From Cytophagales bacterium (lineage in GTDB: Bacteria > Bacteroidota > Bacteroidia > Cytophagales > Cyclobacteriaceae), in contig JANYHW010000178.1 of NCBI GenBank assembly GCA_025358885.1, positions 25,757-89,756 of the forward strand: a stretch of DNA of 64,000 bases, in the 5' to 3' direction. The stretch's first letter is position 1. The number at the start of each line of letters is the position of its first letter. Positions 1-64,000 of the stretch are shown here, one piece after another. The notes beneath the pieces are model-generated. The model ran no database searches. It saw only the letters and a program-made list of their open reading frames with translations, and was not told the DNA's origin. Made by a program: the position numbers and the translations under genes.

Positions 1-4
1 GCGG

Positions 5-1699
5 ATGGTTGAGGGGGTATATTATTCCGGTGTTGGAACACTCGACAGTGCTGAATATTGGTTCACCCTTGCCAAGGGAACAGCGCTGAATTCCAATGAT
101 CCCATTACCATGGCCAGTATATGCAGCGGGCTTGGCAAGACGCTCATCTCAGCCGGAAAGGCCAAAGAAGCCGTTTCCAACCTTCTGGAAGGCCTTCGCC
201 TGGTAGACCAGGACCATGACCAGGAGTTTGCCATGAAGATCCGCATCAACCTCACCTGGGCATACCTGGAGCTCAAGCGGTACCGCGATGGAGTCAATTT
301 GGGACGACAAAGTCTCATGAAGATGGATTCAAGCCATCAATGGATGGCTTTATATCTGTACAACAATATGGCGATATGTTATGGGGCGCTTAACCAGATT
401 GACTCCGCCCGACACTTCGTCAACCTCGGGATCGAGGCATCAGAAAGGAACCACGATTATCATGGCCTTGCCAATGGGCATTTTATTTTGGGTACAATTT
501 ATTCCAATGCAGGTGAGAATGAAATGGCCATCCGTGAATATGAACTCGCCAAACCCTTCAGAGAAAAAGTGGGTAACCCCCTCTTCATTGTTTCAGACTT
601 ATACACCCTATCCTCCCTGTATCAAAAGACTGGTCATTATGATAAGGGGGTCAGAACAGGGCTGGAGGCACTGGCGGTAGTAAGGCAACATCATCTCCTC
701 CTGAAATTTGAAAACACCTATCAAGTACTGGCCCTCAATTACGAAGGCCTGGGTGATTTCAAGCAAGCGAGCCATTATTATCAACTTTGGGCGAACGCAA
801 AAGACAGCGTATATCAAAATGGTAACGCACAAGCCATTGCTGACATGGAGACAAAATATCAAACTGAAAAAAAAGAACAGCAGATAGTATTACAAAATGC
901 AACTATCGCCTTGCAAGAAGCCAACATACAGAGAAACTACATTTTCATTGCGGGACTTGCCGTAGTTGTGTTGCTGGTGTTGGTCATTCTATTTCTAGTC
1001 CGCAGCCGGCAATTAAGGAAACAAGAGACCCTCAGGAAAGAATATGAACTTTCCTTGCGCGAGGCATTCATCAGCGCCTCTATCCAATCACAGGAGGGTG
1101 AACGGAAACGGTTCGCACAGGATCTGCATGACGGGATGGGGCAGCTTATTTCCGCTTTACGTTTTATCGTACTCAGGAGAGATGACATTTCACCAGAAAG
1201 AAATGAAGAACGGCTGTCGAAGGCAGAGGAGATTATGGATTCAATGCACCGTGAAATCCGGGGCGTCGCCTTCAACCTCATGCCACAGGTACTGATCAAG
1301 AGTGGGTTGGTGCCAGCCCTGCAGGAAATGGCTGCCAGGGTAAGCAGCACCGGTCAGGTGAAGATCGGGGTCAACAGTTACGACTTGTCAGGCCGACTTG
1401 AGGAAATACAGGAAATTTCCCTTTACCGCGTTACACAAGAGTGGATAAATAATGTACTTAAGTATGCAAATGCCACTTCGATACAGTTACAGCTGGTTGC
1501 CCATGAACGTGAGATTACCATCACCTTGGAAGATGATGGCGAGGGATTTGACAAAAGGGTCTTGGGGGATTCGCCAGGAAATGGCTGGAAGAACATTCTG
1601 TCAAGGCTATACCTTATAAAGGCAGCAGCGGAAATTGATACACAGCCTGGTAGACGAGGTACCACCTTTATTGTCACCGTTCCGCTGGTCAGACAATAA
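5..1699 (+). CDS. TPR-containing sensor histidine kinase (HisKA_3/HATPase_c), probably 5'-truncated by the window edge
   Basis: TPR-like N-terminus, one TM segment (IFIAGLAVVVLLVLVILFLV), DHp motif RKRFAQDLHDGMGQLISALR, HATPase motif LEDDGEGFD. Confidence 0.85.
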   Translation: MVEGVYYSGVGTLDSAEYWFTLAKGTALNSNDPITMASICSGLGKTLISAGKAKEAVSNLLEGLRLVDQDHDQEFAMKIRINLTWAYLELKRYRDGVNLGRQSLMKMDSSHQWMALYLYNNMAICYGALNQIDSARHFVNLGIEASERNHDYHGLANGHFILGTIYSNAGENEMAIREYELAKPFREKVGNPLFIVSDLYTLSSLYQKTGHYDKGVRTGLEALAVVRQHHLLLKFENTYQVLALNYEGLGDFKQASHYYQLWANAKDSVYQNGNAQAIADMETKYQTEKKEQQIVLQNATIALQEANIQRNYIFIAGLAVVVLLVLVILFLVRSRQLRKQETLRKEYELSLREAFISASIQSQEGERKRFAQDLHDGMGQLISALRFIVLRRDDISPERNEERLSKAEEIMDSMHREIRGVAFNLMPQVLIKSGLVPALQEMAARVSSTGQVKIGVNSYDLSGRLEEIQEISLYRVTQEWINNVLKYANATSIQLQLVAHEREITITLEDDGEGFDKRVLGDSPGNGWKNILSRLYLIKAAAEIDTQPGRRGTTFIVTVPLVRQ

Positions 1700-1702
1700 A
1701 GT

Positions 1703-2440
1703 TCAGGTCTTAATGAGAAATCGCTCAAGGTCCTTGAGCTTGAGAATTCCTTCATAGAATGCCTTTCCGAAGATCACGGCAAAGACGCCCATGTCATTCA
1801 GTCGCTGAATATCATCTACCCCCCGAACACCCCCGCTGGCAAGAATCTTAAGGTCAGGGAATGTGTCCATTATTTCCTGGTAGAAAGGAAAGTCTGGTCC
1901 TTCCAAAACACCATCGCGGGAGATGTCTGTGCACTTGGCGTACTTCAAGCCTCGATCATAAAAAAATCGCAGGTGCTCAAAAAGAGTAAGGTCAGATTTT
2001 TTGAGCCAGCCCCGAAAAGCAACTTGTTTGGTTTTGATATCCGTTACGTCAGCACTCAGGGTAATTTTCTCACGCCCAAACGACACCACCCAAGAGGCAA
2101 ATAACTCCGGGTTTGTAATGGCTATGCTGGAGGCCGTGATATAGTCTGCACCATATTCATAGGCACTACTGATATCACCATCTGTACTTATTCCTCCGGT
2201 AAAATCTATTTTGAGATCTGTATGGTTGGCCATGGCCTCCAGGACATGAAAGTTCTTGGGGCTACCGCGTTCAGCACCATCCAGATCCACAAGGTGAACA
2301 ACGTCAATTCCGTGGTCCTCGAAGCGCTTGGCCAAGTCCAACGGATTTTCGTCGTAAGCCTTCTCACTGGCGGGATCGCCCTTGCGCATCTTGACTACTT
2401 TGCCCCGCCGGATAGCGATGGAGGGTATTATCTGAATCAT
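1703..2440 (-). CDS. HisA-family (ProFAR isomerase-like) TIM-barrel protein, divergent paralog
   Basis: HisA-like motifs GDPASEKAYDENPLDLAKRFEDHGIDVVHLVDLDGA, CTDISRDGVLEGPDF, ILASGGVRGVDDI, VIFGKAFYEG; N-terminal catalytic Asp is replaced (PSIAI instead of PAIDI). Confidence 0.8.
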   Translation of the reverse strand: MIQIIPSIAIRRGKVVKMRKGDPASEKAYDENPLDLAKRFEDHGIDVVHLVDLDGAERGSPKNFHVLEAMANHTDLKIDFTGGISTDGDISSAYEYGADYITASSIAITNPELFASWVVSFGREKITLSADVTDIKTKQVAFRGWLKKSDLTLFEHLRFFYDRGLKYAKCTDISRDGVLEGPDFPFYQEIMDTFPDLKILASGGVRGVDDIQRLNDMGVFAVIFGKAFYEGILKLKDLERFLIKT

Positions 2441-2557
2441 TGTCCTAAACTAATGCAAATTTTCAAGTCGTAGAAAGTTTCAAGTCAAATTTCAAAATCC
2501 CTAACATGATTGGCAATCGTTTTGCACGCTATGCAGAGCTTTTCGTTATTTTTAGAT

Positions 2558-4135
2558 ATGAAGATCCGACTCTTACTCTGCATCATTTTACTTCTGGTCG
2601 CCAAACAGCTGTTTAGTCAGGCCAAAATGAGAAAACTGCCCCCCAACATTAACCATACTCCCATTAACAACTATGCACCCTACGTGTCCCTGGATGGAAA
2701 TTCCCTAGTGTACCTCTCGGATGTGGGCGAGGACTATACCCTCACCATGAATTTCTCTGTGCGCGATGGCATCGAATGGCGTGATCCAGTAGTCATGCCA
2801 AAAAACGTCAATAATCACTTGAATTTCCTTCGGGGCTATGGCCTTAGCGCAGACGGAAACACCCTTTTTTTTACCAGCACGAAATACAATGGTATTGGTG
2901 GCTACGATATTCTTACCAGTCAGCGAAGCGGTAACCTTTGGAATGAACCTGTGAACCCTGGACTTCCGCTTAATTCCAAATCGAATGATGGGGCGCCTTC
3001 TCCGTCGGCCGATGGTAACACCCTTTACTTTATGAAGTGCGAGGTGATGAGTACAACAAGTGCTGACAAATGCAAGATCATGATGGTGAAGAAAAAAGCC
3101 AATGGACAATGGGATGAACCCACCGAGTTGCCGCCAAACATTAACAGTGGCAACTCCCAGACGCCGCGAATCATGGGCGATGGAGAAACGCTGATTTTCT
3201 CTTCCAACAAACTGCAACCCAATAAGGGGGGCATGGATTTGTATATGACCCGGTTCATGAATGGCCAATGGTCATCCCCGCAACCTATGGATTTTGTTAA
3301 TACACCGGCCGACGACCAATTTGTAACCGCTTCCTCCCTGGGGAGGTATCTGGTTAAAGATTCACCTGGGCAACGTTCAAGCGAATTGCTGGAGGTCCTT
3401 TTCCCGCCTGAACTTCGACCTAAAAAAACCATCACTATTTTGGGCACCGTGTCCGGGCCTACCAACCCTTCATCTGCGTTCGTGTCCATATTTAATATGA
3501 AGGACCAAAGCCGTGTGTTCTCGACCAAGCCTGGTAAGGATGGAACATTTGCTGCCTACGTAAACGAAGGAGGGGTGTACGACGTGTCTGTGGATCCGGA
3601 GGCGGATAACTTTACTTTCTATTCAAAGGTGATCGACCTGACCGGAGAAAGAACCTCCACGACTGAGAAAGTAGTAGTTTCTTTAAAGGCAGCAGGCAGC
3701 GGGGATGAGGTTGCGTTGGAGGGTATTTCTTTCCTTCCGGGTTCGTCAGATATCGACCCGGTCTCCGCACAAGAGCTTCGAAGGGCGTCGCGCCTGATGT
3801 CGGGCAATCCGAATAAGTACTTCTCCATTATGATCACTTTGCAGGGCTATGAGGTGGATTCCGTTCGATCCAAGCCTGACCTGACAGAGGTGCACACAGA
3901 TACGATCAAGGTTCCGGTTATGGTCAAAATTGATTCGGTAACAACCGAGACGAGAGATTCCCTGGTGATCAAGAACCATTACCACAACAACCGCACAGAA
4001 AAACAGGCAAAGTCACTGAAAGAATATTTTGTCAAGCAGGGAATACCTGCCGGTCACCTGGCCATATCAGGCAAGGCTGAAGTTGAAGCCGTGATTGAAA
4101 ACAGAAGGACTCTCGTAAAGTTGGTTATTCACTGA
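2558..4135 (+). CDS. Exported PD40 beta-propeller protein with degenerate OmpA-like C-terminus
   Basis: Signal peptide MKIRLLLCIILLLVAKQLFSQ; repeated PSPSADGNTLYF / GDGETLIFSSN blades; OmpA-like tail. ATG at 2558 preferred over TTG at 2510. Confidence 0.75.
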   Translation: MKIRLLLCIILLLVAKQLFSQAKMRKLPPNINHTPINNYAPYVSLDGNSLVYLSDVGEDYTLTMNFSVRDGIEWRDPVVMPKNVNNHLNFLRGYGLSADGNTLFFTSTKYNGIGGYDILTSQRSGNLWNEPVNPGLPLNSKSNDGAPSPSADGNTLYFMKCEVMSTTSADKCKIMMVKKKANGQWDEPTELPPNINSGNSQTPRIMGDGETLIFSSNKLQPNKGGMDLYMTRFMNGQWSSPQPMDFVNTPADDQFVTASSLGRYLVKDSPGQRSSELLEVLFPPELRPKKTITILGTVSGPTNPSSAFVSIFNMKDQSRVFSTKPGKDGTFAAYVNEGGVYDVSVDPEADNFTFYSKVIDLTGERTSTTEKVVVSLKAAGSGDEVALEGISFLPGSSDIDPVSAQELRRASRLMSGNPNKYFSIMITLQGYEVDSVRSKPDLTEVHTDTIKVPVMVKIDSVTTETRDSLVIKNHYHNNRTEKQAKSLKEYFVKQGIPAGHLAISGKAEVEAVIENRRTLVKLVIH

Positions 4136-4682
4136 TGGTGATAGGTAATGCCACAAGAGTTTTGTCCCAGGCCAACACCATTTCCAGCATATCGTCAGTT
4201 CGTCCAATTGAAATCGTGAATTGTTCAAACTCTTTCTCGGTTGTCATGACAGGAACAATCACGATGAGCACATCATTTTTCGGATCTCTGGCGGCCTCGC
4301 CGTTGTTCATCACGTCAATACCCCATTCAGGAATATTGGAATTGAAAACCACCTGCCAACTCTGATCTCCAGGCACAGTCCAGAGGGAATACTTTCCCTG
4401 ATGGAGATTCTTGCCCCCAATGCTCAGGTCCTTACTTGTTTCGAACACAGTTGGTTCATTCGCACCTGTTCTCCAAGTTTTGCCGAAAGGAACCAGTCCG
4501 CCAAAAATATCACGGCCTTTTTTGTAAGGACGATTGTAGAAAACCTGGATTCTCAGGTCACCCTCGTTGAAAGTCGAAGTGGATTCCGGACTGTAAGATT
4601 TTGTTTTGTTGTACGCATAGAAAAGTGCCCCCGCAATTACGATGACGATCAAAAGGCCGGAAAGGAGCAGGATTTTTTTCAT
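4125..4682 (-). CDS. DUF2911 domain-containing membrane-anchored protein
   Basis: N-terminal TM; motifs VFYNRPYKKGRDIFGGLVPFGKTWRTGANEPTVFE and GKYSLWTVPGDQSWQVVFN typical of DUF2911. Confidence 0.8.
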   Translation of the reverse strand: MKKILLLSGLLIVIVIAGALFYAYNKTKSYSPESTSTFNEGDLRIQVFYNRPYKKGRDIFGGLVPFGKTWRTGANEPTVFETSKDLSIGGKNLHQGKYSLWTVPGDQSWQVVFNSNIPEWGIDVMNNGEAARDPKNDVLIVIVPVMTTEKEFEQFTISIGRTDDMLEMVLAWDKTLVALPITISE

Positions 4683-4800
4683 TATTTAAGTGGCATTAAG
4701 TGCGTTTTAAACTCAAATCAAAAGAATAAGGTTTCTTGGTCACACAAATATTGCAAGAAATGCCAAAAGGAGCTTAAATTGACCACCTAAAATCAACCTT

Positions 4801-4908
4801 ATGGCAGTTTTCGGTGTTGTGATCGCCCTTTTCGTTTTGGCCATTGTTTCTGTCTGGCTCTTCCCCAACAAATCCGTTAGCAATAACGAACACGACATTA
4901 AGCACTGA
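4801..4908 (+). CDS. Putative 35-aa single-TM microprotein
   Basis: Translation MAVFGVVIALFVLAIVSVWLFPNKSVSNNEHDIKH*; one hydrophobic helix and hydrophilic tail; 16 nt upstream of the LOG gene; below the length cut-off of the supplied ORF track. Confidence 0.45.
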   Translation: MAVFGVVIALFVLAIVSVWLFPNKSVSNNEHDIKH

Positions 4909-4924
4909 GTTCAGGTCCTCATAC

Positions 4925-5467
4925 ATGAATGTCTGTGTTTTTTGCGGTTCTGGCGCCGGTAATGACGCCATTTTTGCCGATGCGGCCCGCGAAACAGGAC
5001 GGTTACTTGCTCATTCGGGGCATACCTTGGTATATGGTGGCGGCAATATTGGCCTGATGGGAATCGTTGCCGATGCAGCAATGGCCCATCACGGACAAGT
5101 CATTGGGGTTATCCCGGACTTTCTCCTCAAACGAGAAGTAGGACACCAGGGGCTCACCGAGTTGATTGTTGTCAGTTCCATGCACGATCGAAAAAAGAAA
5201 ATGGCCGACCTGTCGGACATTTTTGTTGCCTTGCCCGGGGGATGGGGCACATTGGATGAACTGGCCGAGATCCTTACCTGGCGCCAGCTTGGGCTCATCC
5301 ATCAGCCTATAGGACTTTTAAATCTTGATTCTTTTTTCTCCCCATTGGTTGCCCAAATGAGAACCATGTCAGAAAGGGGATTTCTCCATAAAGACAATCT
5401 GAATTTCCTGGCGATTGAAGATTCTCCTTCAAAATTGCTCACTTCTTTGGGGGTAGTTACCGTTTAA
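4925..5467 (+). CDS. LOG-family (TIGR00730) Rossmann-fold protein, putative cytokinin riboside 5'-monophosphate phosphoribohydrolase
   Basis: MNVCVFCGSG start and LPGGWGTLDELAEILTWRQLG (PGGxGTxxE) motif. Confidence 0.88.
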   Translation: MNVCVFCGSGAGNDAIFADAARETGRLLAHSGHTLVYGGGNIGLMGIVADAAMAHHGQVIGVIPDFLLKREVGHQGLTELIVVSSMHDRKKKMADLSDIFVALPGGWGTLDELAEILTWRQLGLIHQPIGLLNLDSFFSPLVAQMRTMSERGFLHKDNLNFLAIEDSPSKLLTSLGVVTV

Positions 5468-5521
5468 GTATTATCGTTTATAATTTTTTTCAATAGTTTT
5501 AATCCGGGGCAACCCGGCTTC

Positions 5522-6751
5522 ATGCGCATTTGCAGATATTTTCTATTGGTGTTCTTGATTCCATTGACGGCAAAGGCTCAATTATTGGGTCTCAACCTGA
5601 TGGATGGGCGACATCGGGTGAAATTTCCGATTGAGGTCTGCAACAACCTGGTCGTGATACCCGTCGTTCTCAACGGACAACTACCGCTGAAATTTATTCT
5701 GGACACCGGCGTGCGCACCACCATTCTCACGGAGAAGACATTCAGCGACATTCTCAAACTAACCTATGGGCGGCATTACATGGTGGCGGGGCCCGGGGGA
5801 GAAAAGGTTGTGGAGGCTTTTGTGACCAACAACGTATCGCTCGACCTGCCAGGTATTCATGGCGAAGGGCATGCCATGCTGGTCCTCGAAAAGGACTACC
5901 TGGAACTTAGAAACTATATGGGGATGGATGTGCAGGGGGTTCTGGGATATGAAGTCTTTAGCCGTTTCATCGTAGAGATTGATTATAGAAGCAAAGAGCT
6001 CACCCTGTCGCTCCCGGAATACTTTCAGCCCAAAAAGAACTTTCAGGAACTGTCCATTAAGATAGAAGACACGAAACCTTACCTCATTACTCCAGTAACG
6101 ATGGGTAACGGTGTAGTTGTCAATGCAAAATTACTGGTTGACAGCGGCGCCAGCCATGGGCTCGTATTGGATCCTTCTTCTGACAATAAAATAGTCGTAC
6201 CCGAAAAGCATGTTAACAGTTTGATTGGCCGTGGACTTGGTGGATTGATCACGGGTGAAATTGCAAGGATTAAGGCATTGAACATCGGTAAGTATCGCAT
6301 TGAGAACGTTATTGTCAATTTTCCTGATGCAAACAGTTATATCGATACACTAAAGGCTTCCGATGTTTTCAGAAACGGTGCGATCGGGGGTGAAATATTA
6401 AGCCGCTTTACAACCATCTATGACTTCCCCAGAGAAAAATTATATGTTAAAAAGAATTCTTCTTTTTACAACACCTTTAATTTTAACATGAGTGGTCTTA
6501 CGCTGAAGGCAAAGGGATCACGACTTCGCAAGTTTGAAGTCGCAGATGTAAGAAAAGGTTCACCGGCAGAAAAGGCCGATATTCAAAATGGAGACGAGTT
6601 GCTGTTTATCAATGGCTTTCCCACCCATCAACTGGACCTGAATAGCCTTAATGGCTACTTCAACGAAAGGCCTGGCAAGAAAATCAAATTGGATTTATTA
6701 CGAAATGGTGTAAAATTGACCAAAAGGTTTGAACTCGAAAGTCAAATTTGA
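5522..6751 (+). CDS. Exported retropepsin-like aspartyl protease with C-terminal PDZ domain
   Basis: Signal peptide; two aspartyl motifs (FILDTGVRTTIL, LLVDSGASHGLVL); C-terminal PDZ (VADVRKGSPAEKADIQNGDELLFINGFP). Confidence 0.85.
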   Translation: MRICRYFLLVFLIPLTAKAQLLGLNLMDGRHRVKFPIEVCNNLVVIPVVLNGQLPLKFILDTGVRTTILTEKTFSDILKLTYGRHYMVAGPGGEKVVEAFVTNNVSLDLPGIHGEGHAMLVLEKDYLELRNYMGMDVQGVLGYEVFSRFIVEIDYRSKELTLSLPEYFQPKKNFQELSIKIEDTKPYLITPVTMGNGVVVNAKLLVDSGASHGLVLDPSSDNKIVVPEKHVNSLIGRGLGGLITGEIARIKALNIGKYRIENVIVNFPDANSYIDTLKASDVFRNGAIGGEILSRFTTIYDFPREKLYVKKNSSFYNTFNFNMSGLTLKAKGSRLRKFEVADVRKGSPAEKADIQNGDELLFINGFPTHQLDLNSLNGYFNERPGKKIKLDLLRNGVKLTKRFELESQI

Positions 6752-7218
6752 ACCTTCGACGAGCTGAAGAACCTTTCAAGCTGACCCTTTCGTTTACCAT
6801 ATTCCTTCTTCCAGGAACGCTGCGTTTCAAGGAAATGGTTTGAGTTAACCAGCTCGCGGTATAGCATTTCACTGGTCAGGTGCTGCTTTAATATGAAGTT
6901 CATCACGCCAAACCCTATCGTCTCCTGGTAATTTGAATTCTTCAATATGGTGATGGGGACATTCCGCGTCTTATGGTGATGAAGGGTTCCAATCATGGTT
7001 TGCAACGCTACCCTGCCAATATTATCGTCAATCAATATATGCTCCGGTCTGAAATGTGAAAGGCGTTCCAGGATGGATTTCAGATCAAAGGCCATCTCGG
7101 TAAGGATCAGTTTATGTTGAATCCCTTTGAGCCGATCAAAAATATCACTCAATTCAATTGGGTTGTTGCCAACCACAAGAATTTTCCAGCTACCGTCTGA
7201 ATCGCATATTGTTCTCAT
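6742..7218 (-). CDS. Receiver-like / hypothetical protein
   Basis: Receiver-like alternation (KILVVGNNPIELSDIFDRL...HILIDDNIG...VPITILK) without an output domain. Confidence 0.5.
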   Translation of the reverse strand: MRTICDSDGSWKILVVGNNPIELSDIFDRLKGIQHKLILTEMAFDLKSILERLSHFRPEHILIDDNIGRVALQTMIGTLHHHKTRNVPITILKNSNYQETIGFGVMNFILKQHLTSEMLYRELVNSNHFLETQRSWKKEYGKRKGQLERFFSSSKVQI

Positions 7219-7321
7219 AGTACTTTTTATAACCCTTAGTGCGAAAAGGCAACCCAGGTAACCTCAAAAAAACCATTTCTCTCCCGATTTCACACTACCT
7301 CTAAAATGGTAGTTTTAGGCT

Positions 7322-8443
7322 GTGGCTGAGAAAAAAATCTGTGTTGTTGGGGGCGGCCTTGCGGGCCTGGTTGCTTCAATTCATCTCCAACGCGCCGGAA
7401 TTCATTGCCATGTGATTGAAAAAAGGACCTATCCCTTCCATCGCGTCTGTGGCGAATACATTTCCAATGAAGTTCTTCCTTACCTGAAATCGCTAGGGAT
7501 TGATCTGGCAGAACTTCGCCCTTCCCGCATCAGTCAATTTCAACTCACTTCAGTCAACGGCAATACCGCCACCCTTCCACTGGATTTGGGAGGGTTTGGA
7601 GTCAGTCGGTATCAGCTCGATTATTTCCTTTTTCAAAAAGCAACCTGCCTTGGTGTTGAATTTAGCCTTAATACAGAGTGCGAAAAAATTACTTTCCATG
7701 ACGACAATTTTACAGTCCAAACCAACAAGGGTGAGCGGTCTGTGGATTTGGTCATCGGTTCATTTGGCAAGAGATCAAAACTGGATGTTCATCTCAATCG
7801 TTCATTTATTCAGAAGAGATCACCTTACCTGGGAGTGAAATATCATATCCGATTAAATAATTATCCGGCAAATCAAATTGCACTTCATAATTTTCAGAAC
7901 GGCTACTGCGGCATTAGTTGTGTCGAAGACGAGATTGTCAATCTATGCTATCTCACCCACCGCAAGAATGTCAAAACACATGGAAACATCCGCGCCATGG
8001 AAGAGGCAGTGTTGTTCCAAAACCCATATTTGAGAGAAATTTTTGGAACAGCGAAATTTCTGTTTGATAAACCCGAGACCATCAATGAAATTTCCTTTGA
8101 GACCAAGTCGCCGGTGGTGCAGCATATTCTCATGGCAGGAGATGCTGCAGGAATGATCACACCGCTCTGTGGAAATGGTATGGCCATGGCGATTCACTCG
8201 GCAAAGATTCTCAGCGAGCATATTCTTCAGTATTGCCGGGTCGGTGGATCTTCCCGCAACCAACTGGAGAAGGATTATTCAAATTCCTGGGGGAAACTTT
8301 TTGCCAAAAGGCTGTGGACAGGCCGACAGATTCAAAGGTTGTTCGGTGATGTGTGGACGTCCAACCTGGCCGTAAATCTTGCGCTTCATGCTCCACGGAT
8401 CGCAAATTCACTGATAAAAAGAACGCATGGCGAGCCCTTTTGA
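7322..8443 (+). CDS. NAD(P)/FAD-dependent oxidoreductase (geranylgeranyl-reductase / phenolic hydroxylase-like)
   Basis: GTG start; GxGxxG FAD motif CVVGGGLAGLVASIHLQRAG; second FAD motif ILMAGDAAGMITPLCGNGMAMAIHSA. Confidence 0.85.
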   Translation: MAEKKICVVGGGLAGLVASIHLQRAGIHCHVIEKRTYPFHRVCGEYISNEVLPYLKSLGIDLAELRPSRISQFQLTSVNGNTATLPLDLGGFGVSRYQLDYFLFQKATCLGVEFSLNTECEKITFHDDNFTVQTNKGERSVDLVIGSFGKRSKLDVHLNRSFIQKRSPYLGVKYHIRLNNYPANQIALHNFQNGYCGISCVEDEIVNLCYLTHRKNVKTHGNIRAMEEAVLFQNPYLREIFGTAKFLFDKPETINEISFETKSPVVQHILMAGDAAGMITPLCGNGMAMAIHSAKILSEHILQYCRVGGSSRNQLEKDYSNSWGKLFAKRLWTGRQIQRLFGDVWTSNLAVNLALHAPRIANSLIKRTHGEPF

Positions 8444-8553
8444 ACTTTCTTAATCAAGAATTTAGCACTCCATCCAATTGAATCCGGAGTTCCTGTAAAA
8501 GCAGAAAATACCAGGATGATTTTTTATAACTTTCTCCATAAACCAACATTCTG

Positions 8554-9549
8554 ATGAACTCCACGAATCGAAGAGAATTTATCCGTACCCTTGGCTTGGT
8601 CACCGCAAGCTCTGCATTGGGTGCCACCCTGCTCGACGCATGCGCATCAAAGTCTTCGTCTGAAAAAGCGGCAGATTCCACCACCTTGGCCACGGCCCCC
8701 AATAAGGAATTGTTCTTTAAGATTTCCCTGGCCGAATGGTCATTACACAGGGCCCTGCAGGCAAAGCAACTTGATAACCTTGACTTTCCGGCGAAAGCCA
8801 AAAACGATTTCGGAATCTCCGCAGTCGAATACGTAAATCAATTCTTCAAAGACAAGGCCAAGGATACGGGCTACCTCACTGAGCTCAAGAAGCGTTGCGA
8901 CGACAATGGTGTTACCAGTGTGTTGATCATGATCGACAGCGAGGGGTTCATGGCTGACCTGGACAACAAGAAACGCCAGCAGGCTGTGGAAAATCATTAC
9001 AAGTGGATTGACGCAGCTAAATTCCTGGGCTGTCATTCCATACGGGTCAATTGCTTTGGAGAAGGCTCAAGGGAAGAAGTGGCTAAAGCGGGAATTGAGG
9101 GACTGCACAAACTAAGTGAATACGGGCAAAGTGCAGGTATCAATGTAATCGTTGAAAATCACGGAGGAATGTCTTCCGATGGTCAGTGGCTGAGCGGGGT
9201 GATTACTGCCGTGGGGCTGCCCAACTGCGGCACTTTACCAGACTTCGGCAACTTCTGTATTCGCAGGGAGAAAGGTGACATGTGGAATTCCAAATGCGTG
9301 GAATATTATGACCGGTACAAAGGTGTAACTGAATTGATACCCTATGCCAAGGGAGTAAGTGCCAAGACGTACGATTTCGATGCCGAGGGCAATTGTGTTG
9401 AAACTGATTATGCCAAGATGCTGCCCATCGTCAAGAAGGCCGGGTACACAAACTACATAGGAATTGAGTACGAGGGTGACGGCCTTTCAGAGGAGGAGGG
9501 AATCCGGACAACGAAGCGACTCCTGGAAAAAGTGGGCATGGCGATCTAG
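8554..9549 (+). CDS. TAT-exported sugar phosphate isomerase/epimerase (xylose isomerase-like TIM barrel)
   Basis: [23 protein letters not shown] twin-arginine signal; [15 protein letters not shown] and IGIEYEG motifs. Confidence 0.8.
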
Positions 9550-9552
9550 TTT

Positions 9553-10467
9553 TCAAAAAAGGTATTCTCCAATGTGACTGATGGAGAAGAAGAGCCAGAG
9601 GAAGAATGCATTCAGACAGGTGGCAGAAATGAAATTCAGCCACATCGTGTGACTGAAGTCTGCATAATGGGGATTGTGGATGACTTTCATAAACCAGAAG
9701 CCAAAGAACAATACCACCGGGCTCAATGCAGCCATGAATGTCCAGCCATAGCGGATTTCGTAGTAGCTATTGAAATATGCCAGGAACCCTATTGTCGTAA
9801 TTGAGAAGAAAAGCGCGGCAAAATAGAATGTACCGCTGATGCCCAGAATGCGGCTAAGCGTGTTATCGCCGTGGGCCTCATCTTCTTCGTGCTGGTAGAC
9901 TTGCGTCATTGGATAATTCGCCCATAACATCAAACTGGTAAGCAGACCCGGAAGAAGAACCTTCGCCTGCAAGATGTTCTCCAAGTCGTAGTTATTGACC
10001 CCGATGTAGCACATAAGGAAAGTATATAGTCCTTGAAAAAGACCCGTAACAACCCAGCCTATTATTGGGTACTTCTTCAATCGAACAGCTGGATGACTAT
10101 ACGCCTTGGAAACAAGGCCGTAGCCGAGCAACATGCAGGAAAACAATAAGGATACTTCGAGAAATCCCAGCACGATGGCTATTGTATCCAGGCCAATTGA
10201 CATCCAGTACAATCCTTTTGTAACCGGAGGCGGGTTTTTCAGTCCTCCAATACTTTTCTCGTCTTTGTCAAAATAGCTATTGTAGCCGTTGCTTGCCGGG
10301 TAGAGGAAGAAGTGCAGCAGAATAAAGACCCAAAGCAAACTGGATTCACCGAAGTTTGGGGACACCGCCACCGCAAACAGGTATACCGGCAATAGAAAGT
10401 ATGAAAAAGAAAACCGGAGGTGAAGGAATGTAGATTTTGAAAACATCGACTGAAACTTAATCTCCAA
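9553..10467 (-). CDS. UbiA-family prenyltransferase
   Basis: Multiple TM helices; Asp-rich NGYNSYFDKDE and second Asp-rich HEEDEAHGDNTLSRILG motifs. Confidence 0.82.
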   Translation of the reverse strand: MEIKFQSMFSKSTFLHLRFSFSYFLLPVYLFAVAVSPNFGESSLLWVFILLHFFLYPASNGYNSYFDKDEKSIGGLKNPPPVTKGLYWMSIGLDTIAIVLGFLEVSLLFSCMLLGYGLVSKAYSHPAVRLKKYPIIGWVVTGLFQGLYTFLMCYIGVNNYDLENILQAKVLLPGLLTSLMLWANYPMTQVYQHEEDEAHGDNTLSRILGISGTFYFAALFFSITTIGFLAYFNSYYEIRYGWTFMAALSPVVLFFGFWFMKVIHNPHYADFSHTMWLNFISATCLNAFFLWLFFSISHIGEYLF

Positions 10468-10496
10468 AATAATCCTTTTTGAACTATTATTGAGAA

Positions 10497-11603
10497 ATGA
10501 GTTTTATCACTTCCATGGGCACGGCCACACCGCCGCACCAGTTGAGCCAGGCCACCATCGCCGACTTTATGACCAAAGCGATGAAATTAGGCGATGATGA
10601 TGCCCGTAAGCTACGCGTCCTTTTTCGCGCGAGTGGAATTGAAACGCGCCATACCATCCTAGAGGATTATGGCAAAACCGAAGGCTTCCAATTCTATGAA
10701 AACAGTTCAGACTTGGAACCCTTTCCTTCCACGAAACGCCGGCTTGAATTATATCACCGTCACGCGCTTGCGATTAGCCTGGAAGCAGTGCTTAGATGTT
10801 TGTCCCCCCTGACAGACCTCCGGAAGGAATCCATCACGCACCTCATTGTAGTGAGTTGCACGGGCATGTATGCACCAGGACTTGACATTGATCTCGTAAA
10901 GTCACTTGGCCTTAGTCTGCATGTTCAAAGGACGAGCATCAATTTTATGGGTTGTTACGCTGCATTCAATGCATTGAAAATCGCAGACTCAGTATGCGCG
11001 TCACAACCGGAATCGAAAGTGCTGGTGGTGTGCATTGAGTTGTGCACGATTCATTTTCAAAAGGAAAATACAGAGGACAATATGCTGGCGAATGCATTGT
11101 TTGCAGACGGTGCGGCGGCCGTACTGGTCGAGTCTTCGTTGCGACCTGGATTAAATATTCAATTGGAGAGTTTTCACGGTGAGCTTGCCATTGAAGGGGA
11201 GCATGACATGACCTGGACTGTAGGCGATATGGGTTTTGAAATGAGGTTGTCTTCCTACGTACCGGATGTGGTGGGCTCGGGCATCAAAAGCCTGACGCGG
11301 TCCTTGCTTTCCAAGATTCAAACAGACTTCTCTAACATTTCATATTTCGCCATCCATCCGGGAGGCAAAAAAATTCTTGAGGCAATTGAAAGTGAGCTGG
11401 GGCTGACAAAGGAACAAAACCGGTTTGCCTATGAAGTACTGAGGAAGTATGGCAACATGTCTTCTCCCACTGTTCTATTTGTTATTCATGCGCTCATGAA
11501 GTCACTGGGCATGGGCGATGATGGAAAAAGGATTCTCAGTTTTGCCTTCGGTCCGGGACTTACGTTGGAAAGTATGGTGTTGAAAGTTAAAAACAAACCG
11601 TGA
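10497..11603 (+). CDS. Type III polyketide synthase (chalcone/stilbene synthase family)
   Basis: Catalytic Cys in NFMGCYAAFNAL (codon 10953-10955), His in YFAIHPGGKKILEAIE, Asn in YGNMSSPTVLFV. Confidence 0.92.
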   Translation: MSFITSMGTATPPHQLSQATIADFMTKAMKLGDDDARKLRVLFRASGIETRHTILEDYGKTEGFQFYENSSDLEPFPSTKRRLELYHRHALAISLEAVLRCLSPLTDLRKESITHLIVVSCTGMYAPGLDIDLVKSLGLSLHVQRTSINFMGCYAAFNALKIADSVCASQPESKVLVVCIELCTIHFQKENTEDNMLANALFADGAAAVLVESSLRPGLNIQLESFHGELAIEGEHDMTWTVGDMGFEMRLSSYVPDVVGSGIKSLTRSLLSKIQTDFSNISYFAIHPGGKKILEAIESELGLTKEQNRFAYEVLRKYGNMSSPTVLFVIHALMKSLGMGDDGKRILSFAFGPGLTLESMVLKVKNKP

Positions 11604-11658
11604 CCACCTGGGAGTTGTAGTCGAATGTTCAAAGCATAATTCTAAAAATTGAGGGTTT

Positions 11659-12372
11659 ATGACTTCGCGGTTTGCGCAGCGTTCTGGTGAAATCGAGATC
11701 ATGGATGATCTTCAGTGCAATGGCGAAGTGGTTCACCAGACCCTGCGCGAATTGGAATTCATCAACCGGTGGCTGGGTGGAAATGCGGTGACCCTGGAGG
11801 GAATCAGGGAATTAATTAAGGGTCAGGACAAGAAATCATTTGCCATCGCCGATCTGGGTTGCGGTGGCGGAGACATGCTGAAACTGCTTGCGGAGTGGGG
11901 ACGAAAAAGCAATTTGAGTCTTCAACTCACCGGGATTGACGCCAATCCCCACATTATTGAATTCGCCAAAAGCAACTGCAGGGCCTATGGAGAGATTTCA
12001 TTTGAGACATTGGACATATTCTCGCCTGAATTTGAACGACAATCCTATGACATTGTCATGGGCACATTATTTTATCACCACTTTCAAAACGATCGACTGA
12101 TTGAATTTCTCTCGAAGCTCAGGCGACAAGTTCGAGTAGGTCTGGTGGTGAATGACATTCACCGCCATTGGCTGGCGTTTCATTCCATCCGCCTCCTTAC
12201 AAAATTTTTTTCAAAATCCGCGATGGTAAAGGTTGATGCACCCCTGTCTGTATTGCGCGCATTTAAGCGGGGAGAATTGGAAACGATTCTCCACCAGGCA
12301 GCGATATCGCCATTCAGGTTGCACTGGAAATGGGCGTTCCGCTGGCAAGTCGTTTACAGGAAGGGCCCATAA
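11659..12372 (+). CDS. SAM-dependent class I methyltransferase
   Basis: Motif I IADLGCGGGDMLKLLAEWG; GIDANPHIIEFAK; 55 nt downstream of the type III PKS. Confidence 0.87.
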   Translation: MTSRFAQRSGEIEIMDDLQCNGEVVHQTLRELEFINRWLGGNAVTLEGIRELIKGQDKKSFAIADLGCGGGDMLKLLAEWGRKSNLSLQLTGIDANPHIIEFAKSNCRAYGEISFETLDIFSPEFERQSYDIVMGTLFYHHFQNDRLIEFLSKLRRQVRVGLVVNDIHRHWLAFHSIRLLTKFFSKSAMVKVDAPLSVLRAFKRGELETILHQAAISPFRLHWKWAFRWQVVYRKGP

Positions 12373-12427
12373 GCCCGATCTTTGGCACAGTTTTTCGTAA
12401 TTTTGATCTGAGTCAATTAACTCCATT

Positions 12428-12967
12428 ATGAAAACAAAGCTCTTTGCTATATCAATCGTGTTGGTCCTTGCCGGATGTGCTTCTGGTCCTTTTGGAAAGA
12501 AGGTCAACGAGCCCTTCCAGGGATCTGCCTATGAGTCAAACAACCGCTTCTTCCGTGGTACGGGAAAAGGAGAAAGCTCTTCGGATAACATCGCGCGCGG
12601 TAAAGCCGACATTGAAGCAAAATCCGTTCTCGGGAGTCAGGTCAATGTCACCATGAAGCAGGTGGCTGACAACTATCAGGGGCAAACCGAAAATGAACGT
12701 GGCGCCGATGTGGCCGAAAAATTTCAGAGCCTTTCACGTGAAGTGGTGAACACGGATCTGGCCGATCTTAGTAAAATCGGTGAAAAGAAATATTACGATC
12801 AAAAGCAAAACAAGTATACGGTATTCATCGCCTACGAAATCAAGAAGAACGCCATGTTTCGTTATATGAAAAAGCAGGCGAAGACAGACCAAACCATCAA
12901 TGAACGGCAGCAAGATCTTATTCAGAAGATACTGGATGAGGAATTGAAAAAGACGGGAGAGAACTAA
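12428..12967 (+). CDS. LPP20-like lipoprotein
   Basis: Lipobox VLAGC; GTGKGESSSDNIARGKADIEAKSVL; YTVFIAYEIKK tail as in LPP20-like proteins. Confidence 0.65.
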   Translation: MKTKLFAISIVLVLAGCASGPFGKKVNEPFQGSAYESNNRFFRGTGKGESSSDNIARGKADIEAKSVLGSQVNVTMKQVADNYQGQTENERGADVAEKFQSLSREVVNTDLADLSKIGEKKYYDQKQNKYTVFIAYEIKKNAMFRYMKKQAKTDQTINERQQDLIQKILDEELKKTGEN

Positions 12968-12983
12968 TCAATTTAGTTTCAAA

Positions 12984-14048
12984 TTAATTTCCGGCCATCT
13001 TCTCTGCTGTCTCCGCTATCTTCAATTGATTGATGAATTCGTCCACTTCCCCATTCATGATCGCGGGCAGGTTGTGTTGGGTAAACCCAATGCGGTGGTC
13101 GGTTACCCGACTTTGGGGATAGTTGTATGTCCTTATCTTTTCGGAACGGTCACCACTGCGAACCTGTGAACGGCGTGAGGCTCCAATTTCATTGTTTTGC
13201 TTCTCCACTTCCATTTCATAGAGCTTGGCACGCAACATCTGCAAAGCCCTTTCGCGGTTAGCGTGCTGTGATCGCTCCACCTGGCAAGTGATTACAATGC
13301 CGGTCGGCTTGTGCGTCAGCTGTACCTTCGTTTCTACCTTGTTCACATTCTGTCCACCGGCGCCGCTGCTGCGGGCGGTTTGATATTCAAGGTCAGCCGG
13401 ATTAATGGTTACATCCACTTCCTCCGCTTCCGGAAGAACAACAACCGAGGCCGCAGAGGTGTGGACCCTTCCTTGCTGCTCCGTTTCAGGGACTCGCTGC
13501 ACACGGTGTACCCCCGACTCGTATTTGAATATCCCGTACGCCCCTGAACCTTCCACCAGGCTGATCACTTCCTTGTATCCACCGGCCGTGCCCTCTGTCA
13601 CATCCATGACCGTCATCTTTAGTCCCTTGCGGTCACAAAACCTTTGATACATTCGCCACAGGTCTCCAGCAAAAATAGCAGCCTCATCACCGCCCGTTCC
13701 GGCACGTATTTCAAGGATGCAGTTCCTGTCGTCATTGGGGTCTTTGGGCATAAGGAGTTCTTTAATCTCCTCTTCGGCGGCATCTTTTCGTGGATTCAAT
13801 TCGTCCAGCTCCATTTTTGCCAGCTCCCGCATTTCGGGATCTTTCTCCGTCTCCAGGACCTCCTTCGCATGCTCCAGGCCTTCCAGCAAGGTGCGGTAGC
13901 CCTTGTATTTGACGACCACCTTTTCGAGGTCACGGTATTCTTTGCTCAATTGGGCAAATTTCTTCATGTCCGACACTACACCCGGCTGGCTCAGCAACTG
14001 TCCCACTTCCTCAAAGCGATGGTTGATTTCTTCAAGTTTCTCGATCAT
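12984..14048 (-). CDS. prfA: Peptide chain release factor 1
   Basis: GGQ motif [29 protein letters not shown]-1 N- and C-terminal signatures. Confidence 0.97.
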
Positions 14049-14216
14049 ATTCTAAAAGCGGGGACAAAGTTATAAATTCGAGAGAAGTATTTAGGGGCTT
14101 AGTAGACTAAGGACCTTGGATTAAAGTCCATTTGGAAACAGCCCGATAAACCACGGCCAGGAGACAGTTTGAATGCCACTGATTCGGCAGTAGATTTGAA
14201 AGGAATTTCAATTCCT

Positions 14217-14702
14217 ATGAGAAGACTTCTTATTCTGGCAATCATTGCATGCAGTTGCACAGGGAAACTCAGCGATGAACAACGCCAAAAGCTCCACGAA
14301 GGAATGGCAACCCAGGACATCAAAAGAGTTTCAGAAGCTGATCTGATGGAGGCGGCATGGACGTATGCACGAGCCGTGATAGCCGATGTCGAAAAGGCGG
14401 ACCTCTATTTGCGTTCAAAATCCAAAATCGATTCCATTGCCGCGGCGCGTCATGTCCGGATCTATTCCCTGATCCCCGCTGACTCAGCCCTGAGAGAAAT
14501 TGAGAGACAGTTGGTGGATGCATACATCACCGGGGCAGATGTGGGAAGCGTAGGCGACAACATTCAGAAAGTGGGCGAAGATTCACTTCTGTTCACCAAA
14601 CCAGTATTCAGTAATCATCCCGATGGATCTCAGCAGTTCAGTCATGCCATTGGAATCAAGATGGCGAGAAAGACAATTGTGCTTTCCATGCCCACACCCT
14701 GA
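14217..14702 (+). CDS. Hypothetical lipoprotein, DUF3365-like
   Basis: MRRLLILAIIACSC lipobox; RIYSLIPADSALREIERQLVDAY tail; annotation by resemblance only. Confidence 0.5.
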   Translation: MRRLLILAIIACSCTGKLSDEQRQKLHEGMATQDIKRVSEADLMEAAWTYARAVIADVEKADLYLRSKSKIDSIAAARHVRIYSLIPADSALREIERQLVDAYITGADVGSVGDNIQKVGEDSLLFTKPVFSNHPDGSQQFSHAIGIKMARKTIVLSMPTP

Positions 14703-14723
14703 CCTTTATCCTGCCATTCATCC

Positions 14724-17700
14724 ATGACCACACCCACATCCTGGCAGCTCTGGATAGACACCGGGGGCACTTTTACCGATTGCATTGCCCGCAATCCTGC
14801 GGGTGAATTGAAGAGACTAAAGGTACTTAGTAGTAGTGTCCTTCGTGGAATGACGGTCAGCCGAATCGGTGACCGTATTATTCAGGCTGATATACTGTGG
14901 CCGGTGACGCAGGACATATTCAGAGGCTTTGAATTTCGCCTTGTTGGAAAATCTTTAGCCTGTAATATCGAAAGGGTTGACCTCGACAAAAATTACATTC
15001 ATCTTCAACAGTCGATGCCCTACGACATAGAGGGTGTTGCATTTGAAATAACTTCCCATGAAGAGGTGCCCGTGCTTGCCGCCCGGTTGCTCACGGCCAC
15101 TCCCCTGCACAAACTCTTCCCTCCGCTTGAAATGAAATTGGGTTCCACCCGGGGCACCAATGCCATCCTTGAACGCAAGGGTGCCAGAACTGCATTTCTG
15201 GTCACCAAAGGATTCAAGGACTTGCTGCTCATTGGCAACCAACAACGACACAATCTATTTGCGCTTCAGGTTATAAAACCCATTCCCTTGTATGATTTGG
15301 TACTGGAAGTCGATGAGCGAATTGAAGCTGATGGAAAAATTCTGCATCCATTGACAGACTCCACCATCGGGCAATTGGTAAAAGAATTAAGAAAAAGAAA
15401 AATAGAATCCATTGCCATCGCGCTGTTGAATAGTTATAAAAATCCACTGCATGAAAAGGCGTTGGCAAGTGGTCTCGCTGCTCATGGCTTCCATCACATT
15501 TCGATTTCTTCTGAACTTTCTTCACAAATCAAGATCCTGCCGCGTGCAGAAACTGCTGTTGCCAATGCCTACCTGGATCCTATTATCCGCACCTATGTAT
15601 CCGGCATCCAACATGGGCTTTCCGGTGCCGGTTTAAAGGTGATGACCAGCGCAGGAAGCCTTGTGCGGTCGGATTCATTTTTTCCAAAAGACAGCCTGCT
15701 CAGTGGCCCTGCGGGCGGCGTGGTGGGTGCAGCACACCAGGCAAAGCAATCAGGAATTAACAAGATTATTGGTTTCGATATGGGAGGCACCAGCACCGAT
15801 GTTTCGCTATTTGATGATCGCTTTGATTACCGGTTTGAATCACGTGTCGGCAATTTCAAAATTCTTTCACCTTCCCTTGCCATTGAAACCATCGCCGCCG
15901 GAGGTGGATCCATTTGTGATTTTGATGGTCATCGATTTATCGTCGGGCCGCACAGTGCCGGAGCATCCCCGGGTCCGGCTTGTTATGGTGCCGGTGGACC
16001 GCTTACCATTACGGATGTGAATGTATTACTCGGTCGCGTGGATCCTGAATATTTTGCCATTCCTATAGATGTGCAAAAATCCAGTGATGCACTTCAGCTT
16101 TTGTTAAAGAAAGTAAAAAAGTTGACAGGCCTAACCTCTGTGGCCTCAACGGTCCTGAACTCATTAATCCAAATTGCCAATGAGAAGATGGCAGAGGCCA
16201 TCAAGAAGATCTCGGTTCAGCAAGGCCACGACCCGAGGGCATTCACCTTGTTAAGTTTTGGTGGGGCCGGCGGTCAGCATGCTTGCGCACTGGCTGAAAT
16301 ACTTGATATGAAGCAGGTGCTGGTACCCTATGATGCAGGCCTCCTCAGTGCTCATGGGATAGGGCATGCTTCCATTGAACGTTTCGAAGAAAAATTGATC
16401 CTTCAATCATGGAAAATATTTTCATTGGATTTGACCAAGGAGTTACAGGCACTTTTTAACCATGCGAAATCCAGGTTGCTGGCTGAAAATATTCCTGGCA
16501 GCGAAATTCAATGGAAAAAATCACTGCTGTTTCTCCGCTTTGCAGGACAGGACAGTTCGCTGGAAATCGAATATACCCGGGGCTTGTCCGTGCTGAATGA
16601 ATTCAGAAAAAAGTATGTCTCCATTTTTGGCCACTGGATTGAGCGCGAAGTGGAAGTTGAGTCAGTAAAAATCATCGCTTCTATTGAGCCACAGGTGACA
16701 AGAAGGTCAAGTACCCCGATAAAAAAGTACAGGCCTATCCCTGACAAATCAATGTGGATCACCTCTCATGGGAGCAGGAAGAAAGGGAATGTGTATCGGT
16801 GGGAAGAACTGAGGGCGGGAGCAGAAATTGCGGGTCCTTCATTGGTGATCAGCGGAAATTCCACAACGTATGTGGAGCAACACTGGAGATTAGCTCTTGA
16901 CGCATCAAACAATGCACACCTTATCAGGGAACAAAAGCGGCGAGTCAATACCAAACATAGCAAAGCCGCATTGCTCGAGTTATTCACGAATCGCTTCACC
17001 GCTCTTGCCCAGGAAATGGGAGCGCTTTTGCAACGAACTTCCTTTTCTGTTAATGTAAAGGAGCGATTGGATTTTTCCTGTGCGGTGCTGGACCCTGATG
17101 GCTTTCTTGTGGTAAACGCGCCGCACATTCCGGTCCACCTGGGCAGCCTTGGTGTTTGCGTGCGCGAAGTACGCAAGGAAATTGAAATGAAAGCAGGGGA
17201 TGTCATAGTAACCAACCATCCGGCGTTCGGGGGATCACATCTCCCGGATGTTACCTTGATCAAGCCGGTGTACTTTAAGAAGAAGTTGATAGGATACGTG
17301 GCCAACCGCGCGCATCATGCCGAAATCGGTGGAAAAAAACCTGGCTCCATGCCGGCCGATGCTGCCACATTGGAGGAAGAGGGTGTCATTATTGCACCTG
17401 TGTATCTTGTAAGGCGCGGTGTTGCCCAATGGGATAACCTACGGGACATTTTGCAGAATACTAAGTATCCTACAAGATCGCTGGAGGAGAATCTCGCCGA
17501 CCTAAATGCCGCCCTTGCTGCTGTAAATCTTGGGGAATACGGACTCCAGGAGCTCTGTCAATTGCATGGAGACAAGACCGTAGTTCTGCATATGCGGGCA
17601 TTGAGGGAATATGCTGCTTCACTGTTGAAGACAAAAATCAAATCACTCTCAAAGAATTCATTTGATGCAATTGAGAGACTGGATGATGGATCTGTTCTCC

Positions 17701-18479
17701 GTGTGAGCATTACCCGGAAGCGCGACCGATTGAAGTTTGATTTTACCGGGTCAGCCCCAAAACATCCCGGAAATCTGAATGCCACGAAAGCCATTGTTCA
17801 AAGTGTTGTGCTGTATTCCCTGAGGCTACTTGTCGACCATCCATTGCCCATGAATGAAGGGTTGATGGAGCCAGTAGAAATCATTTTACCCAATGGACTC
17901 CTCAACCCGGATTTTACAATGACTCCATTACCCGCGGTCGTCGGAGGCAATACGGAAGTAAGTCAAAGGTTGACAGACACCATCCTGAAAGCATTGGGCT
18001 TAGTTGCTTGCAGTCAGGGAACGATGAACAATTTCCTGTTTGGCAGCGAGAAGTTTGGATACTATGAAACCATTTGCGGGGGCACCGGCGCCGGGAAAGG
18101 ATTTAATGGCACCGATGCTGTCCATCAACACATGACAAACACGCGAATAACCGACCCTGAGATCATGGAACTCCGCTACCCTGTTCGGCTCAACCGGTTT
18201 GAGATACGCAAAGGATCCGGAGGTAAAGGCAAATGGCATGGCGGAGAAGGGATCGAGCGTGAGATATTATTTAAAGAACAACTGGAGATCAACCTGCTTA
18301 CGCAACACCGAAAGGAAAAACCTTATGGAATGAATGGTGGGGGTCCCGGGAAAGTTGGTGAGCAGATCATCATGCGCAAGAATGGCAAGAAGGAAACATT
18401 GAAAGGAATGGATAGCGGCACCGTAAATCCTGAAGACAGGTTGATTATCAAAACACCCGGGGGTGGAGGGTGGGGTTAG
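14724..18479 (+). CDS. Hydantoinase A/B fusion, 5-oxoprolinase-like
   Basis: HyuA: WIDTGGTFTDCIARNP, GTNAILERKG, GFDMGGTSTDVSLFD; HyuB: VNVKERLDFSCAVLD, NHPAFGGSHLPDVTLIKPV, GMNGGGPGKVGE. Confidence 0.92.
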   Translation: MTTPTSWQLWIDTGGTFTDCIARNPAGELKRLKVLSSSVLRGMTVSRIGDRIIQADILWPVTQDIFRGFEFRLVGKSLACNIERVDLDKNYIHLQQSMPYDIEGVAFEITSHEEVPVLAARLLTATPLHKLFPPLEMKLGSTRGTNAILERKGARTAFLVTKGFKDLLLIGNQQRHNLFALQVIKPIPLYDLVLEVDERIEADGKILHPLTDSTIGQLVKELRKRKIESIAIALLNSYKNPLHEKALASGLAAHGFHHISISSELSSQIKILPRAETAVANAYLDPIIRTYVSGIQHGLSGAGLKVMTSAGSLVRSDSFFPKDSLLSGPAGGVVGAAHQAKQSGINKIIGFDMGGTSTDVSLFDDRFDYRFESRVGNFKILSPSLAIETIAAGGGSICDFDGHRFIVGPHSAGASPGPACYGAGGPLTITDVNVLLGRVDPEYFAIPIDVQKSSDALQLLLKKVKKLTGLTSVASTVLNSLIQIANEKMAEAIKKISVQQGHDPRAFTLLSFGGAGGQHACALAEILDMKQVLVPYDAGLLSAHGIGHASIERFEEKLILQSWKIFSLDLTKELQALFNHAKSRLLAENIPGSEIQWKKSLLFLRFAGQDSSLEIEYTRGLSVLNEFRKKYVSIFGHWIEREVEVESVKIIASIEPQVTRRSSTPIKKYRPIPDKSMWITSHGSRKKGNVYRWEELRAGAEIAGPSLVISGNSTTYVEQHWRLALDASNNAHLIREQKRRVNTKHSKAALLELFTNRFTALAQEMGALLQRTSFSVNVKERLDFSCAVLDPDGFLVVNAPHIPVHLGSLGVCVREVRKEIEMKAGDVIVTNHPAFGGSHLPDVTLIKPVYFKKKLIGYVANRAHHAEIGGKKPGSMPADAATLEEEGVIIAPVYLVRRGVAQWDNLRDILQNTKYPTRSLEENLADLNAALAAVNLGEYGLQELCQLHGDKTVVLHMRALREYAASLLKTKIKSLSKNSFDAIERLDDGSVLRVSITRKRDRLKFDFTGSAPKHPGNLNATKAIVQSVVLYSLRLLVDHPLPMNEGLMEPVEIILPNGLLNPDFTMTPLPAVVGGNTEVSQRLTDTILKALGLVACSQGTMNNFLFGSEKFGYYETICGGTGAGKGFNGTDAVHQHMTNTRITDPEIMELRYPVRLNRFEIRKGSGGKGKWHGGEGIEREILFKEQLEINLLTQHRKEKPYGMNGGGPGKVGEQIIMRKNGKKETLKGMDSGTVNPEDRLIIKTPGGGGWG

Positions 18480-18491
18480 CAACGGCAAACT

Positions 18492-20315
18492 TTACAGGTA
18501 AGGAATTTCAATCAGCACTTGCGTCCCCTTACCAGGCCTGCTGTTAATTTCGATCCGGCCACCAAGGCTTTCCGTTCGCACCGTGACCTGGTTAATGCCA
18601 AACCCCCGATGTTGGTCAATGTTAAATCCAATTCCATCATCCTCCACCGTGATATTCAAATGGTCATCATAGCCAAACAACTGGATATCGGCCCTGCCAG
18701 CCTTCGAATGGGCAGTGATGTTATGAAGCAACTCTTGTAAAATCCGATAAACTTGCTGAATCTGGTTAGGCTGAAGACGCTCCTGGTAGTCGAACTGCTG
18801 AAGTTTGATGTCAACGGAAGAATTTTTCCTCGCCACGACAATCAGCTTCTCCACCAAGGGCATGAGTCCGGAAACATGTGCCGCAGGCGGGGCGAGGTCG
18901 TGCGAGAGCATTCGAATGTCGTTGATGATTCCATCAAGTTGACCGGAAGCGCTTTCCGCACTCTGCTGGATTCCTCTCTTCAAGTGACTGAGACGGCTGC
19001 CGATGTCGTCATGCAGTTCTCCCGCGATGCGACTGCGCTCCTTTTCGATGCCGTCGATGTATTGCTGGTACATCTGCTTTTGTTGTGTGGAGACCTGCAC
19101 CATAAGGGCCGATCGCTCCCGTTGGATTTGACGAAACAGAATCACCAGGGCAACGGACAACAGCATGGCTTCAAAAAAATACGCTATGAGAACAGGGTTC
19201 AAATCAAAGTATTGTGTTGCCCCAAAAGCATAAGTCATGATGCTAAACCCGGAAGCTGCTACCAATGTGCCATAGGCAACCAAATAGAAAATCCCTATGA
19301 TCCTGTTGGTGAATAGCGCTTTCACCCCGCTGTACGCAAGCAGGGAGAGTCCGGTCAGCATGACGATGTTGATGATGGGAATGATAACCGTGCTATACCT
19401 GAACATGAATTCGCCAAAGAGCCAGCCTGCCACGATCAGCGCCAGGATAAAATAAAAAAGAATGTTCAACATCTTGTGCACCCTTGGCAGATACTTTCGT
19501 GTCTCGAGCAGCCCTTGCGAAAACTTGATCAAAAAGATAAATCCATAGGTGCCGAGTTGAATAATGGCGGGTGCGTCAAAGTCGGCGAGGCCCGGAAACA
19601 AATATTGAAAGCCGAATCCCTCCGACGTGAAACCATACGCAGCGGCCGAAAGAATGTACAAGAAGTACCAAATAAAAATAACCCTCCGCAGCAAAAGGGC
19701 GGCAACCAGTGCAAATACAGCACAGAAAGAAAGAAACCCGGTCCAAAAGCCCCACAACAAATTCTGGCTATAGCTATTTTCATGGAGTGTCTCCCGGGTG
19801 GTAATCCACATGGGAAGTGAAAGACTATTGTAGTGCTGCACCATGACCAGCATCGTGAACGATTCACCACGCTCGCATGAAATCGGGAAGTCAAAAAACC
19901 GGTGGTGAGTGGGGCGCTGGTAAAAGTTGAAATGGATACCGGTCTCATACATGGAATTCACAGAATCTCCCTCCACCCGGTAAAAAACCAGCCGGTAGAG
20001 GTGAGGCTGGCGGATGTCCAGGAACAGCTCTTGTTTTTGATTTGAGACATTTTTTAAAGTCAGCGTGAGCCAATAATACCCATTGATGGGGCCAAAATTG
20101 ATTTTGTCAAGTTGCCTGATGGCACCAGGTTGATGGGTAAAGACCTTCCAGGCTGAATCTGCTGATAACGCTTCTCCGGTATTAAAGTATGCAAAGTGGG
20201 AATTGGCTGGGGTTTCTTTAAATCCATCTCCCACCTTCAGCGTATCCGTCTGGGCAAACAGCGGACTGAAAGGAAGGAAACAAAACAGGAAAATATGGTA
20301 CAGCTTACATTTCAC
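18492..20315 (-). CDS. 7TMR-DISM sensor histidine kinase (HisKA_3)
   Basis: Periplasmic DISM-like N-terminus, seven-TM block, DHp motif KERSRIAGELHDDIGSRLSHLKRG, HATPase VEDDGIGFN. Confidence 0.88.
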   Translation of the reverse strand: MKCKLYHIFLFCFLPFSPLFAQTDTLKVGDGFKETPANSHFAYFNTGEALSADSAWKVFTHQPGAIRQLDKINFGPINGYYWLTLTLKNVSNQKQELFLDIRQPHLYRLVFYRVEGDSVNSMYETGIHFNFYQRPTHHRFFDFPISCERGESFTMLVMVQHYNSLSLPMWITTRETLHENSYSQNLLWGFWTGFLSFCAVFALVAALLLRRVIFIWYFLYILSAAAYGFTSEGFGFQYLFPGLADFDAPAIIQLGTYGFIFLIKFSQGLLETRKYLPRVHKMLNILFYFILALIVAGWLFGEFMFRYSTVIIPIINIVMLTGLSLLAYSGVKALFTNRIIGIFYLVAYGTLVAASGFSIMTYAFGATQYFDLNPVLIAYFFEAMLLSVALVILFRQIQRERSALMVQVSTQQKQMYQQYIDGIEKERSRIAGELHDDIGSRLSHLKRGIQQSAESASGQLDGIINDIRMLSHDLAPPAAHVSGLMPLVEKLIVVARKNSSVDIKLQQFDYQERLQPNQIQQVYRILQELLHNITAHSKAGRADIQLFGYDDHLNITVEDDGIGFNIDQHRGFGINQVTVRTESLGGRIEINSRPGKGTQVLIEIPYL

Positions 20316-20381
20316 AACATTTCTATGGCAATGGAAAGCAAGAAAATCGCTGGGTGTTAATCAATACCCTGTCAAAGGTAT

Positions 20382-21029
20382 TTAGGAGTTTGATCCCAAC
20401 ATGTGGTTCTCAAAGGCAAACCGGACCAGGTCGCTGCCCTGGCTCAACCCCAGTTTTTTCATAATGTTCTTCTTGTGGGTACGCACGGTATGGAGGCTCA
20501 AAAACAATTGGTCGGATATCTGTTCGGGAGTTTGGCCTTTGGCAAACAGGCAGATGATCTCAATCTCCCGTTTCGTAAGCTTCATTTTCTCAATAAACTC
20601 AAATCGCTGATGGGCGTGGTCGTTCCTGAGTTTCTGAAGAGAGGGTGGCAGGTAGAAATCGGTGGCCTGCAATTCATCGAGGGCACTGATCAATTCCTCC
20701 GTGTTGGCGTTTTTCAAAAGATAGCCATTGGCGCCAAGTTTTTTAGCTTTTTCAATGAGGTATTCATCTTCATACATGGTGACAATGACAATCATTAATT
20801 GTGGAAACCTGGGCTTCACTTTTTCCAGGATGGTGAAACCGTCGGTTCCTCCCAGGTTGAGGTCAAGCAATAAAATATCGATAGGCGTTGATTCCAATAT
20901 CGGCAGCAGCTCTTTTTCATGCCGTACCTGTCCTGCCAATTGAAAGCGGGCGTGGAAAGACAAGAGCACGCGCAAGCCATCGGCAAACAGTGCGTGGTCT
21001 TCGCAGATTACAATTTTTTTGGGGGTCAT
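20382..21029 (-). CDS. LuxR/NarL-type response regulator
   Basis: Receiver (VICEDHALFADGLRVLL, DILLLDLNLGGTDGF) plus LuxR HTH (LTKREIEIICLFAKGQTPEQISDQLFLSLHTVRTHKKNIMKKLG); upstream of the HK on the same strand. Confidence 0.93.
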   Translation of the reverse strand: MTPKKIVICEDHALFADGLRVLLSFHARFQLAGQVRHEKELLPILESTPIDILLLDLNLGGTDGFTILEKVKPRFPQLMIVIVTMYEDEYLIEKAKKLGANGYLLKNANTEELISALDELQATDFYLPPSLQKLRNDHAHQRFEFIEKMKLTKREIEIICLFAKGQTPEQISDQLFLSLHTVRTHKKNIMKKLGLSQGSDLVRFAFENHMLGSNS

Positions 21030-21424
21030 CGACTAAAGCCTTTGGGTTCAATATACACCAATTGGGGTATCCAGAGCACTCAACCAAAGCGCCAATCGTT
21101 GAATAATACTCCTTAAGTAGTATAGAATCATACAATTCTTCCAAGTCTGGGGTTGGGATGTAGCTACAAGCTCCATCGGGCTTACTGTTTGTAGAGATGC
21201 ACCAACAATATTGAGCAGGGCTTCAGGAGGAGCGGCCTGTTATTCTGTCCGACTGCGAAGGAGGAATCGAGCAGTCAAATAGTTGTTCTGCGGTTTACCT
21301 AAGCACTTCAGGTTCATAGAACATATTGGTTGGCGCGAAAAAATAGCATTGTAAAATACCCTGAGCACGGTATTGGATCAGTTGAGATGATGAAGTCAAA
21401 TTTGTTTATCTAAATAAACCTCAT

Positions 21425-22750
21425 ATGAAATTTCTAACACGCTCGAAAACGTTATTCCAGGGCCTGTCCATTCTGATTTTTTCATTGGCTGTAGTTGAGA
21501 GTAATGGTCAACTTAGTCAAACCATTACCTTCTCCCCTCTCTCCACCCAAACTTTCAACGCAGTACCAATTCTTTTAACCGCCACTGCTTCTTCCGGTCT
21601 GCCGGTAACGTACATCAGCAGCAACACAGCCGTGGGCAGTATCCGTGGCAATGTGCTTACCATTGAAGGTGCCGGCACGTGTATAATCACCGCCAAACAA
21701 GCCGGTGACGCAACCTACAATGCCGCGCCGGATGTGCCGCAAACACTTACCGTCAATAAGGCGTCGCAGGGTCTCACATCAAATTTTACCGGCATCCCAC
21801 GCCTGACAACCGATGGAGCCTTTTATCCTCATGCCATCTACAACTCGGATCTTCCGCTCACTTACAGCTCATCCAACACATCGGTAGCTACAGTTTCGGG
21901 TAATCAGATCACACCCGTTGGTGCCGGTTCGACAACAATCACTTTTTCCCAGGCCGGAGACAATAACTTTCTATCTGCTACCTCAACAATACCACTTACA
22001 GTGAATAATCAGGCTTTATCTCCTCTCAAATTCACGATTCAAGGCGGCGCACCGGTAAATGAGCTGTATTCCCCCCTGGGAAATATCGAAGTAGATGTCA
22101 ATGGGATGATCTATGTACCCAATCCAAGCCTTAACCAGGTAGTTGTTCTCAATCCAAACGGTACGGTCAACAAAACCTTCGGGTCGTTTGGCACCAATGA
22201 TGGTGACCTGATGGGCCCTTCAGACATTGCAATTGATGCCTCCGGGAACATGTATGTTGTCAATGTGGGCAATAACAGAATTGACGTCTACTCTCCTTCC
22301 GGAACATTCTTGCGAAAGTTTGGTGGTCGTGGTGCTTCGTCCGGAAAATTACTCTCCCCCAACAGCATTGCCATTGATGGCAGCGGTAAGGTCTTTGTGA
22401 CGGAACGCTCGACCGGCAGGGTCTCCGTTTTCAACACAACTGGAACATTTTTGTATGCTTTTGGTACGGGCGGATCTGGCAATGGTCAACTGAGCCTTGC
22501 TCGGGGTATTGAACTCGACGCCAGCGGAAATGTTTATGTGGTAGATCCCGGCAACAGCCGGGTCGTGGTGTTTGACAACAGTGGTAACTTCCTCCGCAAC
22601 ATCGGTACTTTTGGAAGCGGTAACGGTCAGTTCACTTTGCCGAAGTATGTTAAGCTGGATGCAAGTGGGAATATCTACGTGACGGACGATGGCAATGCAC
22701 GGGTACAAGTGTTTGATAACGCTGGTAACTTCCTGTCAAGTGTGCCATAG
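21425..22750 (+). CDS. N-terminal segment of Ig-like/NHL-repeat exported protein, ended by an in-frame TAG
   Basis: Signal peptide, two Ig-like repeats, then NHL repeats (IAIDASGNMYVVNVGNNRIDVYSPSGTFLRKFGG); TAG at 22748-22750, frame otherwise continues to 25762. Confidence 0.8.
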   Translation: MKFLTRSKTLFQGLSILIFSLAVVESNGQLSQTITFSPLSTQTFNAVPILLTATASSGLPVTYISSNTAVGSIRGNVLTIEGAGTCIITAKQAGDATYNAAPDVPQTLTVNKASQGLTSNFTGIPRLTTDGAFYPHAIYNSDLPLTYSSSNTSVATVSGNQITPVGAGSTTITFSQAGDNNFLSATSTIPLTVNNQALSPLKFTIQGGAPVNELYSPLGNIEVDVNGMIYVPNPSLNQVVVLNPNGTVNKTFGSFGTNDGDLMGPSDIAIDASGNMYVVNVGNNRIDVYSPSGTFLRKFGGRGASSGKLLSPNSIAIDGSGKVFVTERSTGRVSVFNTTGTFLYAFGTGGSGNGQLSLARGIELDASGNVYVVDPGNSRVVVFDNSGNFLRNIGTFGSGNGQFTLPKYVKLDASGNIYVTDDGNARVQVFDNAGNFLSSVP

Positions 22751-22858
22751 CCCGGAGGTTCAACCGGTGCGTGCGGTATAGCAAGGGATGGCAGTGGAAA
22801 TTTTTATGTCTCCAATTATGGCACCAACGAACTGCTGAAATTCTCCGGTGCAGGGGCG

Positions 22859-25762
22859 TTGCTTCAGACCATATTCCCCATGCCCCAAAGCAACAACCAA
22901 TTTTTCCAGCCCCTCGGTGTGGCCTTTGATGCATCACACAACGTGTATGTGGCCGCCGACAAGCGCGTAAAAGTTTATTCCGCTGCAGGTACCTATCTGC
23001 GCACCATCGGCGCTCCCGGTACAGCCGATGGACAGTTCAATGGCCTGATGGGGAAAGTCTTCGTTGACGCCACAGGCAATACCTATGTTTCCGATCCGGG
23101 CAACAACCGGGTGCAGGTGTTTGACAATACCGGCGCGTTCGTGAGAAAAGTGGGTGTGGGACCGCTTTCCTTTCCTTCGGGAATTACGGTCGATGGCACC
23201 GGTAAAATCTATGTAGCGAGCCAGGGCAACAATACCGTCCAGGTTTTTCAAAATAATGGAACACCGGTGCTATCCTTTGGAAGTGCGGGCGCAGCAACTG
23301 GCCAGTTCTCCAACCCGAGTGGCGTGGCGGTGGATGCAGGCGGCAATATTTATGTGGCGGATGTCAGTAACAACCGAATACAGGTATTCGACAATGGAGG
23401 AACCTTTGTACGAACCTTCGGCTCCGTTGGAAACGGCAACGGTCAGTTTCGCTTCCCCTATGACATCAAACTGGATGCCGCCGGCAATATTTATGTTGCA
23501 GACCGCGACAACCACCGGGTCCAGGTATTTCAGAACAATGGAACATTCCTGTACCAACTTGGCAGCCTGGGCTATGGCCCGAACGCCGGCAACGGACATT
23601 TCTACCAAGCCGTGAGTCTTGACGTGGATGCCTCTGGCAGATCACTTGTCGTGGCAGACCAGCTCAACAACCTCGTGCAGGGATTCGGTGCTCCTGAAAT
23701 CAATGTGAAACAAGTCAGTTCGATTGCCAGCGCCGGGACATTTGATTTTGGAAATGTCAACATGCTCACCAATTCAGGCGCCATTTCTTTCACCATCGAA
23801 AACACAGGGGGTACCAGCCTGAATCTTACGGGTACTCCGAAAGTGAGTATTGGTGGTACAAACGCATCCGACTTTACGGTTAACAGTGCGTCGACCACAA
23901 CACCCATCGCTCCTGCCGCAAACAGCACGTTCACTATAACATTTACACCATCGGCATCGGGAATCCGAAGTGCCCAGATTACCATCGCCAGCGACGACTT
24001 TGATGAAGCATCCTATGTAATCAACCTCCAGGGCACGGGTGTCAAACTCGTGCAAACCATTACTTTCAATTCATTGGCACCAAAAGTATTTGGTGATCCA
24101 AATTTTGATCCTGGAGCGACGGCTAGTTCTACATTGGCATTGACTTATGCAAGCAGCAACACGGCTGTGGCCACCGTCTCAGGAAACACCGTAACCATTG
24201 TGGGTGTTGGTTCCAGCATCATCACCGCCAGCCAACCCGGTAACGGAAACTACAATGCGGCAACCGATGTTACTCAAACCCTTAGTGTCAACACAGCCAA
24301 CCAGTCCATCACGTTCAATGCATTGATTGCAAAAGCGTTTGGTGATCCAAATTTTGATTTGACCGCGACGGCATCTTCTAACCTCGCGGTCACTTACGGA
24401 AGTTCGAATACTTCCGTAGCCACCATATCAGGAAACACGGTAACCATCGTGGGTGTGGGCACATCGACCATCACCGCGAGCCAGGCAGGTAATGCAAACT
24501 ATAACGCCGCCGCCAATGCACCTCAAACATTGACCGTGAACAAAGGAAATCAGACCATCACCTTTAACAGTTTCGCACCGGCATCGATCGGGGATGCTCC
24601 GATCACATTGGCCCCAACGACTACGTCAGGGCTTACCGTTGTCTATTCCAGCAGCAACACCTCTGTGGCCACCGTGTCTGGAAACATTGTCACGATTGTG
24701 GGACAGGGAAATACAACCATCACGGCAAGCCAACCGGGCAATACAAACTACAATGCGGCAACTTCCGTTGGCCAGGTGCTTTCCGTGAAGCAGGCGCAAA
24801 CCATCACGTTTGCGGCCTTGTCATCGAAAACTTTTGGAGATGCTGCCTTCAACCTGACGGCTACCGCAAGCTCCAGTCTGGTCGTTACCTATATCAGCAG
24901 CAATACATCGGTAGCGTCTGTTTCCGGTAACACCCTCACGATTGTCGGTGCAGGAAGCACCTCGATTACCGCCAATCAATCCGGAAATGGCACCTTCAAT
25001 GCTGCTCCTCCGGTATCACAATCCCTCACCGTTGCTAAAGCGGCGCAAACAATAACATTTGCTGGTCTCAGCACAAAAACCATGGGCGATGCACCCTTCA
25101 ACTTAGGTGCCACCTCCACTTCTGCTCTCGCGGTGCAATACTCCGTCACGCCATCAGGGAGAGTGACAATCTCAGGCAGCCAGATCACTATCGTGGCACC
25201 AGGAAGTGTGACGATTTCAGCGGACCAACCAGGTAACGCGAACTTCCTTGCCGCAACACCGGTCGCACAAACCTTTTGTATCAACCCGGTGAAGCCCACC
25301 ATCTCACTTTCCGCAGCCAATACAGAAACCCCCCTCCTGACTTCCAACAGTACTTCGGGGAATCAGTGGTTCCTGAATGGAACAGCCATCACAGGTGCTA
25401 CGAATGCTACGCTCACCGTGTCGACAGCAGGCGCCTACACCCTGCAGACAAAAGCTGACAATTGTACCAGTGCGATGTCTGAACAACAGGCTATCATTGT
25501 TACCGGCGATCTGACAGGTGAGAATCCACTGGAATTCACCATCTATCCGAACCCGGCAACTACATACGTAGATATCCGAGGGCTCAAGGGAGAGGTGGGG
25601 GTCTCCCAAATTGTAGACCTTTCAGGCCGCAGCATTCAGATTGTACTTGAAAAGAAAGATGACATCTACCGCGCCAGTGTTGCTGGCTTGTCGGAAGGAT
25701 TGTACCTGCTTCGCATTCAAGATGCCACTACCACGCATCAGGTTAAGTTCGTAAAGAAATAA
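22859..25762 (+). CDS. C-terminal segment of the same NHL/ASH/Ig-repeat protein with type A T9SS sorting domain
   Basis: Same frame as the upstream ORF; NHL repeats, ASH/choice-of-anchor-like segment, tandem Ig-like repeats, C-terminus FTIYPNPATTYVDIRG...GLYLLRIQDATTTHQVKFVKK. Confidence 0.8.
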   Translation: MLQTIFPMPQSNNQFFQPLGVAFDASHNVYVAADKRVKVYSAAGTYLRTIGAPGTADGQFNGLMGKVFVDATGNTYVSDPGNNRVQVFDNTGAFVRKVGVGPLSFPSGITVDGTGKIYVASQGNNTVQVFQNNGTPVLSFGSAGAATGQFSNPSGVAVDAGGNIYVADVSNNRIQVFDNGGTFVRTFGSVGNGNGQFRFPYDIKLDAAGNIYVADRDNHRVQVFQNNGTFLYQLGSLGYGPNAGNGHFYQAVSLDVDASGRSLVVADQLNNLVQGFGAPEINVKQVSSIASAGTFDFGNVNMLTNSGAISFTIENTGGTSLNLTGTPKVSIGGTNASDFTVNSASTTTPIAPAANSTFTITFTPSASGIRSAQITIASDDFDEASYVINLQGTGVKLVQTITFNSLAPKVFGDPNFDPGATASSTLALTYASSNTAVATVSGNTVTIVGVGSSIITASQPGNGNYNAATDVTQTLSVNTANQSITFNALIAKAFGDPNFDLTATASSNLAVTYGSSNTSVATISGNTVTIVGVGTSTITASQAGNANYNAAANAPQTLTVNKGNQTITFNSFAPASIGDAPITLAPTTTSGLTVVYSSSNTSVATVSGNIVTIVGQGNTTITASQPGNTNYNAATSVGQVLSVKQAQTITFAALSSKTFGDAAFNLTATASSSLVVTYISSNTSVASVSGNTLTIVGAGSTSITANQSGNGTFNAAPPVSQSLTVAKAAQTITFAGLSTKTMGDAPFNLGATSTSALAVQYSVTPSGRVTISGSQITIVAPGSVTISADQPGNANFLAATPVAQTFCINPVKPTISLSAANTETPLLTSNSTSGNQWFLNGTAITGATNATLTVSTAGAYTLQTKADNCTSAMSEQQAIIVTGDLTGENPLEFTIYPNPATTYVDIRGLKGEVGVSQIVDLSGRSIQIVLEKKDDIYRASVAGLSEGLYLLRIQDATTTHQVKFVKK
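24049..25280 (+). repeat. Tandem ~249-bp coding repeats (five Ig-like/MBG-type modules)
   Basis: Repeated QTITFxxLxxKxFGDxxFxLxATASSxLxVTYxSSNTSVATVSGNTVTIVGxGxxxITASQxGNxNYNAA...QTLTV, units starting near 24052, 24301, 24550, 24798, 25045. Confidence 0.85.
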
Positions 25763-25783
25763 TCTCCACTCATTCAAAACTCA

Positions 25784-26257
25784 TTGAAAATGAAATCAAC
25801 AATAAAAATCCAACCCATTGCCCGGATTCTCCACCCGGTAATCATGATTATCGCAATTGTTCAACTTTCCTCTTGCGGTGGTAAAGGCGGTGACCCGACA
25901 CCCACAACTCCTTCAGCCCAGGATGCTGCCAAGGCATTACTGGTGGCGAATCCCTGGAAGCTCCAGGGGGTAACGGTAGACGGAGTCGACAAGACCTCGG
26001 TGTACGCCGGCTTTGGTATCAATTTTACCAGTACGGCATACTCTACTACCAATGGCGGCACTGTATGGCCAGCCAGCGGCACGTGGTCTTTCGCTAACAC
26101 CGATGGAACGGCAATTAAGAGAGATGATGGTTTGCTGATCCAGATTCTCCCTACGTCGACTTCTTTGGTAATGACATTCACCTGGACGAAAACAACGCTG
26201 GGAGGTGGAAGGGTAGGCTCGGTGAGTGGTGTGAATGTGTTTACAATGACGAAATAG
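25784..26257 (+). CDS. Hypothetical lipoprotein
   Basis: Lipobox LSSCGG; possible alternative ATG at 25790. Confidence 0.55.
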   Translation: MKMKSTIKIQPIARILHPVIMIIAIVQLSSCGGKGGDPTPTTPSAQDAAKALLVANPWKLQGVTVDGVDKTSVYAGFGINFTSTAYSTTNGGTVWPASGTWSFANTDGTAIKRDDGLLIQILPTSTSLVMTFTWTKTTLGGGRVGSVSGVNVFTMTK

Positions 26258-26281
26258 AATTAGATCTCACTGGGGCACGAG

Positions 26282-29200
26282 TTAAAACCCATCATCCTTC
26301 TCGTCCTTCTTCTTATCCTTCTTCTTCGAAGCGGCTGCCGCATTCAATTCATAAGATGACTCGAGGCCAAGATAGTTCTTTCGAAAGCGATTTATAAAGG
26401 CCAGGGTTTCTTCATCGCTTCCAGGAATAAATACCAGTTCTCCTACTTTTGCTTTGGAGGCATTTGTTTTCTTGCCTATCACAGTGTTGAAGGGCTCATT
26501 GGATGATTGCACCATCAGGCGGTTGTCTTCATATCCAAAATAATACCAGGACTCCGGGGATGCCTTAAAGAATACATGGAACACCGGTGTTCCATCTTCA
26601 TTTTTTCTGATTTCCATGAATCCTTCAAACGCGCCATTGATATCATATTTAAGGATGTTGCTCATCCCGAGTGTCCCCTCACTATAAAACGCCTTAAATT
26701 TTTGAGACCATTTCAAATTGGTAGTGGCAAAAACCAACGGCTTGGAAAGCGCCTGCAGGGTGCCGAGCGAAACGTATCCTTGAAGCGACCGCTGTTCGAA
26801 ATCTTTAACCACCTTCTCTCCTACAATATCGGCGATCTTGTAGAGCAATTCAGTCTGGTCGCCAAGTCCTTCAGGAACATTTTCGTTCTTTATCACGGCC
26901 ATCAGGTCAGACGCCATCATTTGGTAGGCCTGGTCCGGAAGGTTCATGTCGGCCATGATAAAAGAATTCATTTTCGCATCGTTGGTCTCGAGATTTGCTG
27001 AGCCAAGGGCAGAAGAAGTAAGGTTGAATTCCTTGAACCCCTTAAAAAAGGTTACGGGACCCTCAAATCGCACCTCCTGTTTTTCTTCGTTGTAGGCGAA
27101 TACTTTTCCAGACAATTTCTCACCTGCAGCCTTTTGCCGGTCTTCTATCCTGAATTCGCCACTTTCTTTGTCAAAATGAAGTGAACCGCTGGGCAGGAAG
27201 AAGTCGTCATCATCGGGAGATTTCTTGTCAAAAACAAAGGTGACGTAAAGACTGTTATCTGTCGCAAAATGAAGTCCTGCTTCTGCCTTCCTTCCTTCTT
27301 CCGTTTCCGCCTGATCAAAATTCAGGTAGACTTCTTTTTCGTCACCGCTTTGTTGATACTTCAGCCAGGTATTGTAGTTTTTGATTTTTTTCAAATCCAG
27401 TTTGGCGAAGCCATGCAATTGGAGTGCCGGCTTGGATGCATACATGGTCATGTCACCCTTGTAGAATATGCGGGGGGCCAGAATAAGTTTGGCCTTGTCA
27501 TCCACACTGCCATTGGCGACCGTGTGAAGGCGAGGTCCTCCTTTATGGTGTTTGCCCTTTGACTCTTCAGGCAATTCTTCCAGCCTGAAATCTGTCATCT
27601 TGATCGCAAAAGTGTCGGCGCTGGCATTGATATACTGGTAGGTGGCATACCCCTTGAATTCCTTCCTCGATATAATATCCACCACCCCATGGGTTAAACG
27701 GTGATAACCTGTCAGCGTATCAAGAACGATGGTTGTGTTTTTTAGTTGATTGATTTTTGCGTTCTCCAGGATCAGGACTTCATTGTGCTCCGGAGTAATC
27801 TTCGCATCAGCCACAACGATGTAAGGAATCCCGCTTACTTTCATCTGTTGTGTCTTGATGTCATACTCTGCTTTTTCGGCATTGAAGGACAGTGAATCAA
27901 GTTCTTTGCGCGTGGTGTAGAAATAAGAGTTTTCGATGGGCACGTTGGCATCTTTGGTCATCGTGATCTTTTGTGTGTTAAGATCCCACCGCGCCTTGGG
28001 TATGGAGGTCTTGAATTGTGCGTAAGGAAAATCAATAGCCGCAACCCCTTCTATTTCAGGGCTGATCTCCGCAAAATTTTGTGCGAGGTTAAATGTCAAC
28101 CGTATGTCTTCGCCTGCGAGGGCAGGTTTGTCGGGGTTGGTGGTTTTCACCTGGAAACTTGCATGTCGTGCGGAAAAGTCTTTCGCGGAAAAATTAAGCT
28201 CATCCGATTTCGCTTCTGATCCACGCGTTATCAATTTCCCTGTTCCAGCCACTCCTAATTTGGACACGGTTAGCGAGCCGTCCAGTTGAGCGGTGGTGCT
28301 GTAAAGATTGAACGGGTCTTTCAGGTTCCGCAGGTGAAATCTATCCTGCTTGGGTTTCCAGTTCAATTCAAACTCAGACAGTGTAACCTGAGGGTACCAT
28401 ACTTTACCAAATTGCTTTTCCTCAAGTTCACCTACTTTCCCTTTCCCGACGACTGAGTCGGGATAGAAAATAAAATCGTTGGACTGCACCGTCGCAGCGA
28501 GGTAATTAACCTTGCCATTTATCCTCAGGCCTGCATTGTCCAGGTTAATGCCTCCAAACACTTTCCCGTCTCCCTTATAAAGCTGGTAACCCGCTTTTGG
28601 AATTAAATGAGTAAATCCCAAAGACTTATCGGCCATGGTGTGCAACTTTTCTTTGAACCCCGGAAACATGCCGCTTGAAATAAACGAGCCCTCAAAATTG
28701 ATTGAACCCGGATCAGCATCATTCAGGCTATCCAGTTTGAACGGCGGCACGACAAAGAAGACGGAGCGGTCGTAGGCACCGTCCAACACTTCGCTTCGGT
28801 CAAAATAAATGACCCCTCCTGCGGTCGCGTCCAGCCTTGGATAATTTGTTGTCTTTGTTTTGCCGGACTTGTTGTCAGGCAAGTTGATATACAATGTCCC
28901 TGATGTCTTCTTCGAGCCCGAGGTGAGTCCGGCGGCGGCGGAAGCGACAGAGTCGGCCCCCACCATGGCGTTGTTCACCCGCCTCCTTACCGTCTGACCT
29001 TTCGCATTCGTCTCCGTGACATAGAAACGGATGGAGTCAATCTTGTTGAGATTGATAAAAAAGCTATCGTATTTGAAAGTGAAGTCTTTGCCGTTGATTT
29101 CGAAGTTGCCTGCCGTAATCTTTCCGTCAAACTTGATGTCGCGGTTTTGCAGTAAAATGATAATGCTGCTGTCGGGTTTAAGTATCACATTAAGGGAGTC

Positions 29201-31000
29201 ACTCACGTTGACTTCTTCTACCCCCCATACGGTCATTCTTTGTCTCTTGAAATTCAGGGTGGCATTCGCGGTATTGTCGGTGATGGAGTGAATCTTCAGG
29301 TTGTCATAGTCTGCCTTTCCTTTCTTTGAATCATAGAAGTGCATCGCTTTCTCCTTCACTTGTATCATACCGGAGAGTTGGTCGAAGTTGATCATTCCTT
29401 TTTGAGCAAGGAATTCCATGGCATCACTTACTTCCTGCTGTTTCTTGTCCACGTTATGGGCAAGATCATACACACTGAAATCTCGCAGGCCATTGTTTTC
29501 GGCATACATCACCACCAGGGCCAGGGGATGAAAACTGAAACCACGTCCGGAAAGTCGCACATAGTCATCCGGGTTATAAAAATCGACAGACTCAATCACC
29601 ATGGGAGACTGACTACCACCGCCGGCAGCGGTGATGTTTAGACTATCCGACCTGAGGTCCCAACGGATATTATCGGCATTAAAATCAACACCAAAATAGG
29701 ATGAGGTATACGGTGCCGCATGAAACTCTCCTTTTTCCGGTCGCAAGGAAAGTCGTTGCTTGCCGTAGTCGTATCGAAATTGAAGACCCGGATGAAAGAT
29801 CGAATCATTTTCCTGGTACAGGTGAACGATGGTGTTCAGCGAGGATATGACTGAATCCTGAAACTCAAAACTCTTTGATCGCGCCATGAATTTTTTATCA
29901 TCGACGCCCAGGACTTCCAGTCGCGAATAGTTACCATTGAGTGAAGCACTTGAAATTCGCCGGCCCGTTAGAGAAAAGCCACCGGTGAATCTCATCTTAT
30001 CATTGCTGAGACCCAGCATCGTTACATTGGTATCGAATGACATAAAGCGTGGATAGTTGGCATCAGCCTTGGTCTTGTGGCGCTGACTCAAGAACTCAAA
30101 TACCCCATCTGCCCGGGTGGCAATCTTTCCCACATACCGAAGTTTGCCTTTCTCTGATTTCACGTGTGGCTTGTCGACATTGAAATTGTATTCTGTAAAC
30201 TCAAAATTGACAGAGTCGGAATTCAGCCCGGCAGGATTCCATCCAAAAGTGCCCTTTTGTCCAACAAAAGTGCCATCGCGCAAGGAAACCGAACCCGTAG
30301 TGTTTTTCAGAAAGGCCGAATCATAGGGCGTCGCAAAATTGAAAGAAACGCGTTCAAACTTGAGTACCGGCCCTGACAATTCCGGTTGGGGAACCGGCTG
30401 CAAAAGAAGGGATGTCGCCGCAGGATCAACTGCCGTAGTGTCGTTTGGCGTTGGGGTATCGTTGCTGTTATCCTGCGTCACCGTTGTCGTATCAGGAAGG
30501 ACAGCGGCTGCCTTGATATAGGAAAAGCTGTAGCCTTCATCTTCCGCAAAAAGGCGATAGGATTTTTCGTAATGCAGGGCATGGTACTCAAAAAAATCCC
30601 TGCAGTAATGAAGGAAGACCGCGATCTGATCACCGTTTTCATTGGCAAGTACCTGGTCTATCACCTTCAGAAAATCGGAAAATTTGTCTGCGTCAATTTT
30701 TTCGTTTTCGATGGCGAAACCTATGGTGCCGTAAAAGTCAGTGAGGACAGGAAAAATCTTGAGTTTCTTCTTTTTCATTATCAACGCCTGACGCAGGATA
30801 ACCTGTTGCTGGTCAAGGGTGATCTTGTGCCATGCCGTAGCGAAAACCCCTCCCACCATGGAGGTCTCGGTGTTCTGATTGTTTTCAAGCATGACACGCA
30901 CACTGTCCTGGAAGGCCAATCTGTACACCTCCTTCGTCTGCGCCTGCACCAGGGTCATCGGAAGAAATGCAAAAAAGCAATATGAAAAGACCTTTTTCAC
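26282..31000 (-). CDS. Very large exported protein of unknown function (about 1572 aa from GTG)
   Basis: Signal peptide VKKVFSYCFFAFLPMTLVQAQ from a GTG at 31000 (ORF track extends to 31093); long beta-rich body; Lys/Asp-rich tail KKKDKKKDEKDDGF. Confidence 0.7.
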   Translation of the reverse strand: MKKVFSYCFFAFLPMTLVQAQTKEVYRLAFQDSVRVMLENNQNTETSMVGGVFATAWHKITLDQQQVILRQALIMKKKKLKIFPVLTDFYGTIGFAIENEKIDADKFSDFLKVIDQVLANENGDQIAVFLHYCRDFFEYHALHYEKSYRLFAEDEGYSFSYIKAAAVLPDTTTVTQDNSNDTPTPNDTTAVDPAATSLLLQPVPQPELSGPVLKFERVSFNFATPYDSAFLKNTTGSVSLRDGTFVGQKGTFGWNPAGLNSDSVNFEFTEYNFNVDKPHVKSEKGKLRYVGKIATRADGVFEFLSQRHKTKADANYPRFMSFDTNVTMLGLSNDKMRFTGGFSLTGRRISSASLNGNYSRLEVLGVDDKKFMARSKSFEFQDSVISSLNTIVHLYQENDSIFHPGLQFRYDYGKQRLSLRPEKGEFHAAPYTSSYFGVDFNADNIRWDLRSDSLNITAAGGGSQSPMVIESVDFYNPDDYVRLSGRGFSFHPLALVVMYAENNGLRDFSVYDLAHNVDKKQQEVSDAMEFLAQKGMINFDQLSGMIQVKEKAMHFYDSKKGKADYDNLKIHSITDNTANATLNFKRQRMTVWGVEEVNVSDSLNVILKPDSSIIILLQNRDIKFDGKITAGNFEINGKDFTFKYDSFFINLNKIDSIRFYVTETNAKGQTVRRRVNNAMVGADSVASAAAGLTSGSKKTSGTLYINLPDNKSGKTKTTNYPRLDATAGGVIYFDRSEVLDGAYDRSVFFVVPPFKLDSLNDADPGSINFEGSFISSGMFPGFKEKLHTMADKSLGFTHLIPKAGYQLYKGDGKVFGGINLDNAGLRINGKVNYLAATVQSNDFIFYPDSVVGKGKVGELEEKQFGKVWYPQVTLSEFELNWKPKQDRFHLRNLKDPFNLYSTTAQLDGSLTVSKLGVAGTGKLITRGSEAKSDELNFSAKDFSARHASFQVKTTNPDKPALAGEDIRLTFNLAQNFAEISPEIEGVAAIDFPYAQFKTSIPKARWDLNTQKITMTKDANVPIENSYFYTTRKELDSLSFNAEKAEYDIKTQQMKVSGIPYIVVADAKITPEHNEVLILENAKINQLKNTTIVLDTLTGYHRLTHGVVDIISRKEFKGYATYQYINASADTFAIKMTDFRLEELPEESKGKHHKGGPRLHTVANGSVDDKAKLILAPRIFYKGDMTMYASKPALQLHGFAKLDLKKIKNYNTWLKYQQSGDEKEVYLNFDQAETEEGRKAEAGLHFATDNSLYVTFVFDKKSPDDDDFFLPSGSLHFDKESGEFRIEDRQKAAGEKLSGKVFAYNEEKQEVRFEGPVTFFKGFKEFNLTSSALGSANLETNDAKMNSFIMADMNLPDQAYQMMASDLMAVIKNENVPEGLGDQTELLYKIADIVGEKVVKDFEQRSLQGYVSLGTLQALSKPLVFATTNLKWSQKFKAFYSEGTLGMSNILKYDINGAFEGFMEIRKNEDGTPVFHVFFKASPESWYYFGYEDNRLMVQSSNEPFNTVIGKKTNASKAKVGELVFIPGSDEETLAFINRFRKNYLGLESSYELNAAAASKKKDKKKDEKDDGF

Positions 31001-31102
31001 GCAGTCAAACCTTGAAATTCGTAAAATTATTTGGATTAATCCGCCTTTGGTCTCCTCCTGTAACGGAAAACAACCCTGAAACATTGGGATCAAACACCCT
31101 TT

Positions 31103-31936
31103 TCACCTCACTTTTTGAAAAGTAAGGCAAGCCCATTGTTCCTTCTCATCTTTACGAAGCAAGTCCAACGATTGACGCTTTGCTTCCCGCTTCAGGTCGG
31201 GAATGTCCTTTTCATAGAATCCGCTCAAAAGAAGAATACCCTTTGTCTTGAGGTGCTTTGAATAGAGTTTGATTTCATCCAATAACACGTTCTTATTAAT
31301 GTTGGCAAGGATGATATCGAATGGATCCGGCCAGGAGAAATCACGAATCGTACCCTGACGAATCTCAATGTTTGCGCACCGATTCTTCTCCGCATTTTCT
31401 TTTCCGTTTTCAATACTCCACTCATCAATGTCGAATGAGTCAATCATTCTGGCTCCCAGTTTGGAGGCCATGATGGACAAGATCGCCGTTCCGCAACCCG
31501 CGTCCATCACGAGTTTGTCCTGGTGATCGAAGTGCAGCTGATTCTTAACCATCAGGTAAGTCGTCTGGTGATGGCCCGTGCCAAACGACATCTTGGGCGT
31601 AATGACGATCTCATACGGATAATGTTTTTCAATCTTGTGAAACTCGGCCCGGATCAGGCACTGGTCATCTACAATTACCGGCTCAACATTCTTTTCCCAC
31701 TCTTTATTCCAGTTTTGCTTATGCACCTTGTCGAGGAAGAAAATCAAAGGCTGCACGTGCTGATACTTTTGCTTTATTTCTTCAACTTCCGCAAGATTGG
31801 TTTTCTTCTCTTCTGCGTATGCCTCAAAGCCTTTTTCCGTTTCAAGAAACGTGTCGAAGCCGGCTTCGGCAATCTCCGCCATAAGAATCTCTGAAAAGTC
31901 GGAATGGCAGATGACCTGCAGACGGGTGTAGAACAC
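31103..31936 (-). CDS. prmA: Ribosomal protein L11 methyltransferase
   Basis: MSFGTGHHQTTYLM, VMDAGCGTAILSIMASKLGA, IILANINKNVLLDEI motifs. Confidence 0.93.
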   Translation of the reverse strand: MFYTRLQVICHSDFSEILMAEIAEAGFDTFLETEKGFEAYAEEKKTNLAEVEEIKQKYQHVQPLIFFLDKVHKQNWNKEWEKNVEPVIVDDQCLIRAEFHKIEKHYPYEIVITPKMSFGTGHHQTTYLMVKNQLHFDHQDKLVMDAGCGTAILSIMASKLGARMIDSFDIDEWSIENGKENAEKNRCANIEIRQGTIRDFSWPDPFDIILANINKNVLLDEIKLYSKHLKTKGILLLSGFYEKDIPDLKREAKRQSLDLLRKDEKEQWACLTFQKVR

Positions 31937-31978
31937 AGTGGTGAATTAATGATCTATTCGCGGAAGTTAGCGCACGAA

Positions 31979-32503
31979 TCAATTTTCCACCTCCACAATC
32001 ATTTCGATTTCTACCGCGATGCCATTGGGGAGGGAAATCATACCAACGGCTGATCGCGCATGCTTACCTTTGTCACCAAAGATACTCACCATAAGGTCTG
32101 AAAATCCATTGATGACCTTCGGTTGATCGACAAACTCAGGCGTACAATTCACCATGCCAAAAACTTTTACTATTCGCTTCACTTTGTTGAGATCCCCGAT
32201 TTCTCCCTTCAGGGACGACAGTAGCGCAATACCCGTTTGTTTGGCTGCTTCATATCCTTGCTCAATGGTCATATCTTTTCCAAGTTTGCCTGTTGTGTTA
32301 CTTCCATCCGACTTGGTGGGCCCATGGCCGGCGAGGTAAACAAGATTTCCGGTCCGAACAGCCCGCACATAGTTGGCCAGGGGCTTAGGAGGAGCAAACA
32401 ACTCAATGCCAAGTTCTTTCAACTTCTTGTCTACATCTGTTTTCTGAGCAATTGCAGGAGTAAGACAAGAAACAAGAATGAAAATCAGGAGAGGCTTTTT
32501 CAT
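31979..32503 (-). CDS. Exported RidA/YjgF-family protein
   Basis: Signal peptide MKKPLLIFILVSCLTPAIAQ; RidA motif HARSAVGMISLPNGIAVEIEMIVEVEN. Confidence 0.85.
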   Translation of the reverse strand: MKKPLLIFILVSCLTPAIAQKTDVDKKLKELGIELFAPPKPLANYVRAVRTGNLVYLAGHGPTKSDGSNTTGKLGKDMTIEQGYEAAKQTGIALLSSLKGEIGDLNKVKRIVKVFGMVNCTPEFVDQPKVINGFSDLMVSIFGDKGKHARSAVGMISLPNGIAVEIEMIVEVEN

Positions 32504-32568
32504 AATGAATGGGTTTTATTCAAAGATAAATAAACAACGCATCAGGCTGGTGGGAACTTATGGAAAGT

Positions 32569-32973
32569 TCAATGCTGACTAAACATTCGCTGATTGATGG
32601 TGGGGAGCAGCAACTTGAGACCACGTCTGTTCTTCCCTGCAATGTCGATGAAGGTGCGGGAGTAACGCATGTTGCCTAGCATGTCATAATAATAAATTGT
32701 GCCAAATTTGCCCTTATTAAAAGACTGGGTCGTAGTACTTCCTAGCCAATAGGCCTGACCGGCAGTTGTTCCTGGCCATTGGGTTAGCCAGGGACTGGAG
32801 TAGCGGGAATAGGTCTGGGCATCCGATCCCCACCGTCCACCTGAAGCGGACAAGTTGCCATCGTACAAGTAAGCGGCTGCCGATGTGGGGTAAATTGCGG
32901 CGGTCGGTCGAAACTGCGCGCGAGTCCCAAGAGGAATCAACAACAAAAAACCCATGAGCCAAGACCATTTCAT
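32569..32973 (-). CDS. Small exported hypothetical protein
   Basis: Signal peptide MKWSWLMGFLLLIPLGTRAQ; no recognised domain. Confidence 0.45.
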   Translation of the reverse strand: MKWSWLMGFLLLIPLGTRAQFRPTAAIYPTSAAAYLYDGNLSASGGRWGSDAQTYSRYSSPWLTQWPGTTAGQAYWLGSTTTQSFNKGKFGTIYYYDMLGNMRYSRTFIDIAGKNRRGLKLLLPTINQRMFSQH

Positions 32974-33017
32974 CGGCTGCTTTTTTTGTTAAAGATACTT
33001 AATCCTAATTTATCGCA

Positions 33018-33596
33018 ATGAAAGAAAAGAAACGCTGTGCATGGTGCCTGAAATCCGAAACATATATGCGCTACCATGATGAGGAATGGGGTGTTCCTGT
33101 GCATGACGACCACATCCATTTTGAATTCCTGGTGCTAGAGGGTGCCCAGGCCGGTCTAAGCTGGTCGACCATCCTGAACAAGCGCAAGGGCTATGAAAAG
33201 AACTTTGCTGCTTTCGATCCCTCGAAAGTGGCGCGTTTCACATCTGTGAGGATCGAAAAAATTCTCAAAGATCCAGGAGTAGTCAGGAACAGGCTGAAAG
33301 TTCTGGCAACAGTCAACAATGCAAAAAGGTTCCTGGAGGTGCAAAAGGAATTCGGATCGTTCGATGCGTATATCTGGCAATTTGTAAATGGAAAGCCGAT
33401 TGACAACAAAAGAAAAACGCTAAGTGGGGTACCCGCCGTTACGCCAGAATCAGATGCCCTGAGCAAGGATCTTATCAGGAGGGGATTCAAGTTTGTTGGA
33501 AGCACGGTGATCTATGCCCACATGCAGGCGTGCGGTTTGGTAAATGATCACTTGATGAAATGTCATCGCTATGAAGCTACTCGGCGTCTACATTAA
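33018..33596 (+). CDS. tag: DNA-3-methyladenine glycosylase I
   Basis: CAWCLKSETYMRYHDEEWGVPVHDD start and FVGSTVIYAHMQACGLVNDHLMKCHRY terminus. Confidence 0.94.
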   Translation: MKEKKRCAWCLKSETYMRYHDEEWGVPVHDDHIHFEFLVLEGAQAGLSWSTILNKRKGYEKNFAAFDPSKVARFTSVRIEKILKDPGVVRNRLKVLATVNNAKRFLEVQKEFGSFDAYIWQFVNGKPIDNKRKTLSGVPAVTPESDALSKDLIRRGFKFVGSTVIYAHMQACGLVNDHLMKCHRYEATRRLH

Positions 33597-34199
33597 ATAT
33601 TTCCAGAAAGCGTATAACCCCAGAACTAGCAATACCAGTCCCGGAATAATTTTAATCCATTTGCTACCCTGTACATAAGGAGCCAGGCGCCTAGCAAAAA
33701 AGATCAACAGCGAAAGCAACGCCATGGCTCCAACCGCAGTGCCCAGGACGTAACTGTGCAATAATCCCGTTGTACCCAGATCGATCCATCCCTGGGCTTT
33801 GAGGTATGCCGTGAAGCCCATCCAATACGGAATCGCCATTGGGTTAAGAATACTCAGCACAATACCACGTCGGAATCCGCTAGCATGAAACTTCTTGGCA
33901 AAACCTGTGGATGTTCTGGAAGGTAACAGGTTGATGACACCGAGTGTGGTCATAACCACGGCCGCAATCAATTGAAAATTCTCGATGACAAGGGGTGAAG
34001 AAGAGATCAGGTATTCAAATTGAACTCCAATCCAGGCGTAAGGATACTCGATGATAGAAACCGCGAGAGCAAAGCGAAGGGCGATCTTGATTTTCTCTTC
34101 CAGACCCAGCTGCAGAATGGTGATGTTGAGTGTGCCTGGCGGAATAGAGCCTATGAAGCTGAAAAAGAATCCAATCAAAAACACCTGGACGTATTCCAT
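33588..34199 (-). CDS. LysE-family amino acid exporter
   Basis: GSIPPGTLNITILQLGLEEKIKIALRFALAVSIIEYPYAW; multiple TM helices; ILNPMAIPYWMGF. Confidence 0.8.
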   Translation of the reverse strand: MEYVQVFLIGFFFSFIGSIPPGTLNITILQLGLEEKIKIALRFALAVSIIEYPYAWIGVQFEYLISSSPLVIENFQLIAAVVMTTLGVINLLPSRTSTGFAKKFHASGFRRGIVLSILNPMAIPYWMGFTAYLKAQGWIDLGTTGLLHSYVLGTAVGAMALLSLLIFFARRLAPYVQGSKWIKIIPGLVLLVLGLYAFWKYLM

Positions 34200-34204
34200 G
34201 AGTC

Positions 34205-35248
34205 TTAGGGTGCAGTCAGAGTCTTGAAGTTATTGTAAGCTGTTTTGGCCTCCTTGAACGAAATATACGCAACACCCCGCTCATGATTCTCCCTGCTGAC
34301 ACGATAGATGTCATGCCAGTGCTGAAAGAGCACCTTGAGGGCTTTCAGGAATGGAAATCCCGGTTGGTAAATATGGGCAGGTTCGGCACCACACCCGTTG
34401 AGCTCCATTACCTGCACTTTGCCCTCCGTCAAGTCTTCTATTGAAGCCACGCGGAGATCAAATCTGCCGAAGAAAAATCCAGGAATTTGTTGACTGATGC
34501 GGTCAAAGGATGCTGAAAGTTTTTCATTTATCAGGTGGTTCTGATTTAAAAACATTGTGCCCAGGCAATGATTGCCGATAGAAACAAGTTCAACTCTTTC
34601 CCCCGGAGGAATTATTGACTGAACTGTCGCTTCATAGATTACTTTCAATGTATTCCACTGCAGTCGCGCGCGGTCTTTTTCCAAAATCAATTCTTCAAGC
34701 GTCTTCATGCCGTCACCACAAACACTGAGCATTTCCTTCCCCACAATTGAGGTTACAGCTCCCCTGCTTAGGCTGGGATATCGGACATAAAAGACGCCGA
34801 ACTCAAGTGGTAGATCGACATATGCCTGAATTAGAAAATCGAGTTTAATCTGTTTCAGGTATGGACCAATGTCTCCCGGGCCCTTGATCTTTTTTACCAT
34901 CCAACCGCGTTCACCCAGGTCAGGTTTAAAGATGACGGGATAGGTAAATCCACCTTCTGCTATTTTTTGCCGGACTTGATCACCCGTAACGGGTAATTTC
35001 ACCAGCATGGTCTTTGGGGTAAGGTCCTTCGGCACCAGGTTAAGAACATCAAATTTGGATTCTCCAAACATTCCACCCATAAGTATCCCCGGGTTTGATG
35101 CTGAGAAAAAAACAAGTGATCGCGCCTTCAGCGAAAGCCAAAGCCAATACGGAAACAGGGGAGCCTGGAGAAGTCCAAAGGGCCAATACTCCCAACTCCG
35201 GATCTTGATAAAAAAATTACTATGCGAAATCCTGGAGATGAAATTCAT
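34205..35248 (-). CDS. ATP-grasp ligase (D-Ala-D-Ala ligase / carboxylate-amine ligase-like)
   Basis: YPVIFKPDLGERGWMVKKI, CGDGMKTLEELI, FGRFDLRVAS...VMELNGCGAEPAHIYQPG; ATG at 35248 preferred over TTG at 35260. Confidence 0.75.
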   Translation of the reverse strand: MNFISRISHSNFFIKIRSWEYWPFGLLQAPLFPYWLWLSLKARSLVFFSASNPGILMGGMFGESKFDVLNLVPKDLTPKTMLVKLPVTGDQVRQKIAEGGFTYPVIFKPDLGERGWMVKKIKGPGDIGPYLKQIKLDFLIQAYVDLPLEFGVFYVRYPSLSRGAVTSIVGKEMLSVCGDGMKTLEELILEKDRARLQWNTLKVIYEATVQSIIPPGERVELVSIGNHCLGTMFLNQNHLINEKLSASFDRISQQIPGFFFGRFDLRVASIEDLTEGKVQVMELNGCGAEPAHIYQPGFPFLKALKVLFQHWHDIYRVSRENHERGVAYISFKEAKTAYNNFKTLTAP

Positions 35249-35256
35249 GACGCTCC

Positions 35257-35772
35257 TCAACGAGAGGCGGTCATTGCTTCCTGGTGGCGGATGGTACTCA
35301 CGGCAATGCCGAAATCGGAAGGAAAGGAAACATATGGAGCCACTTCGCGCAGGCCAATCTTCATGATCGCCATGTGGTGTACGGCATGCTCAATGTTATA
35401 AATCAATTCTCTGAAATAATTTGTCCCGACGGTTACGCTTCGGTCGCTGTTCCGGTCGTACCCCACTTCAAGGGATAGCTTCTGGTCCTCTTCCTGAGAC
35501 TTGATGAACTCAGTAATCTTTCGAATGGTGTTCAATGCAATGAACTTATCCGATTCAATTAGTTCATTGTGGTCGCGCTTGTCATAGTTGACCACACCCA
35601 TCTTGAAGCCCTTTTCAAGGCAGATAAAGAATTCCAGTGTATGACGTGTGTGCTGACCAATCGTTGAATTACTCAATGCAGCGGAGGGCCTGGCAAAGTC
35701 CTTTTTCTCCATCTGATGAATCACATCAGAGAGCTGATCTAGAATAGTAGTGCAAGCATCCGCTAGCTGCAT
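35257..35772 (-). CDS. DinB-like family protein
   Basis: Putative metal His residues GQHTRHTLEFF and YNIEHAVHHMAIMKIG in a four-helix-type sequence. Confidence 0.7.
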   Translation of the reverse strand: MQLADACTTILDQLSDVIHQMEKKDFARPSAALSNSTIGQHTRHTLEFFICLEKGFKMGVVNYDKRDHNELIESDKFIALNTIRKITEFIKSQEEDQKLSLEVGYDRNSDRSVTVGTNYFRELIYNIEHAVHHMAIMKIGLREVAPYVSFPSDFGIAVSTIRHQEAMTASR

Positions 35773-35841
35773 AGGTTTTCAATTGGGTGCAAATTTAAAA
35801 CAAAAATTCATTGAATAAACGTGGGCTTGAGTGCAGCGGTT

Positions 35842-36303
35842 TCAGGGGATGAATTTTTTCCAGTGCTGGTCGCCTTTCGTTTTCAGGATATTTTCATTCT
35901 TGTTCCAGTCGGTCAGCGTATTGTTTCCCCAAAAATTATAGAACAGGTAAAGCCTGCCATCAAGTATTTTATGGGTTTCAGGATCAATCTTTACCTTTTC
36001 ACCATTCTCTCCCATCGCGTATGCACACCAGCCTCCATAAGCCGGTTCAAATTTCTCCGGTGTTGCAATAAATCTCTTCTGGTTGGAGCTGGTCGAAAAC
36101 CGGTATGACACTCCCTTAAATGAATAAGCAAATTCAGGTTTCCCCTCCGCAGGCTTATTGTCAAAATAACTTACGGGATCGTAGCCCCCGATGGCTACAC
36201 CTTTTTTAATGTTATAGTTGCTCTTTCTTTGGTCCTCCGTTTGGGCAAACACCATGGTGCTCACGAACATCAGACAAGTTGCGGCAAGTGGGAGAATCCT
36301 CAT
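35842..36303 (-). CDS. Exported YHS domain-containing protein
   Basis: Signal peptide MRILPLAATCLMFVSTMVFAQ; GGYDPVSYFDNKPAEGKPEFAYSFKGVSYRFSTSSNQKRFIATPEKFEPAYGGWCAYAMG. Confidence 0.85.
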   Translation of the reverse strand: MRILPLAATCLMFVSTMVFAQTEDQRKSNYNIKKGVAIGGYDPVSYFDNKPAEGKPEFAYSFKGVSYRFSTSSNQKRFIATPEKFEPAYGGWCAYAMGENGEKVKIDPETHKILDGRLYLFYNFWGNNTLTDWNKNENILKTKGDQHWKKFIP

Positions 36304-36401
36304 TGCAAATGGATCGTAAGGTTTTACCGTGTGTATAACGCAATGCCCTAAAAATCGGACAAACCAATGACAGCATTTGTCGTTTGCCTTACAATTCAAG
36401 T

Positions 36402-36893
36402 TTATTCGTTAGCGTCAGTCTTCAGAAAGCGCCAAACCAGTTCTGGCTCGTAACCCTTGCCGATGGCGTATCGGGCCGCCTTATCCCTTTTCTTGAACAC
36501 ATTGGAATCCGTAATATGAGCAAGCTTCTTTTTTAGAAGGTCCCGTAGGGTTTTGTGATAATCGCTGTCATCAATCTCACGAAGACCCTTTTCAATACAC
36601 CTGGGGGTAACACGATGGGCTTCCAACTCATGGGCTATTTTATTACGGCCCCATTTTTTTATCCTGAACTTACCTCCTGCAAAAGCTTTGGCAAAACGCT
36701 CTTCATTCAGGAACCCCTCTACAATCAATTTCGAAAGCATTTCTTCCACGTTGGCCTTATACAGACCATAAGAATATAGTTTGTCGCGGACTTCCTGATG
36801 AGATCGCTCTTGATAAGCGCAATAGCGGGTGATGGCCGGTAACGCTTCGGCAGGAGAATACTTTTTAGAGGCTTTGGAAACTGTCTGTTCCAT
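36402..36893 (-). CDS. recX: Regulatory protein RecX
   Basis: RYCAYQERSHQEVRDKLYSYG and IVEGFLNEERFAKAFAGGKFRIKKWGRNKIAHEL. Confidence 0.92.
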   Translation of the reverse strand: MEQTVSKASKKYSPAEALPAITRYCAYQERSHQEVRDKLYSYGLYKANVEEMLSKLIVEGFLNEERFAKAFAGGKFRIKKWGRNKIAHELEAHRVTPRCIEKGLREIDDSDYHKTLRDLLKKKLAHITDSNVFKKRDKAARYAIGKGYEPELVWRFLKTDANE

Positions 36894-36930
36894 AATTGTT
36901 CAATCCGCCGCCTTTGTCAGGTGGTATGGA

Positions 36931-37404
36931 CTATTTGACGAGCCCTTTGGCTTTCAGGATGCTGCCCAAAAATTTTCTTTCGTTGTCTGTATTGAAAATT
37001 TTGAATGGAAGGTGAATCAACTGCGCTTTGTTAACAAAAAGCAAATAATAATCCTTACCGACCTGTGCCTGTTTGATCTGGTCCCACTTCAAAGGCATAC
37101 CTTCGCGGGTGTTAAGTTTCATCAATATTTGCTGACTGTTAATTTCGTACGAAAATCTTTCGAACAGCATTTTGCCTTGTTCCAGTTGCGTTACCCCATA
37201 AAACTGTATCAGCCAAAAGAGCACAAATAGACCATACGCCGTCAGGCCACCAAAAATCCACCAAAAACTGGGAATCCAGAGGTACAACAGACATATGGCC
37301 ACCGCTATCGGGACTGCCCACCACATCTTCAGCAGGATGCTGCGGAGGGCCATTTTAATATAAAGGCTCTTCTCAAGTCGATAATTCCGTGTCTTGACAA
37401 TCAT
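36931..37404 (-). CDS. YcxB-like membrane protein
   Basis: Two TM helices then LKWDQIKQAQVGKDYYLLFVNKAQLIHLPFKIF. Confidence 0.55.
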   Translation of the reverse strand: MIVKTRNYRLEKSLYIKMALRSILLKMWWAVPIAVAICLLYLWIPSFWWIFGGLTAYGLFVLFWLIQFYGVTQLEQGKMLFERFSYEINSQQILMKLNTREGMPLKWDQIKQAQVGKDYYLLFVNKAQLIHLPFKIFNTDNERKFLGSILKAKGLVK

Positions 37405-37453
37405 AATTTATTTCTAAATGGGGCGCAAAGTTAACAGGCACGCACCAAACCGC

Positions 37454-38320
37454 CTACTCAACACCCATCACTTTCAAACTCATGTCAAGGCTTTTGACCG
37501 AGTGTGTCAGGGCGCCTACAGAAATGTAGTCAACACCGCAGCATGCCACTGCACGCAGATTTTCTTCTGTAATGCCTCCACTGGCTTCTGTTCTAAATTT
37601 TCCATGGATGAGCTTAACAGCTTCGGCGGTGTCCTTGAGGCCCATGTTATCAAGCATGATGACATCCACTCCTCCAACCTCCAGCACTTCCCGGACCTCA
37701 TTCAGGTTGCGGGTCTCTATCTCTATGGCGAAGTCTTTATGCTCCACCAGCAGGAAGTTCCGCATGTTGGTGATTGCAGCCCGAATGCCGCCAGCCAAGT
37801 CAACATGATTGTCCTTTAACATCACCATGGTGTATAAGGCAAAGCGGTGGTTCAAACCGCCGCCGATGAACACCGCCCATTTTTCCAGCAAGCGAAAGTT
37901 AGGTGTCGTTTTGCGGGTGTCCATCAGCCGTGCTTTTGTCCCTTCCAATTGTTTACTTAGCCTTCGGGTAAACGTTGCAATCCCGCTCATTCGCTGGAGG
38001 CAATTCAGCACGAGACGCTCGGTACTGAGAATGGACTTTGCATGACCTTCTACAATAAACGCAACATCTCCAGATTTTATTTCTTCACCGTCCTTTTTCA
38101 GGAAAGTTACCTTCAATGTAGGATCAAACTGATGAAATATTTTTTCAGCCACTTCAAGTCCTGCAACAATTCCCTTGTCTTTAACCAGCAACCTTGCCCT
38201 CGCGGTAGCCCCTTCGGGTATCGCACCTTGTGCGGACAGGTCACCATCACCGATGTCTTCAGCCAGGGCAGAGGCAATGAAAGAATGAAGTGCTTCAGAA
38301 GTCAGGTAAGGCGGGTGCAT
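37454..38320 (-). CDS. nadC: Nicotinate-nucleotide pyrophosphorylase (carboxylating)
   Basis: EDIGDGDLSAQGAIP, LNCLQRMSGIATFTRRL, DTRKTTPNFRLLEKWAVFIGGGLNHRFAL, MLKDNH, EASGGIT. Confidence 0.96.
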   Translation of the reverse strand: MHPPYLTSEALHSFIASALAEDIGDGDLSAQGAIPEGATARARLLVKDKGIVAGLEVAEKIFHQFDPTLKVTFLKKDGEEIKSGDVAFIVEGHAKSILSTERLVLNCLQRMSGIATFTRRLSKQLEGTKARLMDTRKTTPNFRLLEKWAVFIGGGLNHRFALYTMVMLKDNHVDLAGGIRAAITNMRNFLLVEHKDFAIEIETRNLNEVREVLEVGGVDVIMLDNMGLKDTAEAVKLIHGKFRTEASGGITEENLRAVACCGVDYISVGALTHSVKSLDMSLKVMGVE

Positions 38321-38349
38321 GATGTAGAGTCATCGCCGTGAGGCGGCCT

Positions 38350-38739
38350 TTACTCTTTCACAAAACTGATTTCATGTACTAGATATTCTTCTCCCACCTG
38401 GCGGACACGCATCAGTACATTGTAGCTGTCGCTGCCGCTGATGTAGCGACCGATAGCAAACTGAAGTCCACCTTTAGAGGAACCCATGTGCACAATGCTA
38501 AAATCGTTGACAGGGTGTTTCTTGAAAAAATCCTTCAGGACAAACTCTGATTGTGCCTTGCTGTAGGTATTGATGTTTCCCTCCAGATTGATGTCCACAG
38601 AGACGGCAAAGGATTTGACCAGGGCCGCCGCATCGCTTGCCTTAATGGCATCTTTCATCGGGTTGAAAATCTCCGATTGCGCCTGAACAAGGCTAACAGA
38701 GGCCATGATCAACACCAACAAAACAGTAAAACGCTTCAT
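38350..38739 (-). CDS. DUF4783-like exported protein
   Basis: Signal peptide MKRFTVLLVLIMASVSLVQAQ; ATG at 38739 preferred to the longer ORF. Confidence 0.7.
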   Translation of the reverse strand: MKRFTVLLVLIMASVSLVQAQSEIFNPMKDAIKASDAAALVKSFAVSVDINLEGNINTYSKAQSEFVLKDFFKKHPVNDFSIVHMGSSKGGLQFAIGRYISGSDSYNVLMRVRQVGEEYLVHEISFVKE

Positions 38740-38826
38740 CGAATGGAATTCAGTCCAAAAGTATGCCATTAAATTCGCCCGGCCAAGGTGAAGCAAGTCA
38801 AAGCAACAAATCCGTCCTTGCACCCC

Positions 38827-38834
38827 TATATTTG
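38827..38834 (+). promoter_or_regulatory. Bacteroidota -7 box TATATTTG upstream of gpmI
   Basis: Exact match to TAnnTTTG, 17 nt before the gpmI ATG; no clear TTTG -33 box. Confidence 0.45.
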
Positions 38835-38851
38835 AAGTAAAATTTGAATCC

Positions 38852-40378
38852 ATGAATAAGAAAGTGTTGTTGATGATCCTGGATGGCTGGGGAATTGCCC
38901 GGAACATCAAAGTTTCAGCCATTGACCAGGCGAAGACTCCATATATCAATTCACTCTACAAGAAATATCCGCACAGTCGGCTGGAGGCTTCGGGCCTTGC
39001 CGTAGGATTACCTGAAGGGCAAATGGGAAACTCGGAAGTCGGCCACATGAACATTGGCGCCGGTCGGGTAGTGTACCAGGATCTTGTTAGAATCAACAAG
39101 GCAGTAGATGAAAAGGAACTCGACCAGAATCCTGTATTGCTTAAAGCGCTTGAATATGCCAAATCCAATAAGAAGGCCATACATCTGATGGGGCTCTTAT
39201 CTGATGGAGGCGTGCACTCTCATATCAAGCACCTGGAGGGACTTTGCACCATCGCAAAGAACCACGGGTTGACAAACCTCTATATCCATGCTTTTACCGA
39301 CGGACGTGATACTGATCCAAAGGGAGGTGCCATTTACCTGAAGAATCTTCAGGATCATCTCTCTAAGACCACAGGAAAGATTGCCAGTGTGGTGGGGCGT
39401 TATTACGCCATGGACCGTGACAAACGCTGGGAGCGTGTGAAGCTTGCCTACGATTTGCTGACAAAAGGTGTGGGTGATAAAACTACCAACATCATTCAGT
39501 CGGTTGAAAAATGCTACGCAGCCGGAGTGACTGACGAATTTATCAAACCGATTGTCGCGACGGACAGCAAAGCAAATCCTCTCGGAATTATTCAGGAAGG
39601 TGACGTGGTGATTTGTTTCAACTTCAGGACTGACCGTGGAAGAGAGATCACGCAGGTGCTCACCCAACAGGATTTTCCAGAACATGGAATGAAGAAAATG
39701 AAATTGTACTACGTAACCATGGCCAACTATGATGACTCCTTCAAGGATGTTGAAGTGATCTTTGACAAGGACAACCTTCTCAATACCCTGGGGGAGGTAC
39801 TTGCCAAGGCAGGCCAGAAGCAAATCCGGATTGCCGAGACAGAAAAATATCCTCACGTGACTTTTTTCTTCTCCGGCGGGCGCGAGGAGGTTTTTCCGGG
39901 AGAAAGCCGGATACTCTGCCCTTCCCCAAAAGTGGCCACGTATGATCTTAAACCTGAAATGAGCGCTACGGATATTCGAGACAAAATCATTCCCGAACTT
40001 GAAAAAAAAGATGCCGACTTTATCTGCCTGAATTTTGCCAACCCGGACATGGTGGGCCACACGGGTGTATTTGAAGCTGCGGTGAAGGCTGTGGAAACAG
40101 TTGACCAATGCAATCAAGCGGTTACCGAAGCTGCCCGAAAGAACGGATATTCCGTTATCATCATCGCAGACCACGGAAACGCTGATATGATGATTAATGA
40201 CGATGGTACACCCAACACAGCCCACACCACGAACCTGGTGCCCTGCATTTTTGTTGATGACCAGTACCAAGGCAAGATCAAGGATGGTAAACTGGGGGAC
40301 CTCGCCCCCACCATTCTAAAATTACTCGGCACACCCGTTCCTAAAGAAATGACGGGAAACATTTTACTTGATATATAA
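38852..40378 (+). CDS. gpmI: 2,3-bisphosphoglycerate-independent phosphoglycerate mutase
   Basis: LMILDGWG, GLPEGQMGNSEVGHMNIGAGRVVYQDLVRI, AFTDGRDTDP, IADHGNADMM. Confidence 0.97.
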   Translation: MNKKVLLMILDGWGIARNIKVSAIDQAKTPYINSLYKKYPHSRLEASGLAVGLPEGQMGNSEVGHMNIGAGRVVYQDLVRINKAVDEKELDQNPVLLKALEYAKSNKKAIHLMGLLSDGGVHSHIKHLEGLCTIAKNHGLTNLYIHAFTDGRDTDPKGGAIYLKNLQDHLSKTTGKIASVVGRYYAMDRDKRWERVKLAYDLLTKGVGDKTTNIIQSVEKCYAAGVTDEFIKPIVATDSKANPLGIIQEGDVVICFNFRTDRGREITQVLTQQDFPEHGMKKMKLYYVTMANYDDSFKDVEVIFDKDNLLNTLGEVLAKAGQKQIRIAETEKYPHVTFFFSGGREEVFPGESRILCPSPKVATYDLKPEMSATDIRDKIIPELEKKDADFICLNFANPDMVGHTGVFEAAVKAVETVDQCNQAVTEAARKNGYSVIIIADHGNADMMINDDGTPNTAHTTNLVPCIFVDDQYQGKIKDGKLGDLAPTILKLLGTPVPKEMTGNILLDI

Positions 40379-40381
40379 TAT

Positions 40382-40882
40382 ATGCATCTGCCTTTTGATT
40401 CAATGCCAGGGCATTCGCGGCTGTGGGTATACCAGGCTAACAGGCCATTTGCTGCCGATGAACAAACGCACCTGACGAAAGGATTGCGGTCCTTATGTGA
40501 TGACTGGTCGGCACACGGTTCGCCATTGCACACCTCATTCACCTTGCAGTATGATCAATTTGTGGTCCTGGCCGTAGATGAACGACTGCATGGCGCAAGT
40601 GGTTGTTCTATCGACGGAAGTGTTCACTTCCTGAAAAACCTTCAGCAGTCGCTGGGGCTTGATTTTTTTGACCGTTCGCATGTGGCTTTCCTGCAAGAAA
40701 AAAAAGTAATGCTTTACGATCTCCCTGATCTGAAAAGGCTATTCGAAAAACATACACTATCTGCTGACAGTATTTCGTTTAACAATGCAGTGACCACACG
40801 GGATGAGTGGGTGAGACAATGGCTTCAACCGGTTAAAGATTCCTGGATGGCCCGTTATTTACCCAAAACTGCGGTAGCCTAG
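40382..40882 (+). CDS. Conserved hypothetical protein
   Basis: Intact ORF 3 nt downstream of gpmI; LWVYQANRPF and GASGCSIDGSVHFLKNL motifs; no catalytic motif recognised. Confidence 0.7.
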   Translation: MHLPFDSMPGHSRLWVYQANRPFAADEQTHLTKGLRSLCDDWSAHGSPLHTSFTLQYDQFVVLAVDERLHGASGCSIDGSVHFLKNLQQSLGLDFFDRSHVAFLQEKKVMLYDLPDLKRLFEKHTLSADSISFNNAVTTRDEWVRQWLQPVKDSWMARYLPKTAVA

Positions 40883-40922
40883 TAGCCATGGCGGATTTTA
40901 CTTTTTTGTACCTTTCGATGTC

Positions 40923-42962
40923 ATGATGAAAAGTCTCACGATCCGAACCATTGCCTGCTTAATTTATTCGCTTGCGGTACTGGCAGCCTGCAGTCCGGAG
41001 AAGAAAGCGTTGAAGAACTTTCGATATGGCAATTTTGAAGATGTAATCTCCTACTATCAGGGTGTGTTGAATAAACAGCCGGGCAATGGAAAAGCCAACT
41101 ATTACATTGCTGAAAGCTATAGGCAATCCAACCGGATAAAGGAATCAGAAAAATATTATGAGCGGGCAGGTGGTCCCGGCGTCAGCAAGGATTCTGTGTT
41201 GTTTTTTCTTTCTAAAGCGCAGCAAGCCAACGGCAAGTATGCCGAATCGAAACAGACTCTGGAAAACTTAAAGGGCTCCACAACAGTAGATGCCATGCGC
41301 GACAGGGCCAACAAAGAACTTACCGGTCTCAACAACCTGAGCCAACTGGATGAGAAAAAAAGCTATTACCGCATCAAGAACCTGGAGACCCTGAATTCCA
41401 ATTTCAGCGAATATTCGCCTGCCTACCTCAACGGTGAACTGTATTTTACTTCTTCCAGGTCCAACAGTCGTATTTACGCGGCTACAGGCACTCCCTATAC
41501 CGACCTCTACAAAGCAGAAACAAAAGGGGCTGTTGTCGACCCGAATACGGTCAAGGCCCTGCCTGTTGAAATCAATAGTCCGAATGTCAATGTGGGAACG
41601 ATTGCATTCGCGCCAGATGGCAAGACCATGGTGTTCGCAAAAGGCAATACGGGAAAGCGAAAAGGCGCCAACGATGTTGATCTGTATTTGTCCCGTTTCA
41701 GAAATGGCGAATGGTCGGAGGCGCAGCAAATTAATATCAACCAGCCCGACTCCTGGGAATCGTCTCCTGCATTCAGCCCCGACGGACGTACCCTTTATTT
41801 CGCGTCGAACCGAAAGGGCGGATTTGGCGGTCTCGATATTTACTCCGCCCAAATGGATTCACGTGGACGCTTTTCACGCGTGAGAAATCTTGGGTCCGAT
41901 ATCAACACGTCAGGCAACGAAATGTTTCCCTACGTGTCGGAAAATGGTAAGCTATATTTTTCATCGGATGGCCACCCTGGATACGGCATGATGGACTTGT
42001 TTGTGGTAAACCGGGCAAATGGAAAGACCGTGGTAGAAAACCTGGGGCAACCGGTGAACTCAACAGGGGATGATTTCGGTATTTTCCTGTTCAAACCCGA
42101 TCGTGGATTTTTCTGCTCCAACCGTGAAGGCGGCAAAGGCGACGATGACATCTATACTTTCATTAATGATGATCCAAACCTGAGGGTGGTCAACTACTAC
42201 CTGCAGGGAATTACATATTCCCTGAAGAAAGACAGCACCAAAGAAATTCTTGGCAATACGAAGGTCACGATCCTGGATGGACGGGGGGATGCGATGTCGG
42301 ACTTCGTTACAGGAAATGACGGGAAATTCCTTTTCCGCGTCTATGAAAATGAAAAGTATACGCTTATTGGAGAAACCGATGGTTATCTCACCAAGCGAGG
42401 TGCTTACACAACTAATGGCAAGTCTGTACCGCTGGAGACATTAAAAGAACTGATCACCAATATCACCCTGGATACGTTGCTGGTGCTTGACAGGCTGGAG
42501 AAGAATATCGCCTACCAATTAAAGAATATTTATTTCGGTTATGATAGTGCAAACATCAATCCGGCGGCAGCCCGCGAACTTGACAAACTTCTTGACGTGC
42601 TGAGCGATAATCCCGAAATAAAAATTGAACTGGGATCACACACAGACAGTGTCGGCTCTGTTGATTTCAACATCGGGCTATCACAGCGACGGGCACAATC
42701 AACGGTAAACTACCTGATCAAGAAAGGTATTGCTTCTGAACGCCTTGTCGCAAAAGGCTATGGAGAATCCAAGCCCATCGCACGGAACACCAATCCGGAT
42801 GGGTCAGATAACCCGGCCGGGCGTGGTCGAAACCGTCGCACCGAATTCAAGATCCTCGAAATAGGTGTTCGCCAGGAAAAGAAAGAAGGCGAGGATGACG
42901 AAGACAAATACTTCAAGAACGAGAAAAACGAGAAGAACGAGAAAAACGAAAACGATCAGTGA
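40923..42962 (+). CDS. PorE-like lipoprotein: TPR + PD40 propeller + carboxypeptidase-regulatory-like + OmpA
   Basis: Lipobox LAACS; TPR-like N-terminus; SPAFSPDGRTLYFASNRKGGFGGLDIY; NTKVTILDGRGDAMSDFVTGNDGKFLF; OmpA HTDSVGSVDFNIGLSQRRAQSTVNYL...RNRRTEFKIL. Confidence 0.75.
   Translation: MMKSLTIRTIACLIYSLAVLAACSPEKKALKNFRYGNFEDVISYYQGVLNKQPGNGKANYYIAESYRQSNRIKESEKYYERAGGPGVSKDSVLFFLSKAQQANGKYAESKQTLENLKGSTTVDAMRDRANKELTGLNNLSQLDEKKSYYRIKNLETLNSNFSEYSPAYLNGELYFTSSRSNSRIYAATGTPYTDLYKAETKGAVVDPNTVKALPVEINSPNVNVGTIAFAPDGKTMVFAKGNTGKRKGANDVDLYLSRFRNGEWSEAQQININQPDSWESSPAFSPDGRTLYFASNRKGGFGGLDIYSAQMDSRGRFSRVRNLGSDINTSGNEMFPYVSENGKLYFSSDGHPGYGMMDLFVVNRANGKTVVENLGQPVNSTGDDFGIFLFKPDRGFFCSNREGGKGDDDIYTFINDDPNLRVVNYYLQGITYSLKKDSTKEILGNTKVTILDGRGDAMSDFVTGNDGKFLFRVYENEKYTLIGETDGYLTKRGAYTTNGKSVPLETLKELITNITLDTLLVLDRLEKNIAYQLKNIYFGYDSANINPAAARELDKLLDVLSDNPEIKIELGSHTDSVGSVDFNIGLSQRRAQSTVNYLIKKGIASERLVAKGYGESKPIARNTNPDGSDNPAGRGRNRRTEFKILEIGVRQEKKEGEDDEDKYFKNEKNEKNEKNENDQ
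42915..42950 (+). repeat. 9-bp coding minisatellite (Lys-Asn-Glu)x4
   Basis: aagaacgag aaaaacgag aagaacgag aaaaacgaa at the 3' end of the PorE-like gene. Confidence 0.9.
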
Positions 42963-43020
42963 TCATCTTACTTCGAATTTTGTTTTCAATTGCGCATAAC
43001 GTCCTGTCTGCGAAGTAAAT

Positions 43021-45831
43021 CTAATACCCTTTTGTAATTCCTTTTTCGATCGCGGGTATGCCCTTCTTCATCCATTCCGGTTCAGCATTGCCTTTCAGGT
43101 AATAGTTAAAAAACTGCATTAAACGGGTCTGAAAATCAATCCTGTTTTCCCTCTTGACAGGCCAATGGGGTTCTCCATTGTAATTCAGCATCCAAACGGG
43201 TTTGTTCAGTCGGCGCATGGCCATATACATCTCTATCCCCTGGTACCAGGGCACTGCGCCATCTGCATCATTATGAAGGAGAAGCAGTGGCGTTTGAATC
43301 TTATCCGCAAAGAAAATAGGGGAGTTCTCAATGAAATGCATGGGCTTTTCCCATAATGTGCCCCCAATGCGACTTTGGGTGTGCTCATATTGAAACATCC
43401 GGCTGACACCTGTCTCCCAACGGATCCCTCCATAGGCGCTGATCATATTGGCAACAGGAGCGCCTGCCTCAGCCGCTCTAAAAAGATTGGTACGGGTTAG
43501 CATATAGGCAATCTGATACCCTCCCCAGCTATGACCCTGTATTCCAATATTTTTTTCATCAACAAAGCCTCGTCCGATAAGTGCAGTCACTCCCGGCATG
43601 ATGCAATTCAATGCGCTCTCTCCCGGAAATCCGATCTTGTAGGTAATGTCCGGAACAAAGATCAGGTAACCGTTGCTGACATACACACTGCGATTAACAG
43701 CGGAACGCAGCGGTTCAGGCTTAATGTGCTGATGGATGTTGTCACTCTCCTTCTCATAGAAATAGACAATCATGGGGTACTTCTTCGCTGGGTCAAAACC
43801 TTCTGGTTTGTACAACATCCCCGCTAAAGGGATATTGTCAAGCGAAGTCCAATGCACCATCTCCACACTTCCCCAGAAATAGTGTTTAGTCTGGGGATTG
43901 GCTTCACTAATTCTTCTAGGTGCACTAAATGTCAGGTCAGTCGACCACACATCCGGAAAATCCCGAAAGCTTTCACGTGTAAAAAGAACCTGGTTGGAGT
44001 TCTTTGCCTTGACCACACCACCAAACCGGAAAGGTGCCATCATCAGCCGGGTGAGTTTTCCCGATTGAATCGACAGTTTATAGTAGCCCGACTCTTTCGT
44101 TAATTCATTGAAAGCCGACAGCAGAAGTTCCCTCGAGGGATCTATTGATCGCTCTTCAGCATCCAATTTGACATAGCGAAAGACAATTTTTTCCTTTCGC
44201 CCAACACCCGTCAGGTTTGTGGGTGGTTTTTGATTTTGTGGATCAAACATCCACATGTCATAACGGTCATAGACAATGAGATTCTGGTCTTCCAATGTCC
44301 AACCGGCAAAACCATAAGAAGATGGGAAGTCAGGTGAATCATTCTCTTCATCTGCGAATGCGACTGACAATCCCCGATTCAGTTTTTCCACCTTCCCGTT
44401 TGTGACTGAATGGGCATACCACGAAGTGTCCATCAGGTTAAACCAGAATGCATACCTGGCTTTTGGTGAGAGACTCATGTTGCCCTTCAGTTTTGTGGCA
44501 ATGGTCGTTCGCACTTGCTTCTCAAGATCAAATAGATAGAAGTCTCTGAAGGCAGTCATATCCCAGGTGGTCATCTTGCGGTAGGGCACGTTTGTCTCAC
44601 CGAGGGCCACCGTGGCATTGCCTTCATCTCCGGTTTCAATGGAAGGCACCTCTCTGTCTCCGAGTTGCATAATCCTCTTCCCTGTCAGGTCTATGGCTAC
44701 CACATAAGACCGCTTCTTCTCTGTTTCCAGCTGACGGTTCTGTTGCGGATAAATATATGGATCATCACCCCCCCAGACTTCTACGCTGACAATTTCTTCC
44801 GTCAACAAGGTGGTGTCTTGCACAACGGGTAGGGGTGCCGATCCAAAGAACAATTTCAAACCATCCTTTGAAAACACGGGGGTATAATTTTCACTTACCG
44901 TCCAGTGTTGAGGAATGCCCAATGAACGCTCCACATCCAAAACGGCTGCCGCAGGAAATCCTTGTTTCCAATGGTAGAGCTCGAAATGCCTCACGAGTGC
45001 TTTGGTTGTATCGCTGTCCAACAGGAAGGAAGCTTGTGTCCCGTCTTCACTGACTGAAAGACCTTTATACTTGTATTTACTTTTTCCTTCGTGGAGGGTC
45101 ATGAGTTTCTGACTTCCCAGATCATACCAGTACACTCCCGCCTTCAATGTACTGTCATTACCCGTTGACGAAAAAATAAGCCCCTGCCCGTACTTGGCAA
45201 AAACATAATCCTTCACAAATCCAAACAACACATCTTTATGTTCGGGAAATTTTCTGATTACCAGAGAATAACCATTGTCATCAGAATTGACTTTTTTCTT
45301 TTTAGTTTTCTTCTCATCTGGTTTTGCCTTGACTTCTTTCTTCGCTTCTGTTTGATAGGCGATCCAGCCTCCTGATTTCTCCGGCATCTTAAATGATCTT
45401 ACCTCCGGAATCTTCTCTATTTTGCCAGCTCCTAAAGTGTAGATGCCCAGAGAATCCTTTGGCAAGTCCTCTTTCTTCTTCTTTTGACGGCGTAGTTCTT
45501 TCACAAGTTTCATGGGTGGCTTGATTTTAAACACCGCATACCTGCTGTCAAAGGACAGAAGTACACCTTCGGCCCGCTTCGCCGAGTCTTGAGTCGATGA
45601 GCTGATGTTATAAAAAATTGCTTTGCCGTCGCCGTCTTGAGGGTTCACGGTGAACACTGCAAACTTACCATCCGGAGTGAGCGCTTTGTAGGGTATATCT
45701 TTCCACTGATCATAGACTGCATGAGTCAAGGGCTGTTTAGTGATAGCTTTAGGAATAACTCCCGCATTTTTCTTCTGGGCATCCAAGAGGATAAAGGATA
45801 GCAACAGCCACACAATTATTGCAAGTCTCAT
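43021..45831 (-). CDS. S9 family (prolyl oligopeptidase-type) peptidase, exported
   Basis: Signal peptide MRLAIIVWLLLSFILLDAQ; Ser in GIQGHSWGGYQIAYML; Asp in LLHNDADGAVPW; His in GEPHWPVK. Confidence 0.92.
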   Translation of the reverse strand: MRLAIIVWLLLSFILLDAQKKNAGVIPKAITKQPLTHAVYDQWKDIPYKALTPDGKFAVFTVNPQDGDGKAIFYNISSSTQDSAKRAEGVLLSFDSRYAVFKIKPPMKLVKELRRQKKKKEDLPKDSLGIYTLGAGKIEKIPEVRSFKMPEKSGGWIAYQTEAKKEVKAKPDEKKTKKKKVNSDDNGYSLVIRKFPEHKDVLFGFVKDYVFAKYGQGLIFSSTGNDSTLKAGVYWYDLGSQKLMTLHEGKSKYKYKGLSVSEDGTQASFLLDSDTTKALVRHFELYHWKQGFPAAAVLDVERSLGIPQHWTVSENYTPVFSKDGLKLFFGSAPLPVVQDTTLLTEEIVSVEVWGGDDPYIYPQQNRQLETEKKRSYVVAIDLTGKRIMQLGDREVPSIETGDEGNATVALGETNVPYRKMTTWDMTAFRDFYLFDLEKQVRTTIATKLKGNMSLSPKARYAFWFNLMDTSWYAHSVTNGKVEKLNRGLSVAFADEENDSPDFPSSYGFAGWTLEDQNLIVYDRYDMWMFDPQNQKPPTNLTGVGRKEKIVFRYVKLDAEERSIDPSRELLLSAFNELTKESGYYKLSIQSGKLTRLMMAPFRFGGVVKAKNSNQVLFTRESFRDFPDVWSTDLTFSAPRRISEANPQTKHYFWGSVEMVHWTSLDNIPLAGMLYKPEGFDPAKKYPMIVYFYEKESDNIHQHIKPEPLRSAVNRSVYVSNGYLIFVPDITYKIGFPGESALNCIMPGVTALIGRGFVDEKNIGIQGHSWGGYQIAYMLTRTNLFRAAEAGAPVANMISAYGGIRWETGVSRMFQYEHTQSRIGGTLWEKPMHFIENSPIFFADKIQTPLLLLHNDADGAVPWYQGIEMYMAMRRLNKPVWMLNYNGEPHWPVKRENRIDFQTRLMQFFNYYLKGNAEPEWMKKGIPAIEKGITKGY

Positions 45832-46065
45832 GGTGAATCGATTTACTGCGAAGATAGATTTTTCCAGATGGGCCATGCTTAACAATTATATCAATGGCAC
45901 CGCACGGTCTTATTTTCCCTGAATTCACCCGAGCCTTTCAATCATCAGGAATGAAACAAGTGCCACTCATCACCGTCAATAATACCTTTGAGGATCATTT
46001 TTTAAAAATGCTCCAACATCCTTAATTGAAGAAACATTTTATATCTTTTATATCTTTCTGAACTC

Positions 46066-49000
46066 ATGCGGTCAATCTGGCTTAGTTTCCTTCTCTTCAT
46101 CCTCATCAGTCGGGCCTATGGTCAGGACTGGAAGGGTACATATGATCGCGCCGTTTCAGAATATCAGGAGAAAAAGTATCTACAGGCAATGGCAAGTGCA
46201 GAGAAAGCCTATGCTGCCTCAAGAAACCTGGACGCCAAGAGCCAGGCATTTTCCCTGCAATTACTCACGGCCATCTGCCTGGAAACTCAGGACTATTCAA
46301 AGGGACTGACTTATGCAAAAGAAGAAGTAAAGGCTTTTGAACAGGCGGAGGGTAAATCAAGTAAACGGTACGTCGAGGCATTGCAGAAAAGGGCTGAATT
46401 GTTTCAAGCCCAATCCCTCTGGCAGGAATCCAGTAAGGACTATGAAGAACTCCTTAACATTTACACCAATACCCCGGGGTCGACAAGCATTACCTATTTG
46501 AAAACCCAGAGTAATTATGGGCAGGTTCTGTTATCCCTCAATGACGTCTCCAAAGCCGTAACCATTTTGAACAGTGCTGTGACCGGATTAATGAAATTTC
46601 CAGATGAAGTAGAAGAGTATGGTCTGGCGCTTTACTACAGTGCTTATGCTAGTAGCCAAAGCCACGACTACACAGGAGCCGAAAACCGGCTAAAAGAATT
46701 TATTGTATTGGCTGAAAAAAATGGGTGGCAGTCGTGGCCGGAATACGCACAATCAAAGTCTCAACTGGTTCAACTTGCCAATCAAAAAGGGAATACTTCT
46801 GAGGGGCTTCTCTTGGTGCAGCAGGGCAACATCGACGATGACCTGAAGGCCAAACAATATCTCAAAGCGGCAATCGAATCACAGCACGAGCACCCTGCCG
46901 AGGCCTTAGGGTATTTTAAGCAAGCGGAAGAAAGTCTCACAAAGACCACAGAACAGTCAAACACCGGGTTTTCAGTGTTTCAGAATTTCGCTCGCTTCCT
47001 GTACGTCAATAATGATTGGAAAGAGGCAAAAATAAAACTTGATAAGGCACGCCAGATCGCCTCTGCACTTTTTCCATTATCCAGCCTGGAGTATGGCTAT
47101 GTATTGGAGCTCGATGGCGACCTGCTTGTTGCCTCCGGCAAAGTCCAGGCTGCACCGGAGAAATATGAAGCAGCTTTCAAAAACTTTGCGTCACTGCCCA
47201 TGGTTACACAGGCATCACATCGCACCAGTGCCACAGTCAAGTTTCTCAATGCCAACCGACCAGACATCGCCCGGGGATTTCTTGAAGGGCTGGCAACCGA
47301 CTACTCTATCCTGGCCACACTCCCGGAAAAGATCCAAATGGAGATTTCTTCCTTGTACACAGAAATTCTCATTCAACTAAATTTATCTGAAACGGCCATC
47401 AAGCACCTTACCCTGGTGACAGCCAAGGCTACAACGCTTGGTGCCCAAAATGAGTTGACCCTCCAACTCGCGGAGGCTTATGAAGCGTCAGGTGATTTGA
47501 AAAAATCAGAGGGGCTGTTTGAATCCGTAATCAGAAAGTCCACCGCTCTCCCCGAAGTGCAGGCCGAAACCTTCTACCAGCTTGCCAGGCTACAGCAGCA
47601 AATGGGAAAATACAAGGAGGCCGAGAAAACATATCAGGCGGCCCTGGCGGCCAACAAGAAAATTCATTCTGCTGATATTAACCAGGTCTACAACTCCTTC
47701 GCTACATTTTACATCACCCTGGGAAATTACACCGCTGCCGAATCGATTTACAAAAATCTCCTGGGCGATCCACAAACATCTCCTGCCCTGGCGGATGCCA
47801 TCAAGCAAAATCTCGCTGCGATCTATCAGCAAACACTCCGTTATGATCAGGCCGAGCAACTCCTGCGCGAGGTGTTGGACGATGACCGAAAACTCATCGG
47901 GAACAAGCACCCCGATTTCGCCATTAGCCTACAGAACCTTGCAGCCCTTTATCAAATGAAAGGCAACTTTCAACAAGCCCGGGAACTTTATCTACAGGCA
48001 ATTGAAGTTGACAAGCTAAATGGCGGAGAACAAACCCTTCGCTATGCCAACAAGGAAGCCAACCTCGGTACCGTTTATCAGGAATTGGGGGAAACCGGGA
48101 AGGCCCTTCAACTTCTTGAGTCGGCATTGAAAATCCGGGAACGTATCCTTGGAAAGGACCATCCCGACTATATGTACACTTTATATAACCTGGCTGAACT
48201 CAAAAAGGGAATGGGTGACTACACTTCTGCAGCGCCCCTCTTCAATCAGGTCTCCTATTTCTATCTCAACCAAATCAAGCAAATATTTCCATCCCTCAGT
48301 GATTTTGAAAAGACGGCCTACCTCAACAAGATCGACAAGGTTATTGATGACTATGAAGAGTTTGTTGTAAGGTACCAGCAAAAAGATGCAGATGCACTCG
48401 GCCAACTTTTCAACTTTAGGCTACAGACGAAGGCGTTGTTGCTTAATGCCTCAGTCAAAGTGAGAAATGTCATACTTACCAATGGCAGCCCTGAAGTTCA
48501 AACAAAATTTGTGGAATGGCTCCATCTTAAGGAAAGACTTGCGCGCTTTGCCACGCTTACTTTGGAGGAAAGGAGAACACAGCAACCCCTGATCGATGAA
48601 AGTGAAGTGAAGGCCAATGAACTAGAAAAATGGCTCTCATCACAGTCGGAATTATTTGAAGGTGAATTTGCGAGAAGACCTCTCTCCTGGCATGACGTAA
48701 AGAAGGCCTTGAAGCCTGGTGAATCTGCGGTCGAAATGATACGCCTTAGCCTTGAGAAAGATTCCGTCATCTATGCAGCCCTGGTCCTCAAACCCGAACA
48801 GGCGACTCCCGCTTTGATGACTTATAGGAATGGCAAGGACATGGAGGGGCGGGAGTTCAGTTATTACAGCAACACCATCAGGTATGATATTGAGAATTTG
48901 AGATCGTATGGATTATTTTGGGAACCGCTTGAGGCATCGCTTAAGAATTCGACAATCATCTATTTCTCTGCCGATGGCATTTATAACAAAATAAATCCAC

Positions 49001-49878
49001 TCACCCTGTATGACCCCAACAAAAAACAATACCTCGTTGACCGGCTAACAGTGCATCTGCTCAGCAACCTCGGTGAAGTAACGATGCGTGCCGGAACTCT
49101 TTCGGCTATTCCATCAGCGGCCTTGTTCGGCTTCCCTGATTTCAGATCCGGCCAACCTATCAATTCGGTGAATCTCTCGCCACCCACAAGAAATACCGCT
49201 GTTTCCGAAATTGTAAAAAGTGGAGTGGCTGACTTGCCTGGGACAAAAGAGGAGATTCTGAATATCGCTCAACTGCTTAAAAAAAATCAATGGAAAGTAA
49301 CTTCCTACTTAAGCAAGGAGGCATCCGAAGAAAAAATCAAGAGCATCCACAGCCCGGATATTTTGCACATTGCCACCCATGGTTTCTTCATTCCAGAGCA
49401 GTCTGACGAGACTCCCATCATTTATTCAAATGATCCGGCACTTGCCCATGACAACCCCCTCACCCGGTCCGGCCTGCTATTGGCTGGAGTTGAAAAGAAC
49501 CTAAACTTTGAACCACGGAAGTCCGGTATCATACAGGAAGAAGATGGCATTCTCACGGCATTGGAAGTAATGAACCTCACCCTTGATCATACAGACCTTG
49601 TCATTCTCTCTGCCTGTGAGACCGGTTCAGGTAAGATCCGGAACGGGGAAGGGGTCTATGGTTTACAGCGGGCCTTCCTTGTGGCAGGTGCGAGTAACCT
49701 GGTGATGAGTCTGTGGAAAGTCAGTGATGAGGCCACAGAAGAATTGATGACACGATTCTATACAAACTTTCTGATATCAAAAGACAAGGCGGCAGCGTTC
49801 CGCCAGGCTCAACTTGACATAAAAAAGAAATATGAAGCGCCCTTTTATTGGGGGGCTTTTGTGCTCATTGGCCGATAA
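46066..49878 (+). CDS. Exported TPR-repeat CHAT-domain (caspase-like) protein
   Basis: Signal peptide MRSIWLSFLLFILISRAYGQ; many TPRs; CHAT His in ILHIATHGFF (codon 49378-49380), Cys in VILSACETGSGKIRNGEGVYGLQRAFLVAGA (codon 49615-49617). Confidence 0.92.
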   Translation: MRSIWLSFLLFILISRAYGQDWKGTYDRAVSEYQEKKYLQAMASAEKAYAASRNLDAKSQAFSLQLLTAICLETQDYSKGLTYAKEEVKAFEQAEGKSSKRYVEALQKRAELFQAQSLWQESSKDYEELLNIYTNTPGSTSITYLKTQSNYGQVLLSLNDVSKAVTILNSAVTGLMKFPDEVEEYGLALYYSAYASSQSHDYTGAENRLKEFIVLAEKNGWQSWPEYAQSKSQLVQLANQKGNTSEGLLLVQQGNIDDDLKAKQYLKAAIESQHEHPAEALGYFKQAEESLTKTTEQSNTGFSVFQNFARFLYVNNDWKEAKIKLDKARQIASALFPLSSLEYGYVLELDGDLLVASGKVQAAPEKYEAAFKNFASLPMVTQASHRTSATVKFLNANRPDIARGFLEGLATDYSILATLPEKIQMEISSLYTEILIQLNLSETAIKHLTLVTAKATTLGAQNELTLQLAEAYEASGDLKKSEGLFESVIRKSTALPEVQAETFYQLARLQQQMGKYKEAEKTYQAALAANKKIHSADINQVYNSFATFYITLGNYTAAESIYKNLLGDPQTSPALADAIKQNLAAIYQQTLRYDQAEQLLREVLDDDRKLIGNKHPDFAISLQNLAALYQMKGNFQQARELYLQAIEVDKLNGGEQTLRYANKEANLGTVYQELGETGKALQLLESALKIRERILGKDHPDYMYTLYNLAELKKGMGDYTSAAPLFNQVSYFYLNQIKQIFPSLSDFEKTAYLNKIDKVIDDYEEFVVRYQQKDADALGQLFNFRLQTKALLLNASVKVRNVILTNGSPEVQTKFVEWLHLKERLARFATLTLEERRTQQPLIDESEVKANELEKWLSSQSELFEGEFARRPLSWHDVKKALKPGESAVEMIRLSLEKDSVIYAALVLKPEQATPALMTYRNGKDMEGREFSYYSNTIRYDIENLRSYGLFWEPLEASLKNSTIIYFSADGIYNKINPLTLYDPNKKQYLVDRLTVHLLSNLGEVTMRAGTLSAIPSAALFGFPDFRSGQPINSVNLSPPTRNTAVSEIVKSGVADLPGTKEEILNIAQLLKKNQWKVTSYLSKEASEEKIKSIHSPDILHIATHGFFIPEQSDETPIIYSNDPALAHDNPLTRSGLLLAGVEKNLNFEPRKSGIIQEEDGILTALEVMNLTLDHTDLVILSACETGSGKIRNGEGVYGLQRAFLVAGASNLVMSLWKVSDEATEELMTRFYTNFLISKDKAAAFRQAQLDIKKKYEAPFYWGAFVLIGR

Positions 49879-49896
49879 AAGATTATTTTTAGCACC

Positions 49897-51939
49897 ATGA
49901 TACGTCCCGCATCATGGTTTTTAGGAGTGTTGGCGGTGTTGGCACTCTCAGATGCAATACATGCGCAAACGATCAAAGAGGAGCCCCGGCGGGTAGATGG
50001 AGTCAGTACAGAGAAATTCGTTGAGTTTGCTCCCACGATCAGTGCTGACGGCAATACCATGATCATTCAAAGTAACAGAAATTCACCGCGAAGTACTGAA
50101 AGCTGGGAATTATTTGAATCAGTTCGTTCTCCTGGCGGGACCTGGAGTGACGTTACACCACTTACCACCATCAATAAAAAATGCAGCTTCCTCGCAGGTC
50201 CGTGCCTGAGCTATGACGGTAACCGAATATACTTCACCGCATTCATCAATGGGGTAACGACCAGTGAAGACATATTCTATGCAGAACGGCTCGACAATAC
50301 ACAATGGGGTGAACCAAAAAGTGTCGGTGCTCCTATAAATACTGAGGCATTCGAAGGATTTCCATCCATCTCCGCCGACGGAAACTCCCTTTATTTTATG
50401 CGCGTCAATCTTATTGACCCTGTGGACAAGAAATCCAAAGAAAACTGTTTTGAAATATTTGTATCGACCCTGCAGGCAGATGGTAAATGGGGGCAGCCCA
50501 AGAAGCTTCCAAGCCAGATCAACCTGGGCTGTGTCCGCGACCCGCGCATCATGGCCGATAACCACACCTTGATCTTCTCAGCGATTATCTCCAGCGGAAA
50601 GGGAAAGTATGATCTGTTTCAGTCCAAGAAAACTGCCGACGGCAAATGGACAACAGCAAAGCCATTGGATTTCATTAACTCTCCCGAGAATGATCAATCC
50701 CCCACGATATCCGCTGCGGGAAATGTCATTTATTACTATACTAAGAATGATATTTATGCGATGCCTATACCCATGGAGTTCAGGCAATCAACCAATGTTA
50801 CGGCACAAGGGTTCGTGAAGACGGAACAACGGAGGTTCCCGGTGTCAACTAACATTGAGGTGTATAACCTGGATACCCGGGAAAAAGTCAACAAGATTAA
50901 CAATCCTTATGATGGACGTTTCAGCCTTGTCATGGCGGCCGGGTCACGCTACAGGGTAGAGTTTTACAATCCTGGTTTCGTCAAAGAGACGAGAGAGTTT
51001 GATTTCAAAAAACAAGAGGTCTATGAAGAAATTAGCCTGAATATTAATCTCAAATCAACTTACCACGCCTCCATTGCCGCAACGGACTTCGATTTGAAGG
51101 CCTCCCTGGATGCTTTTGTGCAGGTGTCAAATGAACAGGGGGCTCTTATATGGAAGGATTCGGTGAAAGCCGGACAACCACTGAAGCCCATTGCCCTGGA
51201 AACCGTCCATCAGTATCAAATCACGGTTACCCGTGAAGCTTACCAGGAGGTGAAACAGTCTCTTGTCTTCAATGCGCAAATCTTCAGGGCGGACACTACA
51301 CTCACATTCCAGTTAACACATGACAAGATAAAATTTGTTGCAGAGGTAACCGACATCACGAGCAACAAACGGGTAAGGACCAAGGTGACATTCAATAACA
51401 CCACCCAGGATGAAGTAATTATTGCGGAATCCGGTGAGTCCGTTTATCTCAGAAAGGGAGACCGTTATCAGGTTGTAGCCAGCAGCGATAAGGGTTATTT
51501 CTTCGCCACCACAAATGTACTGGCAGGAGGCGGCGAGGTGACTCAGGATGGAGTCTATCGGCTAAACACGGCTATTACCCCGATCAAAGAAGGCGCATCA
51601 CTCACTCTGACCAATATTACTTTTGAAACCAATTCCGCAGAAATCAAACAATCATCCTATTCAGAACTTGACAGGGTCATCGAATTGATGCGTCAAAACC
51701 CTGCCCTCATAATTGAAATCGCCGCCCATACCGATGACGTGGGCACAGCCAAGTATAATTTGAAACTTTCCCAACTCAGAGCCGAGAGTGTAGTTACCTA
51801 TTTGAAGAGCAATGGAATTGTGAATGAGCGTTTTGAAGCCAGGGGCTATGGTAAAACAAAACCACTCACCCCCAATCAAAATAAAGAAAGCAGGGCCCGC
51901 AACAGGCGGGTGGAGTTAGTTGTACTGAAGGCAGGTTAA
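49897..51939 (+). CDS. Exported PD40 beta-propeller + OmpA peptidoglycan-binding protein
   Basis: Signal peptide; PSISADGNSLYFMR, IMADNHTLIFSA; OmpA IEIAAHTDDVGTAKYNLKLSQLRAESVVTYL...RARNRRVELV. Confidence 0.87.
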   Translation: MIRPASWFLGVLAVLALSDAIHAQTIKEEPRRVDGVSTEKFVEFAPTISADGNTMIIQSNRNSPRSTESWELFESVRSPGGTWSDVTPLTTINKKCSFLAGPCLSYDGNRIYFTAFINGVTTSEDIFYAERLDNTQWGEPKSVGAPINTEAFEGFPSISADGNSLYFMRVNLIDPVDKKSKENCFEIFVSTLQADGKWGQPKKLPSQINLGCVRDPRIMADNHTLIFSAIISSGKGKYDLFQSKKTADGKWTTAKPLDFINSPENDQSPTISAAGNVIYYYTKNDIYAMPIPMEFRQSTNVTAQGFVKTEQRRFPVSTNIEVYNLDTREKVNKINNPYDGRFSLVMAAGSRYRVEFYNPGFVKETREFDFKKQEVYEEISLNINLKSTYHASIAATDFDLKASLDAFVQVSNEQGALIWKDSVKAGQPLKPIALETVHQYQITVTREAYQEVKQSLVFNAQIFRADTTLTFQLTHDKIKFVAEVTDITSNKRVRTKVTFNNTTQDEVIIAESGESVYLRKGDRYQVVASSDKGYFFATTNVLAGGGEVTQDGVYRLNTAITPIKEGASLTLTNITFETNSAEIKQSSYSELDRVIELMRQNPALIIEIAAHTDDVGTAKYNLKLSQLRAESVVTYLKSNGIVNERFEARGYGKTKPLTPNQNKESRARNRRVELVVLKAG

Positions 51940-51946
51940 TAGAAGT

Positions 51947-53122
51947 CTATGTGTAAGAGAATTCCCCCTTGGCACTTTTGATTGTCACTTTCTTTCCCAC
52001 GGCACTCTCAACACGTCCAATTATTTTCGCCTCGACACCTAAGCCCTTCGAAATTTCGACTACCCTGGCACCAAGTTGCTTTGGCAGATACACTTCCATG
52101 CGGTGACCCATATTAAAGACCTTATACATCTCTTGCCACGAGGTAGCGCTTTGCTCATAGATAAGTTCAAAAAGAGGCGGCACATCTAGCAGGTTGTCTT
52201 TGATGACATGGAGATCTTCAATGAAGTGTAGCACTTTGGTTTGCGCTCCGCCACTGCAATGAATGATACCATGGATTTGGTGTCTCAATTCCTTCAACAC
52301 TTCAATCAGCACCGGCGCATAGGTTCGGGTGGGTGACAAGACCAATTTTCCCACTGTCACGGGGACTTGCGGAATATGGTCCGTGACCACGTATTTTCCA
52401 CTGTAGACAAGGTCCTCGGGAATTTCATGGTTGTATGATTCAGGATAGCGAGAGGCATAATTATTCGAAAAGACATCGTGCCTGGCAGACGTGAGTCCAT
52501 TGCTTCCCATCCCTCCGTTGTATTCTGATTCGTATTCGGCCTTCCCGTAAGAAGCCAGGCCCACAACCACATCACCTGGCTGTATGCGGCCGTTATCAAT
52601 CACGTCGCTGCGCTTCATCCGGGTAGTTACTGTACTGTCCACGATAATGGTGCGCACCAGGTCGCCGACATCTGCAGTCTCCCCACCCGTGCTATAAATT
52701 TCCATTCCGTACTTGCGAAGCATCAACAAAACTTCTTCAGTTCCCGCTATGATGGCTGAGATGACTTCGCCGGGAATCCGGTTTTTGTTTCTCCCGATGG
52801 TTGAGGATAGAAAGACAGGTCCTGTGGCGCCCACACAAATCAGGTCATCCACATTCATGATGATCGCATCTTGTGCTATTCCTTTCCAGACGGACAGGTC
52901 TCCTGTTTCTTTCCAATAGATGTAAGCCAGCGATGATTTGGTCCCGGCGCCATCGGCGTGCATCACCGTGCAATAGTCCGGATCTCCTGCCAGCAGGTCT
53001 GGAACAATCTTACAAAACGATTTGGGGAAGAGTCCTTTGTCGAGCTGCTGAATAGCCCGATGTACATCTTCCTTTGATGAGGATACCCCGCGCTGCTGAT
53101 ATCGGTCCGTAGCCTGGTCCAA
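51947..53122 (-). CDS. purM: Phosphoribosylformylglycinamidine cyclo-ligase (AIR synthase)
   Basis: DRYQQRGVSSSKEDVHRAI, MHADGAGTKSSLAYIYW, NVDDLICVGATGPVFLSSTIGRN, STGGETADVGDLVRTI; start assigned to TTG 53122 just downstream of the preceding stop. Confidence 0.85.
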   Translation of the reverse strand: MDQATDRYQQRGVSSSKEDVHRAIQQLDKGLFPKSFCKIVPDLLAGDPDYCTVMHADGAGTKSSLAYIYWKETGDLSVWKGIAQDAIIMNVDDLICVGATGPVFLSSTIGRNKNRIPGEVISAIIAGTEEVLLMLRKYGMEIYSTGGETADVGDLVRTIIVDSTVTTRMKRSDVIDNGRIQPGDVVVGLASYGKAEYESEYNGGMGSNGLTSARHDVFSNNYASRYPESYNHEIPEDLVYSGKYVVTDHIPQVPVTVGKLVLSPTRTYAPVLIEVLKELRHQIHGIIHCSGGAQTKVLHFIEDLHVIKDNLLDVPPLFELIYEQSATSWQEMYKVFNMGHRMEVYLPKQLGARVVEISKGLGVEAKIIGRVESAVGKKVTIKSAKGEFSYT

Positions 53123-53138
53123 CGTGCGTAAGTATTTC

Positions 53139-53996
53139 CTATTTGAATTTCGCTGACACCCAGAAACTGGATGTGGAAGACATGGGGCTGCTCGAACTGC
53201 CTCGGGGTGGAGTGCCCAATCCCCGGCCCATACCAGAACCTCCTCCCCCTCCACCTCCATAGCCTCCACCTCCATAACCACCGCTTCCCCTACCGCTTCC
53301 GCTGTACCCCTGATTTGAACCGGGTGAAGCGCTGCCACCTTTGGTCGGCGGCGGAACAAATTTTCCTGTTTCAAAACCGATTCCAATAACTGAAATGGCG
53401 GCTTTCGACATCCGGAATGATTTAAATGGGACAATTGCCTCATAGGTCAAAATCAATCCATCTTCGTCGCTAACAATGGCCACTTTTATTCCATTGGTAA
53501 TTCCTGATCGTGTACTGGTCAGAGGATCATCCGCCAAACCCAGCAATTCAAGTATTTCTGCATCTTTGATTACAGCCTTAATCATTTCCTTTTGAAAATC
53601 CGCCCGTTGGCTTGAGGACATGTTGCTTCGGTTTTCGCCTGACTTACTCATCGCTTCGATACGGTCATGGGCCTCTGCACCGGTTGGAAATTTCAATCCC
53701 AACTTCTCTTTTTTCTTCCCTTTAGGATCCATCCACAAGGTCAAGCCAAAGAGTGCAATTTTTCGGCGTATTAATTCATCGCCGGTCTTCATCCTGACGT
53801 ACAGGTTATTGTCGTCGCTGCAGACATTGTAGCTGAACTTGTTTTCGTCCCCTTTGATCCACTCCATGGGCCACTCGTCCGCCTGACCGTCTATTTGAAG
53901 CAGAGAGGCAAGCTGGCAATTACCAGGCTCAGGATCCTGCGCAACAGCTGATATGGACAATGCCATCATCAGGAGCAGTAGAATTCTGTGTTTCAT
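53139..53996 (-). CDS. Exported hypothetical protein with Gly/Ser-rich C-terminal tail
   Basis: Signal peptide MKHRILLLLMMALSISAVAQ; tail GGYGGGGYGGGGGGGSGMGRG; ATG 53996. Confidence 0.7.
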   Translation of the reverse strand: MKHRILLLLMMALSISAVAQDPEPGNCQLASLLQIDGQADEWPMEWIKGDENKFSYNVCSDDNNLYVRMKTGDELIRRKIALFGLTLWMDPKGKKKEKLGLKFPTGAEAHDRIEAMSKSGENRSNMSSSQRADFQKEMIKAVIKDAEILELLGLADDPLTSTRSGITNGIKVAIVSDEDGLILTYEAIVPFKSFRMSKAAISVIGIGFETGKFVPPPTKGGSASPGSNQGYSGSGRGSGGYGGGGYGGGGGGGSGMGRGLGTPPRGSSSSPMSSTSSFWVSAKFK

Positions 53997-54058
53997 ATGA
54001 ATAGGATTGAAATTCAGGACAAAGTTATCAAATCCTAATGAAGCAAACTGCGAAAGAG

Positions 54059-54592
54059 TTACGAGAATCTGAGCTTCCGGTAAAGCTCCCAGGCTATTAT
54101 TCCAACGCAAACGGAAATATTCAGCGAATGCTTGGTCCCTGCCTGAGGCACCTCGAGTGCCAGGTCGGCAAGTTCAAGCACTTCATCACTCACTCCATCC
54201 ACTTCATTTCCAAAAACCAGACAGTACTTTGTTTCAGAGTCCGGCATAAATTGCTGCAAGGGTGTGCTTTCCGTGGTTTGTTCTATGACGACGATGGTAT
54301 AGTTTCTGCGTTTCAATTCCTGAACGGCCAATCCCGGATGTTGCGCATACTCCCACTCCACCGAATCAGTGGCACCGAGCGCGGTTTTATGAATTTCACG
54401 ATGTGGTGGAGTGCCGGTAATGCCCGTCAGGTAAATTTTTTCAATGCAGAAGGCGTCTGCCGTACGAAAAGCAGATCCCACATTGTGGAGGCTGCGGACA
54501 TTGTCGAGTAAAATGGCGACCGGAAGTTTTGTCGCTTCCTTGAATTTATTTACCGAAAGGCGGCCCAGTTCCTCCAGCTTAAGTTTTTTCAT
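54059..54592 (-). CDS. SpoU/TrmH-family RNA methyltransferase
   Basis: LLDNVRSLHNVGSAFRTADAF, LVFGNEVDGVSDEVL, VPQAGTKHSLNISVCVGIIAWELYR. Confidence 0.9.
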   Translation of the reverse strand: MKKLKLEELGRLSVNKFKEATKLPVAILLDNVRSLHNVGSAFRTADAFCIEKIYLTGITGTPPHREIHKTALGATDSVEWEYAQHPGLAVQELKRRNYTIVVIEQTTESTPLQQFMPDSETKYCLVFGNEVDGVSDEVLELADLALEVPQAGTKHSLNISVCVGIIAWELYRKLRFS

Positions 54593-54682
54593 GCGCGAAG
54601 ATACGCAAGTATAAAAACCGACCATCGACAAAGATCACGCAACCCGAATGATTGCGTGACCGTGAATGGCCTTCATTGCACT

Positions 54683-55084
54683 TTACTTGGCCACGATGTT
54701 ATCGTTCGTTACCAAAAGCTTCAAAATCGAGCCCTTAGTTTTGTGGTAGATGGTGCCATTGAGTACAAGGTTATAGGATCCTGAACTGGCAGCAGGGTCC
54801 GCTGTTATGGTTGCCATGCTGCTCTCAAAGTTTCCAGAGACTGGCGCATAGGTAACAGTGATGCCGGTTGGCAGCGCACTGGAAAAGCCCAATTCAGTGA
54901 TTCCCTTGGCAAAAGATTTTGACCGGGCAATCAATACAGTTAGGGTCTTGCTTTCTCCAGGCCTGATGGAGAGACTGCTCTCAGACAGATTGATGGTAAA
55001 TTCCGAACGGGGGATTTCATTTTTTGTTTGTGACCAGCCGGTGGAAATAACGAACAAGGCCAATGCGGTGAATAGATTTTTCAT
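54683..55084 (-). CDS. Small exported Ig-like hypothetical protein
   Basis: Signal peptide MKNLFTALALFVISTGWSQ; beta-rich LSESSLSIRPGESKTLTVLIARSK. Confidence 0.55.
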   Translation of the reverse strand: MKNLFTALALFVISTGWSQTKNEIPRSEFTINLSESSLSIRPGESKTLTVLIARSKSFAKGITELGFSSALPTGITVTYAPVSGNFESSMATITADPAASSGSYNLVLNGTIYHKTKGSILKLLVTNDNIVAK

Positions 55085-55220
55085 AAGGATTTTTGTTTTT
55101 TCAAACAAACGCAGGTCCAGCGCACGAAGCCAAGCGAGAAGCAGCTTTTGGGGCAAAAGGAGAGTTATTTGAGGTGATCAAAAACCCATGGGGTGAACGA
55201 CAAAGTGCTGGGGTCAATGG

Positions 55221-56177
55221 TCAGCTGAGTTCCATCATGTTTCGAAGCTGACTTATTTTATCCATTACCTCTTTGCCCTTGGGGCGGGAAACCGGAATGG
55301 AAAATCCAGTCCCCTGGATCTGCAGTTTGTATCCATTTGTATTGCCGCTGATGGCACTTATGGCATTTACGTTTACGATAAAAGACCGGTGGCACCGAAG
55401 TGCAAAGGAGTTGTCAAGTTGTGCTTCAATGTTTTTCAGGTTTACCCTAAGGAGTTTTTTTCTCACTTCTTCTCCTTCTCTCCATGTCACGGTGGAGTAA
55501 TTGTCGTCTGCTTCCACGAAAAGTAAATCTGGCAGGTTGAAAGAAAGACTTTCGCTGGTATCGGAATACAACGTGATGTGGTTGTCGGCCCTGGGCGTAT
55601 CTTTTTTGAGGGCTTGTATTTTTTGAAGTTCGCGGTTGCTCTTAATAGCCTCCTGTAGGTTCCGTTGAAGAAGGTGCGCTTTTAGAAAAAGCGTTGTGAG
55701 CGCAATGGGGATAATTCCTTTCAGGGCCACCTGCGTGTTTACATGATTGGCGACTGTCATCCAGGAAAGTTCCTGGCAAACAAAAAGCTTCTCGATCACC
55801 GTGCACAACGCACTGATCAAAATCAAATGTCCAAGGTTAAGGAAGATGTACTTTCTGTAATTCCAGGTAACAGGGTCCATTGCCGCCGGGAACAGTTTTG
55901 GAAGGACCAGGATGTTAAAAGAAAGGGAAACAAAGGTGATCGAACCATGCAGCCATTGGAGGTTGCTGGTCGGCCTGAATTCGTTTGGTGTCCTGAACAC
56001 ATAGAGAAAAAGAGTCACGAAAATGCTTAGCACAAATACCAGCACAAGGTTCTTGCGGTCATCGTTGAGATAGAATGGAAAGGGTGCTTTCAGGGAGTCC
56101 GACATGCCTTCCATTATCCCCCTGCGCGCGGTGCGACCTTCGACCCTTACGGTGTTTGACTCTAGCATAATCCACAA
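55221..56177 (-). CDS. Membrane-bound LytTR-domain transcriptional regulator
   Basis: Several TM helices then LytTR (LLFVEADDNYSTVTWREGEEVRKKLLRVNLKNIEAQLDNSFALRCHRSFIVNVNAISAISG). Confidence 0.85.
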   Translation of the reverse strand: MWIMLESNTVRVEGRTARRGIMEGMSDSLKAPFPFYLNDDRKNLVLVFVLSIFVTLFLYVFRTPNEFRPTSNLQWLHGSITFVSLSFNILVLPKLFPAAMDPVTWNYRKYIFLNLGHLILISALCTVIEKLFVCQELSWMTVANHVNTQVALKGIIPIALTTLFLKAHLLQRNLQEAIKSNRELQKIQALKKDTPRADNHITLYSDTSESLSFNLPDLLFVEADDNYSTVTWREGEEVRKKLLRVNLKNIEAQLDNSFALRCHRSFIVNVNAISAISGNTNGYKLQIQGTGFSIPVSRPKGKEVMDKISQLRNMMELS

Positions 56178-56335
56178 ACTGAAAAATCCTGGCTATGGTT
56201 GCAAGAAAATCCTGATCCATTCAGTCAAAAAAATAGATTTTGGGGTGAAAAGCCGGTAAAAGGGGCAGATTGCAAATCAAAAAATAGTAGGAATCCGAAA
56301 TTTCAATTCTGCATTCTTACTGCATCTTTGCCGCC

Positions 56336-58939
56336 ATGGCCGCAGCCGGAGCAATGGATACCCCCCTTATGAAACAATACAACGCCATCAAGGCGAAGTA
56401 TCCAGGAGCCTTATTGCTCTTTCGGGTGGGTGACTTCTATGAGACTTTTGGACAAGATGCCATTGAGGCCAGCAAGGTACTTGACATCGTCCTGACCAAG
56501 CGGGGAAATGGCTCTGCCTCCGAAATCGAACTCGCTGGATTTCCCCATCATGCATTGGATTCCTACTTGCCCAGGTTGGTGCGGGCCGGACATCGGGTTG
56601 CCATTTGTGATCAGCTGGAGGATCCCCGGTTTGTGAAAGGCATTGTGAAGCGGGGGGTAACAGAATTGGTGACCCCGGGCGTATCCTATAATGACAATGT
56701 GCTGGAGCGCAAACGAAATAATTTTCTGGCATCAGTATACGCATCCAAAGAATTCGTAGGTATTGCCTTTCTCGATATCAGTACCGGCGAATTTTTTTGC
56801 GCACAGGGAGGTGAAGGCTATGTGCTTAAACTTATCCAGAGTCTGAGTCCATCTGAAATCATCTTTTGTAAAAGTCAGCGGGAAAAATTTGAAAAACATT
56901 TCAGTGAAGGATATGCCACATTCGCCTTAGATGATTGGGTGTATGCTTTTGACTTTGCTCATGATAAACTGTTGTCACAATTCAAGACAACCACGCTAAA
57001 GGGATTTGGTGTCGACGGCCTGGACCAGGCCATTGTGGCCGCCGGGGCGATACTCCATTATCTCGAAGCCACTGAACACAAGGACACACACCACATCGCC
57101 TCCATCGCCCGTATGGACGAGGAGACTTATGTCTGGCTCGACAAGTTTACCATCCGGAATCTTGAACTCATTTCTTCTCCCCATGAGGGAGGAGTCCCCC
57201 TGCTTCGCATCCTGGATCAAACCGTGACGCCGATGGGATCCCGTCAGTTACGCAAGTGGATGGTACTCCCCTTAAAGGATAAAGTCTCTATAGAAGGTCG
57301 ACTTGAAGTTGTGGACAAATTTTTTAATGAAAACGAACTTGCAGAAAAAATCACTGACCATCTTCGGCAAATCGCTGACCTTGAAAGGTTGATTTCAAAA
57401 GTCGCGGTCGGGCGCATCAACCCCCGGGAACTGGTTCAAATGAAAAGGTCGCTGCTTGCCATATTGCCAGTGAAAGAATTGATTTCCGCGGCAAGCACTC
57501 CTGAACTAAAGAAATTGGGAGGTCAATTGAATAAATGTGAATTCCTGCTGGAGAAAATCGAAAAGGAACTGAAAGACGATGCGCCCATGCTTGTGCACCA
57601 GGGTGGCATTATCAAAGAGGGGGTAAGCACTGAACTGGATGAACTTCGCGCCATTGCTTTCTCAGGGAAAGATTACTTGCTGCAGATTCAAAGGCGCGAA
57701 GTCGAACGGACCGGAATCAACTCTTTGAAGATTTCGTACAACAAGGTTTTTGGGTACTATCTCGAAGTGAGCAATGCCAACAAGGATAAGGTACCCGTAG
57801 ATTGGATTCGCAAGCAAACACTCGTCAACGCCGAACGATATATTACCGAGGAACTAAAGGTGTATGAAGAAAAAATCCTGCACGCCGAGGAGAAGTTAAC
57901 GGTGCTGGAGCAAAAGCTTTTTCTTGAACTGGTTCATCATGCTGCTGACTTTGTATCACATATTCAGCAAAATGCGCGGGTCATCGCGGTATTGGATTGT
58001 CTTCTGTCGTTTGCCACCGTTGCCCATAGCAACCGGTATTCCAAACCCGGGATAAACGAGTCAACAGAACTTATTATCAAGGCTGGACGCCATCCGGTCA
58101 TAGAAAAGCAATTGCCGTCGGGGGAAGACTACATTCCCAATGACATTTACCTCGACAACGATACCCAGCAAATTCTTATCATAACCGGACCCAACATGGC
58201 CGGAAAGTCTGCGCTGCTGCGACAAACTGCCTTGATTGTGTTGATGGCTCAGATGGGGAGCTATGTTCCGGCCAGTCATGCATCCATTGGCATCGTGGAT
58301 AAAATCTTTACCCGGGTGGGGGCCTCTGACAATTTATCGCGTGGAGAATCAACGTTCATGGTTGAAATGACCGAAACGGCCAGCATCCTAAACAACCTGA
58401 GCGACCGCAGTCTGATCCTGATGGACGAAATCGGCCGGGGCACGAGCACCTATGACGGCGTTTCCATCGCCTGGGCCATCGTGGAATACCTGCACCAGCA
58501 CAAGGATTACAAGCCCAAGACATTATTCGCGACACACTATCATGAACTTAACCAGCTATCCGAGGATTTTGTGCGTGTTAAGAATTATAATGTGAGTGTT
58601 AAAGAGGTGGGCAATAAGATCATATTCATGAGGACGCTGAAAGAAGGTGGCAGCGAGCACAGCTTTGGAATTCATGTGGCCCAGATCGCAGGTATGCCGA
58701 ACAAGATCGTGTTGCGGGCAAACGAAATCCTTCATTTCCTCGAAAAAGACAAACATAAAAACGAGCAAAAGAAAAAACTTGCCGACCTGCCGAAAGAAAA
58801 TTTTCAAATGGCCCTGTTCGAGGCTGACCCTAAGTTCAAGGAAGTTCAGCAATTACTTAGCAAGATTGATATCAATAGCATTAGCCCGGTGGAAGCTTTG
58901 CTGAAATTAAATGAAGTTCTACTTACTCTTAAGAAGTAA
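56336..58939 (+). CDS. mutS: DNA mismatch repair protein MutS
   Basis: [31 protein letters not shown]; Walker [47 protein letters not shown]. Confidence 0.98.
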
Positions 58940-58951
58940 CCTAACACCCCA

Positions 58952-60181
<1,230 letters not shown>

Positions 60182-60210
60182 AGACGGGGTGTTAAGTAAT
60201 GGGTGGAGGA

Positions 60211-61494
60211 CTAGAGTTTGGCATCAATCATCTCAAACTGAGTATATGGTACAAGCACTTTGGGTACACGAATGCCGTCAGGTGTTTGATTATTTTCGAG
60301 AATGGCCGCAACGATTCTGGGAAGCGCGAGGGCACTGCCATTCAGAGTATGCAATAATTGCGTTTTACCTTCTTTGTTTTTATAGCGCAGCTTCAACCTG
60401 CTGGCCTGGAACGTCTCAAAGTTGCTGACAGAACTTACTTCCAGCCAACGTTGCTGAGCTGCAGCATAGACTTCCAGATCATACGTCATCGCGGAGTTGA
60501 ATCCCGTATCTCCTCCACAAAGCAGGAGTTTGCGGTAGGGAAGTTCCAGCTTCTCCAACAGACCCTGAACGTAAAGACACATTGCTTCAAGTGTCTCATA
60601 AGATTCTTCTGCTTTTCTTATTTGTACAATCTCCACCTTGTCAAACTGGTGCAGACGATTCAATCCGCGAACATGAGCTCCCCAACTTCCCGCCTCGCGA
60701 CGGAAACATGGCGTATAACCTACATGGCGGATAGGCAGATCCTGCTCGTTGAGTATGACATCCCGGTAGAGGTTCGTGATGGGTACTTCTGCCGTAGGGA
60801 TAAGATAAAGTTCATCTTCTGCTATAAAATACATTTGTCCTTCCTTGTCGGGAAGCTGTCCTGTACCATAACCACTTGCTTTATTCACCACAATGGGTGG
60901 CTGGATTTCGGTATAACCCTGTCGCGATGCCTCCTCCAGGAAGAAGTTGATCAGTGCCCGCTGGAACTTTGCCCCCTTGCCTTTGTATACCGGAAAACCT
61001 GCGCCGGAGATTTTGTTACCCAGATCAAAATCTATGATATCATATTTTTTGATCAGCTCCCAGTGGGGCTGTACATCAGGCGGTAATGTCGGTATTTGTC
61101 CATGCTGATATACATTCAGGTTATCCTCGGCCCCTTTGCCGGCAGGGACTTTATCGGCAGGCACATTGGGTATAAGGTAAAGAACCCTCTGGAGTTCCTC
61201 CTCCGCTTTCAGCAGCTCCTGACCCAGCTCCGATGCCACCTTCTTGTTAGAAGCCATCTTGGCAATCATTTCATCTGCCTGTTGCTTCTGGCCAGACTTC
61301 ATCAGGTTGCCTACCTCCTTTGAAATGCGGTTGACCTCCCCTACCAGATCATCGTGTTCCTTCTGTTTCTCCCTCCGGATCTTGTCGACTGTGAGAGCCT
61401 CATTGACCAGCACTTCAGCGTCCCTCATGTTTCGCTTCTTCAGTCCCTCCAATACCTTTCCCACATTTTCCCGTATGACATTGATCTGCAGCAT
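60211..61494 (-). CDS. serS: Seryl-tRNA synthetase
   Basis: MLQINVIRENVGKVLEGLKKRN coiled arm; TAEVPITNLYRDVILNEQDLPIRHVGYTPCFRREAGSWGAHVRGLNRLHQF; LNGSALALPRIVAAILENNQ. Confidence 0.97.
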   Translation of the reverse strand: MLQINVIRENVGKVLEGLKKRNMRDAEVLVNEALTVDKIRREKQKEHDDLVGEVNRISKEVGNLMKSGQKQQADEMIAKMASNKKVASELGQELLKAEEELQRVLYLIPNVPADKVPAGKGAEDNLNVYQHGQIPTLPPDVQPHWELIKKYDIIDFDLGNKISGAGFPVYKGKGAKFQRALINFFLEEASRQGYTEIQPPIVVNKASGYGTGQLPDKEGQMYFIAEDELYLIPTAEVPITNLYRDVILNEQDLPIRHVGYTPCFRREAGSWGAHVRGLNRLHQFDKVEIVQIRKAEESYETLEAMCLYVQGLLEKLELPYRKLLLCGGDTGFNSAMTYDLEVYAAAQQRWLEVSSVSNFETFQASRLKLRYKNKEGKTQLLHTLNGSALALPRIVAAILENNQTPDGIRVPKVLVPYTQFEMIDAKL

Positions 61495-61590
61495 GTACTT
61501 CGTTTAGATCGACAAAATTACAAACCTTATCTTTAACAATACTTTTGCCTTATCACCATGAACTCCCTGATTATAAATTTTTAGGGTGAA

Positions 61591-61621
61591 TTTGATAATA
61601 TTCCATTTTGACCTATACTTG
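61591..61621 (+). promoter_or_regulatory. Predicted Bacteroidota-type promoter of rho
   Basis: TTTG (61591-61594), 19-nt spacer, TATACTTG (61614-61621; 5 of 6 fixed positions of TAnnTTTG). Confidence 0.55.
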
Positions 61622-61784
61622 CAGGGTCAATCAGGCCTTCCCGGCCGTTCCCGATAGATAAATTCAACGTTTTACTGTTCTTACCATTAAAAATGTATTG
61701 ATTTTGTCGGACTCCCCCGACCTCTCTGACGTGACTTTTCACTTATTTATCATCAACATACTACAACTACTTTTTTAAATTCTC

Positions 61785-63350
61785 ATGTATACTATTGACG
61801 ACCTCAATGTCAGGCTCCTGTCTGAATTAAAGGACATAGCCGAAGAAATGGGTGTAAAGAACGCCAAGAAACTTGCGAAGCAGGAATTGGTGTACAAAAT
61901 CCTCGATCAACAGGCAAAAGCTGAAGAAGCAGCCCCGGCGAAAAAGAACAATGAAGATTCGGCCGACCGCAAGATGCGTCCCCGCAGACGTGAAAATGTT
62001 GCACCCCCTGCCGCTCCCAAACAAAAGGAATTGTCTTCAGAAGAGCTCCTGCAGTCCGTGGATCTGGACATTGATCAGAATGTGACCCGTTTCGACGAAC
62101 CTCAGCCCAAATACGAAGAGACGCAGCAGCCTCAATCTTCCACCCAACAGCCTTCACCTAACATTAATGAACCGCCTCCGCGCGAATTTCAACAAGACCG
62201 CCAGCAGCAGGCACGGATCCTGAATATCAAGGATTTCGATGGTGCTATTACTAACGAGGGTGTTCTTGAACTCATGCAAGATGGATACGGATTCCTCCGC
62301 TCATCCGACTATAATTACCTGGCCAGTCCCGATGACATTTATGTCTCTCCATCACAAATAAAATTGCTCGGCCTGAAAACCGGTGATACGGTGCGGGGTC
62401 AAATCCGGCCGCCGAAAGAAGGTGAGAAATACTTTGCGCTTCTTAAGGTCGACAACGTCAATGGAAAAACCACAGAAGAAATTCGTGACCGGGTTGCCTT
62501 CGAGTACCTGACGCCCCTGTTCCCGAACGAAAAACTAAAACTGAGCACAACGCCGGACAATATGTCTACGCGTATCCTGGATCTTTTTTCCCCAATAGGA
62601 AAAGGGCAACGGGGTATGATTGTAGCACAACCCAAGACCGGTAAGACGGTGTTGTTAAAGCAAATTGCCAACGCCATAGCCGAAAATCATCCTGAAGTCT
62701 ATCTCATTGTCCTGCTCATCGATGAACGTCCGGAGGAAGTTACCGATATGGCGCGCAGTGTAAGGGCTGAGGTGATCGCTTCCACTTTTGATGAACAGGC
62801 AGACCGCCATGTGAAAATCGCCAGCATCGTGCTGGAGAAGGCCAAGCGTATGACGGAGTGTGGTCATGATGTTGTCATTTTATTAGACTCACTTACCCGC
62901 CTGGCCCGGGCTTACAATACAGTGGTGCCATCGTCAGGAAAAATACTTTCCGGTGGTGTGGATGCCAATGCCCTTCATAAACCAAAACGCTTCTTCGGCG
63001 CCGCTCGTAAAATTGAAAACGGTGGCTCGCTCACTATCATCGCCACTGCCCTCATTGACACGGGTTCGAAGATGGACGAGGTAATTTTTGAAGAATTTAA
63101 GGGTACCGGCAATATGGAATTGGTGCTTGACAGAAAGCTATCTAACAAGCGTGTTTATCCTGCCATCGACGTCCCTGCTTCCGGAACAAGACGCGAAGAC
63201 CTCCTAATGAAAGACGACGAACTGGCCCGCGTCTGGATCCTGCGTAAGTACATGAGCGATATGAACTCTATCGAAGCCATGGAATTCCTCCTCAGCAAGA
63301 TGAAAGGAACAAGGAATAACGGAGAGTTTTTGATTTCGATGAATGGGTAG
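61785..63350 (+). CDS. rho: Transcription termination factor Rho
   Basis: Rho N-domain [69 protein letters not shown]; Walker [32 protein letters not shown]. Confidence 0.98.
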
Positions 63351-63451
63351 TTAATTTGATAATTGACTGATTTGAAAATAAGGCGCGGATGATTCCGTGC
63401 CTTTCTTATTAGTAAAAAATCAAGGTTCACAGCACGAGCACGATTTTCAAA

Positions 63452-64000
63452 TCATTTCCTCTTTCTCTCATGAAACGCCCCCCTGAACTCCGGGTCTTCA
63501 TATCGTTTCTGCCGGTCAATCTCTTTCGCGATCATCTGCGCTTCGGGTAAAGGGGTGGGCTCCACAACTACCTCGGAGGGCAACTCTTTCACTGCGATCT
63601 TCTCATGCATAAGCTCCTCAATCTTCCCGACATGGTATTTTTCAGCGTCTGTTACAAACGTGATGGCTTTGCCCGTCTGAAAGGCGCGGCCCGTTCTTCC
63701 AATGCGATGGATGTAGTCCTCATAGAGCATAGGTACATCAAAATTAATGACATGTGAAACGTTGGTGACATCTATACCCCGTGAGGCCACATCGGTACTG
63801 ACCATAATCCTCAGTTCACCATTTTTGAATTCATTCATGGCGTTGATGCGGCTGTTCTGACCTTTGTTGGAATGAATCACTCTCGCGGAGCCAATTTTCT
63901 TTCTTTCGATAAATTTGAAAACGTCATTGGCTGAATCCTTGGTTCGGGTGAATATCATAATACGATTGAATATCTCCTTGTCCCGCAATACATACTCGAG
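63452..64000 (-). CDS. DEAD-box RNA helicase, C-terminal part (truncated by window end)
   Basis: RIMIFTRTKDSANDVFKF, VIHSNKGQNSRINAMNEF, VSTDVASRGIDVTNVSHVINFDVP, HRIGRTGRAFQTGKAITFV; frame open to the window edge. Confidence 0.9.
   Translation of the reverse strand, partial: LEYVLRDKEIFNRIMIFTRTKDSANDVFKFIERKKIGSARVIHSNKGQNSRINAMNEFKNGELRIMVSTDVASRGIDVTNVSHVINFDVPMLYEDYIHRIGRTGRAFQTGKAITFVTDAEKYHVGKIEELMHEKIAVKELPSEVVVEPTPLPEAQMIAKEIDRQKRYEDPEFRGAFHERKRK

Follow-up and report, generated by a model that had tools for sequence, protein, structure and literature searches.

Within the 64,000-nucleotide window, which is the whole stretch of Cytophagales DNA analysed here, five open reading frames occupy positions 7322–12372, and all five were found at the coordinates called in the initial annotation. 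The leftmost (7322..8443, + strand) encodes an FAD-dependent oxidoreductase (PF01494, E 2.5e-14), a predicted ring hydroxylase, and is followed by a Tat-type, xylose isomerase-like TIM-barrel lipoprotein (8554..9549, + strand; PF01261, E 6e-22) whose N-terminus carries a twin-arginine stretch and then a lipobox (...LLDAC). On the opposite strand lies a predicted UbiA-fold membrane prenyltransferase (9553..10467, − strand) matching PF01040 (E 5e-15; 55.9 bits against a cut-off of 34.2); its translation probably begins at the ATG at 10446, a start we prefer because the homologues align from that point. A 29-bp gap (10468..10496) separates it from a divergently transcribed type III polyketide synthase (PKS) gene (10497..11603, + strand; PF00195, E 4e-29; PF02797, E 2e-24), and this gap is probably a shared control region; the same divergent arrangement is seen in 15 of the four-gene loci sampled from the order. 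A class I S-adenosylmethionine-dependent methyltransferase (MT; 11659..12372, + strand; PF13649, E 2e-14) completes the region. The open reading frame positions and Pfam matches agree with the earlier description of these five genes, with UbiA on the opposite strand, within 5 kb. The host is a 3.84-Mb draft genome whose nearest named relatives are Cyclobacteriaceae metagenome-assembled genomes and Chryseolinea-type Cytophagales.

The PKS carries both chalcone/stilbene synthase domains (PF00195 and PF02797) together with a Cys-His-Asn triad, the features by which a type III PKS is recognised. The triad noted initially is intact (Cys153, His287 and Asn320) and is invariant across 31 relatives; the closest solved chains are Steely1 and the mycobacterial PKS18. 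In a quick tree, in which several forks are unresolved, the UbiA-linked PKSs group together, with 3 label changes compared with 15.4 in shuffles. The MT has its best NCBIfam match to NF004851 (144 bits, under that family's cut-off) and is predicted to act in O- or C-methylation of the ring. The FAD enzyme has similarity below cut-off to geranylgeranyl-reductase-like NCBIfam proteins and resembles only weakly (23%) its flavoprotein counterpart in a Psychrobacter three-gene cassette of known type. Its sequence was checked for the halogenase motif WxWxIP and the geranylgeranyl reductase motif YxWxFP, and neither is present; with scores under cut-off and both signatures missing, assignment as a geranylgeranyl reductase or a halogenase is disfavoured.

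The five proteins were each sought in one common set of 148 genomes from the order Cytophagales, and the presence tables were compared. PKS and UbiA are both present in 105 genomes and both absent from 38, with PKS alone in 2 and UbiA alone in 3 (phi 0.915), so that UbiA is found in 105 of the 107 PKS-bearing genomes. The PKSs of the two PKS-only genomes are divergent, and two of the three UbiA-only genomes are 81–84% complete; some genomes in both the order sample and the phylum sample described below are incomplete. The other two enzymes follow the same pattern, with PKS and FAD enzyme together in 101 genomes (phi 0.871) and PKS and MT together in 96 (phi 0.803). To allow for shared ancestry among the genomes, presence was additionally shuffled inside families for the 141 genomes of known family. 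PKS and UbiA are concordant in 136 of these, compared with a shuffle mean of 122.6, and none of 5000 shuffles reached 136. Ten genomes belonging to seven families that otherwise have PKS and UbiA lack both, a pattern of joint loss.

Where the genes are clustered, the commonest order is UbiA-PKS-MT-FAD on a single strand (17 genomes), and the second recurrent order, FAD, reversed UbiA, PKS and MT (15 genomes), is that found at 7322–12372. The PKS gene adjoins UbiA in 71 of 80 named relatives retrieved via UbiA, and in two genomes (L090 and L091) the two are fused in frame as a single open reading frame of ~650 aa. In 34 PKS-bearing genomes the 10 kb around the PKS gene contain neither UbiA nor MT nor FAD, yet UbiA is present elsewhere in the genome. 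Examination of 20 neighbourhoods revealed no further genes conserved across families. The presence of UbiA on the opposite strand and the existence in other bacteria of PKS/MT/FAD cassettes that lack it could be taken to mean that such a cassette has merely come to lie beside an unrelated UbiA gene. We regard chance proximity as exceedingly improbable, given the strict co-occurrence even of distant genes, the joint losses, the common operon and the in-frame fusion; as the co-occurrence exceeds chance after correction for kinship, that explanation would require severe bias in the sample. Because of the co-occurrence, the shared operons and the UbiA-PKS fusion, it is strongly indicated that the four genes act in one pathway. 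The initial grouping of PKS, UbiA, FAD enzyme and MT in a single pathway is therefore upheld by co-occurrence, gene order and the within-family shuffles, and its check on whether UbiA and PKS co-occur in relatives is answered in the affirmative, including where the genes are dispersed.

The TIM-barrel gene behaves differently. Its co-occurrence with PKS across the 148 genomes is slight (phi 0.134), 469 of 5000 within-family shuffles match or beat the observed association, and in 12 of 80 close relatives it occupies this position next to UbiA. It is a passenger outside the conserved set, which comprises four genes; the conserved synteny proposed for five genes holds for UbiA, PKS, FAD and MT and fails for the TIM barrel, and a five-gene unit can no longer be maintained.

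The set extends beyond the order. Models built from members of the order were used to search a sample of 346 genomes of the phylum, and kinship therefore bears on the scores. The 23 genomes with a UbiA score of at least 288 bits are exactly the 23 with the top PKS scores (at least 448 bits), both thresholds having been chosen after the scores were seen. The complete cluster occurs also in other families of the same class, and UbiA, PKS and MT are present in one family of another class. Other families have a three-gene PKS/MT/FAD cassette without this UbiA adjoining, in which the MT and FAD enzymes score mostly ~110 and ~50 bits, versus ~280 and ~500 bits in the four-gene set. A further group (L255 and L260) has closer versions of both, with FAD enzymes 47–49% and MTs 39–43% identical to those described here, beside a different PKS (27–29%) and with no UbiA nearby; a methylated, hydroxylated product made by this pair with another PKS may therefore stand alone. 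A planctomycete plasmid carries a copy of an MT-oxidoreductase-PKS operon whose PKS and MT are 37% and 25% identical to their counterparts at 7322–12372, and a search of a plasmid collection for relatives of the UbiA found none.

The host genome has five UbiA-family genes. Two of the others exceed curated cut-offs as heme O synthase (L001) and MenA (L002), a third (L003) exceeds that of NF009513, and L005 resembles LA_0991. The UbiA of the window reaches no NCBIfam family cut-off, including those of the MenA and heme O synthase equivalogs. Since MenA and heme O synthase are encoded separately, the window UbiA belongs to neither pathway, which settles a doubt raised in the initial annotation. 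Participation in menaquinone or heme synthesis, or, alongside a geranylgeranyl-reductase-like FAD enzyme, in making ether lipids of the archaeal type, is accordingly very unlikely: the ether-lipid version draws on NCBIfam comparisons in which UbiA weakly resembles GGGP geranylgeranyltransferases and the FAD enzyme weakly resembles members of the geranylgeranyl reductase superfamily, with every score far short of cut-off, and is opposed by the absence of the YxWxFP motif, while the NF009513 gene, like those for MenA and heme O synthase, is separate and over its cut-off. In a tree with the genome's own UbiA paralogues the paralogue branches are saturated, and it shows only that the PKS-linked UbiAs are separated from their sister group, which lies in another family.

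An AlphaFold model of the window UbiA (61 sequences; pLDDT 94.4) has as its best Foldseek matches the solved UbiA enzymes 4tq3, 4tq4, 7bpu and 4od4, with TM-scores of 0.59–0.67 by query length and 14–20% identity. Residues R18, N63, D67, Y123, S124, K131, Q192, H193 and D196 are conserved. With the superfamily (MenA, heme O synthase, DGGGP synthase and AfUbiA, 4tq3/4tq4) the protein shares the fold, the Asn and Asp of motif I, and the basic and Tyr/Ser residues, but its acidic motifs differ, with NSxxDxD in place of the canonical NDxxDxxxD (motif I) and QHxxD in place of DxxxD (motif II). In motif I the Asn and middle Asp are kept, the third Asp is not conserved, and there is a new invariant Asp69. 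In motif II Gln192 replaces the first Asp in every member of the clade, including the fusions and the sister group in another family, and the adjacent His193 is nearly invariant in PKS-linked UbiAs but variable in the sister group.

Residues N68, D72, D198 and D202 bind the metals in AfUbiA, and R22 and K146 hold the diphosphate (PMC4106721). Alignment by motif, as distinct from superposition of the model, identifies R18, N63, D67, D196, Tyr-Ser 123–124 and the basic residues 129–132 as the window equivalents, and places Gln192 at the position of D198. These altered motifs raise the alternative that prenyl transfer could be changed or lost, the UbiA-like protein serving here as a membrane partner with another activity, such as transfer of a different group or a cyclase-like reaction. 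The clade-wide Gln, the replaced third Asp of motif I with its new Asp69, and the great distance from MenA and heme O synthase all lend themselves to this view, and we nevertheless judge it unlikely, as the equivalents (by motif) of AfUbiA N68, D72, D202, R22, Y139 and S140 are invariant, and the D198A substitution in AfUbiA weakens GPP binding 45-fold without abolishing it (PMC4106721). We infer that this would be a working enzyme whose second metal site is altered, and prenyl transfer is proposed because of the fold, the conserved diphosphate-site residues and the precedent of the agq system of Actinoplanes missouriensis.

We therefore consider it probable that the locus encodes a four-enzyme pathway to a prenylated phenolic lipid that works like agq. 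The type III PKS, to judge from its family, would condense a long-chain acyl starter with malonyl-CoA to form an alkylresorcinol-type ring, which the FAD enzyme and the MT would hydroxylate and methylate, as their equivalents in the srs, pkq and hid systems and the agq chemistry suggest; the membrane UbiA would use an isoprenoid diphosphate as donor and attach the isoprenoid to the ring or to a ring hydroxyl. By analogy, the product is likely a hydroxylated, methylated and prenylated alkylresorcinol lipid, and it may have an envelope or redox role.

The redox possibility can be put more specifically. The FAD enzyme and MT might turn an alkylresorcinol into a benzoquinone that carries electrons in the membrane, a second lipid anchor being contributed by UbiA. 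Three-gene PKS/MT/oxidoreductase operons do yield respiratory polyketide quinones in mycobacteria and Streptomyces, and the near-core distribution (105 of 148 genomes) is more in keeping with a physiological lipid than with a niche metabolite. Against this, the genome retains its own MenA, so menaquinone is available, and the neighbourhoods of the set contain no conserved gene for a respiratory partner; we hold such a quinone to be possible, if some way short of an expectation. Rather doubtful, and offered as speculation, is the broader proposal that Cytophagales and related Bacteroidota have as a near-core constituent a prenylated polyketide quinone or hydroquinone with a membrane role beside menaquinone, made with a Gln-type UbiA that can be fused to its PKS.

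If the prenylated phenolic lipid pathway is correct, then a sizeable group of common environmental bacteria, with Algoriphagus, Belliella, Fulvivirga, Chryseolinea and Marivirga among them beside many uncultured relatives, carries an uncharacterised prenylated phenolic lipid as an almost core trait, and the presence of the cluster in cultured strains makes its product and role directly testable. The near-core spread of the four-gene set in Cytophagales and their relatives is new, as is a UbiA clade set apart by a second metal motif that begins with Gln in place of Asp, which raises the question of how a UbiA enzyme holds its second metal. New also are the recurrence of this FAD/MT pair alongside another kind of PKS, and the UbiA-PKS fusion, a natural system for studying how a soluble PKS passes its product on to a membrane prenyltransferase. 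A search of the open-access literature, with most subscription journals outside its reach, found no paper joining type III PKS, UbiA and Bacteroidetes.

Several characterised systems share part of this gene set. PKS, MT and flavoprotein together give methylated, oxidised alkylresorcinols and quinones in Streptomyces and mycobacteria (PMC9927152, PMC5916927), and in kinds of genes the operons srsABC of Streptomyces griseus and pkqABC of Mycobacterium and Streptomyces, both leading from alkylresorcinol to alkylbenzoquinone, correspond to three of those described here. Similarly, cyanobacterial hidABC, which makes hierridin-type phenols, and related planctomycete MT-oxidoreductase-PKS operons (PMC10896814) combine an MT, an FAD oxidoreductase and an alkylresorcinol-forming type III PKS. 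All of these lack a UbiA, whereas the present locus has one, and the srs and pkq pattern of no dedicated prenyltransferase does not describe an order in which nearly every PKS-bearing genome encodes it. In Actinoplanes missouriensis the alkylresorcinols made by AgqA undergo prenylation and hydroxylation (PMC10896814); the prenylation is described as an O-prenylation by a membrane-bound prenyltransferase (PMC4044012), and the products are given as 6-alkyl-4-O-dihydrogeranyl-2-methoxyhydroquinones (Awakawa et al. 2011, as relayed in PMC3569393). Judged by the steps so described, agq and the predicted pathway of the locus match in four kinds of step, namely a type III PKS, prenylation, hydroxylation and introduction of a methoxy group. 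A Micromonospora fragment likewise carries a row of genes for UbiA, methyltransferase, acyl-CoA dehydrogenase and PKS (PMC7587189), although the flavoprotein of this agq-like row is of the acyl-CoA dehydrogenase type (Table 1 therein) and that of the locus of the FAD_binding_3 type. The initial annotation had taken SrsABC as the nearest architecture and passed over agq, a comparison that does not stand, as SrsABC has no prenyltransferase and agq has all four kinds of step; by this analogy the nearest known system is agq. The agq system belongs to an actinomycete, in another phylum, whereas here the PKS, prenyltransferase, MT and ring-oxidising flavoprotein occur together across the order and beyond it, as a set that is close to core in the order, has its genes scattered in many genomes, and in two genomes is joined by fusion of UbiA to PKS.

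The gene for the Tat-type, xylose isomerase-like TIM-barrel lipoprotein (window 8554-9549, forward strand) adjoins the UbiA gene in 12 of 80 close relatives (stretches L111-L113, L118, L122-L124, L126, L130, L136, L141 and L142), and it lies between the FAD oxidoreductase and UbiA genes in every one of these whose stretch includes the FAD gene. Despite this adjacency, the TIM barrel has no association with the type III PKS across the order as a whole.

A sister group of the UbiA enzymes (about 150 bits) is found in genomes of family f42 (L231-L239), and shares the NSxxDxD and QxxxD motifs; PKS neighbours are absent around these genes. A thioredoxin-like gene follows the sister-group UbiA in L232. 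In L003 (175-2259), the source genome itself encodes a further UbiA-family prenyltransferase (NF009513), directly preceded by a 397-residue gene.

Cytophagales-like copies of the locus or its UbiA also occur in records labelled as other phyla, namely two Candidatus Anammoxibacter MAGs (L163 and L165) and a Thalassovita MAG (L186), and these likely stem from mis-binning. Psychrobacter urativorans plasmid 5 (L263, 5995-8818) carries a PKS (45% identity) adjoined by FAD and methyltransferase genes with no UbiA beside them; in a quick tree this PKS branches inside those of Cytophagales, and it was possibly acquired by horizontal transfer.

FAD and methyltransferase genes related to those of the locus (47-49% and 39-43% identity, respectively) also neighbour a far more divergent type III PKS (27-29%) in L255 (genome G364, 6660-9547) and L260 (genome G029, 4971-7931), with UbiA absent beside them. 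The FAD gene in L255 is adjoined by one encoding a YceI-domain protein. Two kinds of PKS appear to have this tailoring pair in common.
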